Below, piece after piece: positions 1 through 64,000 of a stretch of DNA of 64,000 nt. Made by a program: the position numbers and the translations under genes. The stretch covers positions 1,240,001-1,304,000 of the forward strand of contig NZ_LNTU01000001.1 of the NCBI RefSeq assembly GCF_001558695.1, given 5' to 3'. The DNA comes from Paramesorhizobium deserti (GTDB lineage Bacteria > Pseudomonadota > Alphaproteobacteria > Rhizobiales > Rhizobiaceae). The notes below the pieces were generated by a model. That model searched no databases and was not told the origin of the DNA. It saw only the letters and a list, made by a program, of their open reading frames with translations. Numbering within the stretch: the stretch's first letter is position 1; each line of letters starts with the position of its first letter.

Positions 1-519
1 GGTGTCGACGATGAAATCGGCGCGGGCGCGCTTTTCGGCATCCGGCATCTGGCGGGCAAGGATGGCGTCAAGCTTTGCCTCGGTCATGCCGGGCCGTGCG
101 AGAACGCGCTGGCGCTGCACCTCCTGCGGAGCGGAAACAACGACCACCCTGTCGACACGGGCTTCACCTGCGGTTTCGAAGAGAAGGGGGATATCAAGGA
201 GGGCGATATCCGCGCCGGCCTGCCTGGCCTTTTCCAGAAAGGCCTGTTCCTCCTCGCGCACCAGCGGATGGACGATCGCCTCTAGCTTCCTGATCGCTTC
301 CGCCTGGCCCAGGACGGCCGATGAGAGCTTTTCCCTGTCGACGCCGTTTTCATTGGTCGTGCCGGGGAAAGCCGCTTCGATCAATGGCGCGGCGCGGCCG
401 GAATAAAGCCGGTGCACCGCCTCGTCGGCGCTATAGGCGGGAATGCCTGATTCGGCGAACATCTGCGCCGTGGTCGATTTTCCCATGCCGATGGAGCCGG
501 TCAGGCCGAGGACGATCAC
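1..519 (-). CDS. coaE: Dephospho-CoA kinase, 3' end missing
   Basis: Catalyses the last step of coenzyme A synthesis, ATP-dependent phosphorylation of the 3'-hydroxyl of dephospho-CoA in the cytoplasm. The reverse-strand reading starts at GTG (519) and gives [16 protein letters not shown], a P-loop in the position typical of CoaE; further on DIPLLFE matches the family's conserved stretch. 173 codons are visible and the family is about 195-200 residues, so roughly 25 residues lie beyond the window's left edge. The GTG start overlaps the aroE stop by four bases (GTGA), so it is probably translationally coupled to aroE. The order maf-aroE-coaE is common in Hyphomicrobiales. Confidence 0.93.
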
Positions 520-1379
520 TTGGCGGTCTCTTCCTGTTTCGGCTTTGCCATATCGGCCAGAATGCGAGCGCGCAGTTCCGACGTCACCTCCGGGCGCAGG
601 CCGAACCAGCGCTCGAAGCCCGGAGCGGCCTGGTGCAAGAGCATGCCGAGGCCATCGACGCTCTTCAGGCCGGCATCTCTGGCAGTCCTGAGAAAAGGCG
701 TTTCGAGCGGAACATAGACGATGTCGGTGACGATCGTTGCCGGATTGGCTCTCGTGAGGTCGAGCGTGAGCCCGTCCTTGCCGTGGCCTTCCATTCCGAG
801 CGGGGTGGTATTGACGATCAAGCCGGCGGCCGCGACAAGACCCTGCGCCTCATCGAGGCCGTGGGTCGAAACCCCGGAACCGAAATGCGCGGCCAGTTCC
901 TCGGCCCGCGCCGGCGTGCGGTTGACGATATGGATATCAGTGAAGCCGCGACTTTTCAGCGCGTGCACGATGGCGCGGCTGGCGCCGCCTGCGCCGAGCA
1001 CCAGCGCCGTATCCGCGCTGTCCCATCCCTCGGCATACTCGTCGAGATTGGCGGCAAAACCATAAGCATCGGTATTGCCGCCATGAAGCCGGCCTTGTTC
1101 GAACCAGAGCGTATTGACCGCGCCGATACCTTCAGCAGCAGCGTCATGTGCCTCGCAAAGGGCGAAAGCGGCTTCCTTGTGCGGGATGGTGACATTGCCG
1201 CCCGCATATCCGTTCTCCCGTAGCGAGGCGATAAAGGCTGGAAAGGCTTCCGGCACGGTTTCGATCGCTTCATAGGAGCCTTCAAGGCCATGGGCCTTCA
1301 GCCAGAAGCCATGAATCAGCGGCGAACGGGAATGCCTGATAGGAAAGCCGGTGACGAATGCCTTGACGGGTTCAGCCAT
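516..1379 (-). CDS. aroE: Shikimate dehydrogenase (NADP+)
   Basis: Reduces 3-dehydroshikimate to shikimate in aromatic amino acid synthesis. The 287-residue product has the substrate motif SRSP (17-20), NVTIPHK with the catalytic Lys (about 68), NTD (102-104) and the nucleotide-binding loop GAGGASRA (129-136). An ATG at 1379 is chosen because [20 protein letters not shown] is the family's N-terminus; 58 further upstream codons are open but read inside maf. The gene overlaps maf by 8 bases and coaE by 4, so the three genes form a tight operon. Other shikimate genes (aroB, aroK) lie 33 kb away. Confidence 0.96.
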
Positions 1380-1971
1380 CGATCGCTCCCAGCCTGCGCA
1401 ACTCATCGAGAAGCGGCAGCATCGGCAGGCCGACAATGGTGAAATAATCGCCGTCGATCTTCTCGAAGAGCTGCAAACCCTCGCCCTCGACCTGATAAGC
1501 GCCGACGCTGGAAAGGGCGATGTTCCCGACCCGCGCCAGATGGCGGCCGACAAAGGCCGGATCGAGGGTGCGCATGGTCATCCGCGCCACGCCGACATGC
1601 CGCCAAATCGCTTCCTCGCCGCGCGCCAGTACCACGGCGCTATTGAGATTATGAGTCTTTCCCGAGAGCTTCAGGAGATGCTGGCGCGCCGCCTCCATAT
1701 CAGCCGGCTTGTGGAAGATTTCATCGTCCAGCGACAAGGTCTGGTCGCAGCCGATGACCAGCGCATCGGGATGGCGGGCGCTGACATCGAGCGCCTTGGC
1801 CTCGGCAAGGACCATCGCGACGTCCTCCGGCGTGGCGCCGGTGTCTTGCAGGGCCATTTCCACGGCACGCTCGTCGATCTCGGCCGCTTCCGTCAGAAAG
1901 GAGATGCCGGCATTTTTCAGGAGGGCGGCGCGGAACGGGCTTTTCGATGCCAGGATGATCGGTGTGGCCAT
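1372..1971 (-). CDS. maf: Maf-like nucleoside triphosphate pyrophosphatase
   Basis: A house-cleaning enzyme of the Maf/YhdE/YceF family that hydrolyses non-canonical or modified nucleotides to monophosphates. The 199-residue protein starts [18 protein letters not shown], matching the family's S-x-S-P-x-R signature (residues 9-14), followed by DERAVE and GCDQTLSLD, where the Asp of the active site is expected. Substrate class (dTTP/UTP or m7GTP type) cannot be decided by eye. First gene of the maf-aroE-coaE overlap group; 24 bases separate it from ppsR upstream. Confidence 0.93.
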
Positions 1972-1995
1972 GGTAAATCCTCGTAGGGCTTTTCG

Positions 1996-2817
1996 TTACC
2001 GGTTGCGCGGGCGAAGGGCAAGAATCGCAGCGGCGGTTTCTTCGATCGAGCGGCGCGTCACGTCGATGATCGGCCAGCCATGGCGGGTGCAGATGCTGCG
2101 CGCATAGGCGAGCTCCTCTGCGATATTGGCACGATCGGTATAATGCTCGATATCGTAACCGGGCGCGGAACTCAGGATCCTGTTCTGCCGGATCTGCGAG
2201 ATGCGCTCCGCCGTTGCGATCAGGCCGACGATCAAGGGCCTTGTCGCCGCGACCAGCGCCTCGGGGATCGGAATGCCCAGGACAATGGGTATATTGGCGG
2301 CCTTGATGCCGCGATTGGCGAGATAGATGCTCGTCGGCGTCTTGGACGTGCGCGAAATGCCGATGAGGATCACATCGGCTTCATTCATGTCGGGCGGAAG
2401 CTGCCCGTCATCATGCTCCATGGTGAAATTGAGCGCATCGATGCGGCGGAAATAATCGGCATTCAAGACATGCTGGGCGCTGGCGCGGCGATGCGCCGGT
2501 GCGCCGAGATAGGACTGGAAGGTCGTCAGCACCGGTTCGAGTACGGAAACGGAGGGCACACCCATACTGGAGCAGGTTTCATCGATGATCGCCGCAAGCT
2601 TCTGGTCGACGATCGTATAGAGGACGATGCCGGGTTCGGCATCGATATCGTCGAGCACCTTGCGCAGCTGCTTCTCGGTCCGAATCAGGGGATAGATATG
2701 CTCGATCGCCCTTGCATTGGCATATTGGGCCGCGGCGGCGCGGCCGGCGGCGAGGAGAGTCTCTCCGGTCGCATCTGAAATCAGATGAAGATGGAAGTAG
2801 GAAAGCGGTCTGGTCAC
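1996..2817 (-). CDS. ppsR: Pyruvate, phosphate dikinase regulatory protein (bifunctional kinase/phosphorylase)
   Basis: DUF299-family protein that inactivates pyruvate phosphate dikinase by ADP-dependent phosphorylation and reactivates it by phosphorolysis, thereby controlling gluconeogenic flux. 273 residues; the ADP-binding loop GISRTSKT is at 153-160 and the N-terminus [14 protein letters not shown] is characteristic. The start is a GTG at 2817 with a GGGACGG-type ribosome site upstream; an in-frame ATG 67 codons upstream would extend into the putative origin and is rejected. It borders the candidate oriC and diverges from hemE. Whether the target is PPDK or PEP synthase cannot be read from this window. 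Confidence 0.92.
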
Positions 2818-3238
2818 AGATTTCTGCCGTCCCTGTTGAAGCCTGTGGGTAAGGCATGGGCTTTTCAACACAGGCATGACAGCGATGGGCAGAATTGGCA
2901 AGTCATCCACAATGGGCAGGCTTGTGGGCAAATCTCCGTGGCCGATGTGGAAGAGATCATCGGCGTTCGATTTGCCAAGGCTTATGCGCAGCTTCTCCAC
3001 AGTTTGGCGAACGGGCAAGGCTTTCCAAGCCTCTGCTTTTCCTTGGCAAATCCGCTTATCATTGCTTTTTGCAATTCAATGGGCAATTTATCCACGGAAT
3101 GGGGGAAACGGCATTTCCCTGTGGGGAAAAGGCCATCATGTGTTAATCCCCGGAACAAACAGACTCTAAGAATCAGAAGAATCTAAAATTTCTAAATTTC
3201 TTTTTTGAAAGAGGCTGAGGAAACCAGCACAGGACGGG
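2818..3238. other. oriC: Candidate chromosomal replication origin (oriC)
   Basis: This 421-base gap between divergent ppsR and hemE carries six sites like the DnaA box TTATCCACA: 2844-2852 (-, TTACCCACA), 2903-2911 (+, TCATCCACA), 2923-2931 (-, TTGCCCACA), 2993-3001 (+, TTCTCCACA), 3088-3096 (+, TTATCCACG) and 3120-3128 (-, TTCCCCACA). Each has one or two mismatches. An AT-rich tract (about 3167-3211) next to hemE could be the unwinding element. The hemE-adjacent position is the known origin location in Caulobacter and is accepted for many Hyphomicrobiales. Four parS sites follow 6.5-11.3 kb away. Strand-composition skew was not computed. Confidence 0.75.
3162..3183. promoter_or_regulatory. 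Cluster of three GANTC (CcrM-type) methylation sites
   Basis: GACTC at 3162-3166, GAATC at 3170-3174 and GAATC at 3179-3183 lie within 22 bases at the edge of the AT-rich tract of the candidate origin. GANTC is the target of the cell-cycle methyltransferase CcrM in alphaproteobacteria. The spacings (8 and 9 bases) are far tighter than chance would give in GC-rich DNA. Confidence 0.7.
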
Positions 3239-4279
3239 ATGATGGCACGCAAGGTATTGAAGGTGATCCGGGGCGAGACGGTCTATCCGCCACCGATCTG
3301 GATGATGCGCCAGGCCGGCCGCTACTTGCCCGAATACAGGGAAACGCGGCAGCAGGCCGGAAGCTTCCTCGAGCTCTGCTATTCGCCCGACCTCGCCGTC
3401 GAAGTGACCCTGCAGCCCATTCGCCGTTTCGGCTTCGACGCGGCCATCCTGTTCTCCGATATTCTAGTGGTGCCGCATGCGCTCGGCCGCGATCTCCGTT
3501 TCGAAGAGGGGCGGGGGCCGGTGATGACGCCGATCGACGCAGAGGAGATATTCTGGCTGGAAACCGGCGGCGTCGCAAAACGCCTGGAGCCGGTCTATGA
3601 GACGGTTCGCCTCCTGCGTTCCACACTTCCCGATGAAACGACGCTCCTCGGCTTCTGCGGGGCGCCCTGGACCGTTGCGACCTATATGATCGCCGGGCAT
3701 GGCACGCCGGACCAGGCGCCAGCCAGGCTTTTCGCCTATCGTTATCCCGACGCCTTCCAGAAACTGCTCGACGATCTCGCCGATGTCTCGGCCGAATATC
3801 TGATCGGGCAGCTCGATGCCGGCGCGGATGCGGTGCAGATCTTCGATTCTTGGTCTGGCGTCCTCGATGAAATCTGCTTTGAGCGGTTCTGCGTGAAGCC
3901 GGTGGCGCGGATCGTCGAAAAGGTGCGCGCCGTGCACCCAGACGCGCTGATCATCGGTTTTCCGAAAGGCGCCGGCGCGCTTTACGCGCATTACCGCGAG
4001 AAGACCGGCGTCAATGTGCTCGGCCTCGACTGGTCGGTTCCCCTGTCATTCGCCGAAAAGCTGCAGGAACACGGGGCTGTGCAGGGCAATCTCGATCCCT
4101 TGCGGGTCGTGGCCGGCGGCGCGGCGCTAGACGAGGGCGTGGATGCGATCCTCGAAACATTGGGGGATGGTCCGCTGATCTTCAATCTCGGCCACGGCAT
4201 CACGCCCAACGCGCCGGTCGAGCATGTGGAACAGATGGTCGCGCGGGTGCGCGGCCTGACCGGAGGAGGCGAGGGATGA
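3239..4279 (+). CDS. hemE: Uroporphyrinogen decarboxylase
   Basis: Decarboxylates the four acetate side chains of uroporphyrinogen III to give coproporphyrinogen III in haem synthesis. 346 residues, the normal length. The signature [17 protein letters not shown] lies at about residues 18-34 and the conserved [12 protein letters not shown] follows at about 75-86. Two adjacent ATGs (3239 and 3242) are possible; AGGACGGG just upstream supports either. Its stop overlaps the hemJ start (ATGA), so the two haem genes form one unit. Its promoter must lie in the candidate origin. Confidence 0.97.
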
Positions 4280-4821
4280 GCAGTCAAACTGAGGAGAACC
4301 CCGCCGCCTCAGGCAGGAAGGCGGCTGTTCGGGCCGTTGTCGGGCTCGCCGTTGTGGCGGCCGGACTGGCGCTGATGTTTCACGTGAATCCGGATGTCGC
4401 TTATCCCTGGGTCAAGGCGATCCATGTCATGGCCGTTATTTCATGGATGGCGGGGATGTTCTATCTGCCCCGGCTTTTCGTCTATCACTGCGATGCCGAG
4501 CCCGGATCGGTGCAGTCGGAAACCTTCAAGGTGATGGAGCAGCGGCTGCTGCGCTACATCATCAATCCCGCCATGGCGGTGACGTGGATCATGGGGCTGT
4601 GGCTCGCCTGGAAGATATTCGGCTTTTCCGGCGGCTGGCTGCATGTGAAGCTCGCGGCGGTGGTGCTGCTTTCCGCCGTGCACGGCTATTTCTCGAAAGC
4701 GGTGCGGCTCTTCGCTGCCGACAAAAATGAGAAATCGGCGCGCCATTGGCGCATGATGAACGAGGTGCCGACCATATTGATGGTGATCATCGTCATCATG
4801 GTGATCGTGAAGCCCTTCTGA
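4276..4821 (+). CDS. hemJ: Protoporphyrinogen IX oxidase, HemJ type
   Basis: Membrane enzyme that oxidises protoporphyrinogen IX to protoporphyrin IX in bacteria lacking HemG and HemY. The 181-residue product has about four membrane segments (roughly residues 18-35, 45-65, 97-115 and 122-140, then a C-terminal hydrophobic run) and the HemJ-like stretch [20 protein letters not shown] with its conserved His. It overlaps hemE by four bases and carries out a later step of the same pathway. Codons at 4376-4391 spell a degenerate parS-like sequence (14 of 16 matches). Confidence 0.92.
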
Positions 4822-4833
4822 TCTTGATTTTTC

Positions 4834-4875
4834 CTCGCACTGCCCGAAGTTGGTACTTGTCCTCAGGGCAGCGAG
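4834..4875 (+). terminator. Hairpin between hemJ and rho
   Basis: CTGCCC (4840-4845) pairs with GGGCAG (4866-4871), extended after a two-base bulge by CTCG (4834-4837) and CGAG (4872-4875). The loop is 20 bases and there is no U-run after it, so it could be a weak terminator for hemEJ or a leader structure of rho. The remainder of the 160-base gap shows no gene. Confidence 0.35.
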
Positions 4876-4981
4876 AGGTTATGTGTAAGGTCTCCTCCCT
4901 AGGAAATGCAGACTTGTCGATGCCGGCCATGATCTCCATGGCCATCCTTCCGAACAACTGCTCTTTTCCCTTCCCAATCGA

Positions 4982-6262
4982 ATGAGTTCCGCACACATGC
5001 AGGAAATGAAACTACAAGAACTAAAGAATAAAACACCGGTGGATCTGCTGGCTTTTGCGGAAACACTCGAGGTCGAAAACGCCAGCGTCATGCGCAAGCA
5101 GGAGTTGATGTTCGCGATTCTCAAAAAGCTCGCTTCGCAGGATGTCGAGATCATCGGCGAGGGTGTTGTCGAAGTGTTGCAGGACGGATTCGGCTTCCTG
5201 CGCTCGGCCAACGCCAATTATCTGCCCGGTCCTGACGACATCTATATTTCGCCCTCGCAGATCCGCCGCTTCTCGCTGAAAACCGGCGATACGGTCGAAG
5301 GGCCGATCCGTGGACCGAAGGAAGGCGAGCGCTATTTTGCGCTTCTTAAGGTCAACACCATCAATTTTGAAGATCCGGAAAAAATCCGCCACAAGATCCA
5401 TTTCGACAATCTGACGCCGCTCTATCCCGACGAGCGGTTCAAGATGGAGTTGGACAACCCGACGACCAAGGATCTTTCCGCCCGCGTCATCGATCTCGTC
5501 GCTCCGCTCGGCAAGGGCCAGCGTGGCCTGATCGTCGCGCCGCCGCGTACGGGTAAAACCGTTCTTCTCCAGAACATCGCCCATTCCATCACCGCCAATC
5601 ATCCGGAATGCTATCTGATCGTTCTCCTGATCGACGAGCGTCCGGAAGAAGTCACCGACATGCAGCGCTCGGTGAAGGGCGAGGTGGTTTCCTCGACCTT
5701 CGACGAACCGGCATCGCGTCACGTCCAGGTGGCGGAGATGGTGATCGAGAAGGCCAAGCGCCTGGTTGAGCATGGCCGCGATGTGGTCATTCTCCTAGAC
5801 TCGATCACCCGCCTGGGTCGCGCCTACAACACCGTCGTTCCGTCATCCGGCAAGGTGCTGACCGGCGGTGTGGATGCCAATGCGCTGCAGCGGCCGAAGC
5901 GCTTCTTTGGCGCGGCGCGTAATATCGAGGAAGGTGGTTCGCTGACCATCATCGCGACCGCGCTGATCGATACCGGCAGCCGCATGGATGAAGTGATCTT
6001 CGAAGAGTTCAAGGGCACCGGCAACTCGGAAATCGTGCTCGACCGCAAGGTGGCCGATAAGCGCATCTTCCCGGCGATGGATATCCTGAAATCCGGTACC
6101 CGCAAGGAAGATCTGCTCGTGCCACGCCAGGACCTGCAGAAGATCTTCGTGCTGCGCCGTATCCTGGCGCCGATGGGCACGACCGATGCGATCGAGTTCC
6201 TGATCGACAAGCTGAAGCAGACGAAGAACAATGGCGAGTTCTTCGATTCGATGAACACCTGA
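4982..6262 (+). CDS. rho: Transcription termination factor Rho
   Basis: Hexameric RNA-dependent ATPase that ends transcription at C-rich, unstructured RNA. The product (up to 426 residues) has the N-terminal Rho domain, a cold-shock-like RNA-binding fold with GFGFLRS, and the ATPase core with the P-loop VAPPRTGKT (about 185-193), [13 protein letters not shown] and the Q-loop region [20 protein letters not shown]-type sequence. Possible starts are ATG 4982, 4997 and 5006; relatives usually begin [10 protein letters not shown], which favours 4997. No strong ribosome site precedes any of them, which could suit an autoregulated gene. Convergent with the next gene, only 12 bases apart. Confidence 0.97.
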
Positions 6263-6274
6263 TCGCCCTGCGCT

Positions 6275-8290
6275 TCACGGCCTTTCGGTCAGAAGCGCAT
6301 GCAGCTCCACCGCCGTTTCGACTGGCGGCAGACAGACGAGCCCGCGGCAGAGATAGGCCGCGGGCTTTGTCATATTCGGAAGGATATCCTGCGGCAGCAC
6401 GGCTTCCGCCGGATCGCTTCCTATGGGCAGGACCATATCGATGCGGCGAGGATCGGGAATTCGATTCGCCTCCGCAACAAGCGGATGATCGCGATCAGGC
6501 GCTACGATCACCAGCTTCCACGGGTCCATCACCAGACTCGCGGCATTGATGATGCCGGCCTGCCCATAGGCGAGATTGCGGATGCGGCCGAGGGCGTGCT
6601 CCGCCACGGCCACAACGCGTTCCTGCAAGTGCTGCTCGCCGGTGGCGATGGCCAGTCGGTTCAGCGCTTCGATGATCTGACTGGTGGCGCTGGGAATAGC
6701 CTCGTCCTGGTCGCCGCGGATGCGCAGGATGACATCGTCCGCATCGCTGGCCCAAAGGCTGTAGCCGCCATCCTCTGCGATGTGCCAGCGATCGAGCTGG
6801 GCGAGGAAATGCTGCGCATCCTCGATATAGGTCTTGTCACCGTCGATCTGGTAGAGCGACAGGACGGCATTGATCATCGCCGCATAATCTGTCGAGAGCG
6901 CGGGGAAGAGCTTCGATCCATCCATGACGGAATGGGGCAGGCGGCCTTCTCGCATCGATTCGGATATGGAACGATATATCCGTCGAGCGATATCGGCCCA
7001 ATCCGGCCGATCGAAAACCCGTGCAGCTTCGGCCAGCGCCCGAATGAGAAGCCCATTCCAGTCGGTGAGCGCCTTGTCGTCCCTGCCGGGACGGACCCGC
7101 TTTTCACGGGCGGCAAGGAGCTTATCCCTGTCGGCGCCAAGAATCCGGTCCTCATCCGGATTGTCGGGAACGCGCGACCGGAGCCGGTTTAGGATGATCT
7201 TCCCCTCCCAGTTCCCTTCCGACGTGACGTCATAGCGCGTCTTGAAAAGTGTGGCGTCGGGCAGGACGGTGTCGATCTCGTCGGCGGTCCAGACATAGAA
7301 CTTGCCTTCTTCGCCTTCGCTATCGGCATCGAGGCTGGAAGCGAAAGCGCCGTTCGGCAGGTGCATTTCGCGCTGGAGCCAGTTTACCGTTTCTTCGATT
7401 CGGCTGCGGAACAGTTCGTTGCCGGTCTCGGCATAAGCCCAGCTGGCGTGGCGGATCATCTGGGTGTTGTCATAAAGCATTTTCTCGAAATGCGGCACCA
7501 GCCAGCGGTCGTCGACGCTGTAGCGGGCGAGCCCGCCGCCGAGATGATCATAGATGCCGCCCTGCAGCATGGTCTCCAGGCTGAGGAGGAATGCATCGCG
7601 ATGCGCCGCGTTGCCGTTGCGCAGCCAGGAAAGCCACAGCGCATCCATGAAGGGGGCGTTGGGGAACTTCGGCGCGCCGCGGATGCCTCCCTGCTGCATG
7701 TCCATCGTGGAATGAACCTGGTCGGCGAAGCGATCGGGTAATGCTCTATCGAGCGGGGAAGGGGAGGCGGCTGCGGCAAGCCGCGCGGCGATATGGGAAG
7801 AGAGCGCAGCGACATTATGGTTAATGCTTTCCTTATCCGCTATCCAGGTGCGGTGGATTGCGCGGAGGACATCGATAAAGCCCGGCCGTCCATAGCGCGC
7901 GTGCTTGGGAAAATAGGTTCCTCCCCAGAAGGGCTGCCCTTCCGGCGTCAGGAACATGGTCAGAGGCCAGCCGCCCTGTTCGCCCATGGCGGTCAGCGCC
8001 GCCATATAGATCTGGTCTATATCGGGCCTTTCCTCCCGGTCGACCTTCACATTGACGAAAAGGCGGTTCATGACCGCTGCGACATCGTCATCCTCGAAAC
8101 ATTCATGAGCCATGACATGGCACCAATGGCAGGCGGCGTAACCGACGGAGAGAAGGATAGGCCGGCCGGTCCGCTGTGCTTCTTCGAGCGCATCCCGACC
8201 CCAGGGCTGCCAATGGACGGGATTGTCGGCGTGCTGGCGCAGGTAGGCGCTCGGCTGGTCGGCAAGGCGGTTTTCAGCGAGAATGGGCAT
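6275..8290 (-). CDS. Thioredoxin-domain DUF255 protein (YyaL/SSP411 family)
   Basis: A large conserved protein (671 residues) with an N-terminal thioredoxin-like domain and a C-terminal (alpha/alpha)6-barrel-like region. It begins MPILAENRLADQPSAYLRQH and carries CHWC at 54-57 in the context GYAACHWCHVM, the family hallmark; the glycine/aspartate motif PHFEKMLYDN lies near the middle. The start at 8290 is chosen because an upstream extension of 54 codons reads through the mnmE promoter. Biochemical role is not established for the family. It diverges from mnmE (61 bases between starts) and converges on rho. Confidence 0.9.
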   Translation of the reverse strand: MPILAENRLADQPSAYLRQHADNPVHWQPWGRDALEEAQRTGRPILLSVGYAACHWCHVMAHECFEDDDVAAVMNRLFVNVKVDREERPDIDQIYMAALTAMGEQGGWPLTMFLTPEGQPFWGGTYFPKHARYGRPGFIDVLRAIHRTWIADKESINHNVAALSSHIAARLAAAASPSPLDRALPDRFADQVHSTMDMQQGGIRGAPKFPNAPFMDALWLSWLRNGNAAHRDAFLLSLETMLQGGIYDHLGGGLARYSVDDRWLVPHFEKMLYDNTQMIRHASWAYAETGNELFRSRIEETVNWLQREMHLPNGAFASSLDADSEGEEGKFYVWTADEIDTVLPDATLFKTRYDVTSEGNWEGKIILNRLRSRVPDNPDEDRILGADRDKLLAAREKRVRPGRDDKALTDWNGLLIRALAEAARVFDRPDWADIARRIYRSISESMREGRLPHSVMDGSKLFPALSTDYAAMINAVLSLYQIDGDKTYIEDAQHFLAQLDRWHIAEDGGYSLWASDADDVILRIRGDQDEAIPSATSQIIEALNRLAIATGEQHLQERVVAVAEHALGRIRNLAYGQAGIINAASLVMDPWKLVIVAPDRDHPLVAEANRIPDPRRIDMVLPIGSDPAEAVLPQDILPNMTKPAAYLCRGLVCLPPVETAVELHALLTERP

Positions 8291-8351
8291 CCGGGCGGCC
8301 TTCCCTTCGAGAACAGATTGGCATAGGCAGAGCCTAAAAACTGGAACGTTA

Positions 8352-9686
8352 ATGATGATAACGCAATTGGGGTTCCCTGATACGATTTTTGCCCTGTCGA
8401 GCGGCCGGCTGCCTTCCGGGGTTGCCGTTATCCGTTTATCCGGGCCGCACATTCGATTCGTGGTCGAAACGATCGCCGGAAAGGTGCCAAAGCCCCGTAT
8501 GGCGGCCTATTGCCCGTTCCATTCCCGCACGAGCGAGGTGCTGGATCGGGGATTACTGCTATTTTTTTCCGGTCCCCATAGCTTTACCGGCGAGGATTGC
8601 GCGGAATTCCATCTTCACGGCGGGGTAGCAGTCGTCGATCGCTTCCTGCGGGAATTGTCGGGCTTCGAGAATTGCCGGATGGCCGAGCCGGGTGAGTTCA
8701 CACGCCGGGCATTCACCAACGGCAAGATGGATCTGACGATTGCCGAAGGACTGGCCGATTTGGTCTCGGCTGAAACCGAAGGACAGCGGCGGTTGGCCCA
8801 GCAGGTGGCATCCGGAGCGCAGCGCGATCTTTATGATGGATGGCGCAAGGAGCTGATCCAGGCGCGTGCCCTGATCGAGGCGGAACTGGATTTCGCTGAT
8901 GAGGCGGATGTTCCCGGATCGGTCTCAGCGAAGGTCTGGCAGGCGATGGAACTTCTGTCCGGCCAGATTAGCCGTCATTTGGCGGATGGGCAAAGAGCGT
9001 CGGTTTTCCGTGACGGGGTTCATGTAGCGATCATCGGCGCGCCCAATGCCGGGAAGTCGAGCCTGCTCAATGCTGTTGCCGGGCGGGACGTGGCGATCAT
9101 TTCAGAAGAGGCGGGAACGACGCGCGATCTGATCGAGGTGAAGCTCGATCTCGGCGGCATTCCGGTGTTCCTGACGGATACGGCCGGGCTGCGGGAGACC
9201 GAAGGACAGGTGGAGAAGATCGGTATCGAGCGCGCCCGTTCCCGCGCCGCATCAGCCGATCTGGTGCTGCTTCTGGAAGATATGAGCCGGCCCGAACCCG
9301 TTGAACCACCGAAATCAGGTGGGGCGCTTTGGCGCGTCGGTAACAAGCAGGATCTGGCCGCGCCAGCTTCCGGTGAGGAATGGGATTTCCGGATCTCCGC
9401 GCGCTCGGGTGAGGGAATGGACGCCCTGATAGGGGCGATGACGCGGTTTGCCGAAGCCAAAGCCGGCAGCATTGGCGATGTGGTGCCGACGAGGCGGCGG
9501 CATATGGACCTACTCGGGGAGGCCCGGCGTGAGATCGAGGAAGCCGTTGAGAAAGACAACCTGCCGCTGGAGTTACGCGCGGAGCATCTGCGCCGGGCCT
9601 CGCAGTTTCTTGGGCGTATAACCGGTGACGTAGATGTGGAGGATATACTCGACGCGATCTTTTCCCAGTTCTGCATCGGGAAATGA
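8352..9686 (+). CDS. mnmE: tRNA uridine-5-carboxymethylaminomethyl modification GTPase MnmE
   Basis: With MnmG it installs the carboxymethylaminomethyl group at C5 of wobble U34 of several tRNAs, using a folate one-carbon donor. 444 residues: an N-terminal folate-binding domain (TIFALSSGRLPSGVAVIRLS), a helical domain, and an inserted G domain with GAPNAGKSS (about 229-237), DTAG and NKQD; the C-terminal FCIGK carries the family's catalytic Cys. Start is ATG 8352 or 8355; a longer in-frame reading would lie in the divergent promoter. Its stop TGA is part of a parS site. Its partner mnmG lies 430 bases downstream. Confidence 0.97.
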   Translation: MMITQLGFPDTIFALSSGRLPSGVAVIRLSGPHIRFVVETIAGKVPKPRMAAYCPFHSRTSEVLDRGLLLFFSGPHSFTGEDCAEFHLHGGVAVVDRFLRELSGFENCRMAEPGEFTRRAFTNGKMDLTIAEGLADLVSAETEGQRRLAQQVASGAQRDLYDGWRKELIQARALIEAELDFADEADVPGSVSAKVWQAMELLSGQISRHLADGQRASVFRDGVHVAIIGAPNAGKSSLLNAVAGRDVAIISEEAGTTRDLIEVKLDLGGIPVFLTDTAGLRETEGQVEKIGIERARSRAASADLVLLLEDMSRPEPVEPPKSGGALWRVGNKQDLAAPASGEEWDFRISARSGEGMDALIGAMTRFAEAKAGSIGDVVPTRRRHMDLLGEARREIEEAVEKDNLPLELRAEHLRRASQFLGRITGDVDVEDILDAIFSQFCIGK

Positions 9687-9699
9687 TTCACGTGAAACA
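9684..9699. promoter_or_regulatory. parS: parS site overlapping the mnmE stop codon
   Basis: TGATTCACGTGAAACA differs from the parS palindrome TGTTTCACGTGAAACA at one position. The first three bases are the mnmE stop. Likely ParB loading site, given parB nearby and three more sites within 4.7 kb. Confidence 0.88.
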
Positions 9700-10115
9700 T
9701 TCGGGTCGAGCGGTTCGTGGGTTTGGTGGCGCTATGGATCCTCGGTCAAGCCCATGATGATGGGAAGGCTTGAAACCCCCTGACATCAAGCCGCCGCGCT
9801 AACCATTTGGTCAGTTCGTTTTTCTACACTCGTCGTCCTCGGGCTGGCCCCGAGGTGCGACATTCGAGGAGCAGAGTAAGTCAATGTTCGCGGCAGAGTT
9901 CAGACAGAGCGGTTCAATAAGCCCATAAAGCGACAGCTATCAATGTTTCACGTGAAACATCTGTGGAATCTGCAGACTTGACTTGACTCCCATAAACGCG
10001 CATGACGGCTGCGCTCGCGCCGAAACGCTTTGCCGGGCAGATCATCAAAATCCTTTTACCACGTATCGAAAATGGATTCCGCTTCTCGGGCCGATGCGGT
10101 AGTGAGTGAAGCAAG
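9700..10115. other. Intergenic region mnmE-mnmG with palindromic repeats
   Basis: No gene is supported in this stretch. It holds one perfect parS (9944-9959) and two degenerate copies of the repeat with core CCTCGGGCTTGACCCGAGG, at about 9736-9762 and 9833-9860. GAATC (9965-9969) and GACTC (9986-9990) are GANTC sites. The mnmG promoter is expected in the right part but no convincing -35/-10 pair was recognised. Confidence 0.6.
9944..9959. promoter_or_regulatory. parS: Perfect parS site
   Basis: TGTTTCACGTGAAACA, an exact match to the conserved 16-base parS palindrome bound by chromosomal ParB. It stands in noncoding DNA 157 bases before mnmG. Confidence 0.96.
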
Positions 10116-12002
10116 ATGCAGAATTTCGATGTTATTATTGTCGGTGGCGGACATGCAGGCTGCGAGGCAGCGGCGGCTTCCGCGCGCTTTGGCGCACGTA
10201 CGGCGCTGGTTACCCATCGTTTCGATACGATCGGCGTCATGTCCTGTAATCCCGCGATCGGTGGTCTCGGCAAAGGGCATCTGGTTCGCGAGATCGATGC
10301 GCTCGATGGGCTGATGGGCCGCGTTGCGGATGCCGCCGGTATTCAGTTCCGGCTGCTCAACCGACGCAAGGGCCCGGCCGTACGCGGGCCGCGTACCCAG
10401 GCCGACCGAAAGCTCTATCGCCTCGCCATGCAGGGGGCGATCCGTGCGCAGGAGAATCTCACCGTCGTCGAAGGCGGTGTGGACGATCTGATTCTCGATG
10501 GAAGATCGATTTCGGGCGTCAAGCTCACGGATGGGCGCGTACTGCAGACCGGCGCTGTGGTCATGACTTCAGGCACGTTTTTGCGCGGCCTCATTCATAT
10601 CGGCGAGAAAAAGATACCGGCCGGGCGCATGGGCGAGCAGCCGGCGCTCGGTCTTTCCGATACGCTGAAAGCCCAAGGTTTTGCGCTGGGACGGCTGAAG
10701 ACCGGCACGCCGCCGCGTCTTGACGGCCGCACCATTGATTGGGCGGGGCTGGACGTGCAGAAGCCGGACGAAGTGCCGGTGCCGTTCTCGCTGATGACCG
10801 ACCGGATCACCACGCCGCAGATCGATTGCGGTGTTACGCGGACGACGCCAGAAACCCATGCGATCATCCGGGCCAATCTGCACCGTTCGGCCATGTATTC
10901 CGGATCGATCGAAGGGGTGGGGCCGCGCTATTGCCCTTCGGTTGAGGATAAGATCGTCAAGTTCGGGGATCGTGATGGGCACCAGATCTTCCTGGAGCCG
11001 GAGGGGTTGGGCGACGATACCGTCTATCCCAACGGCATTTCCACATCCTTGCCGGAAGATGTTCAGCTGGCCTTGCTGAAGACCATTCCGGGGCTTGAGC
11101 ATGCAACGATGCTGCAGCCGGGTTATGCGATCGAATATGATTTCATCGATCCGCGTGAGCTGGAGCGCAGCCTGGAGACGCGAAAGGTGCGTGGCCTGTT
11201 CCTTGCCGGGCAGATCAATGGCACGACCGGCTATGAGGAGGCGGCAGCGCAGGGGCTGCTGGCAGGGCTGAATGCGGCAAGACGGGTGGGCGGCGGCGAG
11301 CCTGCAGTTCTCCACCGTACGGAAGCCTATATCGGCGTGATGGTCGATGATCTGACCTCGCGTGGTGTTAGCGAACCCTATCGCATGTTTACCTCGCGGG
11401 CCGAATTCCGGCTGTCGCTGCGCGCCGACAATGCGGACCAGCGCCTGACGCCACTGGCAGATAAGCTCGGGATTCTTGGAGAAAGCCGGAGAGGCCGCTT
11501 TGCCGAACGCCAGGCGACGCTCAATACGGCGCGTGATCTGGCGCGTCAATTGTCGCTGACGCCGAATATGGCGGCAACGCATGGGCTGCGATTGAACAAG
11601 GACGGTGTTCGCCGCTCGGCTTATGATCTGCTTGCCTATCCGGACATCGATCTCGACAAGCTCTCTGTCATCTGGCCGGAGTTCCAGTCCTTTGATCCTG
11701 CAACGCGGGAGGCGCTCGAGATTGAAGCCCAGTATGCGGTCTATCTGGAGCGGCAGCAGTCGGATATCGCGGTGATGGAGCGGGAAGAGCGCCTTCTTAT
11801 CCCCGAAGGTGTCGAATTCGGTGCTGTTGCCGGCCTTTCGAATGAGCTGAAGCAGAAGCTTTTGCAGAGAAAGCCTAAATCGATCGCCGAGGCGCAGCGG
11901 ATAGACGGCATGACACCAGCTGCACTGGCGCTGATCATCGCGCAGGTCCGCCGCCACGGTGCAACTGCTCAGGATGATATGGCAAGCGGGCGGGTCGCGT
12001 GA
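10116..12002 (+). CDS. mnmG: tRNA uridine-5-carboxymethylaminomethyl modification enzyme MnmG
   Basis: FAD-dependent partner of MnmE in wobble-uridine modification. 628 residues, the usual length. The FAD-binding motif [11 protein letters not shown] is at 9-19, followed by the family stretch [23 protein letters not shown]-type sequence and, later, the conserved [16 protein letters not shown]; the C-terminal helical domain ends the protein. ATG 10116 gives the expected [12 protein letters not shown]. Its stop overlaps the rsmG GTG start (GTGA), so the two are coupled. Confidence 0.97.
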
Positions 12003-12637
12003 GCGAAGACCGCTTTCAGCAATTGCGAAAGATCGTTCCGGCTGTTTCACGTGAAACAGTCGAAGCGCTCGCCGCGTTCGAGACATTGTTCCGGAAATGG
12101 TCATCGGCCATCAATCTGGCGTCGCCTTCGACGCTCCCGCACATCTGGGAGCGTCATATTCTCGATAGCGCCCAGCTCCTTCCACTGGCTTCGCAGGCGC
12201 GGAAATGGCTCGATCTTGGATCCGGCGGCGGATTTCCGGGCGTTGTCCTGGCGATTCTTCTGAAGGAACGAATCGGTTCGTCCGTCGATCTGGTGGAAAG
12301 CAATGGCAAGAAGGCTGCATTTCTGCGGACGGCGATCGCGCAGGCCGGTGCGCCGGGGAGGGTGCATGCCGAGCGGATCGAAGCAATGTGGGAACGGATC
12401 GGGACGACCGATATCGTCACGGCGCGGGCGCTGGCATCGCTTCGCGATCTATTCGCCTTGGCCGAACCATGGCTGACATCGGGGGCGACAGCGCTTTTTC
12501 AAAAAGGACGGGATTATCGTAGGGAAATCGAGGAAAGCCATGACGACTGGGCATTCGATCTGGTAGAACACCCAAGTGCCGTCGGAAAAGAGTCGGTCAT
12601 CCTCGAAATCAGCAATCTGAGGAAAATCAGGCGCTAG
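11999..12637 (+). CDS. rsmG: 16S rRNA (guanine527-N7)-methyltransferase RsmG
   Basis: Methylates N7 of G527 in 16S rRNA using S-adenosylmethionine. 212 residues with the SAM-binding [11 protein letters not shown] (about 64-74) and the family segments INLxSP...[11 protein letters not shown] and VTARALASL. The GTG start overlaps the mnmG stop. A perfect parS lies in its coding sequence at 12043-12058, encoding the residues VSRET near position 16-20; the protein tolerates it because this is a variable N-terminal helix. Confidence 0.95.
12043..12058. promoter_or_regulatory. parS: Perfect parS site inside rsmG
   Basis: TGTTTCACGTGAAACA, exact consensus, embedded in the rsmG reading frame just upstream of parA. 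Retention of the full palindrome within codons indicates selection for ParB binding. Confidence 0.95.
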
Positions 12638-12691
12638 TTGGCCGGATTTCGCCGAATTCCGAAAGCATGAGCAGTAGCCGAGGCGACAGCA

Positions 12692-13489
12692 ATGATGAAC
12701 GAGACCCGTATCATAACGATTGCAAACCAGAAGGGCGGGGTCGGCAAGACGACAACAGCCATCAATCTGGCTACAGCTCTTGCGGCTATTGGCGAGACGG
12801 CGCTGATCGTCGATCTCGATCCGCAGGGCAATGCCAGTACCGGCCTCGGCATCGATCGGCGTAACCGCGAATATTCATCCTATGACGTCCTCACTCAGGC
12901 GGCCTCCGTACAAGATGCCGCTGTTCCCACGGATGTCCCCAATCTTTATATCGTACCGTCGACGCTGGATCTTCTCGGTATCGAGATGGAAATCGCCCAG
13001 GCGCCTGACCGGACACGCCGGCTGCGCAACGCCTTGCGTTTCAATTCGCACGTCGCCGAACGATTCAGCTATATTCTCATCGATTGCCCACCTTCGCTCA
13101 ATCTCCTGACGCTCAATGCTATGGCGGCGGCCGATTCCGTGCTCGTGCCCTTGCAATGCGAGTTCTTCGCTCTGGAAGGCCTCAGTCAACTCCTGCAGAC
13201 GGTCGAGCAGGTGCGCAATTCGCTCAATCCTGAATTGTCGATCCAGGGTATCGTGCTGACAATGTTTGACAGCCGAAACAATCTAGCCTCGCAGGTGGTC
13301 GATGATGTCAGGTCTTTCATGGGCGAGAAGGTCTACCGAACGGTGATCCCGCGCAATGTGCGCATTTCCGAGGCGCCGTCGCATGGAAAGCCGGCCATCC
13401 TCTACGATCTCAAATGCGCCGGCAGTCAGGCCTATCTCCAACTGGCCTCGGAAGTCATCCAGCGTGAGCGGCAGCTAAGAGCCGCCTGA
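12692..13489 (+). CDS. parA: Chromosome partitioning ATPase ParA
   Basis: Walker-type ATPase that binds nonspecific DNA and moves ParB-parS complexes, segregating the origin region. 265 residues, with the deviant Walker A KGGVGKTT (14-21), ALIVDLDPQGNAST and the Walker B ILIDCPPSL. Two ATGs are adjacent (12692, 12695); the second gives a more typical N-terminus. It follows rsmG by 54 bases and precedes parB by 41, the standard chromosomal parAB arrangement. Confidence 0.97.
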   Translation: MMNETRIITIANQKGGVGKTTTAINLATALAAIGETALIVDLDPQGNASTGLGIDRRNREYSSYDVLTQAASVQDAAVPTDVPNLYIVPSTLDLLGIEMEIAQAPDRTRRLRNALRFNSHVAERFSYILIDCPPSLNLLTLNAMAAADSVLVPLQCEFFALEGLSQLLQTVEQVRNSLNPELSIQGIVLTMFDSRNNLASQVVDDVRSFMGEKVYRTVIPRNVRISEAPSHGKPAILYDLKCAGSQAYLQLASEVIQRERQLRAA

Positions 13490-13530
13490 ATTCGATTCGA
13501 AGACGTAACAATTGTGGAAAGTAGCTGCAG

Positions 13531-14409
13531 ATGAACGATGATCCTTCAAAAAAACGCCTCGGCCGTGGTTTGGCGGCCCTAATTGGCGAGATGGACCGTC
13601 CGGTGGAAAGCAAGAATCCCATCCCGCTTGAGCGGCAGATACCCATCGAGTTCATCAGCCGTAATCCGCGCAATCCGCGCCGTGTTTTCACGGATGCAGA
13701 GCTGGAGGATCTTGCGCAATCCATCCGTGAGCATGGCGTCGTGCAGCCCGTCGTGGTGCGTCCCGCTTCAGGGGCATCGGACCGTTACGAACTGATTGCC
13801 GGCGAACGGCGCTGGCGCGCCGCGCAGCGGGCTGGGCTTACGACGCTGCCGATCATCATGCGTGACGTGGATGACCGGGTGGCGCTTGAACTCGCCATCA
13901 TCGAGAACGTCCAGCGGTCCGATCTCAATCCGGTAGAAGAGGCGGCCGGCTATCAGCAGCTCATCGATGAACATGAATATACGCAGGCCGATCTGGCGCA
14001 GGTGATCGGCAAGAGCCGCAGCCATGTGGCCAATACGCTGCGGCTCCTGAAGCTTCCTGGCAATGTGCAGGATATGATTACCGACGGTTCGCTTTCGGCA
14101 GGTCACGCGCGCTGCCTGATCACCGCCGAAAATCCAGGCGTGTTGGCCGAACGCATTGTTCGCGAAGGTCTGTCGGTCCGTCAGGCCGAAGCGCTTGCGC
14201 AGTCGGAAGGGAAAGGTGGAGCCGAGCCCAAGACCGGCAAGGCATCTGCGGCTGAAAAGGACGCCGATACAAAAGCGCTGGAAAAGCTGCTTTCCGACGT
14301 GATGGGAATGAAGGTCGACATCAATCACCGCGAAAAGGGTGGTGATGTGCGCATCCGTTATGCTTCGCTGGAGCAACTCGACGAGATTTGCCGGCGGCTG
14401 CAGAACTGA
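13531..14409 (+). CDS. parB: Chromosome partitioning protein ParB (CTPase)
   Basis: Binds parS, hydrolyses CTP and slides along DNA to build the partition complex. 292 residues: a short N-terminal ParA-interacting segment (KKRLGRGLAALIGE), the CTP-binding domain with GERRWR at 91-96, a central helix-turn-helix (YTQADLAQVIGKSRSHVANTLRLL) given here only by its ends, Y-to-L about 150-172, and a C-terminal dimerisation domain. Its stop codon forms the first three bases of a parS. Confidence 0.97.
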   Translation: MNDDPSKKRLGRGLAALIGEMDRPVESKNPIPLERQIPIEFISRNPRNPRRVFTDAELEDLAQSIREHGVVQPVVVRPASGASDRYELIAGERRWRAAQRAGLTTLPIIMRDVDDRVALELAIIENVQRSDLNPVEEAAGYQQLIDEHEYTQADLAQVIGKSRSHVANTLRLLKLPGNVQDMITDGSLSAGHARCLITAENPGVLAERIVREGLSVRQAEALAQSEGKGGAEPKTGKASAAEKDADTKALEKLLSDVMGMKVDINHREKGGDVRIRYASLEQLDEICRRLQN

Positions 14410-14422
14410 TTCACGTGAAACA
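14407..14422. promoter_or_regulatory. parS: parS site overlapping the parB stop codon
   Basis: TGATTCACGTGAAACA, one mismatch from consensus and identical to the site at the mnmE stop. The TGA of parB is its first three bases. Confidence 0.88.
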
Positions 14423-14815
14423 GCTTTCGACTCGTCGCCCATCGAGAGGAAGGCATACAATCCAACCTCCAAATGTCAGAGAATATTCCTGATTCGGATT
14501 GGCGAAGAGGAATGCACACCTAGAGTGGAAGCACCCAAGACAGGTCAGGGAGGCTTCGTTTTTATATGAGGCGACTTCGATGACAACCCGAAATGCGAAG
14601 CGGTTTTTCATTTGGCGCTCCGGGCCGCCCCCAAGGATGATGGGCTGGAGAGGCCTACGCTCAGTCCAAACGCTGCTGATTAGCGGAAAACATACCCATT
14701 AGTCGTCATCCTCGGACTTGACCCGAATTTCCATTCCGGAACATCGCCATCTGGCCAGCGGGGACAGAACGGCTAAAATTTCGATTCGTATACGAAATGA
14801 TGTCGAAGCTGACTT
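14423..14815. other. Intergenic region between convergent parB and holA
   Basis: No gene is supported; short open frames here lack ribosome sites or homology that I can recognise. At 14702-14726 there is a degenerate copy of the CCTCGGGCTTGACCCGAGG-type repeat. TTCGTATACGAA at 14785-14796 is a perfect 12-base palindrome close to the holA stop, of unknown function. No obvious U-run terminator was seen. Confidence 0.5.
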
Positions 14816-15862
14816 TTATCTGCTCCGGCCGGCGCGGGCGGCTTCGACGGCGAAGGCGAGCAATGTCTGGCGAACAATTGGGACAGCTAGCACCGCATTC
14901 TTTCGGCTTTCCAGAACGGCCTTTTGCAGTCGCTCCAGAACCCGGATCAGGCTATCGCCGCTCCAGCGGCCAAGCGCATTCTCCACCAGCTTGCGGCGAT
15001 TGAAGAAGACGGGCGGTCTGGCCGAGGCGACCGCCGCCGCGATCGTCTTGCGCTCCTGCTCGACAGCATAGCGCAGGATCTGAATCTGCTGGAACTGCCG
15101 CATGGCGGTGTTGAGGATGAGGAAGGGTGGCGAGCCCGATTTCACCACGCGGTCGAATGCGGTGCTGAAACGCGGAATATCGCCGACGAGGATCGCATCG
15201 ACAATCTCGTCATGGGAGAGGGCGCTGACATCGCCCACGGCTTCGCGAACATCATCGACAGTGATCCGGTCCCTGCCATGCGCATAGAGGCAGAGCTTTT
15301 CCAGTTCGCCGCGCGTCGCCAAACGGTCGCCGCCAAGGCTGTCGCGCAGCATCTGGCGCGCGTCAAGCGTGATCTGCAGCTTTTCGCGGGAAAGTACATC
15401 GTCGATGACGGCATCGATACCCCGTGAATCGTCGCTGTAGCAGGGGAGCGCCATGGCCGCGGACGCTCCTTCGACGATCGTGCGCAGCGCTGCACCTTTC
15501 TTCAGGTCGCCCGCCTCGATGAGGATGTGGGTATCGGTTGGCGGCTCTGCCGTCAGAAGCTTGACCGCCTCGGCCAATCCCTTCTGGCCTGCCGCGTTGC
15601 GCACCCATATCAGCCGCTCGCCGCCGAACATGGAAATGGTGCGTGCCTCATCGGAAAGGCGGGCCGGATCGGAATCAATATCGTCCGCCTCCAGCCGGAT
15701 CACGGCGAAGGGGTCATCGAGCGCAAGGCCGGTCGATCTGGCGAATGCGGCGGCGCGCTCGCTGACGAGCCCCTTGTCCGGACCATAGATAAGCACGATC
15801 ACCGACGATCTGTCGGGCCGGTTAAGAAAAGCATCGACTTCGTGGGATTTCTTCTGCGCCAT
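14816..15862 (-). CDS. holA: DNA polymerase III subunit delta
   Basis: Clamp-loader subunit that opens the beta sliding clamp during replication. The 348-residue product has the family's N-terminal half (VIVLIYGPDKGLVSERA), the pseudo-AAA+ region (FGGERLIWVRNA), the central RGELEKLCLYA helix-rich segment and a C-terminal FFNRRK segment. Start ATG at 15862 gives MAQKKSHEVDAFL. It converges on parB, as in related genomes, but the lptE-leuS pair expected upstream of it is absent and an ABC transporter is present instead. Confidence 0.92.
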   Translation of the reverse strand: MAQKKSHEVDAFLNRPDRSSVIVLIYGPDKGLVSERAAAFARSTGLALDDPFAVIRLEADDIDSDPARLSDEARTISMFGGERLIWVRNAAGQKGLAEAVKLLTAEPPTDTHILIEAGDLKKGAALRTIVEGASAAMALPCYSDDSRGIDAVIDDVLSREKLQITLDARQMLRDSLGGDRLATRGELEKLCLYAHGRDRITVDDVREAVGDVSALSHDEIVDAILVGDIPRFSTAFDRVVKSGSPPFLILNTAMRQFQQIQILRYAVEQERKTIAAAVASARPPVFFNRRKLVENALGRWSGDSLIRVLERLQKAVLESRKNAVLAVPIVRQTLLAFAVEAARAGRSR

Positions 15863-15950
15863 GGCTGGATTCAGTGAATGGGGAATTGTGAATAGTCAAT
15901 GGTTGGCTGAAAAACATTGAGGGCAGAGAGCAGAACCCGCTCCGTCACCA

Positions 15951-15977
15951 TTCACCCTTCACCCTTCACCCTTCACT
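15951..15977. repeat. Short tandem repeat, TTCACCC units
   Basis: Three consecutive TTCACCC units (15951, 15958, 15965) followed by a partial TTCACT. The repeat runs into the stop codon of the ABC ATPase gene and sits at the apparent synteny breakpoint upstream of holA. Confidence 0.85.
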
Positions 15978-16767
15978 CGATCAGAAGTGCGTCATCATCG
16001 AGGTTCTGGCCGCGGACGCGGCGGAACATCGCGATGAGGTCCTCCACGCCGAGGTTTTTCCTGTTATCGCCGGTAACGTCGAGGACGATGCTGCCGCCAT
16101 GCAGCATGATCGTGCGGGTGCCGAAATCAAGCGCCTGGCGCATCGAGTGGGTAACCATCAATGTCGTCAGCCTGTTTTCGTTGACCAGCGATTGGGTGAG
16201 TTCCATCACATATTCGGCCATGCCTGGGTCGAGCGCGGCCGTATGCTCGTCGAGCAGCAAGACCTCGGAGCCTGCGAGCGTCGCCATGACGAGCGAGAGC
16301 GCCTGCCGCTGGCCGCCGGAGAGAAGCTCCATGCGATCCTGCATCCGATCCTCGAGGCCGAGATTGAGTGCGGCGACACGTTCGCGGAAATGGGCGCGGC
16401 GATTTTTGCCGAGCGCCGGCGCCAGACCACGGGCCCGGCCGCGAGCGGCCGCGAGCGCCAGGTTTTCTTCAATGGTCAGCGTTCCGCAGCTGCCGGTCAG
16501 CGGATCCTGGAAAACGCGGGCGACAAGACTCGCCCGGTCGGCCGTCGGCTTGCGGGTGACGTTTTTTCCTGAGATGACGACTTTGCCTTCCGTCGGCAAC
16601 ACATCGCCTGCCAGCACGCCGAGCAGGGTCGATTTGCCGGCGCCGTTTGAGCCGATGACGGTGACGAAGGCGCCTTCCTCGATGGTCAGGTTGACGCCTG
16701 AGAGCGCCTGTTTCTGCAGTGGCGTACCGCGCCCGAAGACGACGCCGAGGTTGGAAATCTCGATCAT
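15973..16767 (-). CDS. ABC transporter ATPase, TrpZ-like
   Basis: Energises import by the permease encoded just upstream. 264 residues with Walker A IGSNGAGKST (about 38-47), signature LSGGQRQ, Walker B LLLDEHTAALDP (the unusual H instead of P after DE is typical of this subfamily) and the switch His in VTHSMRQA. It overlaps the permease gene by four bases. The pair resembles the TrpXYZ/DUF534 type system; the likely binding protein of that type is encoded separately at 44312. Substrate is unknown (aromatic amino acid is a guess from family naming). Confidence 0.9.
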   Translation of the reverse strand: MIEISNLGVVFGRGTPLQKQALSGVNLTIEEGAFVTVIGSNGAGKSTLLGVLAGDVLPTEGKVVISGKNVTRKPTADRASLVARVFQDPLTGSCGTLTIEENLALAAARGRARGLAPALGKNRRAHFRERVAALNLGLEDRMQDRMELLSGGQRQALSLVMATLAGSEVLLLDEHTAALDPGMAEYVMELTQSLVNENRLTTLMVTHSMRQALDFGTRTIMLHGGSIVLDVTGDNRKNLGVEDLIAMFRRVRGQNLDDDALLIE

Positions 16768-17654
16768 GCGGCGGCTCCTCCACGGCGCAGGCGCGGCAAT
16801 ATAAGCGCGAGGGTAACAAGGACGGCGGTGACCAGATTGAGGTCTGATGCCTTGAGGCCGAGGAAATCGCTCGACAGCGCGAACTGGATGGCGATGCGAT
16901 AGATGATCGAACCACCGACGCAGCCGATGAGCGCGATCAGCAGGAGACGGCTGCGGAAGAGCGTTTCGCCGATGATAACGGCTGCAAGGCCGACGACGAT
17001 GGTGCCGACGCCGGAGGTAACGTCGGCAAAGCCGTTGGTCTGGGCGAAGAGCGACCCGCCAAAAGCGACGAGAGCGTTCGACAGCGCCATGCCAAGATAG
17101 ATCTGGCGGTCGGTCTTGACGCCCTGCGCCCTAGCCATGCGCGGATTGGCGCCTGTCGCGCGCATGGCGAGCCCCATATCGCTTTCCAGGAAACGCCACA
17201 CCAGAAGCACGGCGACGACGACGAGAGCGCCGACGAAAAGCGGGCGCACATAGAAATCGGGAAGACCCAGCCCGTAGAAGGGTGAGATCATGGTGTCCTG
17301 ATTGATGAGGGCGACGTTCGGCCGGCCCATTACCCGCAGATTGACGGAGAACAGGGCGATCATGGTCAGGATCGACGCCAGAAGGTTGAGGATGCGGAAG
17401 CGGACGTTCAACGTGGCTGTGACGAGCCCAGCGGCGGCGCCTGCCAGCATGGCAACGCCAGCGGCGGCCCATGCGTTCATGCCGGCGAGGATCAGCACGG
17501 CAGTGACGGCAGCGCCGAGCGGGAACGAGCCGTCGACGGTGAGATCGGGAAAATCGAGCACGCGAAACGCCAGATAGACGCCGATCGCGACAAAGGAAAA
17601 GACGAGGCCCAGCTCGACCGCACCCCAAAAGGCGATCTGGCTCACAGTGAACAA
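16764..17654 (-). CDS. ABC transporter permease, TrpY-like
   Basis: Inner-membrane permease of 296 residues with about eight or nine hydrophobic segments, related to the BPD_transp_2 (branched-chain amino acid/LivH type) superfamily. The recognisable motifs are LGLVFSFVAIGVYLAFRVL at the start, LDFPDLTVDGSF and GLxMRATGxNPxMAR, the cytoplasmic coupling loop. It is followed with a 4-base overlap by its ATPase. No binding-protein gene is adjacent, although one of the matching family lies at 44312-45265. Confidence 0.9.
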   Translation of the reverse strand: MFTVSQIAFWGAVELGLVFSFVAIGVYLAFRVLDFPDLTVDGSFPLGAAVTAVLILAGMNAWAAAGVAMLAGAAAGLVTATLNVRFRILNLLASILTMIALFSVNLRVMGRPNVALINQDTMISPFYGLGLPDFYVRPLFVGALVVVAVLLVWRFLESDMGLAMRATGANPRMARAQGVKTDRQIYLGMALSNALVAFGGSLFAQTNGFADVTSGVGTIVVGLAAVIIGETLFRSRLLLIALIGCVGGSIIYRIAIQFALSSDFLGLKASDLNLVTAVLVTLALILPRLRRGGAAA

Positions 17655-17905
17655 TCCTTCAAAATGATGTTTCCCTTACGTGCAGCCTGCCAACAGACCC
17701 ATGCGCGAGGCTTTCTAGAGCGGTTGCGATCCCAATGGAAGCGGTTTTCGCGTGAATCCGGGCCGAATTCGACCTGTTTCTCGCGAATTTATATCAAAGG
17801 CCGTTTGCTTTGAACGTTATCGGGTTTGGAACGTTCGGATATGGCACTGGGCTGAACATGGAAGCCGGGGTCCTCCGCTATCGAAGCGCTATCGGGAGCA
17901 GCATC

Positions 17906-18070
17906 ATGATCAAATGGATTTTCATTCTTCTCATCATAGCAGCCATCGCCAGCCTTCTCGGCTTTCGCGGTGTCGCCGGTGCCGCTGCCACGGGCGCCAA
18001 GCTCCTGATCTTTGTCGTGCTGATCGTGCTGCTGCTCGCACTCATCTTCGGCGGCATCGTCGTGGCCTGA
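17906..18070 (+). CDS. Small DUF1328 membrane protein
   Basis: 54 residues, almost wholly hydrophobic: MIKWIFILLIIAAIASLLGF, then a Gly/Ala stretch GVAGAAATGAK and a second membrane segment LLIFVVLIVLLLALIFGG. This matches the DUF1328 (YtjA-type) family of small two-helix membrane proteins of unknown role. The start at 17906 is preceded by GGGAG; a longer frame from 17810 has no support. It stands alone between the permease and dapF. Upstream, about 17714-17755, TCTAGAGCGGTTGCGATCC resembles a common rhizobial intergenic repeat. Confidence 0.85.
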   Translation: MIKWIFILLIIAAIASLLGFRGVAGAAATGAKLLIFVVLIVLLLALIFGGIVVA

Positions 18071-18163
18071 CAAACACCGGAAAACCAAGCTCTGGCAATT
18101 CGGCGTCAATTCCGCCATATAAGCCCATATCGTCGAATATCAGACAGTAGCGATCGAAGGGCC

Positions 18164-19063
18164 ATGGGCGAGCAAGCGGCTTTTGCCAAGATGAACGGGC
18201 TCGGCAACGAGATCATCGTTGCCGACATGCGCGGACGGAGCGACCACATCGCGCCGGCCGCTGCCATTGCGCTCGCGCGTGATCCGGCGACGAAGTTCGA
18301 CCAGGTTATGGCGATCCACGACCCGAAGACCTCCGGCACCGATTATTATGTCGAGATCATCAATTGCGACGGTACGCGGGCCCAGGCCTGCGGCAATGGC
18401 ATGCGCTGCGTCGTGCAGGCGCTTGCGGCGGAAACGGGGCGCAACCGTTTCACCTTCGAAACGCTGGCGGGCATCCTGACGGCGGCGGAGCATGAAAACG
18501 GCCTCATCTCCGTCGACATGGGCAAGCCGCGCTTCGGCTGGCAGGAGATCCCGCTCTCGGAAGAATTCGCCGATACGCGCCGCATCGAGCTGCAGGTCGG
18601 CCCGATCGATGCCCCCGTGCTGCACTCGCCCTCTGTCGCCTCGATGGGCAATCCGCATGCGATCTTCTGGGTCGACCGCGACGTCTGGTTCTATGAGCTC
18701 GAAAAGTTCGGGCCGCTCCTGGAGCATCATCCAATCTTCCCCGAGCGCGCCAATATCTCGATTGCCGAGGTCACGGCCAACGATGCGCTTATCCTGCGCA
18801 CATGGGAGCGTGGCGTCGGCCTGACCCGCGCCTGCGGTTCCGCCGCCTGCGCCGCCGCGGTCAGTGCCGCCCGTACCGGGCGCACGGGTCGCAATGTGAC
18901 CGTCACCGTTCCCGGCGGACCGCTTGAGATAGAATGGCGCGACGACGATCACGTCATCATGACTGGCCCGGCGGAGTGGGAATTCTCCGGCACTTTCGAC
19001 CCCGTCACCGGCGCATGGTCGCGCGATAACGCCGCGGCGCCAGCGAAACGAGGTGTGGCGTAA
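18164..19063 (+). CDS. dapF: Diaminopimelate epimerase
   Basis: Converts LL- to meso-diaminopimelate for lysine and peptidoglycan synthesis, using two cysteines as base and acid. 299 residues; the two active-site cysteines are in ACGNGMRC (C76) and ACGSAACA (about C224). [15 protein letters not shown] at the N-terminus is the family signature. Its TAA stop shares one base with the mtaB start. Confidence 0.96.
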
Positions 19064-20346
19064 TGGCGGTCGAGATCGTCACCTTCGGCTGCCGCCTCAA
19101 TACCTATGAATCCGAGGTGATGAAGCGCGAGGCCGACGCCGCGGGCCTTGGAGAGCTTCAGGGTGGCGCGATCGTCTTCAATACATGCGCCGTAACAGGC
19201 GAAGCCGTCCGGCAGGCGCGCCAAGCGATCCGCAAGGCGCGCCGCGAAAATCCTGATGCGCGCATTATCGTGACAGGTTGCGCGGCGCAAACCGGCGCGG
19301 ACGATTTTGCCGCCATGGGCGAGGTCGACCTCGTTCTCGGCAACGAGGAAAAGCTAAAATCCAACTCCTACCGGATGCTGCCGGATTTCGGCGTCAACCA
19401 GTTCGAGAAAGTCCGCGTCAACGACATCTTCGAGGTTCGCGAGACGGCGAGCCACATGGTCGACGCCATCGAAGGCCGCGCCCGCGCCTTCGTGCAGGTG
19501 CAGAACGGCTGCGACCACCGCTGCACCTTCTGCATCATTCCCTATGGCCGCGGCAATTCGCGCTCGGTGCCGATGGGCGCGGTGGTTGAGCAGGTGAAGC
19601 GCCTCGTCGGCAATGGCTACGCGGAAGTGGTGCTGACCGGCGTCGACATGACGAGCTACGGCCCCGACCTGCCGGGGAACCTGCGCCTTGGCAAGCTGGT
19701 GAAGACGATCCTCGCGCAAGTGCCTGATCTCCAGCGCCTGCGCCTTTCCTCGATCGATTCCATCGAGGCCGATGACGATCTGATGGATGCACTGGCCAAT
19801 GAAAAGCGCCTGATGCCGCATCTGCATTTGTCGCTGCAGGCTGGTGACGACATGATCCTGAAGCGCATGAAACGCCGGCATCTGCGCGAGGATTCCATCC
19901 GCTTCTGTGAAACGGTGCGCCAGATCAGGCCGGATATCGTCTTCGGCGCAGATATCATCGCCGGTTTTCCGACCGAAACGGACGAGATGTTCGAGAATTC
20001 GCTGAAGATCGTGGAAGAATGCGGGCTGACGCACCTCCACGTCTTCCCGTTTTCCCCGCGCGAGGGCACGCCCGCCGCGCGCATGCCGCAGGTGGCCCGC
20101 CAGATCGTCAAAGAACGCGCCGCGCGGCTGCGGGCGGAAGGCGACCGCGCCTATGCGGCGCATCTCAAGAAGCTTGAGGGCACGGTGCAGAAGATCCTCG
20201 TCGAGCGCGAGGGCATCGGTCGCACCGAGGGCTTCACGCTGACCGCCCTCGATGGCGGCGAGCTTGGCGGAATCGTCGAGCGGCGGATCGTCGGGCACGA
20301 CGGCGACAAGCTGATTGCAGCTCCGGCCGATCGCCAGGCGGCTTAA
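19063..20346 (+). CDS. mtaB: tRNA ct6A37/t6A37 methylthiotransferase MtaB
   Basis: Radical SAM enzyme that adds a methylthio group to C2 of t6A at position 37 of ANN-decoding tRNAs. 427 residues: an N-terminal [4Fe-4S] domain with C10, C42 and C73, the radical SAM CDHRCTFC (C150, C154, C157), and a short C-terminal TRAM-like domain. The absence of the MiaB-type extra motifs and the motif NGCDHRCTFCIIPYGRG favour MtaB over RimO/MiaB. It is coupled to dapF and 18 bases upstream of ftsY. Confidence 0.92.
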   Translation: MAVEIVTFGCRLNTYESEVMKREADAAGLGELQGGAIVFNTCAVTGEAVRQARQAIRKARRENPDARIIVTGCAAQTGADDFAAMGEVDLVLGNEEKLKSNSYRMLPDFGVNQFEKVRVNDIFEVRETASHMVDAIEGRARAFVQVQNGCDHRCTFCIIPYGRGNSRSVPMGAVVEQVKRLVGNGYAEVVLTGVDMTSYGPDLPGNLRLGKLVKTILAQVPDLQRLRLSSIDSIEADDDLMDALANEKRLMPHLHLSLQAGDDMILKRMKRRHLREDSIRFCETVRQIRPDIVFGADIIAGFPTETDEMFENSLKIVEECGLTHLHVFPFSPREGTPAARMPQVARQIVKERAARLRAEGDRAYAAHLKKLEGTVQKILVEREGIGRTEGFTLTALDGGELGGIVERRIVGHDGDKLIAAPADRQAA

Positions 20347-20364
20347 CCAACAGAAACGGCATTC

Positions 20365-21855
20365 ATGGCTCTCGAATTCATCAAGAAGATATTTTCCTTC
20401 GGCAAGAAGGAAGTCGAGGAGGTACCCGTCGAGGGCGCTTCCGATACTGCGCCTGAAGCTGAAGCACCGGCTCCGGAACCGGCAGCGACCATAGAAAAGG
20501 CCGAAGCTCAGCCGGAAGCACCGGCTGAACGCGCGGAGATCCCCAAAGAGCCGAAGACCGAAGAGGCGGCTATCGAGCCTGAAATCGAGATCGAGGAACA
20601 GGTCGGACAGTCTGCGGAAGAAGATCATCCGCAAGAGCCGATGGAACCTGTTGCCGAGGTGGCTCCCCCTCAAGAAGAAAAAATAGCCGAACCCAAGCTG
20701 CCGGAGCTGGAGCCCGAGCCGGCAGAGCGCCGGGTCGCGGAAGTCGAAATTCCGATTGAAACCCCGCCCGCTGTCGAGCCGCCGGTTGAATCTCAGCCGG
20801 AAGCAACACCTGATATTGTCGAGCCGGAGCCGGCTCCCGAACCGGTTGCACCGAAGCCGCAACCGAAAAAGGTCGCGGTCGGAAAATCGGTCGAGGCCCG
20901 CGAAGAGGAAACGGCACCGTCTGCCGAACCCGAGAAGAAGGCGACATGGTTCGAGCGCCTGCGCAAGGGCCTGTCGCGCTCCTCGCAGCAGCTCGGCGAT
21001 TCCATTGGCGGCATCTTCACCAAGCGCAAGCTCGATGAAGACACGCTCCAGGACCTCGAAGACGTGCTGATCCAGGCCGATCTCGGGCTGGAGACGGCGA
21101 TGCGCATTACCGATGCGCTGGCCTCCGGACGCTACGGCAAGGACATCGCCACCGACGAGGTGCGCTCCATCATGAGCGCCGAGATCGAGAAGGTGCTGGC
21201 CCCGGTGGCCAAGCCGCTGGAGCTCGACCTTTCGCACAAGCCGCACGTCATTCTGGTGGTCGGCGTCAACGGCACCGGCAAGACCACCACCATCGGCAAA
21301 CTCGCCGCAAAGCTTACCGCCGGCGGTCTCAAGGTGATGCTCGCGGCCGGCGATACCTTCCGTGCCGCGGCCATCGAGCAATTGCACATCTGGGGCGAGC
21401 GCACCGGCGCGCCAGTCGTCTCCTCGAAACTCGGGGCGGATGCGGCGGGGCTCGCCTATGATGCCTGGGAAAAGGCCAAGGAAGCGGGCAGCGACGTGCT
21501 GATCATCGACACCGCCGGCCGCCTGCAGAACAAGGCCGAGCTGATGGACGAATTGGCGAAGATCGTCCGCGTTCTCGGCAAGAACGACCCGGAAGCGCCG
21601 CATACCGTGCTGCAGACGCTTGACGCGACCACCGGGCAGAACGCGCTCAACCAGGTCGAGATCTTTAGAAATGTCGCCGGCGTCAACGGTCTGGTCATGA
21701 CGAAGCTCGACGGCACGGCGCGCGGCGGCATCCTCGTCGCCATCTCGGCGAAGCATAAATTGCCGGTCTATTTCATCGGCGTCGGCGAGCAGGTCGACGA
21801 TCTCGAACCCTTTGCCGCGCAGGACTTCGCCCGCGCAATCGCAGGAGTGGCATGA
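20365..21855 (+). CDS. ftsY: Signal recognition particle receptor FtsY
   Basis: GTPase that docks ribosome-SRP complexes at the membrane for co-translational insertion. 496 residues: a long acidic, Pro/Glu-rich N-terminal A domain (about residues 12-190), then the N domain (WFERLRKGLSRSSQQLGDS) and G domain with GVNGTGKTT (300-308), DTFRAAA, DTAGR and TKLDGTARGG. The A domain is longer than usual in short FtsY forms but typical of alphaproteobacteria. yciB starts immediately after its stop. Confidence 0.97.
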   Translation: MALEFIKKIFSFGKKEVEEVPVEGASDTAPEAEAPAPEPAATIEKAEAQPEAPAERAEIPKEPKTEEAAIEPEIEIEEQVGQSAEEDHPQEPMEPVAEVAPPQEEKIAEPKLPELEPEPAERRVAEVEIPIETPPAVEPPVESQPEATPDIVEPEPAPEPVAPKPQPKKVAVGKSVEAREEETAPSAEPEKKATWFERLRKGLSRSSQQLGDSIGGIFTKRKLDEDTLQDLEDVLIQADLGLETAMRITDALASGRYGKDIATDEVRSIMSAEIEKVLAPVAKPLELDLSHKPHVILVVGVNGTGKTTTIGKLAAKLTAGGLKVMLAAGDTFRAAAIEQLHIWGERTGAPVVSSKLGADAAGLAYDAWEKAKEAGSDVLIIDTAGRLQNKAELMDELAKIVRVLGKNDPEAPHTVLQTLDATTGQNALNQVEIFRNVAGVNGLVMTKLDGTARGGILVAISAKHKLPVYFIGVGEQVDDLEPFAAQDFARAIAGVA

Positions 21856-22551
21856 ATGGAACATCCGATCTTCGAACGCGATCCTTCCGACCCGGCAACC
21901 CAGTCGGACCCCATCCGCAAGGAGGTGCCGCCGCTCCTGAAGCTGGCGCTGGAGCTTGGCCCCCTGCTCGTCTTCTTCTTCGCCAACGCGCGTGGCGAGT
22001 GGTTGCTGGAGCGTTTTCCCGCTTTGGGCGTGATCGGCGGACCGATCTTCATCGCCACCGCCCTTTTTATGGCGGCAACCGTTCTGGCGCTTGCCGTTTC
22101 ATGGGCGATGACCCGCACGCTGCCGATCATGCCGCTCGTCTCCGGCATCGTCGTGCTCGCCTTCGGCGCGCTGACGCTCTGGCTGCACAATGACACCTTC
22201 ATCAAGATGAAGCCCACCATCGTCAACACGCTGTTCGGCGTGGTGCTGCTCGGTGGGCTCGCCTTCGGCAAATCGCTTCTTGGCTACGTCTTCGACCAGG
22301 CTTTCAAACTCGATGCGGAGGGCTGGCGCAAGCTGACCCTGCGCTGGGGCCTGTTTTTCCTGGTTCTGGCCGTCTTGAACGAAGTGGTCTGGCGCAATTT
22401 CTCCACCGATACATGGGTCGCCTTCAAGGTATGGGGCATCATGCCGATCACCATCGCTTTCACCCTTTCGCAGATGCGTCTCATCATGCAGCACTCGCTC
22501 GAGCCAAAAGAAGATGAAAAGTTGACTCCCAGACAGGAAAAGCAACCTTGA
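21856..22551 (+). CDS. yciB: Inner-membrane septation protein YciB/IspZ family
   Basis: Polytopic inner-membrane protein of 231 residues with about five to six hydrophobic segments and the family motifs [38 protein letters not shown] and [19 protein letters not shown]. The family has been linked to septation and envelope integrity but its molecular role is unclear. It starts directly after the ftsY stop (no gap), consistent with coupling. Confidence 0.93.
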
Positions 22552-22673
22552 ATTGTGGCGATTACGGAAACATCGAGCAACATTCGTCCATAATCTTTCC
22601 ATTTTCGAAGCGAAGTGCTGCCGTTTTCGGTTGAGATAAATCCGCTTATCGCGTGGTTGCGGAGCTCGGGGAC

Positions 22674-23108
22674 ATGAAAACAGCACTTATCGTCATGACG
22701 CTCATGGGGTGCGACTGCGACGCCAAGCAGTGCGAATTTATCCGCACGGCGGATGCCGGCTGGACCAGTATGCAGGATTGCGAGAAGGATCTGGCGCGCG
22801 AGATCAAGAGCGGCAGGGACGTGGCCTATCCGCTGATCACCGCAGCCTGCCGGCCCGCGGGCCCGTCCGGCCAGCATCTCCTGGCCTCGGTGAGCCCGAA
22901 GATCACCGTTCCCTCCCATATCGGCGACAGGCCGACGTTTCACGCTGCGACCGGCGTCCCGGTCGAATCCCGGGTTGTCCTGGCGAAGCGCTCCCGCTTC
23001 GGCTACCAGACCGTGACCGATACCGTTGACAGGGCCGTCACCGGCACCGTTTCGGTAGCCAGCCGTGCCGCTGGCTGGGTCAGGCAATACGCCCTGCTCG
23101 GCTACTAG
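22674..23108 (+). CDS. Conserved hypothetical protein, Cys-rich N-terminus
   Basis: 144 residues. The first part MKTALIVMTLMGCDCDAKQC is weakly hydrophobic, followed by four further cysteines up to residue 60 (CEF, DCEKD, ACRP), then a Ser/Thr/Val-rich C-terminal half (VTDTVDRAVTGTVSVASRA). ATG 22674 is preceded by GGAG; a longer frame from 22653 is less likely. I do not recognise the family; similar small proteins are common beside ftsY/yciB in Hyphomicrobiales. A periplasmic or membrane-linked location is possible but unproven. Confidence 0.65.
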   Translation: MKTALIVMTLMGCDCDAKQCEFIRTADAGWTSMQDCEKDLAREIKSGRDVAYPLITAACRPAGPSGQHLLASVSPKITVPSHIGDRPTFHAATGVPVESRVVLAKRSRFGYQTVTDTVDRAVTGTVSVASRAAGWVRQYALLGY

Positions 23109-23228
23109 GCCAAACCGGTCGCAAAACTGTTTCTTGCGGAAACGGCCGTCCCGCGCTCTTATGGGCGCGGCGCGGCTTGATCCGTTTTGGCGTTTGCAGA
23201 TGCCGGGCCAGAAGACTGGAATTTGCAA

Positions 23229-24020
23229 ATGGTACAATCAATGCCCCCTCTGCCCCGGCTCGATATCGAGCAGTTCATCTGCCGCAGCGATAATTTCGGT
23301 GTCCTGATCCATGATCCGGAAAGCGGCCTCACCGCTTCCATCGACGCGCCGGAGGAAGCGCCCATCCTGGCGGCGCTGAAGCGGCGTGGCTGGGAGCTCG
23401 ATTTCATCTTCACCACCCATCATCATCCCGACCATGTCGAAGCCAATCTGTCGCTCAAGCAGAGATACGGCCTGACCATCATCGGCCCGGAATCCGAGAA
23501 AGCTTCGATCCCTGGCATCGATATCACCGTCTCCGATGGCGAGCGTTTTGATTTCGGCCGCTTCGCGGTCGAGGCGATCGCCACCCCCGGCCATACGGCG
23601 GGCGAAATCTCCTATTATCTGCCGCAGGCGCAGGTGGCATTCACCGGCGATACGCTGTTCGCGCTGGGCTGCGGCCGGCTATTCGAGGGCACGCCGGCGA
23701 CGATGTTCCGCTCGCTGTCGCGCCTCGTCGCCCTGCCGGGCGATACCGCGGTCTATTGCGGCCATGAATACACCGAAAGCAACGCCCGTTTTGCCCTGAC
23801 GATCGATCCGGAAAACCCAGCATTGAAGGAGCGCGCGAGGGAGATTGCCCGGCTGCGCGAGGCGGGCAGACCGACGCTGCCGACGACCATCGCGCTTGAG
23901 ATGGCGACCAATCCCTTCCTGCGCTGGCATGACCCGCGCATCCGCGCCCGGCTGGGCATGCAGGGCGCTTCCGACGAGGAGGTTTTCGCCGAAATCCGCA
24001 AGCGCAAGGACAATTTCTGA
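23229..24020 (+). CDS. gloB: Hydroxyacylglutathione hydrolase (glyoxalase II)
   Basis: Hydrolyses S-lactoylglutathione to lactate and glutathione in methylglyoxal detoxification. 263 residues of metallo-beta-lactamase fold: dinuclear metal motif THHHPDH (63-69), further ligands in TPGHTAGE and [13 protein letters not shown], and the C-terminal HAGH domain with [14 protein letters not shown] and R-K-KDNF end, where the substrate-binding basic residues lie. ATG 23229 is preferred over 23187 by family alignment. Confidence 0.94.
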
Positions 24021-24171
24021 TAGCGCTGACGCTCAGGCGATCCGCACGCCATCCGCATCCGGCAGGCGGGGTCATTCGAATTGTCGGAAGCGGGCTCCTT
24101 CCGGATTGAATCCGGCTTTCCTTGCTGGCGGCTCCGCCGTAATGGAGACCTGACAAACTGGAGGAACTGCA

Positions 24172-24633
24172 GTGCTCCGCCTGATCTTCACAGCCGCCTT
24201 GATCCTGTGGCCCGTTCTGACCCTGCTGACGGCTGCTCCCGCCGCGGCACAGGCCTCGCTCGAAACGCAGGCCGAGGTGAACGCCTTTCCGCTCACCGAG
24301 GATTTTCTCACCCGGATGGAGGCCATACAGACCGAGCTCCAGGCGCTCGACCTCACCGGTCAGGAGGGCGATGCAGATGCAGGGCAACCGGTAACGCTCG
24401 ACTCCTTGACGGCCGGTGTCGAAGCCAAACCGCAGGTCATGACTGTCCTGTCGAAGCATCAGGTGAAGCCGCGCGACTATATCGTCGGCTATTTCGCATT
24501 GATGAGCAGCCTTGCCGCCGCCGAATCTGAGGACGAGCCGCAGCTGATCGACGAACTGGGAAAGGTCAATCCCGAGCATCTCGCGTTCGGCAGGGAATAC
24601 AAGGCGCGGATCCAGCAATTGATCGGCGAATGA
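24172..24633 (+). CDS. Secreted hypothetical protein
   Basis: 153 residues starting at GTG 24172, seven bases after a strong GGAGGA ribosome site. An N-terminal signal peptide is clear (LIFTAALILWPVLTLLTAAP then AAAQA, cleavage near residue 27). The mature part is acidic and helical, with no cysteine and no recognised domain. It converges on the EamA gene with three bases between stops. Function unknown. Confidence 0.75.
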   Translation: MLRLIFTAALILWPVLTLLTAAPAAAQASLETQAEVNAFPLTEDFLTRMEAIQTELQALDLTGQEGDADAGQPVTLDSLTAGVEAKPQVMTVLSKHQVKPRDYIVGYFALMSSLAAAESEDEPQLIDELGKVNPEHLAFGREYKARIQQLIGE

Positions 24634-24636
24634 ACC

Positions 24637-25530
24637 TTATGCCGGCTCAATGGCCTGATTGCGCCGTTTCGACAGGATCATATCCTTGGCCGCCAGCACG
24701 GCACCGAAGGTGATGAGAAGACAGGCGGCGAGGATGCGCAAGGACGGCTCCGCCGATCCGGCAAGGATCAGCACCAGTGTCGAGAGCAACGGCGCCGCAT
24801 AGCTCGCCGCTCCCAGCACCTGGATATTGCCGCGCTTGACGCCGAAATCCCAGGCGTAGAAGGCGGCACCGACAGGCAGAAGGCCCAGCCCTGCCACAGC
24901 AAGCCATTGCGTTGCCGTCTCCGGCCAGACGGTCTGCTCCAGCGCCAGATGGCAGACAAGCGACAGAATGGCGGTAACCGCGCAGAAGCCGGTGACGGCA
25001 TCGGTTGGCACGGCGGCAAAACGGCGCGACATGAGCGAATAGGTCGACCAGGTGAGCGCGCAGAGCGCGGCCATGGCATAGCCGAAGAGATATTTCGCCT
25101 CAAAGCCGATCCCCCCGCTCTTGGTGACAATCAGCGCCGTGCCGGCGAGGCCGAAAAGTGTTCCGACGACATGATACCAGGCCAGCCTTTCGCCCGGCAT
25201 CAGCGCCGAGCCGACGACAATCAGAAGCGGCCAGAGATAGGCGATCAGGCTCGCTTCGACGGCCGGAGCATGGCGCAGCGCCGTAAAATAGAGGAAATGG
25301 TAGCCGAAAAGGCCGAGCGTGCCGAGCAGCCAGACCGTCGGCGGCTGCTTCAGATGCCGCGCCGCACCCGGACGCCATAGCCAGGAGACGAGGCCAAGGC
25401 TGGTGCCGATGGTGAAGGTCATGGCGGTGAGCTGGAAAGGCGGCACCTTGCCGGAGGCGTCGGTGAACAGCGCCAGGAGCGCCCACATGACGACGGCCGA
25501 AAAGCCGATCAGCGTCGCCAGTCTTACCAT
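24637..25530 (-). CDS. EamA/DMT-family exporter (YddG-like)
   Basis: Inner-membrane transporter of the drug/metabolite superfamily. 297 residues with about ten hydrophobic segments arranged as two EamA repeats (roughly 1-140 and 150-285). FGYHFLYFTALRHAPAVEASLIAYLWPLL is represented here by its ends and is typical of YddG-like aromatic amino acid exporters, so an amino acid or small metabolite is the likely substrate. No transcription partner is seen. Confidence 0.85.
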   Translation of the reverse strand: MVRLATLIGFSAVVMWALLALFTDASGKVPPFQLTAMTFTIGTSLGLVSWLWRPGAARHLKQPPTVWLLGTLGLFGYHFLYFTALRHAPAVEASLIAYLWPLLIVVGSALMPGERLAWYHVVGTLFGLAGTALIVTKSGGIGFEAKYLFGYAMAALCALTWSTYSLMSRRFAAVPTDAVTGFCAVTAILSLVCHLALEQTVWPETATQWLAVAGLGLLPVGAAFYAWDFGVKRGNIQVLGAASYAAPLLSTLVLILAGSAEPSLRILAACLLITFGAVLAAKDMILSKRRNQAIEPA

Positions 25531-25566
25531 GTCAGCGCCTCCCGGCGGGAGGGGCCCGCCCGTTAA

Positions 25567-26373
25567 TCAGTTTATCTTTTCGAACCGGTTCGCAAAAACC
25601 GAAACAGTACCGATCTGCGTGCCGATGCTGGCGGCAACCGGGGCATAGATACCGGAATCGCCGAGGGAAGCAAACGAGATACTGATCTTGCTCTTGTTCT
25701 TGAGATATTCGATCGCTTCCTTGCCCTTCTGGTAGCCAGAGATCGGCACGAATTTGACAGAGCAGGTCACGGCATCGCCCTTGAAGCCCTTGGTGGTGAA
25801 AGGCTTTATTCCCGCATAGGACAATTGAAGGTCGGCGCGGGTTTGGCCATCGAAAATATGCAGCGTGCGCCCGCAGACCGATTTGAGATCGGTGGCCCGG
25901 ATCATCAGGCCGCTCAGGGGGTCGGCGACGGATTTGAGATCGTTCGGCCCTGTTTCGACCCATGGGGCGCGCTTTTTGACAGGCGGCGTGTTTTCCACCT
26001 GCGAAACGGTGCCGTCGCCGGAAAAATCGATGACGGTGCGTTTGTTCTTCTTGCCGTTCTTATACTTTACCTCATAGGAGGCCGGCACGACACTCGCACC
26101 CGACGCGGAACCGGTGACGCGGATCGTTCCGTCGGTCTTGTCGAAGATGCGCGCCACGCCGGAGCTCGACAGCTTTCCCGAGAGGTCGTAACTGCCGTCA
26201 TTCACCTTCGTTTCGAAGCCGGATTTGGCGATATTGAGTCCGAATATCGAGACCTCATACCAGGTCCGGTAGGTTTCGGCCGCAAACGCCGAATTTGCGG
26301 CAAAGGCAAGAGCCAGACCACTGATCATTGCTGTTGCGCCCGCACGGCGCAGAATGCCCATCGACGACGCCAT
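25567..26373 (-). CDS. Periplasmic DUF3108 protein
   Basis: 268 residues with a signal peptide (ATAMISGLALAFAANSAFAA, cleavage near residue 32) and the DUF3108 pattern, a beta-rich fold that begins YRTWYEVSIFGLNIAKSGFE and contains DPLSGLMI. Two cysteines remain in the mature part and could form a disulfide. The family is widespread in alphaproteobacteria and of unknown function; an envelope role is likely from the signal peptide. Confidence 0.85.
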   Translation of the reverse strand: MASSMGILRRAGATAMISGLALAFAANSAFAAETYRTWYEVSIFGLNIAKSGFETKVNDGSYDLSGKLSSSGVARIFDKTDGTIRVTGSASGASVVPASYEVKYKNGKKNKRTVIDFSGDGTVSQVENTPPVKKRAPWVETGPNDLKSVADPLSGLMIRATDLKSVCGRTLHIFDGQTRADLQLSYAGIKPFTTKGFKGDAVTCSVKFVPISGYQKGKEAIEYLKNKSKISISFASLGDSGIYAPVAASIGTQIGTVSVFANRFEKIN

Positions 26374-26687
26374 ACTTCCCTCGCTCCGCGGCCCAAAGCC
26401 GCTCTACGCCCTTGAATTGTTGTCCAATAGAAGAAAATAGGCGAAGTTATGATGAGAAAAGACAAGTTGAGCGAACCGGCAAGCACCGGATCGGGGCCAA
26501 AAATGGCGGCATCCCCGAAAGCGCTTGACGCGGACAGCACCTCACACTATAGAAACGCGACTTTCCCATAAGGCCGCCTGTCCGAAGAATGCGCGCCCGC
26601 AGCCCCGCATCGTTGTAATGCGTTTATGCGAGAGAGTTTATCGGACACCGGGCCGGGGCCTGATAACAGAATTTGAAGGTGAGACCA
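26374..26687. other. Intergenic region DUF3108-rpmB
   Basis: Divergent promoter region of 314 bases. It contains the clear rpmB promoter at 26525-26553 and a 40-codon open frame (26449-26571) that overlaps that promoter and is probably not a gene. No repeat was recognised. Confidence 0.5.
26525..26553 (+). promoter_or_regulatory. Sigma-70 type promoter of rpmB
   Basis: TTGACG (26525-26530) and TATAGA (26548-26553) are separated by exactly 17 bases. Transcription would begin near 26560, leaving a leader of about 128 bases before rpmB. Confidence 0.7.
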
Positions 26688-26984
26688 ATGTCCCGCGCTT
26701 GTGAATTGACCGGAAAATCGGTCCAGTACGGCAACAATGTCAGCCACGCGAACAACAAGACGCGTCGCCGCTTCCTGCCGAATCTCTGCGATGTCACGCT
26801 GATGTCCGAAGCCCTCGGACAGAGCTACCGTCTGCGTGTTTCCGCTAACGCCCTGCGTTCGGTCGAGCATCGCGGCGGCCTCGACGCCTTCCTGACCAAG
26901 GCCGACGACAAGGAACTGTCGCAGCGCGCCCGTCTCCTGAAGCGTCAGATCGCCAAGAAGCTGGCTGAAGCCGCCGCCGCCTGA
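26688..26984 (+). CDS. rpmB: 50S ribosomal protein L28
   Basis: Structural protein of the large subunit. 98 residues, beginning [20 protein letters not shown] with the L28 core [15 protein letters not shown], and with the longer C-terminal tail typical of alphaproteobacteria ([16 protein letters not shown]). ATG 26688 is supported by AAGGTGAG upstream. It has its own promoter and a strong terminator. Confidence 0.97.
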
Positions 26985-27008
26985 TCGCCGGCTGTGACGG
27001 ATTAGACC

Positions 27009-27038
27009 GGGGCCGGCTTTTGTCGGCCCTTAGTTTTT
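27009..27038 (+). terminator. Rho-independent terminator of rpmB
   Basis: GGGCCG (27010-27015) pairs with CGGCCC (27024-27029) around an eight-base loop and is followed by TTAGTTTTT. Confidence 0.75.
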
Positions 27039-27047
27039 GGTTTAGCC

Positions 27048-27091
27048 GCATGATCCTATCCGGAAAGCCTGAAACTTTTCGGGATCGTGCT
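27048..27091. repeat. Palindromic repeat, family B
   Basis: A hairpin-forming element GCATGATCCTATCC...CTTTTCGGGATCGTGC. Other copies are at 45280-45323, 56097-56140 and degenerate ones at 45659-45700 and 61702-61728. This copy ends seven bases before the riboswitch candidate. Confidence 0.8.
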
Positions 27092-27097
27092 CTGGTG

Positions 27098-27126
27098 CTG
27101 GTTCCATCACCCAGGATAAAAAAATG
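27098..27126 (+). promoter_or_regulatory. preQ1-I type riboswitch candidate pairing with the start codon
   Basis: P1: CTGG (27098-27101) pairs with CCAG (27111-27114). The loop is TTCCATCAC, followed after P1 by GAT and six A residues. Loop bases CAT (27105-27107) can pair with ATG 27124-27126, making the P2 pseudoknot of class I preQ1 aptamers. GGTTC, ACCC and AAAAAA match the conserved segments of that class in the same order (compare B. subtilis queC leader). A ribosome site AGGA (27113-27116) overlaps the P1 3' strand. The downstream gene is a queuosine-precursor transporter, the expected target. Confidence 0.72.
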
Positions 27127-27759
27127 AGCGATATGCGTCCTCTCCTCCCCGCCATCCTTTCCATGTGCGCGATCGTCGCCGCATCGAATGTGCTCGTCCA
27201 GTATCCCTTCAACCATTTCGGTCTGCACGAAATACTGACATGGGGAGCGTTGACCTATCCCGTCGCTTTCTTCGTCAATGATCTGACCAATCGCCGCTTC
27301 GGTCCGGCCGCCGCCCGCAAGGTGGTCTATGCCGGTTTCGTGCTCGGGGTCATCATGTCGATCTGGCTCGCCACCCCCCGCATCGCCATTGCCTCCGGCA
27401 GCGCCTTTCTCCTGGCCCAGCTGATCGACATAACGGTGTTCGACCGCCTGCGCCGGCAGGAATGGTGGAAGGCGCCGTTCGCTGGAACCATGTTCGGCTC
27501 GGTTCTCGACACGGCGCTCTTCTTCTCTGTCGCCTTTGCCGCGCAATTTGCCTGGATCGATGCGATGACGGGCATGCCGGATGCGTCGCTCGCCTTCCCT
27601 GTGGCTTTTTTCGGCACGCAGATCCCGCTCTGGATGTCTCTCGCCCTTGGCGATTTCCTGGTGAAGACCGCCATGGGTATCCTTATGCTAGCTCCCTACG
27701 GAATGGTCCTCGCGATCTTCCACCCGGCTATTTATTCCGCCAGCCGGAACTCCAAATAG
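27124..27759 (+). CDS. Queuosine precursor transporter, VUT/YhhQ family
   Basis: Inner-membrane protein that takes up preQ0/preQ1 for queuosine modification of tRNA in organisms that salvage. 211 residues with about six hydrophobic segments; the family sequence YPVAFFVNDLTNRRFGPAAA (short VUT motif) and the Gly/Asp-rich GTMFGSVLDTALFFSVAF are present. Start 27124 is the codon inside the riboswitch; ATG 27133 is a weaker alternative. The last 28 bases overlap the convergent esterase gene. Confidence 0.9.
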   Translation: MSDMRPLLPAILSMCAIVAASNVLVQYPFNHFGLHEILTWGALTYPVAFFVNDLTNRRFGPAAARKVVYAGFVLGVIMSIWLATPRIAIASGSAFLLAQLIDITVFDRLRRQEWWKAPFAGTMFGSVLDTALFFSVAFAAQFAWIDAMTGMPDASLAFPVAFFGTQIPLWMSLALGDFLVKTAMGILMLAPYGMVLAIFHPAIYSASRNSK

Positions 27760-28742
27760 AGATTGCGCTGCCAGAGCGAATAATTGTCGTCCGAGATGAG
27801 CGAGAGGACCTGACGGCCCCGGCTGTCGGTCCACACATCGATCCCTTCCATATTGTCGATCTGATAGCCCATATCGGCCTTGAGCAGGATTGCGCCGTCG
27901 ACCGTTGCGCCGGGCTGGATGGTTTCGCTCTTGATGCGGCGGATGCGAAGCGCCACGCCCGAAACCAGCGCATAGCGCCGCTCCAGGATCAACAAATCGC
28001 CATCGGGCAGGAAAGCCGCATCGCTGATATCGAAATCGTCCGTCCGGCGGACAAAGAAGATACCCCGACGCGGCCCGGCAAGCACGGCCGCGAAAATATC
28101 GCCATTCCTGTTCAGGCTTTTCTCCGTCAAAACCACACGCGTGCCGCCGAGGGGGCCTGACGCGGGTGAGACCGCGACCGCCTCCAAGCTCGCATTCCTG
28201 CGCAGTTCTTCTCGCGGCAACGGCAATGGCAGGGCTTTCGGCAACGATGCGAAATCCTGCGTGTCGAGCCTATATTCCAGCAAGCGGTGCTCGCGTTCGA
28301 AGCCGACCGTCACCTTGTCGCCTGATATGGCTAGGCTTTCGGCATCGGCGTTCCATTTTTGCGCGAAAGGCTCACCGGAAGCATCAATGAGCGGCGCCAT
28401 CCTGAAGCTGCGGATGCCCGAGGGCCGGCCTTCCGCATCCCGCTCGATTGAACCCGCATACCAGAAGCCGGTATCGGTGACGCCGAGAAAGTTGCGGCCG
28501 GCATCGAGAAAGCGGATCGCCGACATGCCGCCGAATTCGCGGTTCGCCGCCGTCAGGGCCAGTCCGCCGACGAATTCCAGTGCGCCGAAGCGCCGTTCGG
28601 ACGAGCCGATGCGGAACTGCGTGATCGGACGGGCGGTCACATCGAACCGCTCGACGCGGTCTTCCGCCTGGCCGGGTAAAGGCCGGCAGATGGCCAAGGC
28701 TATTGCGCAGAGAAACAGAAAGAGGCGGGGCAGCCTTCTCAA
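27732..28742 (-). CDS. Esterase-like activity of phytase family protein
   Basis: 336 residues: a signal peptide ([20 protein letters not shown]) and a beta-propeller-like domain of the phytase-like esterase family (Pfam 13449), with [25 protein letters not shown]-type opening and [18 protein letters not shown] and [11 protein letters not shown] later. Probably a periplasmic hydrolase; substrate unknown. It overlaps cobT by four bases (ATGA) and so is the last gene of the J-domain-cobS-cobT group, and overlaps the VUT gene by 28 bases at its 3' end. Confidence 0.85.
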
Positions 28743-30631
28743 CGGCGCCCTGCGCGGCGGGCGCCATTGCCATGCTCGTCGAAGAGCGAAGCGAGTTGCT
28801 CGGTCATGGCGCCGGCCAGCTCCTCCGCGTCGACAATGGTGACGGCCCGGCGATAATAGCGCGTCACGTCATGGCCGATGCCGATGGCGATGAGTTCGAC
28901 CGGCGAGCGGGTCTCGATTTCCTCGATGACAGCCCGCAGATGGCGTTCGAGATAATTGCCCGGATTGACCGAAAGCGTGGAATCATCGACCGGCGCGCCG
29001 TCGGAGATCATCATCAGGATCTTGCGCTGCTCCGGCCGCCCGATAAGCCGCTGGTGCGCCCAGATCAGTGCCTCGCCGTCGATGTTTTCCTTGAGCAGGC
29101 CTTCGCGCATCATCAGGCCGAGATTGCGGCGCGCCCGCCGCCATGGCGCATCGGCGCTCTTGTAGATGATGTGGCGCAGATCGTTGAGACGGCCCGGATT
29201 GGCCACCTTGCCGCGGTCGAGCCACGCCTCGCGCGCCTGCCCGCCCTTCCACGCGCGCGTGGTGAAGCCGAGGATTTCGACCTTGACGCCGCAACGCTCC
29301 AGCGTGCGGGCGAGAATGTCGGCGCAGGTGGCGGCGACCGTGATCGGCCGGCCGCGCATCGAGCCGGAATTGTCGAGAAGCAGCGTCACCACCGTGTCGC
29401 GGAAATCCGTGTCGCGCTCCTGCTTGTAGGAAAGCGGCTGCGTCGGATCGATGACGACGCGCACCAGCCGCGACGGGTCGAGATAGCCTTCTTCGAGATC
29501 GAAATCCCAGGAGCGGTTCTGCTGCGCCATCAGCCGGCGCTGCAGCCGGTTGGCGAGCCTGCCGACCACGCCCTGCAGATTGGCGAGCTGCTTGTCAAGA
29601 AAGGCGCGCAGCCGCTCGAGTTCCGACTCGTCGCAAAGCTCGGTGGCCTCGACCGTCTCGTCGAATTCCTGCGTGAAGACCTTGTAGTCGATCTCGCTGG
29701 CGAAATTGGCGAAGGGCTGGTTCGGGCGGCGCGCCTCTCCGGGTGTCTCGGCGTCGACATCCTCGTCGCCGTCCATGTCGTCGGCGAAACTATCAGCCGC
29801 TTCCATCTCGCCCTGCTCGCCGTCCTCGCTCGAACTTTCGGCATCGTCGCTGTCGGCCGCGTCGGAGCCTTCCTGCTCCTCCGACCCGCCCTCTTCATTG
29901 TCCTCGGGCTTGGGCGTTTCCTCGCTCTCTTCGTCCTGATCGGTGGATTGCTCCTGTTGCGAGAGCTCTTCCGCCATATCCATCGAGGCGAGCATCTCCC
30001 GCACGACGCGGGCAAAAGCCTGCTGGTCTTCCAGCTTGTCGCTCAGGTGCGCGATGTCGGCGCCGGCCTTCTCCTCGATCCAGTCGCGCCAGAGATCGAC
30101 GACATTGCCGGCTTCATCAGGCGCACGGCGGCCGGTGAGCTTTTCGCGCACCATCAGCGCCACCGCTTCCTCGATCGGCGCGTCGGCCTTCTCGGTGATC
30201 GCGGGAAAATTGGCGCGGCTGTATTTATCCGAGAGCATCGAGGCGAGATTGTCGCCGACGCCATCCATGGCGCGCGCGCCGATGGCCTCGACACGGGCCT
30301 GCTCGACCGCATCGAAGATGGCCCGCGCCTGCTTACCCTCAGGCGCCAGCGTCGCATGGATACGGGCGTTGTGGCAGGCGCGGCGCAAAGCCATGGAATC
30401 GCCGAGACCCCGCGTCACCGCCACATCGTGCGCCGTCGGTCGCTTCGGCAGTTCCGGCAGGCGCGCGCGGTTTCCCGTCAGCGCCGGACGGTCGTTGCCG
30501 AAAGCGACTTCGAGTTCGTTCGAGCCGGCGATCGCACGCATGCAGGCCGTCACGGCCCGCTTGAACGGCTCCGTGTCCACCGGCCCTTTCGGCCGCTCGC
30601 GCGTATTGTCGCCCGGACCCGCCATATGCAA
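28739..30631 (-). CDS. cobT: Cobaltochelatase subunit CobT
   Basis: With CobS (and CobN) inserts Co2+ into hydrogenobyrinate a,c-diamide in aerobic B12 synthesis. Up to 630 residues: N-terminal domain, an acidic low-complexity linker about residues 220-300 (rich in E, D, S), and a C-terminal von Willebrand-type domain with the metal-binding DNSGS (about 437-441). MAGPGD (start 30625) is a likely alternative to MHMAGPGD. Three bases after the cobS stop. Confidence 0.95.
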
Positions 30632-30634
30632 CGC

Positions 30635-31621
30635 CTATGCAAGAACCGTGTTGACCATGGATTCCGGCAATTCCTTGCCGAAGGCCCGCTGATAGAACTC
30701 GGCTACCGTCGGACGCTCCAGTTCGTCGCACTTGTTCAAGAACGTCAGGCGGAAGGCAAAGCCGACATCCTTGAAGATATCGGCATTCTCCGCCCAGGTG
30801 ATGACCGTGCGCGGGCTCATGACGGTGGAAAGATCGCCATTGATGAAGGCGGAGCGCGTCATGTCGGCGATCCGGACCATCTTCGAGACGATCTCGCGGC
30901 CTTCCGCATTCTGGTAGTGCTTGGCCTTGGCCAGAACGATAGCGACTTCATTGTCATGCGGCAGGTAGTTGAGCGTGGTGACGATCGACCAGCGGTCCAT
31001 TTGGGCCTGGTTGATCTGCTGCGTGCCGTGATAGAGCCCGGTCGTATCGCCGAGGCCGATGGTGTTGGCGGTGGCGAACAGGCGGAAGGCCGGATGTGGA
31101 CGGATGACGCGGCTCTGGTCGAGCAGGGTCAGGCGGCCCGATGATTCCAGCACGCGCTGGATGACGAACATCACGTCGGGGCGGCCGGCGTCATATTCGT
31201 CGAAGACCAGCGCCACATTGTGCTGATAGGCCCAGGGCAGGATGCCGTCCTTGAACTCGGTCACCTGCATGCCATCCTTGACGACGATGGCGTCCTTGCC
31301 GACGAGGTCGATACGGCTGACATGGCTGTCGAGATTGACGCGCACGCATGGCCAGTTGAGGCGGGCGGCGACCTGCTCGATATGGGTGGACTTGCCGGTG
31401 CCGTGATAGCCCGCCACCATGACCCGCCGGTTGTAGGCGAAACCCGCGAGGATGGCGAGCGTCGTTTGGCGGTCGAAAAGATAGTCCGGATCGATTTCCG
31501 GCACATAGGCATCGCCTGCCGCATAGGCCGGCACGGTCATGTCGGAATCGATGCCGAAAACCTCAGCTACCCTGACCGTCTTGTCCGGCAGATTGGCGAT
31601 ATCCCGTTCAACCTTGTTCAT
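30635..31621 (-). CDS. cobS: Cobaltochelatase subunit CobS (AAA+ ATPase)
   Basis: Hexameric AAA+ partner of CobT. 328 residues; the Walker A is [10 protein letters not shown] (about 70-79), Walker [12 protein letters not shown], and the sensor region [19 protein letters not shown]. Start at 31621 has a strong GGAGG four bases before it; ATG 31624 is one codon upstream. It lies between the J-domain gene and cobT. Confidence 0.96.
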
Positions 31622-31723
31622 CATGCCTCCAGAGCGGAGGGAAAGTGCCCGCCGCAGATTCCAACGCAATCGAAATGTAATCCGGGACACCCATGAAACG
31701 GGCTCCCAATCCTTCAGGTGGCT

Positions 31724-32347
31724 TTAGCAAAAACCGGCCTGCTTGAGCAATTGATAAGCCTGGATCACCTCGCGGAACCGATCCTCGGAACCCCGGTCTC
31801 CACCATTCGCATCCGGATGATGGAGCTTTACCAGTTCCTTATAGCGCGACTTGATCTGATCGCCAGTCGAATTTGCATTGAGGCCGAGGGTTTCGAATGC
31901 CTTGGCTTCGAGCGGCCGAGGCTTGCGCATCTTCGGCGTTGCGCCGGCGCGAGCCTGCGTCTCTCCGAACAGATTGAAGGGATCGCGCACCTTGTTGTAA
32001 TAGCCGGCGCGGCCGGAACGCACTTGAGCAAAATCGGGCGACGTTCGCGCCGAAGCATTAGCCGCCGCCGACCAGGTCGGGCGATGTCCCGTCAGGGCGT
32101 CCTTCTGGAAACGGGCGATCTCGCCGTCCGAAAGGCCCGAGAAATAGTTGAAGCTCTTGTTGTACTGGCGCACATGGTCGATGCAGAAGTGGAAATATTC
32201 ACCTTCCCGCATGCGCCCGACGGGAGCGCGGTGCGTTCCCGGTGCATCGCAGCCGTCCCACTGGCATTGCGGCGCGCGCGGCTTCGCCTCCGCCTCCTTT
32301 TCCGGGCGGATACGAATGCGGTCGAAATATTTTGAGTTCAGTTTCAT
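31724..32347 (-). CDS. J-domain protein with N-terminal Cys/His motif
   Basis: 207 residues. The C-terminal 55 or so residues form a J domain with HPD at 177-179 (KLHHPDANGG), so it should stimulate an Hsp70 (DnaK or HscA). The N-terminal part has C28, C33, C55 and H58 in a spacing that could bind zinc. It heads the minus-strand cobS-cobT group and diverges from bolA, and the same group occurs in related genomes; a role in maturation of a metal-binding client is a reasonable but unproven idea. Confidence 0.88.
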   Translation of the reverse strand: MKLNSKYFDRIRIRPEKEAEAKPRAPQCQWDGCDAPGTHRAPVGRMREGEYFHFCIDHVRQYNKSFNYFSGLSDGEIARFQKDALTGHRPTWSAAANASARTSPDFAQVRSGRAGYYNKVRDPFNLFGETQARAGATPKMRKPRPLEAKAFETLGLNANSTGDQIKSRYKELVKLHHPDANGGDRGSEDRFREVIQAYQLLKQAGFC

Positions 32348-32515
32348 CGAATCACGATTATGGGGAGATCGTTCAGCTAAACAAGAATTGACATTTCGCC
32401 CATGAGCACCGTAACGGCTGAATCGCTAAAATAATCGCGATCATGTGCGAATTTGACCCAGTTCCGGTTGCATACGATGGGGATGACGACCGGTATATGG
32501 GGACAGGAGATGCAA

Positions 32516-32824
32516 ATGTCTACGACAAAACAGACGATCATTGAGGCGAAACTGAGAAGCGTCTTCGCGCCGCAATCGCTCGAAGTCATCAATGAAAGTC
32601 ATCTGCATGCCGGCCATCACCATCATGGCAGCGATCATCACGGGACCTTCGACGGCGCCGGCGAGACGCATTTTCGCGTGCGTATCGTCTCAGATGCTTT
32701 CGCCGGCATGGATCGCGTTGCGCGGCATCGTGCTATCAATGCGCTCCTGAAGGACGAACTCGAGGGCGGCGTGCATGCGCTGGCGCTCGAACCATCGGCT
32801 CCGGGAGAGGCAACGCGCCGATAG
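32516..32824 (+). CDS. bolA: BolA family protein
   Basis: 102 residues. BolA-type proteins act with monothiol glutaredoxins in iron-sulfur cluster and iron homeostasis. A His-rich loop HAGHHHHGSDHHG (31-43) lies after the conserved S-H region, then the core THFRVRIVSDAFAGMDRVARHRAI. The start at 32516 is supported by AGGAGA upstream; longer frames have no ribosome site. Divergent from the J-domain gene. Confidence 0.93.
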   Translation: MSTTKQTIIEAKLRSVFAPQSLEVINESHLHAGHHHHGSDHHGTFDGAGETHFRVRIVSDAFAGMDRVARHRAINALLKDELEGGVHALALEPSAPGEATRR

Positions 32825-32831
32825 CGCACGA

Positions 32832-34130
32832 TCAGCTCACCGACTGGTTTACCGGCTTGCCGCCGGCGTCGAGCGGCACGATCCGTAATCTCAGAATACG
32901 GTTCTTTTGGCGTTTCAGCACGGTGAACCGTTTGCCGTAGAACGTGAAGGCCTGCTTCTCCTCAGGGATCGACTGGGCTTCATGGATGACGAGGCCGGCA
33001 ATGGTCGTCGCCTCTTCGTCGGGCAGGTTCCAGTCGAGCGTCCGGTTCAAATCGCGGATCGGCAGGGAACCGTCGACGATCAGCGATCCGTCCGGCTGCT
33101 GGCGCAGGCCCTGCATCTCGATGTCGTGCTCGTCGGCGATATCGCCGACGATCTCCTCCAGGATATCCTCAAGCGTCACCAGCCCCTGCACGTCGCCATA
33201 TTCGTCGACGACGATGGCGATATGCGCCTTGCGCCGCAGGAAGGCATTGAGCTGATCCTGCAGCGTCGTCGTATCCGGCACGAACCAGGGCTTGGTGGCG
33301 AGCTTCAGAATGTCGATGCGCGAGAAATCATTGTTGACGTCGTGAAGCGCCCGCAAGAGATCCTTCGCATGGACGACGCCGACGATATTGTCGGTATCGC
33401 CGCGCCACACCGGCATGCGCGTATGCGGGCTCGACAGAATTTCCCGTACGATGGAATCCGCCGGATCGTCGGCATTGATCGAGCTCATCGCCGTGCGATG
33501 GATCATCACATCCGACACTTCCAGCTCGCGCAGGTCGAGCAGACCGCCGAGCTGGTCGCGATCGGCCTTGACCACCGAGCCCTCGCGGTGCAGCACCTCG
33601 ACGGCGCCGCGCAGTTCCTCATGAGCGGTCAGCATCGACTGGCCGGAGGCGAGATTGATCCCGAAAAGGCTCAGTATCCCGCGTACGAGGCGGTTGACGC
33701 CGCTCGACAGTGGCCCGATCACGGCGACGATCGGGGCGATGAAAGGCGAGACGTTGATGGCGAAGCGGTCGGGATTGGCGATCGCCCATGATTTCGGCAG
33801 CACCTCGGAGAAGATCACGAGAGTGACCGTCATCGCCAGCGTGGCATAGGCGACGCCGGCATCGCCGAACAGGCTCAGAAAGATGCTCGTGGTAAGCGAA
33901 GACGCCAGGATGTTGACGAGATTGTTGCCGATCAACAGCGCCCCGATCAACCGGTCGCGGCGCGCAATGAGCCGCTGCACCAGGCCGGCCCGCGCTTCGC
34001 CATTGTTTTCCAGCGTCAGCATCCGCCCGCGCGATGCCGCGGTCAGCGCCGTCTCCGACCCCGAAAAGAAGGCGGAGAGGAAGACGCAGAGCAGGATGAC
34101 GCCACACATGATCCACAGTGCCAGTGTCAT
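32832..34130 (-). CDS. CNNM/CorC-type membrane protein with CBS domains
   Basis: 432 residues: an N-terminal DUF21 membrane domain of about four segments ([29 protein letters not shown] begins it; 20-residue ends only are cited), a pair of CBS domains (about 195-320) and a C-terminal CorC_HlyC (transporter-associated) domain. Members are linked to Mg2+/Co2+ efflux or ion homeostasis. Older names include hemolysin or TlyC. It overlaps aroB by four bases. AroK, AroB and this gene form one minus-strand operon. Confidence 0.9.
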
Positions 34131-35260
34131 GTCGGTTGCTTTCCCTGAAGAAAACCCAATACCGCTGAAGAGGGCACATCTTTAGCGATGAAGGACTGGC
34201 CAATACCCCGCGTCAGGATAAAAGTGAGGGCGCCGCGCGATACCTTCTTATCCTGCGCGATATATTCCATCAGCTTTTCCGCAGGCGGAATTGCGCCGGG
34301 AATCTCTGAAATCGAGACCGGCAGGCCGACGGCTTTCAGATGCGCTTCGACCCGGGTTGTATCGTCGGGGCTCGCAAGGTTCATATGCGCCGAGAACTGG
34401 TGCGCCAGCACCATGCCGATCGAAACCCCCTCGCCATGCACCAGGCGGCTGGAATCGTAGCCCGTAGCGGTTTCCAGCGCATGGCCGAAGGTGTGGCCGA
34501 GATTGAGGAGCGCCCTGTCGCCGGTCTCCCGCTCGTCGCGCGCCACCACATCAGCCTTGGCGCGGCAGGAGGTGGCGATTGCTTGCCCGCGCTCGGGCCC
34601 GCCGGCGAAGACCTGCCTCCAGTTCTTCTCCAGCCAGGCGAAGAAATCCGGCTGGTTTATCAGCCCATATTTCGCCACTTCCGCATAGCCGGCGCGGAAT
34701 TCTCGCGGGCTCAATGTATCGAGCACGTCCGTATCGGCCAGCACGAGCTGCGGCTGATAGAAGACGCCGACAAGATTCTTGCCATGGGCGGTGTTGATGC
34801 CGGTCTTGCCGCCGACGGAGGAATCGACCTGCGCCAGAAGCGAGGTCGGCATCTGGATGAAGCCCATGCCGCGCCGCACGATCCCGGCCACGAAGCCGGC
34901 GAGATCGCCGATGACGCCGCCGCCGAGCGCAATCACCGCATCGCCGCGTTCGAGCTTTGCCGCGAGCACCGCATTGGTCACCGTTTCGAGCGTGGCGAAG
35001 CCCTTCGATTTCTCGCCCGGCGCGACAATGATCGGCGTCGCCGCGATCGAGGCGTCTTCCAGGCTCCGCATCAGCGCATCGAGGTGGAAGCCCGCGACAT
35101 TCTCGTCGGTGACGATGGCGACCCGCGCGCCCTTGAGCCGCCTGGCCACCTCCTCGCCCGCCCGCGCGATCAGCCCGGAGCCGATCAATATGTCATAGGA
35201 GCGGTCGCCCAGCGACACCGGAACGGTTGTGATCTCGGGCAATTGAGCGGCGATTGTCAT
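34127..35260 (-). CDS. aroB: 3-Dehydroquinate synthase
   Basis: Converts DAHP to 3-dehydroquinate, step two of the shikimate pathway, with NAD+ and Zn2+/Co2+. 377 residues; [13 protein letters not shown] (NAD-binding) and the metal-ligand region GHTFGHALE are visible. Start ATG 35260 overlaps the aroK stop by four bases, and the stop overlaps the CNNM gene. Confidence 0.96.
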
Positions 35261-35871
35261 GAAATAATGCTTCCTGTTGCGGCGTGCTCGGAGGCATCGA
35301 GATGGCGTGAAAGCACCTCGATCACCTCCTGCGCGATGACTTCCTTCTTTTCCTCGCGCGACGTGACGGTCAGATCGGCCAGCGCATAGACGGGGTAGCG
35401 CTCGGCCATCAGCCTTTCCATGACGCCGCGCGGATTGTCGTTTTTGAGCAGCGGCCGGTTCTGCCGCCGCGACACACGTTCCATCAGGAGATCGAGATCG
35501 GCCTTGAGCCAGACCGAAACGCCTGAAGCGGAGATCGCCTCGCGCGTCTGCGCATTCATATAGGCGCCGCCGCCCGTCGCCAGCACCATCGGCCCGTCTT
35601 CGAGCATGCGCTGGATCACGCGCCGCTCCAGATCGCGGAATTCCGTCTCGCCATAGGCCTCGAACAGCTCCGGGATCGTCATCCGCGACACCGTTTCGAT
35701 CTCGTTATCGGCGTCGAAGAAGGGAAGGCCGAGCAGCTGCGCGACCTTCTTGCCGATGGTCGATTTCCCCGCTCCCATCAGCCCGACGATCACCAGCGGA
35801 CGCGTGCCTAGGCGCTCCCGGACAAGGGCTGCCTGGTCTTGATGCTGCGCGTGATCGTCCATTGTGCTCAT
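35257..35871 (-). CDS. aroK: Shikimate kinase
   Basis: Phosphorylates shikimate at the 3-hydroxyl. 204 residues with a P-loop GLMGAGKST (30-38), [16 protein letters not shown] and the lid region RPLLKND. ATG 35871 is chosen; the upstream in-frame ATG 90 bases earlier would overlap the divergent promoter. It starts the aroK-aroB-CNNM operon and diverges from the small membrane gene upstream of xerD. Confidence 0.95.
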
Positions 35872-35987
35872 GGCCAGCGTTTCCACATGAAAACGATCGG
35901 TTTGTAAAGAATGTCTATCACGAAAATATCTGCATCGCAGTGCCATCGGCCATCCTTGCATTCGCCTGACTTGCGCATCATAAGAGA

Positions 35988-36209
35988 ATGATGCCGACGC
36001 TGACGCGCCTTCTCCTTGCTCTTGCCGCCATGGCCCTTCTCGTCTATGGCGGAATGGTGGCGCTCGTCACTTTCGTGCAGCCCGTTCCCGGCGAAATGAC
36101 CATTCGCATCCCGCCTGAGAAGCTTGCGCCCAAGCCGCGCTCGACTTCCCTGCCGCAAGCCGCCGTGCCGACGGCGAGCGTCTCCTCCTCCGACACGGCG
36201 GCCGAGTGA
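35988..36209 (+). CDS. Small membrane protein, unknown function
   Basis: 73 residues with one N-terminal membrane segment ([20 protein letters not shown]) and a Pro/Ser/Ala-rich tail exposed probably to the periplasm. It ends three bases before the xerD start. Similar small genes sit at this place in related genomes and are usually labelled hypothetical. Function unknown. Confidence 0.7.
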
Positions 36210-36212
36210 ACC

Positions 36213-37133
36213 ATGCGCGCATCGGCGGCGATCGAGAATTTTCTGGAGATGATGAGCGCCGAGCGCGGCGCCGCGGAAAATACGCTTGCCTCCTATGCCC
36301 GTGATCTGGAGGCGGTGGCGGAATTCATCGCCGCGCGGGGCGTCAATCTGCCGGATGCCGCGTCCGACGATATCCGCGCCTATCTCGACGAGATGAACCG
36401 CCTCGGCTTTGCCGCCTCCTCGCAGGCGCGACGGCTTTCCGCGCTCAGGCAGTTCTTCCGCTTCCTCTATGCGGAAGGGTTTCGCCAGGATGACCCGACC
36501 GGCATCCTCGATGCGCCGAAGAAGCAGCGCGCGCTGCCGAAGATCATGAGCGAGGAAGTCGTCGGCCGTCTGCTCGACCGGGCAAAGCTGGAGGCGGAGG
36601 ACCCCGCTACCCCCGACAGGCTGCGCGCGGTGCGCCTGCATGTGCTCCTCGAAACGCTCTATGCCACGGGCTTGCGCGTTTCCGAGCTGGTGGGCCTTCC
36701 CGTCAGCGTCGCCCGCTCCGACCACCGTTTTCTCCTGGTGCGCGGCAAGGGCTCCAAGGAGCGCATGGTGCCGCTATCGGCCAAGGCGCGCGAGGCGATG
36801 AGCGGCTATCTGACCTTACGCGATGCCCAGCCGGGCAGCGACGACAATCCATGGCTGTTTCCGGCCTTTTCCGAAAGCGGCCATCTGGCGCGGCAGGTGT
36901 TTGCGCGGGAGCTGAAAGCGCTTGCGGCCCGCGCCGGCATTGCCACGGCCATGGTTTCGCCGCATGTGCTGCGACACGCTTTCGCCAGCCATCTCCTGCA
37001 GAACGGAGCGGATCTGCGCGCCGTGCAGCAATTGCTCGGCCATTCCGATATTTCCACCACGCAAATCTATACCCATGTACTGGAGGAAAGGCTGCATCAG
37101 CTCGTCAGCGAGCATCATCCGCTTGCCGATTGA
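36213..37133 (+). CDS. xerD: Site-specific tyrosine recombinase XerD
   Basis: With XerC resolves chromosome dimers at dif in the terminus. 306 residues: N-terminal core-binding domain ([18 protein letters not shown]) and catalytic domain with R155 (ATGLRVSEL), H251, R254 ([12 protein letters not shown]), H277 and the nucleophile Y286 (ISTTQIYTH). Its partner xerC is encoded at 59329-60285. No integron or phage context, so it is the housekeeping enzyme. Confidence 0.95.
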
Positions 37134-37292
37134 GCCTGTGGCCGTTATGAGGAACGCGGCTTCTGCCTGCCAGGCGTCTTTTTGACGTCTTTTTTGCATG
37201 GCAAGCCGGCATGTAAGGGATAGCTGTCGAGGAAAGATCCTCATAAGACCCAGCACGTTTGGACTTAAGTAGCGCACAAACAGTCAGGCCAT

Positions 37293-38246
37293 ATGTATAA
37301 TTACCTCGATTTCGAAAAACCCGTCGCCGACCTCGAAGGTCAGATCCTCGAACTGAAGAAGCTTTCGCAGGAAAGCGGCAGCGTCGAGATGGGCGACGAG
37401 ATTGCCCGCCTGGAGAAGCGCTCCGCCGAGGCGTTGAAGGATCTCTATCGCAAGCTGACGCCCTGGCAGAAGGCGCAGATCGCCCGCCATCCTGACCGTC
37501 CGCACTGCTTGGATTACGTCAAAAGCCTCTTCACCGAATTCACGCCACTCGCCGGCGACCGCAAATTCGCCGAGGACGAGGCGATCCAGGCGGGCTTTGC
37601 CCGCTTCAACGGCGAGGCCGTGGCCATCATCGGGCAGGAAAAGGGCGCCGACACCAAATCCCGCCTCAAGCACAATTTCGGCTCGGCCCGGCCGGAGGGC
37701 TACCGCAAGGCCGTGCGCATCATGGAACTGGCCGACCGCTTCGGCCTGCCTGTTATCACCCTGGTCGATACGGCGGGCGCCTATCCCGGCGTCAGCGCCG
37801 AGGAACGCGGCCAGGCGGAGGCCATTGCCCGATCGACGGCCGCCTGCCTCAATCTGCGCGTTCCCATGATTTCCGTCATCATCGGCGAAGGCGGTTCCGG
37901 CGGCGCCATCGCGATCGCCACCGCCAACCGCGTTTATATGCTCGAGCACTCCATCTATTCGGTGATCTCGCCGGAAGGAGCGGCTTCGATCCTGTGGCGC
38001 GATTCCACCCGCGCCAAGGACGCCGCCACCTCCATGCGGATCACGGCCCAGGATCTCTTCGAGCTGAAGATCATCGACGGGATCATCCCCGAGCCGATGG
38101 GCGGCGCCCATCGTGGGCCGGACGCGGCGATCACCGCTACGGGCGAGATCATCGAGAACGCACTCCAATCCATGGCCGGCGTGGATGGCGAAACGCTGAA
38201 AAAAGAACGGCGCGAGAAATATCTCGCCATCGGCCGTAATCTGTGA
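37293..38246 (+). CDS. accA: Acetyl-CoA carboxylase carboxyltransferase subunit alpha
   Basis: With AccD transfers carboxyl from biotin to acetyl-CoA, giving malonyl-CoA for fatty acids. 317 residues, standard length. MYNYLDFEKPVADLEGQI opens the protein; the crotonase-fold motifs IIGQEKGADTKSR, VDTAGAYPGVSAEERGQAEA-type and GEGGSGGAIAI are present. A 159-base gap separates it from xerD. Confidence 0.97.
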   Translation: MYNYLDFEKPVADLEGQILELKKLSQESGSVEMGDEIARLEKRSAEALKDLYRKLTPWQKAQIARHPDRPHCLDYVKSLFTEFTPLAGDRKFAEDEAIQAGFARFNGEAVAIIGQEKGADTKSRLKHNFGSARPEGYRKAVRIMELADRFGLPVITLVDTAGAYPGVSAEERGQAEAIARSTAACLNLRVPMISVIIGEGGSGGAIAIATANRVYMLEHSIYSVISPEGAASILWRDSTRAKDAATSMRITAQDLFELKIIDGIIPEPMGGAHRGPDAAITATGEIIENALQSMAGVDGETLKKERREKYLAIGRNL

Positions 38247-38289
38247 GCGGTAGAGCTTCGGCCACCCAACTCCGCTTTACGAGCTATTA

Positions 38290-38309
38290 ACCCTGTCTTC
38301 GATCAGGGT
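38290..38309 (+). terminator. Possible terminator hairpin after accA
   Basis: ACCCTG and CAGGGT form a six-base stem with an eight-base loop (TCTTCGAT). No U-run follows, so evidence is limited. Confidence 0.35.
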
Positions 38310-38366
38310 CTCCCTTTGCCGGGCATCTCAGGCTTCTGCCATAAAAGGGCCGCTTCAAGAGGAGAG

Positions 38367-38397
38367 TTGACAAAAAACGGCGACTGATGACATCAGT
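38367..38397 (+). promoter_or_regulatory. Promoter/operator candidate upstream of the transpeptidase-like gene
   Basis: A consensus -35 hexamer TTGACA (38367-38372) is followed by the perfect inverted repeat ACTGATG-A-CATCAGT (38383-38397), which would cover the -10 region. No convincing -10 hexamer was found, so this may be an operator or a fortuitous hairpin. Confidence 0.35.
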
Positions 38398-38535
38398 GTA
38401 AAGGGAGAATTGTCGTCGTTACGGTAAGGATTCGTCAACGATGCCGAAAGGTTTTGCTGCTAGGCAAGGCTTTTGGTTACGCGGATTTCCCTGGATTCCG
38501 GGACAGGCGGAAGATCGCTCACAGGCTTGATACGA

Positions 38536-39834
38536 ATGAAGCTCAAGAACGCACTCCTTGCTTCCCTCATGGCGTCAGCCCTTCTGGCTGGGTGCCAGGG
38601 CTCGTCTCTCGACGATATCTCGCCCAAAGCGGAAAAGCCGCTGCCGCAGAAGATCGTCACCAAGATGAAGGCGAAGGGGATGACCACCACCTCGCCGATT
38701 ATGGTCCGCATCTTCAAGGAGGAAGGCCAGCTCGAGGTGTGGAAGCGCAAGGACAACGGGCGTTACGACATCATCGCTTCCTATGACATCTGCAAATGGT
38801 CGGGCAAACTGGGTCCCAAATATATCGAGGGCGACCGCCAGGCGCCCGAGGGGTTCTATACCGTGCGCCCGGCGCAGATGAACCCGAAATCGAGCTATTA
38901 TCTCGCCTTCAATATAGGCTTTCCAAACGCTTATGACCGCGTCAACGGCCGCACCGGTCAGCACCTGATGGTGCATGGCGCCTGTTCCTCGTCGGGCTGC
39001 TATTCCATGACGGACGAGCAGGTGGCCGAGATCTATGCTTTCGCGCGCGACGCATTCCGCGGCGGTCAGACGGCGTTCCAGATTCAGGCCTTCCCCTTCC
39101 GCATGACGGCCGCCAACATGGCGCGCTATCGCAAGGACCCGAACTATCCCTTCTGGAAGATGCTGAAGGAAGGCTATGATCTGTTCGAGATCACCAAGGT
39201 TCCGCCCAAGGTGGATGTCTGCGAAAGGCGCTATGCCTTCAACAACATGGCGATCGGTCCGGAGGGGATCGCCCCGGATGCCGCATGTCCGTCGGTAGGC
39301 CAGTCCGATGCGCTGCGCGTCTCCTATATGAGCTACCAGAAGAACTTTGAAACGGCCTTCTCGGCTGCTCAGAGCAAGGCCAGCAAGAAATCGCCGGCGC
39401 CGTCCATCGCCGGTCTGGCGGAGGCGCAGCTCGTTTCCGCATGGAGCGCTGCCCGCGCCCGCGGTGAAAGGGTTTCACGCGAGCCGCCTTCCCTGACGCC
39501 CGCTTCCGCCGAAAAGCCGAATGCGCCGGATATTGATCCGGTCATGACCGCCAAAACGGCGGCACCGGCGACCGCGCCGGTGGCCATGCCTGCGCAACCC
39601 GCACCACAGCAGACCACTGCGTCAGCCCCGCAACAGGCGCCAGTAGAAATGCCGCCGGCTCCCGCGGCCGCGGGACCCGTGCCGCAACCGGCCCCCGTAA
39701 CGCAGGCTCCGGGTGACGTTGCGGCAGGCAATACCGCCAGCGAGTTGCTGGCTGCTGCCCCCGCACCGGAAGCCATTCAGTCCGCCGATGCGGCATCCGC
39801 GAAAAAGCCGTGGTGGAAGGTCTTCGGTCGCTGA
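38536..39834 (+). CDS. L,D-transpeptidase-type (YafK/YkuD) lipoprotein
   Basis: 432 residues. Signal and lipobox ALLAG-C (Cys20) predict an outer-membrane or periplasmic lipoprotein. The YkuD-type catalytic motif HGACSSSGCYSM gives H147 and C155. The C-terminal ~120 residues are Pro/Ala-rich low complexity. YafK-like enzymes act on peptidoglycan meso-diaminopimelate links, including amidase-like release of Braun-type lipoproteins (DpaA). Its stop overlaps the TusA-like start (TGATG). Confidence 0.88.
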   Translation: MKLKNALLASLMASALLAGCQGSSLDDISPKAEKPLPQKIVTKMKAKGMTTTSPIMVRIFKEEGQLEVWKRKDNGRYDIIASYDICKWSGKLGPKYIEGDRQAPEGFYTVRPAQMNPKSSYYLAFNIGFPNAYDRVNGRTGQHLMVHGACSSSGCYSMTDEQVAEIYAFARDAFRGGQTAFQIQAFPFRMTAANMARYRKDPNYPFWKMLKEGYDLFEITKVPPKVDVCERRYAFNNMAIGPEGIAPDAACPSVGQSDALRVSYMSYQKNFETAFSAAQSKASKKSPAPSIAGLAEAQLVSAWSAARARGERVSREPPSLTPASAEKPNAPDIDPVMTAKTAAPATAPVAMPAQPAPQQTTASAPQQAPVEMPPAPAAAGPVPQPAPVTQAPGDVAAGNTASELLAAAPAPEAIQSADAASAKKPWWKVFGR

Positions 39835-40109
39835 TGGGCCGGCAAAGCCGCGCCGGACAATCAAAATCCGGGTGCGATAACGACAAAGCTATCGAGATTT
39901 ATGATCTCAGGGGACTGAATTGTCCCTTGCCCGTCCTCAAAACACAACGAAAACTGCGGGATATGCCGTCCGGCGCCAGCCTGTGGGTTGAAACCAGCGA
40001 TCCCCTGGCGGCGATCGATATGCCGCATTTCTGCGCCGAGAGCGGCCACGCCTTGGTTGAGATGGTCGCCACTGCAGGCGGCCACCGGTTTCTGATCCGT
40101 AAAGGCTGA
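39834..40109 (+). CDS. TusA-like sulfurtransferase
   Basis: 91 residues of the SirA/TusA fold, with the motif DLRGLNCPLPVLKTQRKL, where the Cys-Pro-x-Pro carries the persulfide. Such proteins relay sulfur for tRNA 2-thiouridine, molybdenum cofactor or other routes. The ATG at 39834 overlaps the preceding stop. A longer frame from 39810 is possible but would read into the coding end of the transpeptidase gene. Confidence 0.82.
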   Translation: MGRQSRAGQSKSGCDNDKAIEIYDLRGLNCPLPVLKTQRKLRDMPSGASLWVETSDPLAAIDMPHFCAESGHALVEMVATAGGHRFLIRKG

Positions 40110-40119
40110 TCCGCTAGAG

Positions 40120-41271
40120 TCAGGCGCGGACGGAATGGCCGGGGATAGCAAGCGGATTGTCCGTCAGCGCCGCACGGTCCGGCGTATCGATCTGGACATT
40201 GCCCAGGAACGCATCGAACAATTGCCTGACATAGTTTTCCGGCAAATCCCTGGTGATCATCACCAGTCGCGTTTCGCGCTTGCCCCCGGGCCAGGCGGCC
40301 AGACGCGCCGGTGGATGGAATATCTGCTGCACCCCATGGATGACCAGGGGCCGGTCAGGATCTTCAGCGATCTCGATGATGCCTTTCACCCGCAGGAGCT
40401 TCTCGCCATGTGTCGAGCGCAGGAGATCGATAAACATCTCGAAGGTCGAGAACGGCACCGGCCTGTCGTGCTTCAGCGCGAAGGCGCGGATCGATGCATC
40501 GTGACGGTTGACGTCATGATGGTGGTGGTGATGGCCGTGCTTCCCATGATCATGATCTTGTTCATGATGATGATGGTGCTCGGCTTCCTCGAAGGCTTCC
40601 GCCTTGAGCCAGCGCTGGACATCCGCCGTCTTCGTTTCCGGGTTGTACAGTCCACACTCGAACAGTGCCGCATAATTGGCGCGTTGGTCGCCCGCTTCGA
40701 TCACATCGGCCGCCGGATTGAGGGACGAAAGCCTGAGCCGGAGATCACCCAGACCGGCGCGCGCCGCCGGCAGGTCTGTCTTCGTGATGACGATCCGGTC
40801 GGCGACGGCCGCCTGCTTCACCGCTTCCTGATGCGCATCGAGCGTCGCCATGCCATTGACCGCATCAATGGTTGTGATCACGCCGTCGACACGAAAGGCC
40901 TGCATCAGCACCGGATGCCCCATCACCGCATGCAGCACCGGCGCCGGATCGGCGAGCCCCGTCGTTTCGATGACAATGCGTTTCAACCTGTTGATCCGCC
41001 CGGTCTGCAGCCGGTCGACAAGTCCGGCGAGCGTGTCGACCAACTCGCCGCGCACGGTGCAGCACAGGCAGCCGTCAGAAAGTTCGATGATGCTTTCGCT
41101 CGACTGCTCGACCAGCAGGTGATCGATGCCGACATCTCCGAATTCGTTGATGATCACCGCCGTGTCGCTCAAGGCCGGATCCTTCAGGAGCCGATTCAGA
41201 AGCGTGGTCTTACCAGAACCGAGAAACCCGGTCAGCACAGAGACTGGAATGGGATGGGCGGAAAGATTCAT
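40120..41271 (-). CDS. CobW/COG0523 metallochaperone GTPase
   Basis: 383 residues. GTPase domain with GFLGSGKTT (15-23), the metal motif CLCC (68-71), and NKxD-like ITKTD; C-terminal CobW_C domain. A His-rich run about residues 232-255 (HHHHHEQDHDHGKHGHHHHH) suggests metal storage or transfer. COG0523 members deliver Zn2+ or Co2+. The start overlaps the carboxypeptidase stop (TGATG). No Zur-like site was identified. Confidence 0.9.
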   Translation of the reverse strand: MNLSAHPIPVSVLTGFLGSGKTTLLNRLLKDPALSDTAVIINEFGDVGIDHLLVEQSSESIIELSDGCLCCTVRGELVDTLAGLVDRLQTGRINRLKRIVIETTGLADPAPVLHAVMGHPVLMQAFRVDGVITTIDAVNGMATLDAHQEAVKQAAVADRIVITKTDLPAARAGLGDLRLRLSSLNPAADVIEAGDQRANYAALFECGLYNPETKTADVQRWLKAEAFEEAEHHHHHEQDHDHGKHGHHHHHHDVNRHDASIRAFALKHDRPVPFSTFEMFIDLLRSTHGEKLLRVKGIIEIAEDPDRPLVIHGVQQIFHPPARLAAWPGGKRETRLVMITRDLPENYVRQLFDAFLGNVQIDTPDRAALTDNPLAIPGHSVRA

Positions 41272-42377
41272 CAGTTCACGGCAGCCTGTGTCGAGGCAGG
41301 AAGACGGTTCGGCCGCGGCAGTGGAACAGGGACCTGCGTAATATCGATAGCGCCCGGCTTGGCGACGGGGGCGGCCGCAACGAGGCCAACCTGCACAGCC
41401 CTCGGCTCGCGTGTCATCGCGGTGATATAGGGGGAATTGATCTTCAATTTGCCCTCGACGTCACGGCCGTCCCAGCGGTCGGCGAGCGCCTGCTGGTTGC
41501 AGAGCGCGGCACGCATGTTCGTCGCCTGCGCGAGATTGGCGCCATAGGGGCGAAGCGTCGCCAGTGTCGGCGCGCTGGCGCCATTCATCCGGAAACCATC
41601 GGCGATAAGCTGCGCCGCCTTCGCCGCTCGGGTCTCCTGCCGGGATTCGCCTAGTACGACGGCGACGATCGTGCGGCCGTTGCGGGTGGCGGAGCCGATG
41701 AGATTGAAGCCGGATGCGCAGACGAAGCCGGTTTTCATGCCGTCCGCGCCGTCGAAACGGCCGAGCAGGATGTTGTAGTTGGCCTGGATCTTCTTGCCCT
41801 TGCCGGGATCGATCGCCTCGGTCGCGAAATAATGTGCATATTGCGGGAATTCGCGACGGATCTGCGTCGCCAGTACGGCCAGATCGCGCGCCGTCGAATA
41901 ATTGTCGGGGTCGTGCAGGCCGTTCGGATTGGCGAAGTGCGAGCCGAACATGCCGAGACGCTGTGCCTCGGCATTCATCCGCTGGACAAAGCCCGCCTCC
42001 GTGCCGCCGATCGCCTCGCCGACGGCGACCGCCACGTCATTGGCCGATTTGACCAGCATGATGTTGAGCGCGGTGTCGAGCGTCATCACCGAGCCGGGCT
42101 TGTAGCCCATCTTGCTCGGCGGTTCCTTGGAGGCGTTGAGGGTCATGCGCACCGGCGAATCCAGCGTCACCTGACCGCTGGCGAGCGCCCGGAAGGCCAC
42201 ATAGGCCGTCATCAGCTTGGTCAGCGACGCCGGATACCAGCGCGCGAAAGCATCCTCATGCGACAGCACCTTGCCGGATCCGACATCGACCGTAATGGAG
42301 GGAGTGGCGGAAGCGGAAGCTATTCCCGCCCCTGCAAACATCACGGCCATCATCCAGATCGTCAGAAGTCTAGACAT
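41271..42377 (-). CDS. D-alanyl-D-alanine carboxypeptidase (PBP5/6 type)
   Basis: 368 residues. A signal peptide (IWMMAVMFAGAGIASASA) is followed by the low-molecular-weight PBP domain: SLTK with catalytic Ser51, SAN and KTG motifs (SANDVAVAV; DGMKTGFV). It trims D-Ala from peptidoglycan pentapeptides, and ends in a Pro-rich tail rather than the usual amphipathic anchor. Start 42377 is chosen over an upstream extension of 37 codons. Coupled to the CobW gene. Confidence 0.92.
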   Translation of the reverse strand: MSRLLTIWMMAVMFAGAGIASASATPSITVDVGSGKVLSHEDAFARWYPASLTKLMTAYVAFRALASGQVTLDSPVRMTLNASKEPPSKMGYKPGSVMTLDTALNIMLVKSANDVAVAVGEAIGGTEAGFVQRMNAEAQRLGMFGSHFANPNGLHDPDNYSTARDLAVLATQIRREFPQYAHYFATEAIDPGKGKKIQANYNILLGRFDGADGMKTGFVCASGFNLIGSATRNGRTIVAVVLGESRQETRAAKAAQLIADGFRMNGASAPTLATLRPYGANLAQATNMRAALCNQQALADRWDGRDVEGKLKINSPYITAMTREPRAVQVGLVAAAPVAKPGAIDITQVPVPLPRPNRLPASTQAAVN

Positions 42378-42654
42378 TTCTCTCGCACTTTCGAATTCGG
42401 AACCAATTTTTGCCCTATCCTGCCCAACAGGAAGGAAACCCCTGTGGGTTCGCCTCAAAAAACGGCGCCGCCGCCATACCCGGCACACAATGGATTAAAG
42501 ACACTTCACGCCGAACTGCAATGGCCTTATCTATCCCATGTGGCGGAGAAAAGGCAAAGAGCCATTGCCGCACTTCACCGAAACGTCATAACCTCATTAT
42601 TCATGATCCCGTTCCGGATGCCCCCCGGAATTCCCAAGCCGGAGCCAATAGCCA

Positions 42655-43818
42655 ATGCCCTTGTTGAACCGTGCCGTCGAAATGCAGGAGGAAGTGTCGA
42701 AATGGCGCCGCCATATCCACGAGAATCCGGAACTGCTTTACGACGTCCACGAAACCGCGCGTTTCGTCGCGGAGAAGCTCAAGGCGTTCGGCTGCGATAT
42801 GGTTGAGACCGGTATCGGCCGCAGCGGCGTCGTCGGCATCATTCGCGGGCGGCAGGGAGATGGGAGCACGATTGGTCTCAGGGCGGATATGGACGCCCTG
42901 CCGATCACCGAGACCTCGGGCAAGCCATGGATGTCGCGGACCAGGGGGCGCGCCCATTCCTGCGGCCATGACGGCCACACCGCCATGCTCCTGGGGGCTG
43001 CGCAATATCTCTGCGAGACGCGCAATTTCAGCGGTTCGGTCGCGGTAATCTTCCAGCCGGCGGAGGAAGGCGGCGCCGGCGGGCTTGCCATGGTGAAGGA
43101 CGGGCTGATGGAGCGCTTCGGCATCAGGGAAGTCTACGGAATGCACAACATGCCGGGCATTCCGGTGGGATCGTTCGCCATTCGTAAGGGCCCGATCATG
43201 GCGGCTACCGACGAATTCACCATCCGAATCAAGGGCCGAGGCGGCCATGCGGCGCAACCGCATCGCACGATTGACCCGATCGTCGCTGGCTCGCAGCTTG
43301 TCACCATCCTGCAGAGCATCGTTTCGCGTGGGGCCGATCCGCTCAATGCACTGGTCGTCTCCGTTACCAAATTCCACGCCGGTGAAGCCTATAACGTCAT
43401 CCCCGAAACAGCGGAGCTCGCCGGCACCGTGCGCACACTCGACACGGAAATGCGCGATTTCGCCGAGAGCCGGGTGCGCAGCCATGCGGCCGCGATCGCC
43501 ACCGCCACCGGGACAGAGATCGATGTCAGCTACCACCGCAATTATCCCGTGACCTTCAACCACGACGGCGAGACCGATTTCGCCGCGGGTGTCGCGCGCA
43601 AGGTGGCCGGCGATACCAATGTCGACCCGACGATTGCGCCGATGATGGGTGGGGAGGATTTCTCCTATATGCTCGAGGCGCGCCCCGGCGCCTTCATCTT
43701 CATCGGCAATGGCGAGACCGCCGGGCTGCACCACCCCGCCTATGATTTCAACGACGACGCCATCCCGCACGGCATCAGCTATTGGGTGACGCTGGCTGAA
43801 ACCGCGCTCGCTGCCTGA
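42655..43818 (+). CDS. M20-family amidohydrolase
   Basis: 387 residues with the M20 metallopeptidase layout: RRHIHENPELLYDVHETA near the start, the metal ligand motif SCGHDGHTAMLLGAA (about 101-115), the catalytic Glu in QPAEEGGAGG, and a dimerisation domain insert with the substrate-site region HRTIDPIV. The closest named groups are hippurate hydrolase/aminoacylase (HipO/AbgB/Amd1), so N-acyl amino acids are likely substrates. Starts ATG 42655 after the divergent carboxypeptidase. Confidence 0.9.
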   Translation: MPLLNRAVEMQEEVSKWRRHIHENPELLYDVHETARFVAEKLKAFGCDMVETGIGRSGVVGIIRGRQGDGSTIGLRADMDALPITETSGKPWMSRTRGRAHSCGHDGHTAMLLGAAQYLCETRNFSGSVAVIFQPAEEGGAGGLAMVKDGLMERFGIREVYGMHNMPGIPVGSFAIRKGPIMAATDEFTIRIKGRGGHAAQPHRTIDPIVAGSQLVTILQSIVSRGADPLNALVVSVTKFHAGEAYNVIPETAELAGTVRTLDTEMRDFAESRVRSHAAAIATATGTEIDVSYHRNYPVTFNHDGETDFAAGVARKVAGDTNVDPTIAPMMGGEDFSYMLEARPGAFIFIGNGETAGLHHPAYDFNDDAIPHGISYWVTLAETALAA

Positions 43819-43945
43819 CTGATCGCCGGAAAATCTCGAGCGCCTACAGGCTTGGCTAACGCGGCGAAAACCAGTATGTGTCGCTTGGGCCTTGGCAGCC
43901 CCTCATTCGGCCGCCGCATGAACGCGGCCAGATGAGCAAGAGAGT

Positions 43946-44022
43946 GGTCCCGTAGCTCAGTAGGATAGAGCATCAGATTCCTAATCTGAGGGTCACAGGT
44001 TCGAATCCTGTCGGGATCACCA
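43946..44022 (+). tRNA. tRNA-Arg (anticodon CCT)
   Basis: 77 bases with encoded CCA. Acceptor GGTCCCG pairs with CGGGATC (one G-U), D arm GCTC...GAGC, anticodon stem TCAGA/TCTGA around loop TTCCTAA (anticodon CCT, reading AGG), and TTCGAAT T-loop with CAGG/CCTG stem. Stands between the M20 gene and an ABC binding-protein gene; no integrase is adjacent. Confidence 0.95.
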
Positions 44023-44311
44023 CATTCTCCGGGTTTGTTCTGGGCGCTCTACTGCTCTTCCAAGAACTTAGCCTTTCGTATCATCCGCCGCTTCGTATTA
44101 TTTGCATGACAAAATCTGCTCGCGTAAAGATACTCCCAAAAACCGGGGGAACGAATGAACCGCAGCGTCCTAGACGGCGCGTTGATTTCATGAGCCGGAT
44201 TAACTAACCAGGTCCAGGGAATGCGGAGCGGCTTTCCCGGAAAAGCAGGAACTGTTTTTCCACGGGCTTCGTGAAACAAAGACGCTTCGATACGCTAACA
44301 GGGAGATTTTC

Positions 44312-45265
44312 ATGCGTTCGATTGTATTGGCGCTTCTTGCCGCCACCGCACTTGCAACATCAGCTTTGGCGAAGGATGTGACCGTGGCCGTGACGGCGAT
44401 TGTCGAGCATCCCGCACTCGACGCCACGCGCGACGGCGTGAAGGAAGCTCTGGCCGAGGCCGGCTTCAAGGAAGGCGAAAATCTCAAGTTCATCTATGAG
44501 TCAGCCCAGGGCAATGCCGGCACCGCGGCCCAGATCGCCCGGCAGTTCATTGGCGACAATCCGGATGTGATCGTGCCGATCTCCACCCCTTCGGCCCAGG
44601 CGGTGGTTTCGGCAACACGGGAGATACCTGTCGTGTTCACCGCCGTCTCCGATCCCATCGGCGCGCAGCTGGTCAAGGATTTCGAGAAGCCCGGCGGCAA
44701 TGTGACCGGCCTTTCCGACATGTCGCCGGTGGCCGATCATGTCACGCTGATCAAGGAAATCCTGCCGGAAGCCAAGACCATCGGCTTTCTCTACAATTCC
44801 GGCGAGATCAATTCCGTCTCGCTCCTCGCCGCATTGAAGGAAGCCGCCGAGAAATCCGGCCTCAGCGTGGTTGAATCGACTGCCACCCGTTCCGCCGACG
44901 TGCAGGGCGCGGCGCGCGCCCTCGTCGGGCGTGCCGACATCATCTATGTCCCGACCGACAACACCATTGTTTCGGCGCTGGAGGCGGCCGTGGCGGTTGC
45001 CGAGGAGAACAAGATCCCGCTTTTCACGGCCGACACGGATTCCGTCAATCGCGGTGCGATCGCGGCGCTGGGCTTCAACTATCATGATGTCGGCAAGCAG
45101 ACCGGCGCCGTTGTCGCCCGTATCCTGAACGGCGAAAAGCCGGGCGATATCCCGGTCAAGATCGCCGCGGGCACCGATCTCGTCGTCAATCTCGTCGCCG
45201 CCAAGAAGATGGGTGTGGAACTGCCGCAGACCTTGGTCGACCGCGCGACCAAGGTCATCAAGTAA
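44312..45265 (+). CDS. ABC transporter substrate-binding protein, TrpX/DUF534 family
   Basis: 317 residues with a signal peptide (IVLALLAATALATSALA, cleavage about 20). The type-1 periplasmic fold has VAVTAIVEHPALDATRDG, the hinge strand NPDVIVPISTPSAQAV and VVFTAVSDPIGAQLV typical of TrpX. No permease or ATPase is adjacent, but the matching TrpYZ-type pair is encoded at 15973-17654, so this may be their distant partner. Tryptophan or another aromatic is the family guess. Confidence 0.9.
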   Translation: MRSIVLALLAATALATSALAKDVTVAVTAIVEHPALDATRDGVKEALAEAGFKEGENLKFIYESAQGNAGTAAQIARQFIGDNPDVIVPISTPSAQAVVSATREIPVVFTAVSDPIGAQLVKDFEKPGGNVTGLSDMSPVADHVTLIKEILPEAKTIGFLYNSGEINSVSLLAALKEAAEKSGLSVVESTATRSADVQGAARALVGRADIIYVPTDNTIVSALEAAVAVAEENKIPLFTADTDSVNRGAIAALGFNYHDVGKQTGAVVARILNGEKPGDIPVKIAAGTDLVVNLVAAKKMGVELPQTLVDRATKVIK

Positions 45266-45759
45266 GCGCGTCTTTAGCTGCATGATCTTACCGGAAAAGC
45301 CTGCAGTTTTTCGGGATCATGCTTTGGATATGCGCAATGATTTCCATTGGCCCGGCGTCGGAATAACCCGTCGCCGGTTCTCGGATAGCTGAATACGATT
45401 CGACCGGATTAACGGGTCCTGACCCCCTGATGCCTAATCGCGGGTTGCGGTTCCGCATCCGCTTTGCGGACGGGGCCGATCAGCGCCGAGGTGTGACATC
45501 CTTGTCCCAGTCGCGGGATTTTTTGATCCGATCGCGGTATGAAATATGGCTATCGGAGCGAAAAACCCCGTGCGCGGTTGCATTTTCGTCAACATCACCA
45601 TTTTATCACTACGCATCGGCTTGGAATCGATTTCGATTTTCGGGCGACTAGTGGCACGGTCTTATCCAGAAGTCAGCAACTTTGCAGGATCGTGCTCTAG
45701 CATATTGACCAGAAGCAGCGCCGGGAATACGAGACCCGCCTGTGCAGATGGAGACAATC
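45266..45759. other. Long intergenic region with two family B repeats
   Basis: 494 bases without a supported gene. Family B repeats lie at 45280-45323 (near full length) and 45659-45700 (degenerate). A short open frame at 45430-45651 lacks a ribosome site and reads as a chance frame. Confidence 0.5.
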
Positions 45760-46311
45760 ATGGGAATTTCGAAAACGGGTCTGATGAGCCTTGCGTCGGT
45801 AGCCATCCTTGCTGCCGGGTGCCAGAGCGCGCGGCTCGGCAATCTCGATACGGTTTCGCCCTCTCCTCCGCCATCGCCGCTTCGTCCGGCTCCGACGGGC
45901 CAGGTGCAGCAGAGCGCACTGCCGGCTCCCAACGCGTCCCAGTTTCCCGCCGCGCCCGGCGGCGCGCAGGACGGCACGCTTCCGGGCCAGGATGGCACGC
46001 AGATGGCCAATGTGCCGCCGGCCGGTGCGCCGGATCTTACGGCCGGCAGCGTCGCCGGCGTCTGGACGGCTTCCGTTGCCGGCCAGAACTGCAAGGTGGC
46101 GACGCCGCAGACGAAATTCGGCCAGGGTTACCGCGCCGGCCCGCTCCGCTGCCCGGGCGATCTGGCAAATCTCGCTTCCTGGTCGGTCAACGGCAAGCAG
46201 CTCGTCTTCTACGATGCTTCCGGCGGTACGGTGGCGCAGCTCTATTCGTCCGGCGAAGGCCGCTTCGATGGACAGACCAGCAATGGGCAGGCCATCAGCC
46301 TCTCGCGCTAA
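45760..46311 (+). CDS. omp19: Outer-membrane lipoprotein, Omp19 (protease inhibitor Inh family)
   Basis: 183 residues. Lipoprotein signal with Cys21 in AILAAGCQS, then a Pro-rich linker and a C-terminal Inh-type domain (residues about 85-183) with PQTKFGQGYRAGPLRCPG and NGKQLVFYDASGGTVA. These are near identical in layout to Brucella Omp19, a surface lipoprotein that inhibits host proteases. ATG 45760 has GGAG upstream; a longer frame adds six residues. Two Cys in the domain (NCKV, RCPG) could form a disulfide. Family match is from memory, not a search. Confidence 0.92.
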   Translation: MGISKTGLMSLASVAILAAGCQSARLGNLDTVSPSPPPSPLRPAPTGQVQQSALPAPNASQFPAAPGGAQDGTLPGQDGTQMANVPPAGAPDLTAGSVAGVWTASVAGQNCKVATPQTKFGQGYRAGPLRCPGDLANLASWSVNGKQLVFYDASGGTVAQLYSSGEGRFDGQTSNGQAISLSR

Positions 46312-46394
46312 CCGATTCAGGTGAGAGCGGGCATTGCCCTGACCTGAATCCCAGATCAGCTGTGCAATATCGGTAAATTGCGGACCAGGCAGAA

Positions 46395-48843
<2,449 letters not shown>

Positions 48844-48851
48844 GGATTTTC

Positions 48852-48884
48852 AACCGATCGTGATGGGTTGCGTCACGATCGGTT
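48852..48884 (+). terminator. Strong hairpin between mdh and sucC
   Basis: AACCGATCGTGA (48852-48863) and TCACGATCGGTT (48873-48884) form a perfect 12-base stem with a nine-base loop. The following sequence is TCATTCC, not a U-run, so it may be a partial terminator or an RNA-stability element. Confidence 0.6.
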
Positions 48885-48950
48885 TCATTCCTCCATCATT
48901 TGGAAACGTTCCGCTGATAGCGGAGCAGGAGTATCCGAGAGGACATCCGT

Positions 48951-50147
48951 ATGAACATTCATGAATATCAGGCCAAGCGCCTGCTCCACTCCTACGGCGC
49001 GCCTATCGCCAATGGCGTGGCCGTCTATTCCGTCGAGCAGGCGGAAGAGTGGGCGAAGACGCTTCCCGGCCCACTCTATGTGGTCAAGAGCCAGATCCAT
49101 GCCGGCGGCCGCGGCAAGGGCAAGTTCAAGGAGCTCGGACCCGACGCCAAGGGCGGCGTACGGCTGGCGAAATCCGTCGACGAGGTGGTCGCCAACGTCA
49201 AGGAAATGCTCGGTTCGACGCTCGTCACCAAGCAGACCGGCCCCGCCGGCAAGCAGGTGAACCGCCTCTATATCGAGGACGGCGCCGATATCGATCGTGA
49301 GCTCTATCTGTCGATCCTGATTGACCGTACCGTCGGCGGCCCGGCTTTCGTCGTCTCGACGGAAGGCGGCATGGATATCGAGGCGGTTGCCGAAGAAACG
49401 CCTGAAAAGATCGTGACGCTCGCCATCAACCCGGAAACGGGTGTTACGGATGAAGACGCCGCCAAGCTCGCCGATGCGCTGAAGCTTGAAGGCGACGCAC
49501 GCGCGGATGGGCTGAAGCTCTTCCCGGTCCTCTACAAGGCCTTCACCGAGAAGGACATGAGCCTTCTCGAGATCAATCCGCTGATCGTCATGAAGGACGG
49601 CCATGTGCGCGTTCTCGACGCCAAGGTCTCCTTCGACAACAACGCGCTCTTCCGTCATCCCGATGTCGTGGAACTGCGCGATACGACGGAAGAGGACGAG
49701 AAGGAGATCGAGGCGTCCAAATACGACCTCGCCTATGTGGCGCTCGACGGCAATATCGGCTGCATGGTCAATGGCGCGGGCCTTGCCATGGCGACGATGG
49801 ACATCATCAAGCTCTACGGCGCCGAGCCGGCGAACTTCCTCGATGTCGGCGGCGGCGCTTCCAAGGAGAAGGTGACGGCGGCATTCAAGATCATCACGGC
49901 CGATCCGGCAGTCGAAGGCATTCTCGTCAATATCTTCGGCGGCATCATGAAATGCGATGTGATTGCCGAAGGCGTGATCGCGGCCGTCAAGGAAGTGGGC
50001 CTCAAGGTGCCGCTGGTCGTGCGCCTGGAAGGCACCAATGTCGAACTCGGCAAGAAGATCATCAACGAGAGCGGCCTCAACGTGATTTCGGCCGACGATC
50101 TCGACGATGCGGCGCAGAAGATCGTCGCGGCAGTGAAGGGGAACTAA
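48951..50147 (+). CDS. sucC: Succinyl-CoA synthetase subunit beta
   Basis: With SucD converts succinyl-CoA to succinate with NDP phosphorylation. 398 residues: ATP-grasp domain beginning [34 protein letters not shown] and the conserved [19 protein letters not shown] near the C-terminal ligase domain. GAGGAC precedes the start. Three bases from sucD. Confidence 0.97.
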
Positions 50148-50150
50148 GGC

Positions 50151-51053
50151 ATGTCCATTCTCGTCAACAAGGACACCAAGGTCCTCGTGCAGGGTCTTAC
50201 CGGCAAGACCGGCACCTTCCACACCGAGCAGGCGCTTGCCTATTATGGCACGCAGATGGTCGGCGGCATCAACCCGAAGAAGGGTGGTGAAACCTGGACC
50301 GGTGGCAAGGGCGAAACCTTGCCGATCTTCGCCACGGTCGCTGAGGGCAAGGAGAAGACGGGCGCCAACGCTTCCGTCATCTATGTTCCGCCTGCAGGGG
50401 CCGCCGCCGCGATCATCGAGGCGATCGAGGCCGAGATCCCGCTGATCGTCTGCATCACCGAAGGCATTCCCGTCATGGACATGGTCAAGGTCAAGGCGCG
50501 TCTGGACAAGTCTTCGTCGCGCCTCATCGGCCCGAACTGCCCCGGCGTACTGACCCCGGAAGAGTGCAAGATCGGCATCATGCCGGGCAATATCTTCAAG
50601 AAGGGTTCGGTGGGAGTTGTTTCGCGCTCGGGCACGCTTACCTATGAGGCAGTGTTCCAGACGTCGAACGAAGGTCTCGGCCAGACGACGGCGGTGGGCA
50701 TCGGCGGCGACCCGGTCAAGGGCACGGAATTCATCGACGTGCTCGAGATGTTCCTTGCCGACGACGAGACCAAGTCGATCGTGATGATCGGCGAGATCGG
50801 CGGCTCGGCGGAAGAGGACGCGGCGCAGTTCCTGAAGGACGAGGCCAAGAAGGGCCGCAAGAAGCCGATGGTTGGCTTCATCGCGGGCCGCACGGCGCCT
50901 CCCGGACGCACCATGGGCCATGCCGGCGCGGTCATTTCCGGCGGCAAGGGCGGCGCGGAAGACAAGATCGCGGCGATGGAATCGGCGGGCATCCGCGTTT
51001 CCCCGTCGCCGGCACAGCTCGGCAAGACCCTCGTCGAGGTGCTGAAAGGCTGA
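50151..51053 (+). CDS. sucD: Succinyl-CoA synthetase subunit alpha
   Basis: 300 residues. N-terminal CoA-binding Rossmann domain ([20 protein letters not shown]), then [12 protein letters not shown] and [20 protein letters not shown], where the phospho-accepting His is at about 257. ATG 50151 follows the sucC stop by three bases. Confidence 0.97.
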
Positions 51054-51061
51054 TCATCGCA

Positions 51062-51120
51062 GCCGGACGCAATGTCCGGCGCGGTTTGGAGAAAAAGAGG
51101 AGGCAGGCCGTTCGGCCTGC
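51062..51120 (+). other. Two hairpins between sucD and sucA
   Basis: GCCGGAC (51062-51068) pairs with GTCCGGC (51074-51080), and GCAGGCC (51103-51109) with GGCCTGC (51114-51120). Both seven-base stems have short loops and neither has a U-run. Confidence 0.6.
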
Positions 51121-51182
51121 TTCCGGCAAGGAATGCCCTAGACGCGGCTAAAGGAGACGGAGCGGACACTCCGGCAGGATAC

Positions 51183-54100
51183 ATGGCAAGGCAGGAACAA
51201 GCCAACGACGTTTTCGCCCTCACGTCATTCCTCTATGGCGGCAATGCCGACTATATCGAGGAACTCTATGCGAAATATGAGGACGACCCGACATCGGTCG
51301 ATCCGCAGTGGCGGGATTTCTTCGCCAATCTTCGCGACAATGCCGAGGATGTCAGGAAGAACGCCAAGGGTGCTTCCTGGGCGAAGCCGAACTGGCCCGT
51401 CGTCGCCAATGGCGAGCTCGTTTCCGCCCTCGACGGCAATTGGGGCGAGGTCGAGAAGCACATCGCCGACAAGCTGAAGGCCAAGGCGGCGAAGCCAGCC
51501 AATGGCGCGGCTGCGCCGGCGCTGACGGAAGCTGAAATCACGAACGCGGCGAGGGATAGCGTCCGCGCGATCATGATGATCCGCGCCTATCGCATGCGCG
51601 GTCATCTGCATGCCAAGCTCGACCCGCTGGCCCTTGCCGAGCCGCCGGAGGATTATAACGAGCTGGCGCCCGAGGCCTATGGCTTCACGCCTGATGATTA
51701 CGATCGCAAGATCTTCATCGACAATGTGCTGGGTCTCGAATATGCGACGATCCCGCAGATGCTCGAGATCCTGAAGCGCACCTATTGTTCGACCATCGGC
51801 GTCGAATTCATGCATATTTCCGATCCGGCCGAGAAGGCCTGGATCCAGGAGCGTATCGAAGGCCCGGACAAGGGCGTCTTCTTCACGCAGGAAGGCAAGA
51901 AGGCGATTCTGTCGAAGCTGATCGAGGCTGAGGGCTTCGAGCAGTTCATCGACGTCAAGTACAAGGGCACGAAGCGCTTCGGTCTCGATGGCGGTGAATC
52001 GCTGATCCCGGCGCTGGAGCAGATCGTCAAGCGTGGCGGCCAGATGGGCATGAAGGAAATCGTGCTCGGCATGGCGCATCGCGGCCGCCTGAACGTGCTC
52101 TCCCAGGTCATGGGCAAGCCGCATCGCGCCATCTTCCACGAGTTCAAGGGTGGTTCCTATACGCCCGACGACGTGGAAGGCTCGGGCGACGTGAAATACC
52201 ATCTCGGCGCGTCCTCGGACCGCGAGTTCGACGGCAACAAGGTGCACCTATCGTTGACGGCGAACCCCTCGCATCTCGAGATCGTCAATCCGGTGGTGAT
52301 GGGCAAGGCTCGCGCCAAGCAGGACCTGCTCGTCGGCCGCAACCGCGACGAGGTGGTGCCGCTCAGCGAACGCGCCAAGGTGCTGCCGCTGTTGCTTCAT
52401 GGCGATGCGGCCTTTGCCGGCCAGGGTGTCGTGGCGGAATGCTTCGGGCTTTCCGGCCTCAAGGGGCATCGCGTTGCCGGTACGGTGCATTTCATCATCA
52501 ACAACCAGATCGGCTTCACGACCAATCCGCGCTTCTCGCGCTCCTCGCCCTATCCTTCGGATGTGGCGAAGATGGTCGAGGCGCCGATCTTCCATGTGAA
52601 TGGCGACGATCCGGAAGCGGTGGTCTATGCGGCGAAGGTTGCAACCGAGTTCCGCATGATCTTCCACAAGCCCGTCGTCATCGACATGTTCTGCTATCGC
52701 CGCTTCGGCCACAACGAAGGCGACGAGCCGGCATTCACGCAGCCGCTGATGTACAAGACCATCCGCGGCCACAAGACGACCGTGCAGCTTTATTCGGATA
52801 AGCTGGTCGCGGAAGGCGTGGTCACCGAGGCCGAGATCGAGAAGATGCGGGCCGAGTGGCGCTCGAATCTCGACGCCGAGTTCGAGGCAGGCCAGAGCTA
52901 TAAGCCGAACAAGGCCGACTGGCTGGACGGGGCCTGGACAGGTCTCCGCAAGGCGGACAATGAGGACGAGCAGCGCCGCGGCAAGACGGCGGTGCCGATC
53001 AAGACGCTGAAGGAGATCGGCAAGAAGCTGGTCGAAGTGCCGTCCGATTTCCGCGCCCACCGCACCATCCAACGCTTTCTCGACAACCGCGCCAAGATGA
53101 TCGAGACGGGCGAGGGCATCGATTGGGCGACGGGTGAGGCGCTTGCCTTCGGGTCGCTGGCCATCGAAGGCCATCCGGTCCGCCTGTCGGGTCAGGACGT
53201 CGAGCGCGGAACGTTCTCGCAGCGCCACTCCGTTCTCTATGATCAGGAGAACGAGCAGCGCTACATCCCGCTCAACAATCTGCAGAAGGGGCAGGCGCTC
53301 TACGAAGTCATCAACTCGATGCTTTCGGAAGAGGCGGTGCTCGGCTTCGAATATGGCTATTCGCTGTCGGAACCGCGGGCGCTGACGCTCTGGGAAGCGC
53401 AGTTCGGCGATTTCGCCAATGGCGCACAGGTCGTCTTCGACCAGTTCATCTCGTCGGGCGAGCGCAAGTGGCTGCGCATGTCCGGTCTCGTCTGCCTGCT
53501 GCCGCATGGCTATGAGGGACAGGGACCGGAGCATTCCTCCGCCCGTCTGGAACGTTGGCTGCAGATGTGCGCCGAAGACAATATGCAGGTGGCCAACGTT
53601 ACGACGCCGGCCAACTATTTCCATATCCTGCGCCGCCAGATGAAGCGCGATTTCCGCAAGCCGCTGATCCTGATGACGCCGAAGTCGCTGTTGCGCCACA
53701 AGCGTGCGGTTTCGACGCTTGCCGAGATGTCGGGCGAATCCTCGTTCCACCGGCTTTTGTGGGACGATGCGCAATATCTGAAGGACCAGCCGATCAAGCT
53801 GCAGAAGGATTCGAAGATCCGTCGCGTCGTGATGTGCTCGGGCAAGGTCTATTACGATCTTTACGAGGAACGCGAGAAGCGCGGCATTGACGATATCTAT
53901 CTCCTGCGCCTGGAGCAGCTCTATCCGTTCCCGGCCAAGGCGCTGATCACGGAGCTTTCGCGGTTCCGCGGCGCGGAGATGGTGTGGTGCCAGGAAGAGC
54001 CGAAGAACATGGGCGCCTGGTCGTTCATCGATCCCTATCTCGAATGGGTCCTTGCCCATATCGACGCCAAGCATCAGCGGGTCCGCTATACAGGACGTCC

Positions 54101-54185
54101 GGCCGCAGCCTCGCCGGCGACCGGCCTGATGTCGAAGCATCTCTCGCAGCTTGAAGCATTCCTCGAAGATGCTCTAGGCTCCTAA
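51183..54185 (+). CDS. sucA: 2-Oxoglutarate dehydrogenase E1 component
   Basis: Thiamine-diphosphate enzyme that decarboxylates 2-oxoglutarate and passes the succinyl group to E2. 1000 residues: N-terminal [21 protein letters not shown], then the TPP-binding half with [27 protein letters not shown] and NNQIGFTT, and a transketolase-like C-terminal half ending in [14 protein letters not shown] 51183 has the family N-terminus; the 37 upstream codons hold the hairpins. Confidence 0.97.
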
Positions 54186-54225
54186 CCCAACCGAACAGAC
54201 TGATCACCAACGGAAGAGCAAGATC

Positions 54226-55458
<1,233 letters not shown>

Positions 55459-55465
55459 TGATATT

Positions 55466-55495
55466 GGACCGGATCGTCCGCCGACGGTCCGGTCC
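55466..55495 (+). terminator. Strong hairpin after sucB
   Basis: A 13-base stem 55466-55478/55483-55495 (one G-U pair) with the loop CGCC. No U-run follows (GACATC), so it may stabilise the sucCDAB message or attenuate transcription before the next gene. Confidence 0.55.
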
Positions 55496-55531
55496 GACAT
55501 CAGATTTGCGGCAAGGGCGGAGCGAAAGGGC

Positions 55532-56077
55532 ATGCGACAGCTTACTTCCAGGGCGGCATTCATGGCGATGTTGAGCGCCGGTTTCGCCTCACCATTTTCC
55601 GCCTATGCCGCCTGCACGCAGGATCGCGCGATCTACGCCGATCGGGACGATCACTACACGCTCACCTTCAAGCCGATGCCGGAAGACGTGCCCGCCGTTA
55701 CCTCCAACGAGTTCACCATCACTGAAAACGGCCCTGGTGAGGGTGATGCGCAGAAGAAGGCCTTCAAGCTCGACGGCGTGGTGATGTGGACCGAGGGTGT
55801 CGAGCGTCCGAACGGCCTCATCATGTACAATTGCCCGGATGGCGACGCTACCGGTGAGGAGCTGGAGGACTGCACGCTTTGGCAGGGCGTCATCTACGCG
55901 CTCAAGGAAGGGGCGGAAGCCGACCTTCTGCCGAAGGCGAAGGAGCCGGCGGCGCAGGCCCTGCTCTTCCCCGATCTTGCCGGTTCTCTCGATTCCTTCG
56001 ATTTCGGCCCGGCCAAGCCCGCCGAGCCGCTGTCATGGGACGTCTTCCGTTTTAGGGACTGCGCGCACGAAGAGTAA
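55532..56077 (+). CDS. Secreted hypothetical protein with four cysteines
   Basis: 181 residues with a signal peptide (ending ASPFSAYA, cleavage near residue 26). The mature part has four cysteines (CTQ, NCPDG, DCTLW, DCAHEE), enough for two disulfides, and is acidic. ATG 55532 has AAAGGG upstream; a longer frame would overlap sucB. It separates sucB from lpd. Not recognised; a periplasmic role is likely. Nothing links it to the TCA cycle except position. Confidence 0.75.
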   Translation: MRQLTSRAAFMAMLSAGFASPFSAYAACTQDRAIYADRDDHYTLTFKPMPEDVPAVTSNEFTITENGPGEGDAQKKAFKLDGVVMWTEGVERPNGLIMYNCPDGDATGEELEDCTLWQGVIYALKEGAEADLLPKAKEPAAQALLFPDLAGSLDSFDFGPAKPAEPLSWDVFRFRDCAHEE

Positions 56078-56096
56078 CAGGCGCAGGTTTCCAGCC

Positions 56097-56140
56097 GCAT
56101 AATCTTGTCCGAAAAGCCTGCAACTTTTCGGGATCATGCT
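56097..56140. repeat. Palindromic repeat, family B
   Basis: CCGAAAAG...CTTTTCGGGATCATGC hairpin ending 18 bases before the lpd start. The lpd ribosome site AAAAGGA follows directly, so the repeat is part of the lpd leader if transcription enters from upstream. Confidence 0.8.
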
Positions 56141-56158
56141 CAGAAAAGGATCATCTCA

Positions 56159-57565
56159 ATGTCTTACGACGTCGTCGTCATCGGAACCGGACCCGGAGGT
56201 TATGTCGCAGCCATCAAGGCCGCACAGCTCGGCCTCAAGGTAGCCGTGGTGGAGAAGCGCAAGACCTTCGGCGGCACCTGCCTCAATATCGGCTGCATAC
56301 CGTCGAAGGCGCTGCTGCATGCTTCGGAAATCTTTGCCGAGGCCGGCCATTCCTTCGATACGCTCGGCGTCGAGGTCGGCACGCCGAAGCTCAATCTGGA
56401 AAAGATGCAGGCGCACAAGGATGCGACGGTCAAGGCCAACGTCAACGGCGTGGAGTTCCTGTTCAAGAAGAACAAGATCGATACGTTCATCGGCACCGGC
56501 AAGGTGCTGGGCGAGGGCAAGCTGTCGGTAACGACCGACGACGGTACGGTGCATGAGGTCGAGGCGAAGAACATCATCATCGCCACCGGCTCGGATGTGG
56601 CCGGCATTCCCGGTGTCGATGTCCAATTCGACGAGAAGGTGATCGTCTCTTCGACCGGCGCGCTGGAATTCGGCAAGGTTCCGGGCAGTCTCGTGGTTGT
56701 CGGCGGCGGCGTGATCGGGCTGGAGCTCGGCTCGGTCTGGTCCCGCCTCGGCGCGAAGGTGACAGTGGTCGAGTTCCTCGACAAGATTCTCGGGCCGATG
56801 GACGGCGAGGTTTCCCGCCAGTTCCAGCGCATGCTGGAGAAGCAGGGGATCGAATTCAAGCTCGGCGCGAAGGTGACGGGTGTCGAGAAGACGGGCAAGG
56901 GCGCCAAGGTCACCCTCGAGCCGGTCAAGGGTGGCGATGCCGAGACCATCGAGGCCGATGCCGTCCTGGTGGCGACCGGCCGCAGGCCCTATACGGACGG
57001 GTTGGGGCTTGAAGCCGCGGGCGTGGTGCTCGACGAGCGCGGCCGCGTGGTGATCAACGACCACTGGCAGACCAGCGTGCCGGGCATCTATGCCATCGGC
57101 GACGTGGTGGCAGGGCCGATGCTGGCGCACAAGGCGGAAGACGAGGGCGTCGCCGTCGCCGAGATCATCGCCGGCCAGGCGGGCCATGTGAATTATGATG
57201 TCATCCCGAGCGTCGTCTACACGCAGCCGGAAGTCGCCTCCGTCGGCAAGACCGAGGAGGAGCTGAAGGCCGCGGGCATCGACTACAAGGTCGGCAAGTT
57301 CCCCTTCACCGCCAATGGCCGTGCCCGGGCGATGCTGCACACGGACGGTTTCGTCAAGATCCTCGCCGACAAGGCGACGGACCGGGTGCTCGGTGCGCAT
57401 ATCCTCGGCTACAATGCGGGCGAGATGATCCACGAGCTGGCCGTGCTGATGGAATTCGGTGGCTCGTCGGAAGATCTGGCGCGCACCTGCCACGCGCATC
57501 CCACGATGTCGGAGGCGGTGCGCGAAGCGGCGCTCGGCACATTCTTCAAGCCGATCCACATCTGA
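56159..57565 (+). CDS. lpd: Dihydrolipoyl dehydrogenase (E3)
   Basis: Reoxidises dihydrolipoamide of the 2-oxoglutarate complex (and others) with NAD+. 468 residues: FAD-binding GTGPGGYVAA, redox disulfide C41/C46 in GGTCLNIGCIPSK, NAD-binding GGGVIGLELGSV, and the C-terminal HAHPTMSE with catalytic His. ATG 56159 is the correct start: an upstream in-frame TTG at 56105 lies inside the family B repeat. AAAAGGA supports it. Confidence 0.97.
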   Translation: MSYDVVVIGTGPGGYVAAIKAAQLGLKVAVVEKRKTFGGTCLNIGCIPSKALLHASEIFAEAGHSFDTLGVEVGTPKLNLEKMQAHKDATVKANVNGVEFLFKKNKIDTFIGTGKVLGEGKLSVTTDDGTVHEVEAKNIIIATGSDVAGIPGVDVQFDEKVIVSSTGALEFGKVPGSLVVVGGGVIGLELGSVWSRLGAKVTVVEFLDKILGPMDGEVSRQFQRMLEKQGIEFKLGAKVTGVEKTGKGAKVTLEPVKGGDAETIEADAVLVATGRRPYTDGLGLEAAGVVLDERGRVVINDHWQTSVPGIYAIGDVVAGPMLAHKAEDEGVAVAEIIAGQAGHVNYDVIPSVVYTQPEVASVGKTEEELKAAGIDYKVGKFPFTANGRARAMLHTDGFVKILADKATDRVLGAHILGYNAGEMIHELAVLMEFGGSSEDLARTCHAHPTMSEAVREAALGTFFKPIHI

Positions 57566-57584
57566 GAGACCGTTCGATAGTGCT

Positions 57585-57690
57585 GCTGGCGCGAGGTGGT
57601 TGGCGGCGTCTTCTGCACTTCCGGTGCCCACGAACCTGATGTCTGCTGCGCTCCGGTTCTCGAAGCCACCGCCAGCCACCTCGCGCCAGC
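57585..57690. repeat. Large inverted repeat after lpd
   Basis: A 22-base arm at 57585-57606 (starting GCTGGCGCGAGGTGG) and its inverted copy at 57669-57690 differ at one position; the loop is 62 bases and itself has short inverted stretches. No open frame inside. It may be a stable RNA fold, a MITE-like remnant or a long terminator-like structure. Confidence 0.75.
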
Positions 57691-57736
57691 GCATTCTTAA
57701 ACGGCCTCAAGGCTTCGGCTTTCCCAGCAATACCAA

Positions 57737-57762
57737 AGGCCCGGAACGTTCCGGGCCTTTTT
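57737..57762. terminator. Bidirectional rho-independent terminator
   Basis: AGGCCCGGAACGTTCCGGGCCT is a perfect palindrome of 22 bases (57737-57758) followed by a T-run. On the minus strand it is preceded by A's, so it can stop both the lpd transcript and the small gene coming from the right. Confidence 0.85.
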
Positions 57763-57780
57763 GCATTCGGGAATGCCGCG

Positions 57781-58065
57781 TCAGTTGGGTTGCGTCGGCG
57801 TTGCGGGCGCCGGTTCGGTGGGGGCGGGCGTTGCCGGTGCTTCGCCGGTCGGCGCCGGAGGCTCGGGAGGCGCAGGCGCCTCAGTGGGGCCGCCGCCCGA
57901 ATAGAGATAATATGCAGCGATCACGAGGATCGCGAGCAGGATCGCCGCAAGCAGGTAACTGCCGGTAGGCCCCGCCCGCCTTACAGGCCGTGGCGGCTCC
58001 TGCACGGGATCGTCGGGTCTATTCTGCCTCCCCGGCTGCAGATTGGGGTCGAGAGGGTCAACCAT
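57781..58065 (-). CDS. Small single-span membrane protein with Pro-rich tail
   Basis: 94 residues: a short cytoplasmic N-terminus (MVDPLDPNLQPGRQ), one membrane segment (SYLLAAILLAILVIAAYYLY) and a C-terminal Pro/Ala/Glu/Thr-rich tail of about 35 residues. Ribosome site GGAGGAGAG supports ATG 58065. No function is known; such small proteins are common in Brucellaceae. Confidence 0.7.
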   Translation of the reverse strand: MVDPLDPNLQPGRQNRPDDPVQEPPRPVRRAGPTGSYLLAAILLAILVIAAYYLYSGGGPTEAPAPPEPPAPTGEAPATPAPTEPAPATPTQPN

Positions 58066-58161
58066 CGCGCTCTCCTCCGGTTGGTTGAACAAAAACAGGA
58101 TCGCACGACCCCGTTAATGTCAGAACAACGCGGAAGGGGCGGATTCGTTCCAGGCGAGGTT

Positions 58162-59244
58162 CTAATTCGGAGAGCCTGCCACTTTGCTTATCCGATAGTC
58201 CCTGGCGCGCAGAAGCTCGATCAGGCCCTTCTCCCCCGGCAGATGCAATGCACCCACGGCGATGAATGCGCCGCCCTTATCAAGGATGGGAACCGCGCGT
58301 TCGGCCATGACGGCGTTGCGCGCCTCAATCATCGTCTGCTCGAAAGTGGCATAGCCGTCATCCGATATGCTGTCCTCCGGCTCGAGCGATCGCAACATAG
58401 GCATGATCATGCCTATGTTGCCTTCCCGGTAGAGCGTGAGCATGGTCCCGTGCACGTCGTTGAGGCGGCTCCCCAGTGCCAGCGTCTCGATCAGCCCCTG
58501 AATGTGGAAATCGAGAGGCAGTCCGGCCATGGCGTCGAGCTGTTCGACGACCGTCTCCAGCCCCATGAGATGCTTGCCCTGAGCTTCGGCGTTCTGCGCA
58601 AGCTTCAGGTCGAGGAAGGCGGCGCCGGTCTTCCTGCGTGCCGTCTCGCAGGCCGGCATCGCCACCAGGCTGGTCAGCATCCACGGTTTCATCCGGGAAA
58701 CGGCTGAAAACGGGATACCGCGCCTGGCGAGCGCGGTGCGGACCTCGTCGATCTTGTCGGCGGGCAGGAGCTTGTCGAGTGTTCTGCCGTCGGTGAACAT
58801 CATGAGATCGGGGCGTTCCGCCATGGCTTTCACCGAAGCTTTCGGATCGAGGATTTCAGTCGTCTCGACGACAATGGTCGCCGAGGCGTCATAGGCCTCT
58901 TTTGCTGCAGCCGGCAGATTGACGACTCGCGGGTCGGTCAGATGCATCGTGCCGAAGAGATAGGAGGGAGTGGCGCCGTCCTTTTCGATCTTCCATAAAA
59001 GCCCATCGCCATTGGCGGTGGCGGCGGCTTCCGCGCGGATCGTGGCGAGTTCTTTCGGGTTCTCGCGGGCGAAGTCGGCGATCAGATTTTTGCCGGCGCA
59101 GGCATTATCCTGCGCTCTCGCTGCCGCCGCCATCGCCAGCACTACGGCGAAGGACAGGAAAAGCAGGAGGTTGAAGGCAAGGACAAGCCTGAGCGCGTGA
59201 TCAGCGATACGATCAGTACGGGCGCGGAACGAGGTGTTTTTCAT
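58162..59244 (-). CDS. TraB/GumN family protein
   Basis: 360 residues. A signal or anchor (LVLAFNLLLFLSFAVVLAMA) is followed by the TraB/GumN fold: LLWKIEKDGATPSYLFGTMH (the family's GTxH motif is in FGTMH) and VGALHLPGEKGLIELLRARD near the C-terminus (GxxH). These are erythromycin-esterase-fold metalloprotease-like proteins with an unproven biochemical function. Probably periplasmic. Start 59244 is preferred over 59301. Confidence 0.88.
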   Translation of the reverse strand: MKNTSFRARTDRIADHALRLVLAFNLLLFLSFAVVLAMAAAARAQDNACAGKNLIADFARENPKELATIRAEAAATANGDGLLWKIEKDGATPSYLFGTMHLTDPRVVNLPAAAKEAYDASATIVVETTEILDPKASVKAMAERPDLMMFTDGRTLDKLLPADKIDEVRTALARRGIPFSAVSRMKPWMLTSLVAMPACETARRKTGAAFLDLKLAQNAEAQGKHLMGLETVVEQLDAMAGLPLDFHIQGLIETLALGSRLNDVHGTMLTLYREGNIGMIMPMLRSLEPEDSISDDGYATFEQTMIEARNAVMAERAVPILDKGGAFIAVGALHLPGEKGLIELLRARDYRISKVAGSPN

Positions 59245-59328
59245 CGGAGACAGATTACCACGACAGCTGGAAAAAGGCGCAAAAGCGGCCGCTGATTTCA
59301 TCGAAACGGGTCTTTTCCTGACGAATTT

Positions 59329-60285
59329 TCATGCGCGCGGATGCGCCTTTTCATAGATTTCGAGAAGCCTGTCGGTGTCGACACCGGTATAGACCTGGGT
59401 GGTCGAGAGACTGGCGTGGCCGAGCAGTTCCTGGATGGTGCGCAGATCGCCGCCGCGGGCGAGGAGATGCGTGGCAAAGGAATGGCGCAGCGCATGCGGC
59501 GTCGCGGTATCGGGCAGGCCGAGAGCGCTGCGCAGGTTCTGCATCTCGCGCTGGATGATCGCCGGCTGCAGCGCTCCACCCTTGGCGCCCCGAAACAGCG
59601 GCGTGCCCTGCGCCAGATCGTAGGGGCAGAGGCGGCGGTAGGCATCGGCCGCCCGGTGAACGACCGGCAGCAGCGGCACGAGCCGGGTCTTGCCGCCTTT
59701 GCCGTGAATGGCGATCGAGCGGGCGGAGCTGTCGCGGAGATCGCCGCCGTCAAGACCGAGCGCCTCGGAAATGCGCAGACCGCAGCCATAGAGAAGCGTC
59801 AGCACGGCGGCATTGCGCGCGGCGATCCACGGTTCTTCCGCAAGCTGCTCGCGCGCCTCGACGACGCGTTTCGCATCCACGGCGGCCAGCGGCTTGGGGA
59901 GCGATTTCGGCTGGCGCGGCGCGCGCATGGCGCCGGCACCGGCGGCGTTGGCGAGGCCGCGCTTCTCCAGATGGCGCAGCAGCGAGCGGATGCCTGCCAG
60001 GCCGCGCCCGAGCGTGCGCGCGCCGGCGCCGCCATTGCGCCGGCTCGCCAGGAAGGAGCGCAGATCGGCGACGCGCAAGGAACTTACATCCTTCAGCGAC
60101 GGCGGCTCGCCCAGATGGCCGGTCAGAAAATGCAGGAACTGCCTGGTGTCGCGCTCATAGGCTTCGAGCGTGTTCTCAGACAGGCGTCGGGTGTTCTTCA
60201 GCGAATTCAGCCATTCCTCGCGCGCTGCCAACAGATCGGCGCGGGCTGGCACGAGGAATTCCGTTGCCGGAAGTCTTGCCGTCAT
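59329..60285 (-). CDS. xerC: Site-specific tyrosine recombinase XerC
   Basis: Partner of XerD in dimer resolution at dif. 318 residues with R171 (GCGLRISEALGL), H264, R267 (HALRHSFATHLL), H290 and Y299 (STTQVYTGV). Start ATG 60285 is preferred; the 75 upstream codons of open frame cover the divergent promoter with rimM. Confidence 0.94.
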   Translation of the reverse strand: MTARLPATEFLVPARADLLAAREEWLNSLKNTRRLSENTLEAYERDTRQFLHFLTGHLGEPPSLKDVSSLRVADLRSFLASRRNGGAGARTLGRGLAGIRSLLRHLEKRGLANAAGAGAMRAPRQPKSLPKPLAAVDAKRVVEAREQLAEEPWIAARNAAVLTLLYGCGLRISEALGLDGGDLRDSSARSIAIHGKGGKTRLVPLLPVVHRAADAYRRLCPYDLAQGTPLFRGAKGGALQPAIIQREMQNLRSALGLPDTATPHALRHSFATHLLARGGDLRTIQELLGHASLSTTQVYTGVDTDRLLEIYEKAHPRA

Positions 60286-60412
60286 GGGTTTCTTTCCACC
60301 AATCCAGCCTCGACCATGCCACGGAGTTGTTACAGAGTGGTTGAAGCCCTTGGCGTTTTGCGTGGGATTGGGTAAGGCCAAGCAAGAGAATTGGCGCTGA
60401 CAGGGAAACCCC

Positions 60413-60991
60413 ATGCCCAAACCAGAAAATCCAGTCCAGCTCGCCGTGATCGGCGCGCCGCACGGCACGCGCGGAGAAGTCCGGGTCAAGACGTTCACCG
60501 GCGACCCCATGGCGCTCGGCGATTACGGGCTCCTTTACGATGAAACCGGCCGCAGCTTGGAAATCCTTGAGATACGTCCGGCGAAAACCGTCGTGGTGGT
60601 GCGGTTCAAGGGCGTGAACGACCGCAATGCGGCGGAGAAGCTGAACGGTACGGCGCTCTACATCGACCGTGCGCAATTGCCGGAAGAACTCGACGAAGAC
60701 GAATTTTATCATGCGGATCTGGTCGGTCTCGAAGCGGTGGATATACAGGGCGTCGCGATCGGGCGGGTCACGGGCATCTTCGATTTCGGCGGCGGCGATC
60801 TGATCGAGCTCAGCACGCCCGGCCGCAGACCTTATCTCATCCCGTTCACGCAAAATGCCGTGCCGGAAATCGATCTCGACGCCGGGCGGCTGGTGGTCGA
60901 CCGGCAGGCGGCGGGTCTCGTCGCCGATGACGATTCTGATGATTCGGGCATGGGGCAGGACGAGCGGCCGGACAGGCGGGACCGCAAATGA
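60413..60991 (+). CDS. rimM: 16S rRNA-processing protein RimM
   Basis: Assists maturation of the 30S head. 192 residues: N-terminal RimM domain ([18 protein letters not shown]), then the PRC-barrel ([26 protein letters not shown]) and an acidic tail. Four-base overlap with trmD. Confidence 0.95.
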
Positions 60992-61686
60992 GCTTCCGCG
61001 CGACTGTCCTGACGCTCTATCCCGAGATGTTCCCCGGCCCCTTGGGGATCTCGCTGGCCGGCAAGGCACTGGCGGAGGAGAAATGGCGGCTGGAAACGGT
61101 GCAGATCCGCGATTTCGCGGAAGGGCGGCACCGCATGGTCGACGACACGCCCGCAGGCGGCGGGGCAGGCATGGTGATGAAGCCCGATGTTGTGGCGCGC
61201 GCCATCGATCATGTGGCGGACGAGCGGCCAAGGCTGCTGATGAGCCCGCGCGGCAAGCCGCTGACCCAGAAGCGGGTGAGAGCGCTCGCTGAAGGGCCGG
61301 GCGCGATCATCCTGTGCGGGCGTTTCGAAGGGGTTGACGAACGGGTGATCGAGGCACGCGATCTCGAGGAGATATCGATCGGCGATTACATTCTTTCGGG
61401 CGGAGAAACGGCGGCTTTCGTCCTTCTCGACGCGGTGGTGCGGCTTTTGCCCGGCGTCATGGGCAATGAGCAGTCCGGCGAGACGGAGAGCTTCGAGACG
61501 GGGCTTCTGGAGCATCCGCACTATACGCGTCCTCAGCAATGGGAGGGGCGATCCATTCCCGATGTGCTGACATCAGGCAATCATGGCGCGGTCGACAAGT
61601 GGCGGCGCGCAGAGGCGGAGCGCATTACGCGGGAAAGGCGGCCCGATCTGTGGAAAGCCTACCAGGCAGAACGGAAAACGAAGTGA
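60988..61686 (+). CDS. trmD: tRNA (guanine37-N1)-methyltransferase
   Basis: Methylates N1 of G37 to prevent frameshifts. 232 residues with the SPOUT trefoil-knot motif [11 protein letters not shown], the [12 protein letters not shown] segment and the N-terminal [10 protein letters not shown]. The overlap with rimM is conserved; rplS, usually next, is 1.76 kb away because of the inserted TetR module. Confidence 0.96.
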
Positions 61687-61938
61687 TCCTTTTGTTTGTC
61701 ACATGATCATATCCGAAAAGTCAGCAACCAGATCGCTTTGGACAGCAATGGTTTCATGTCCACCGCTGGTGGGGTGACGATGTTCCGGAATGGATTCTCG
61801 GGTCGAGCCGAGCATGACGATTGCAGGGACGTTTTCCCCAATCGTGAACGTTGGGACCGGGCGGAAATCTTTCCAAGTCCGTCATCCTCGGGCTTGACCC
61901 GACGTTCAAATAGAAAGCTGTTCCAGTTCACCACCTGC
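61687..61938. other. trmD-downstream spacer with repeats
   Basis: Contains half a family B repeat (61702-61728) and two family A copies in opposite orientation (61794-61819 and 61881-61904), which could pair with one another. No gene is supported here. Confidence 0.6.
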
Positions 61939-62454
61939 TCATTCGAGAAATGTCTTTGCATGGTGAGACCGAGCGGCCAGCCTGCCCTGTCTGCGCAGAT
62001 GAATCATCTGAGCCGTCACGCCGACTACGAGGATGACAAGAATACAAGCCTGAGCCCCGAGGAGGAGTGGCGAGTTCAAATCAGTCACCAGTGGGTGACC
62101 GTCCGGGACACGGCGCAGGGTTTCGCTAACAGCCGGAACCATCAGCAGAAATGCCGTCAGGCTGAGCAGGATCGTCTCGAGATATTTGCCCGCATTTCCC
62201 AAATTCGAAACATGCCCGATACCGTATCCGGTGAGCAGCAGGACGATCGTCGCCGCGCCGATGCCATAGCTGACGGGCTGATGCGCGACGAGGAACACCG
62301 TGGTGGCGCCGATCAGCATCGAGATGAAATAGGCGACGCCGGCCCTGGACCGGGGCACGATCCTTCCATGGCGGGCAAACATATATACGGCAAGCGGAAT
62401 GGCCGGCAGGCTGCCGAGCGTATGCACCCAACCGAGTTGCGAAATTCCAAACAT
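61939..62454 (-). CDS. Four-helix membrane protein regulated by TetR
   Basis: 171 residues with about four or five hydrophobic segments (near 10-27, 36-56, 62-82, 92-110, 128-148) and no large loops. A His in GWVHTLG and HG in ARHGRIVPRSRAG suggest the fold of DUF2306-like proteins, but this is not certain. Ribosome site GGAG is clear. Upstream lie two operator copies. It may be a small exporter or a sensor; substrate unknown. Confidence 0.75.
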   Translation of the reverse strand: MFGISQLGWVHTLGSLPAIPLAVYMFARHGRIVPRSRAGVAYFISMLIGATTVFLVAHQPVSYGIGAATIVLLLTGYGIGHVSNLGNAGKYLETILLSLTAFLLMVPAVSETLRRVPDGHPLVTDLNSPLLLGAQACILVILVVGVTAQMIHLRRQGRLAARSHHAKTFLE

Positions 62455-62501
62455 CTCAATCTCCTTTGTGCAGGGATCGACGATTGGTCGATCTTATCTT
62501 T

Positions 62502-62515
62502 CTACTAGTAGGTAG
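62502..62515. promoter_or_regulatory. TetR operator 1
   Basis: CTACTAGTAGGTAG, one mismatch from the reverse complement of the site before tetR (CTACTAGTCGGTAG). Located 48 bases upstream of the membrane-protein start. Confidence 0.7.
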
Positions 62516-62559
62516 TTTATGAGAGTGACAAAGCCCCAAGTTCCATACTTGCTAAATGC

Positions 62560-62573
62560 CTATCAGTCGGTAG
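62560..62573. promoter_or_regulatory. TetR operator 2
   Basis: CTATCAGTCGGTAG, two mismatches from the consensus CTACTAGTCGGTAG. It lies between operator 1 and the tetR stop, so the membrane gene has two upstream sites. Confidence 0.6.
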
Positions 62574-62604
62574 CGCAGCTCAGGTAGGTAGCCAATCTAA
62601 CGGG

Positions 62605-63189
62605 TCAATTCGGAGCGGAAAGTTTGCTCAACAGAGGCTCCGTAATGAGCGGGAATACCTTCGGGTCGCCATAAGCTCTCGCTGACAGCATCGCGCCATG
62701 GACAGTCGCCATGAAGGCTTCGGCTTCCATGCGAGGTGTATTCATCAGCCGGATTCGGCCCCGCTGCGATCCGTCTTCGAGTACGGAAGTCAGCCATGCC
62801 GACAGCATGCGGAAATATCTCTGCAATTCGATCGCAACTCCTTGTGGCAGCACGGGAAGTTCGCTGGCCAGGAGCGCGCAAATACAGAAAGGTGTGCTTG
62901 CGTCGGCGATACAGGTTTCCCAATAACGGATGTAAGCCCGAAGCCTTTCTTGGGGATTGGAAATATTGTGTTCCAGATCGGCAAATCCCGCTTCCGTTTC
63001 CTCGCGATGCCGGACGACCAGCGCCTTAACCAGATCGACCTTGCTGGGGAAGTGATGATGGATGCTCGCTTTGCGAATGCCGACTATGGTCGCGACATCC
63101 GCATAGCTGAATCCGTTGTAGCCACCCGCGATGATGAGGGATCGTGCGCAAGTCAGGATGTTGTCTGAGGTGGTGGACAAGTTGCTCAT
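62605..63189 (-). CDS. TetR-family transcriptional regulator
   Basis: 194 residues: an N-terminal helix-turn-helix (about 25-55, YADVATIVGIRKASIHHHF) and a C-terminal ligand domain with a notable Cys pair in PFCICALLA. It likely represses itself and the membrane gene, since the same 14-base operator lies before both. Its start is 10 bases from operator 3. Confidence 0.9.
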   Translation of the reverse strand: MSNLSTTSDNILTCARSLIIAGGYNGFSYADVATIVGIRKASIHHHFPSKVDLVKALVVRHREETEAGFADLEHNISNPQERLRAYIRYWETCIADASTPFCICALLASELPVLPQGVAIELQRYFRMLSAWLTSVLEDGSQRGRIRLMNTPRMEAEAFMATVHGAMLSARAYGDPKVFPLITEPLLSKLSAPN

Positions 63190-63198
63190 GCCGAATAC

Positions 63199-63212
63199 CT
63201 ACCGACTAGTAG
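63199..63212. promoter_or_regulatory. TetR operator 3 (autoregulatory)
   Basis: CTACCGACTAGTAG, the reverse complement of CTACTAGTCGGTAG. It lies 10-23 bases upstream of the tetR start and probably covers its promoter or ribosome site. Confidence 0.75.
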
Positions 63213-63444
63213 GGAGAATGTCAACGTGAAAGCCTTCTTGGATGATACGAAATATGCTGTGTATTGATTCATTGGCGGCAATGGTGTATTGCCCCGCCAA
63301 CTCAGGGAAAAATCCCGAGATCCACCAACCAATGAATGGTGAACCCGCTCCTGCCTCAATAAAGGCATAGCTGTCCGGCAATGAGACTGTGCAGCAAGCG
63401 TCGAGCGCTCTGACTGTTCGAGAAGAACGAGAAGGATTGAGACG

Positions 63445-63879
63445 ATGGACATCATTCGTCAGCTTGAGGCTGAGCAGGCCGCCAAGATCAAGGAAAAGCG
63501 CACGCTTCCCGATTTCAAGCCGGGCGATACCGTTCGCGTGCAGGTGCGCGTCACGGAAGGCACCCGTACCCGCGTGCAGGCCTATGAAGGCGTCTGCATC
63601 GCCCGTTCCGGCTCCGGCCTCCACGAAAACTTCACCGTTCGCAAGATTTCCTACGGCGAAGGCGTCGAGCGCGTATTCCCGGTCTATTCCCCGTTGGTTG
63701 AGGGTGTCGAACTCGTCCGCCGCGGCAAGGTTCGCCGTGCCAAGCTTTACTATCTGCGCGGCCTGACCGGCAAGGCTGCCCGCATTGCAGAGAAGAAGGA
63801 TTACCGCAAGACCAAGGCGGTTGCGGACAATGGAAATGGCGAGGCTTCAAAGGAAGCTGCGGCGCCTGCCGCCGAATAA
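63445..63879 (+). CDS. rplS: 50S ribosomal protein L19
   Basis: 144 residues. [19 protein letters not shown], then the beta-barrel [16 protein letters not shown] and the conserved [11 protein letters not shown] and [13 protein letters not shown]. The C-terminal Ala/Glu tail is typical of alphaproteobacteria. AGAAGGA upstream. A 255-base gap to tetR probably carries its own promoter, since the trmD operon is interrupted. Confidence 0.97.
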
Positions 63880-63904
63880 GCCTGGAAAAATTGAATTCAG
63901 TGAA

Positions 63905-63929
63905 AGGCGGTCTTCGGGCCGCCTTTTTG
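63905..63929 (+). terminator. Rho-independent terminator of rplS
   Basis: AAGGCGGTC-TTCG-GGCCGCCTT forms a nine-base stem (one G-U) with a stable TTCG loop, followed by TTT. Confidence 0.85.
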
Positions 63930-64000
63930 TTTGCGCGGGGGAAGTCCCTCGATGGCGGGAGAAGCCATGAATGGCTCCCGGATCATCATTTTCTTGCAAC

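Follow-up and report, generated by a model that had tools for sequence, protein, structure and literature searches.

Sequence comparison confirms positions 27098–27126 of the window, the whole 64,000-nucleotide stretch of DNA analysed here, as a putative preQ1 class I riboswitch-like pseudoknot upstream of the gene for a VUT/YhhQ transporter. The element very probably switches translation off in the manner of a preQ1 class I riboswitch, with the AUG start codon itself as part of the pseudoknot. The element, its gene, its spread among relatives and the covariation of its start-codon helix are directly established.

The element in the window and its gene

The segment reads CTGG TTCCATCAC CCAG GAT AAAAAA ATG, exactly the stem, loop, six A residues and ATG described in an earlier note on this DNA, and the loop triplet CAT (27105–27107) is, as that note had also said, complementary to the ATG. 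Positions are numbered as in the type III preQ1-I riboswitch of E. coli (PMC10622847, cited from excerpts throughout), and all features lie on the forward strand.

27098–27101, +: 5′ strand of P1, CUGG; its last G is G5 in type III numbering, the floor of the pocket (PMC10622847)
27102, +: U6, counterpart of L1, which in E. coli is a single base in contact with preQ1; invariant in 26/26 alignment rows
27103–27104, +: U7 and C8, counterparts of the E. coli base-triple positions (alignment, 296-genome parse and PMC10622847)
27105–27107, +: anti-start triplet C9-A10-U11, 5′ strand of P2; CAT in 296/296 parsed genomes
27108–27110, +: L2 and specificity base, with position 12 (variable), A13 and C14; C14 reads preQ1 in E. 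coli
27111–27114, +: 3′ strand of P1, CCAG, pairing with CUGG
27113–27116, +: AGGA, putative ribosome site, half inside P1 and 7 bases before the ATG
27115–27117, +: linker GAT, from the sequence
27118–27123, +: A-tract, L3, six A; the last is the equivalent of A27, a preQ1 contact in E. coli
27124–27126, +: AUG start codon, A28-U29-G30, 3′ strand of P2, complementary to the loop CAT
27127, +: base +4, an unpaired A in the window; it pairs with loop position 8 in relatives with G at position 7
27124–27759, +: VUT/YhhQ queuosine-precursor transporter gene, 211 aa (ORF and profile matches)
26688–26984, +: rpmB (ribosomal protein L28), conserved upstream neighbour (profile matches)
27009–27030, +: terminator-like hairpin after rpmB (1 found against 0.6 expected in shuffles)

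The reading frame at 27124–27759 matches Vut_1 with 83 bits (cut-off 27.2) and the TIGR00697 queuosine precursor transporter with 97.9 (cut-off 50.95), in agreement with the earlier assignment of the downstream gene as a VUT transporter. The element has the layout of an H-type preQ1 class I pseudoknot, with a P1 hairpin loop that pairs with an A-rich 3′ tail, and as is typical of the class it lies before a gene of queuosine synthesis or uptake, here VUT. Its 18-base core occurs once in the 64-kb window when up to three mismatches are allowed (0.12 expected).

The Rfam model RF00522, to which the earlier note had pointed, does match the element, yet with 14 bits it stays far under the gathering cut-off of 39 (E 4.6 on 601 bases); the genome-wide E of 9.87 falls in a range, E ≤10, where all 14 control genomes also match. 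At the validated yhhQ element of E. coli the same model gives nothing at E ≤10, so its score does not sort type III elements. Over 151 genomes of the window's family it matched three and passed its cut-off in none, and a separate covariance model (R2) was therefore built. Folding without the knot is likewise uninformative for the element, as the 41-mer folds no better than its shuffles (z 0.19) and 101 bases give z 0.70; 146 bases, with the rpmB terminator hairpin included, give z −3.09. A CUGGUG upstream in the window can also pair with the loop, giving a competing hairpin.

In many relatives (L001, L004, L019 and others) the terminator-like hairpin behind rpmB runs right up to the element, which is touched by its T-run. 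The VUT message would thus arise from read-through or from an unseen promoter; a sigma-70 scan of 26600–27200 gave no promoter match.

Relation to the type III riboswitch of E. coli yhhQ

Judged by sequence, the element is closest to the type III preQ1-I riboswitch in front of E. coli yhhQ (PMC10622847) and not to that of B. subtilis queC, with which the earlier note had compared it. The E. coli leader reads ATTGGG TTCCCTCAC CCCAAT GGTTAATC AAAAAGG, and its nine-base loop, UUCCCUCAC, has eight of nine bases in common with UUCCAUCAC of the window. The sole difference lies at position 10, which is C in E. coli and A in the window, and it is matched in the tail by a change of G29 to U29. This one two-sided change, from C10-G29 to A10-U29, turns the tail A-A-G-G into A-A-U-G, the start codon, so that the helix covering the AGG of the ribosome site in E. 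coli covers the AUG in the window. The P2 of E. coli consists of U11-A28, C10-G29 and C9-G30 (PMC10622847) and that of the window of U11-A, A10-U and C9-G. The two elements further have in common the gene family, the P1-loop-P1 layout, the A-tract and the register of the three-pair P2, and the comparison with E. coli and with the relatives described below supports the earlier proposal of a preQ1-I-like pseudoknot.

The pocket likewise appears to be retained. The E. coli structure has the triples U7-A27-preQ1 and C8-A28-U11, and changes at G5-C15, U6, C14 and one tail A lead to large losses of affinity, about 35,000-fold for U7C in wild-type numbering (equal to U6C); the element prefers preQ1 over preQ0 by 133-fold (PMC10622847). 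All of these bases needed for preQ1 in E. coli, namely G5-C15, U6, C14 and the tail A, are present in the window. The type III loop, which is short and pyrimidine-rich with UU after P1 and AC before the 3′ strand of P1, is also recognizable in UUCCAUCAC, as are the four to five conserved A residues before P2; the UU is absent from the relatives with G at position 7.

The two elements also differ in several respects. L3 spans 10 bases before U29 in the window compared to 13 before G29 in the leader of wild-type E. coli, the window's P1 has four pairs and, unlike that of E. coli, itself holds half of the AGGA, and the E. coli element adjoins tusA rather than rpmB. In the relatives with G7 a fourth P2 pair, absent from E. 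coli type III, is formed with the second codon. As P2 does not pair with the AAGG of the ribosome site, a stated feature of type III, but with the AUG, the element is classed from its sequence as a new preQ1-I variant beside type III rather than as a plain member of it.

With the type II preQ1-I riboswitches of B. subtilis queC and T. tengcongensis the element shares the class, the C that reads the ligand and the A-rich tail, while the loop differs; type II elements act on transcription termination or sequester no more of the ribosome site than its first bases, according to excerpts of a family review (PMC11625349). The merging of aptamer and expression platform into one pseudoknot is also common to the direct-occlusion pseudoknots such as SAM-II/V, for which the strand said to be built into the helix is the ribosome site rather than the start codon (PMC10907184, in excerpt).

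When the phylum was searched with a pattern open at positions 10 and 29, 71 of 398 genomes matched. Eleven genomes of the window's family join CAU with AUG, whereas CCU was joined with AGG at all 15 type-III-like loci read outside the class (L069–L083), with the start codon some bases downstream. P1 also differs two-sidedly between the AUG and AGG groups (G3-C17 to U-A and, mostly, U2-A18 to C-G), the comparison being one of two clades with few independent events. At least four scattered matches join the triplets in the opposite manner, CAU with AGG in G873 and G568 and CCU with AUG in G564 and G556, and these are taken as chance, the one inspected being that in G873 (L054), where P1 does not extend. 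Among the 30 loci shown, L055–L065 are of the AUG kind and L069–L083 of the AGG kind; L054 and L066–L068 were judged by eye to be chance matches without a type-III-like P1 and tail. The P2 of the E. coli kind was read by eye, and the mixed MAFFT alignment (A2), before which the stray pattern matches L025 and L044:1363 were dropped, misplaced some of the tail ends.

Spread and covariation within the family

A scan of named genomes yielded 28 loci that encode a VUT relative, and the element is present at 25 of them and absent at L023, L025 and L027. In an alignment of the 25 loci with the window, the 29 columns from CTGG to ATG comprise 26 invariant ones, two conserved to at least 90% and a single varying one, loop position 12, although the pattern that selected the rows fixed CTGG and CCAGGATAAAAAA and the unconditioned columns are only the loop and the TG of ATG. 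U6, C14 and the closing pair G5-C15 are invariant in 26/26 rows. Outside the element no column is invariant; the six preceding ones are at least 70% alike and T-rich, being in many rows the end of the rpmB terminator. The element is conserved in these VUT leaders, whose alignment the earlier note had proposed as a check. One of the scanned records (L020) is titled Bacillus subtilis strain SK6B4; its locus groups with Pseudochrobactrum and the record is probably mislabelled.

The R2 covariance model matched 19 of 397 genomes of the window's order, all 19 in the window's own family. Within the family it matched 217 of the 247 genomes searched, which belong to 109 genera, 98 of them with a match; searches of single genera gave 80/80 genomes in g30 and 57/57 in g48. 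The 217 matches were read individually in part, and one of them, L274 in G006, the sole match seen in its genus, is false. The named carriers are titled Phyllobacterium, Brucella, Ochrobactrum, Pseudochrobactrum, Falsochrobactrum and Paenochrobactrum, along with a few with another or no genus title. VUT is in frame with the paired AUG in 197 of the 201 genomes that have enough downstream sequence, and in a stricter set VUT follows and rpmB precedes the element at 140/140 loci, some of which share a genome. VUT was found in 12 of the 20 misses listed (there are 10 further misses), and among these 12 are three divergent elements (L376, L377 and L379) and one decayed copy (L383). The decayed copy, CTGGTTCCATTACCAAGATTAAGAATG, lies just before the VUT start at about 1387, in a genome of 1.5 Mb. 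Across 242 distinct elements, P1 is CCGG/CCGG in one and the A-tract has five to seven A, the A of AUG excluded, compared to six in the window.

For the loop and the start region, 296 genomes were parsed with a pattern in which P1, U6, C14, the A-tract and the TG are set and the triplet, positions 7–8 and base +4 are free; it failed at one of 307 loci (model matches and surrounding regions), the false L274. The sample is uneven, with g30 and g48 covered completely, and the same species may have entered it twice, under a name and a handle. The anti-start triplet is CAU in 296/296 genomes and hence cannot covary with AUG within the family; both CAU/AUG and P1 hardly vary there and those pairs carry no covariation. 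Base +4, in contrast, is not a conserved column in the model's alignment. In the elements with G7, position 8 is Watson-Crick complementary to base +4 in 189/189 genomes, as G-C in 175 (37 genera), C-G in 13 (9 genera) and A-U in one, whereas in those with U7 it is so in 0/107, position 8 being C and base +4 C in 47, A in 36, U in 24 and never G. Elements of one kind differ in the second amino acid (Leu, Gln, Arg, Pro or His with G8), so the protein does not explain the pairing of position 8 with +4. These sequences indicate that the pseudoknot helix can extend into the second codon by one base.

The pairing was also assessed by statistics and on a tree. In 26 distinct rows (A3) the pair 8/+4 is CG in seven, GC in five, AU in one and other in 13, and six of 500 shuffles reach its covariation score and share of paired cells; no slid register shows a two-sided change, and two of five measures, the pairs changed on both sides and the further pair types, are not above the shuffles. 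Mutual information over 280 genomes is dominated by phylogeny, with loop 7–8 as the top pair, and the best partner of +4 is loop position 8 (0.410), followed by position 7 (0.351). A quick tree was made from 138 VUT proteins with their first residues left off, and on it the loop kinds change at least 11 times, or 12 times in a second tree without L273, whose AUG frame is not VUT. The G7-C8 kind changes seven times, at least four of them on starred branches. In the second tree, for G7-C8 against G at +4 there are three independent pairs on starred branches (seven on all branches) and 3/3 agree, and for G8 against C at +4 there are two, of which on average 1.6 agree and none is opposed; two to three pairs are too few for a p below 0.05.

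Taken together, covariation of the start-codon helix is supported by the change of C10-G29 to A10-U29 relative to E. coli and, independently, by position 8 with base +4. The covariation claimed in the earlier note had one comparison as its basis, and the claim now has these two instead. Its placing of the start codon within the pseudoknot helix is in turn supported by the CAU in all 296 parsed genomes and by the covariation of position 8 with +4.

Ligand, mechanism and alternatives

The genomic context supports preQ1 as the ligand. The window genome has queC, queD, queE, queF and tgt, and RF00522 matches twice more, before queD-queE (L029 1501–1543, C1:373637; 31.6 bits, E 3.3e-4) and before queC (L030 1501–1540, C1:323391; 19.5 bits, E 0.395). 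Both are under the cut-off and by our reading have a type II look; since 14/14 control genomes matched at E ≤10, the match in the queC leader rests on its place. Between the first of these two matches and queD (L029 1549–1656) lies a 36-residue QueC-like stretch with 41.7% identity to the QueC of the genome (E 2.75e-5), apparently the remnant of an old queC.

By homology to the solved E. coli type III riboswitch we infer preQ1 as the ligand, the contacts of the pocket and the direction of regulation. P1 (CUGG/CCAG) would close the nine-base loop, and preQ1 would bind C14 atop the G5-C15 pair. With the ligand bound, the A-tract would dock in the P1 groove and C9-A10-U11 would pair with the A-U-G of the start codon, the A preceding the AUG contacting the ligand and the A of the AUG lying in the ceiling of the pocket. 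P1 would hold half of the AGGA ribosome site, and with AUG and AGGA not freely reachable by the 30S the transporter would be left unmade when preQ1 is plentiful. In the G7 kind the helix would be one pair longer, and the U7 contact and the free base 8 would be given up. The lack of G at +4 in the U7 kind (0/107) fits the idea that C8 stays free for its triple.

Three other readings bear on this mechanism. The same pseudoknot could bind preQ0, queuine or another 7-deazapurine, at least where the loop has G7, as such loops lack one or both of U7 and C8, the bases that form triples in the E. coli structure, and they are common (189 of 296 parsed genomes, a count made uneven by the two G7 genera searched in full, and 137 distinct elements with G8). 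The substrates of YhhQ also differ, since E. coli YhhQ acts on preQ0 (PMC5372724, in excerpt) and a Bartonella homologue can also take queuine (PMC11570991, in excerpt). However, U6, C14, G5-C15 and the A-tract, the features by which preQ1 is read in the class I structures set side by side in PMC10622847, are kept, the window's own loop has both U7 and C8, and the strong preference of the E. coli element for preQ1 over preQ0 speaks against another ligand, which we therefore regard as unlikely.

A pseudoknot that sets VUT translation without a ligand, or a protein site, for example for L28, is less probable still. The strong conservation of the primary sequence would suit it, and the presence of rpmB upstream at 140/140 loci tested, some from one genome, would suit a site for L28, but the E. 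coli relative lies beside tusA and binds preQ1 (PMC10622847), and the loop bases of the ligand pocket do not vary in any of the 26 rows. It is barely credible that the element is no more than a ribosome site and start region conserved in the ordinary way, in which CAT is complementary to ATG by chance. AGGA and A-rich spacers are frequent upstream of start codons; nevertheless, the loop 5′ of the ribosome site is conserved too, and position 8 follows +4 throughout the G7 genomes (189/189) despite differing second amino acids.

The start-codon off-switch for preQ1 thus being preferred, some divergent loci suggest that the occluded site may shift. In L270, L273, L377 and L379 the linker lacks AGGA and the paired AUG is out of the VUT frame, a start codon in the VUT frame follows 13 bases further on in 4/4 (L270 has additional ones at 7, 34 and 37), and AUGGA stands where the ribosome site could be. 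These sequences may reflect a return from start-codon to ribosome-site occlusion. L376 also lacks AGGA, and a GTG 15 bases further along shares the frame of its AUG.

A search of open-licence PMC texts found no preQ1 riboswitch described as having the start codon for a pseudoknot strand, and the 2014 type III sequence list might include AUG forms; the words "start codon" were not found in the excerpts of the 2024 preQ1 family review (PMC11625349). The family that carries the element in 98 of 109 genera shows none of 151 genomes above the cut-off of the Rfam model. The full picture, in which start-codon riboswitches occur throughout the family, the ligand lies under the A of the AUG, the helix dictates the first base of the second codon and lineages shift between hiding the AUG and the ribosome site, is probable, if less so than the off-switch itself. 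If true, the element would rank with the smallest gene switches in nature, about 30 bases holding aptamer, ribosome site and start codon, and many relatives would merge the first base of the second codon into the switch as well. A single two-sided base change can be enough to move occlusion from the ribosome site to the start codon, and uptake of queuosine precursors would be under preQ1 control in most sampled genera of the family (98/109 matched).
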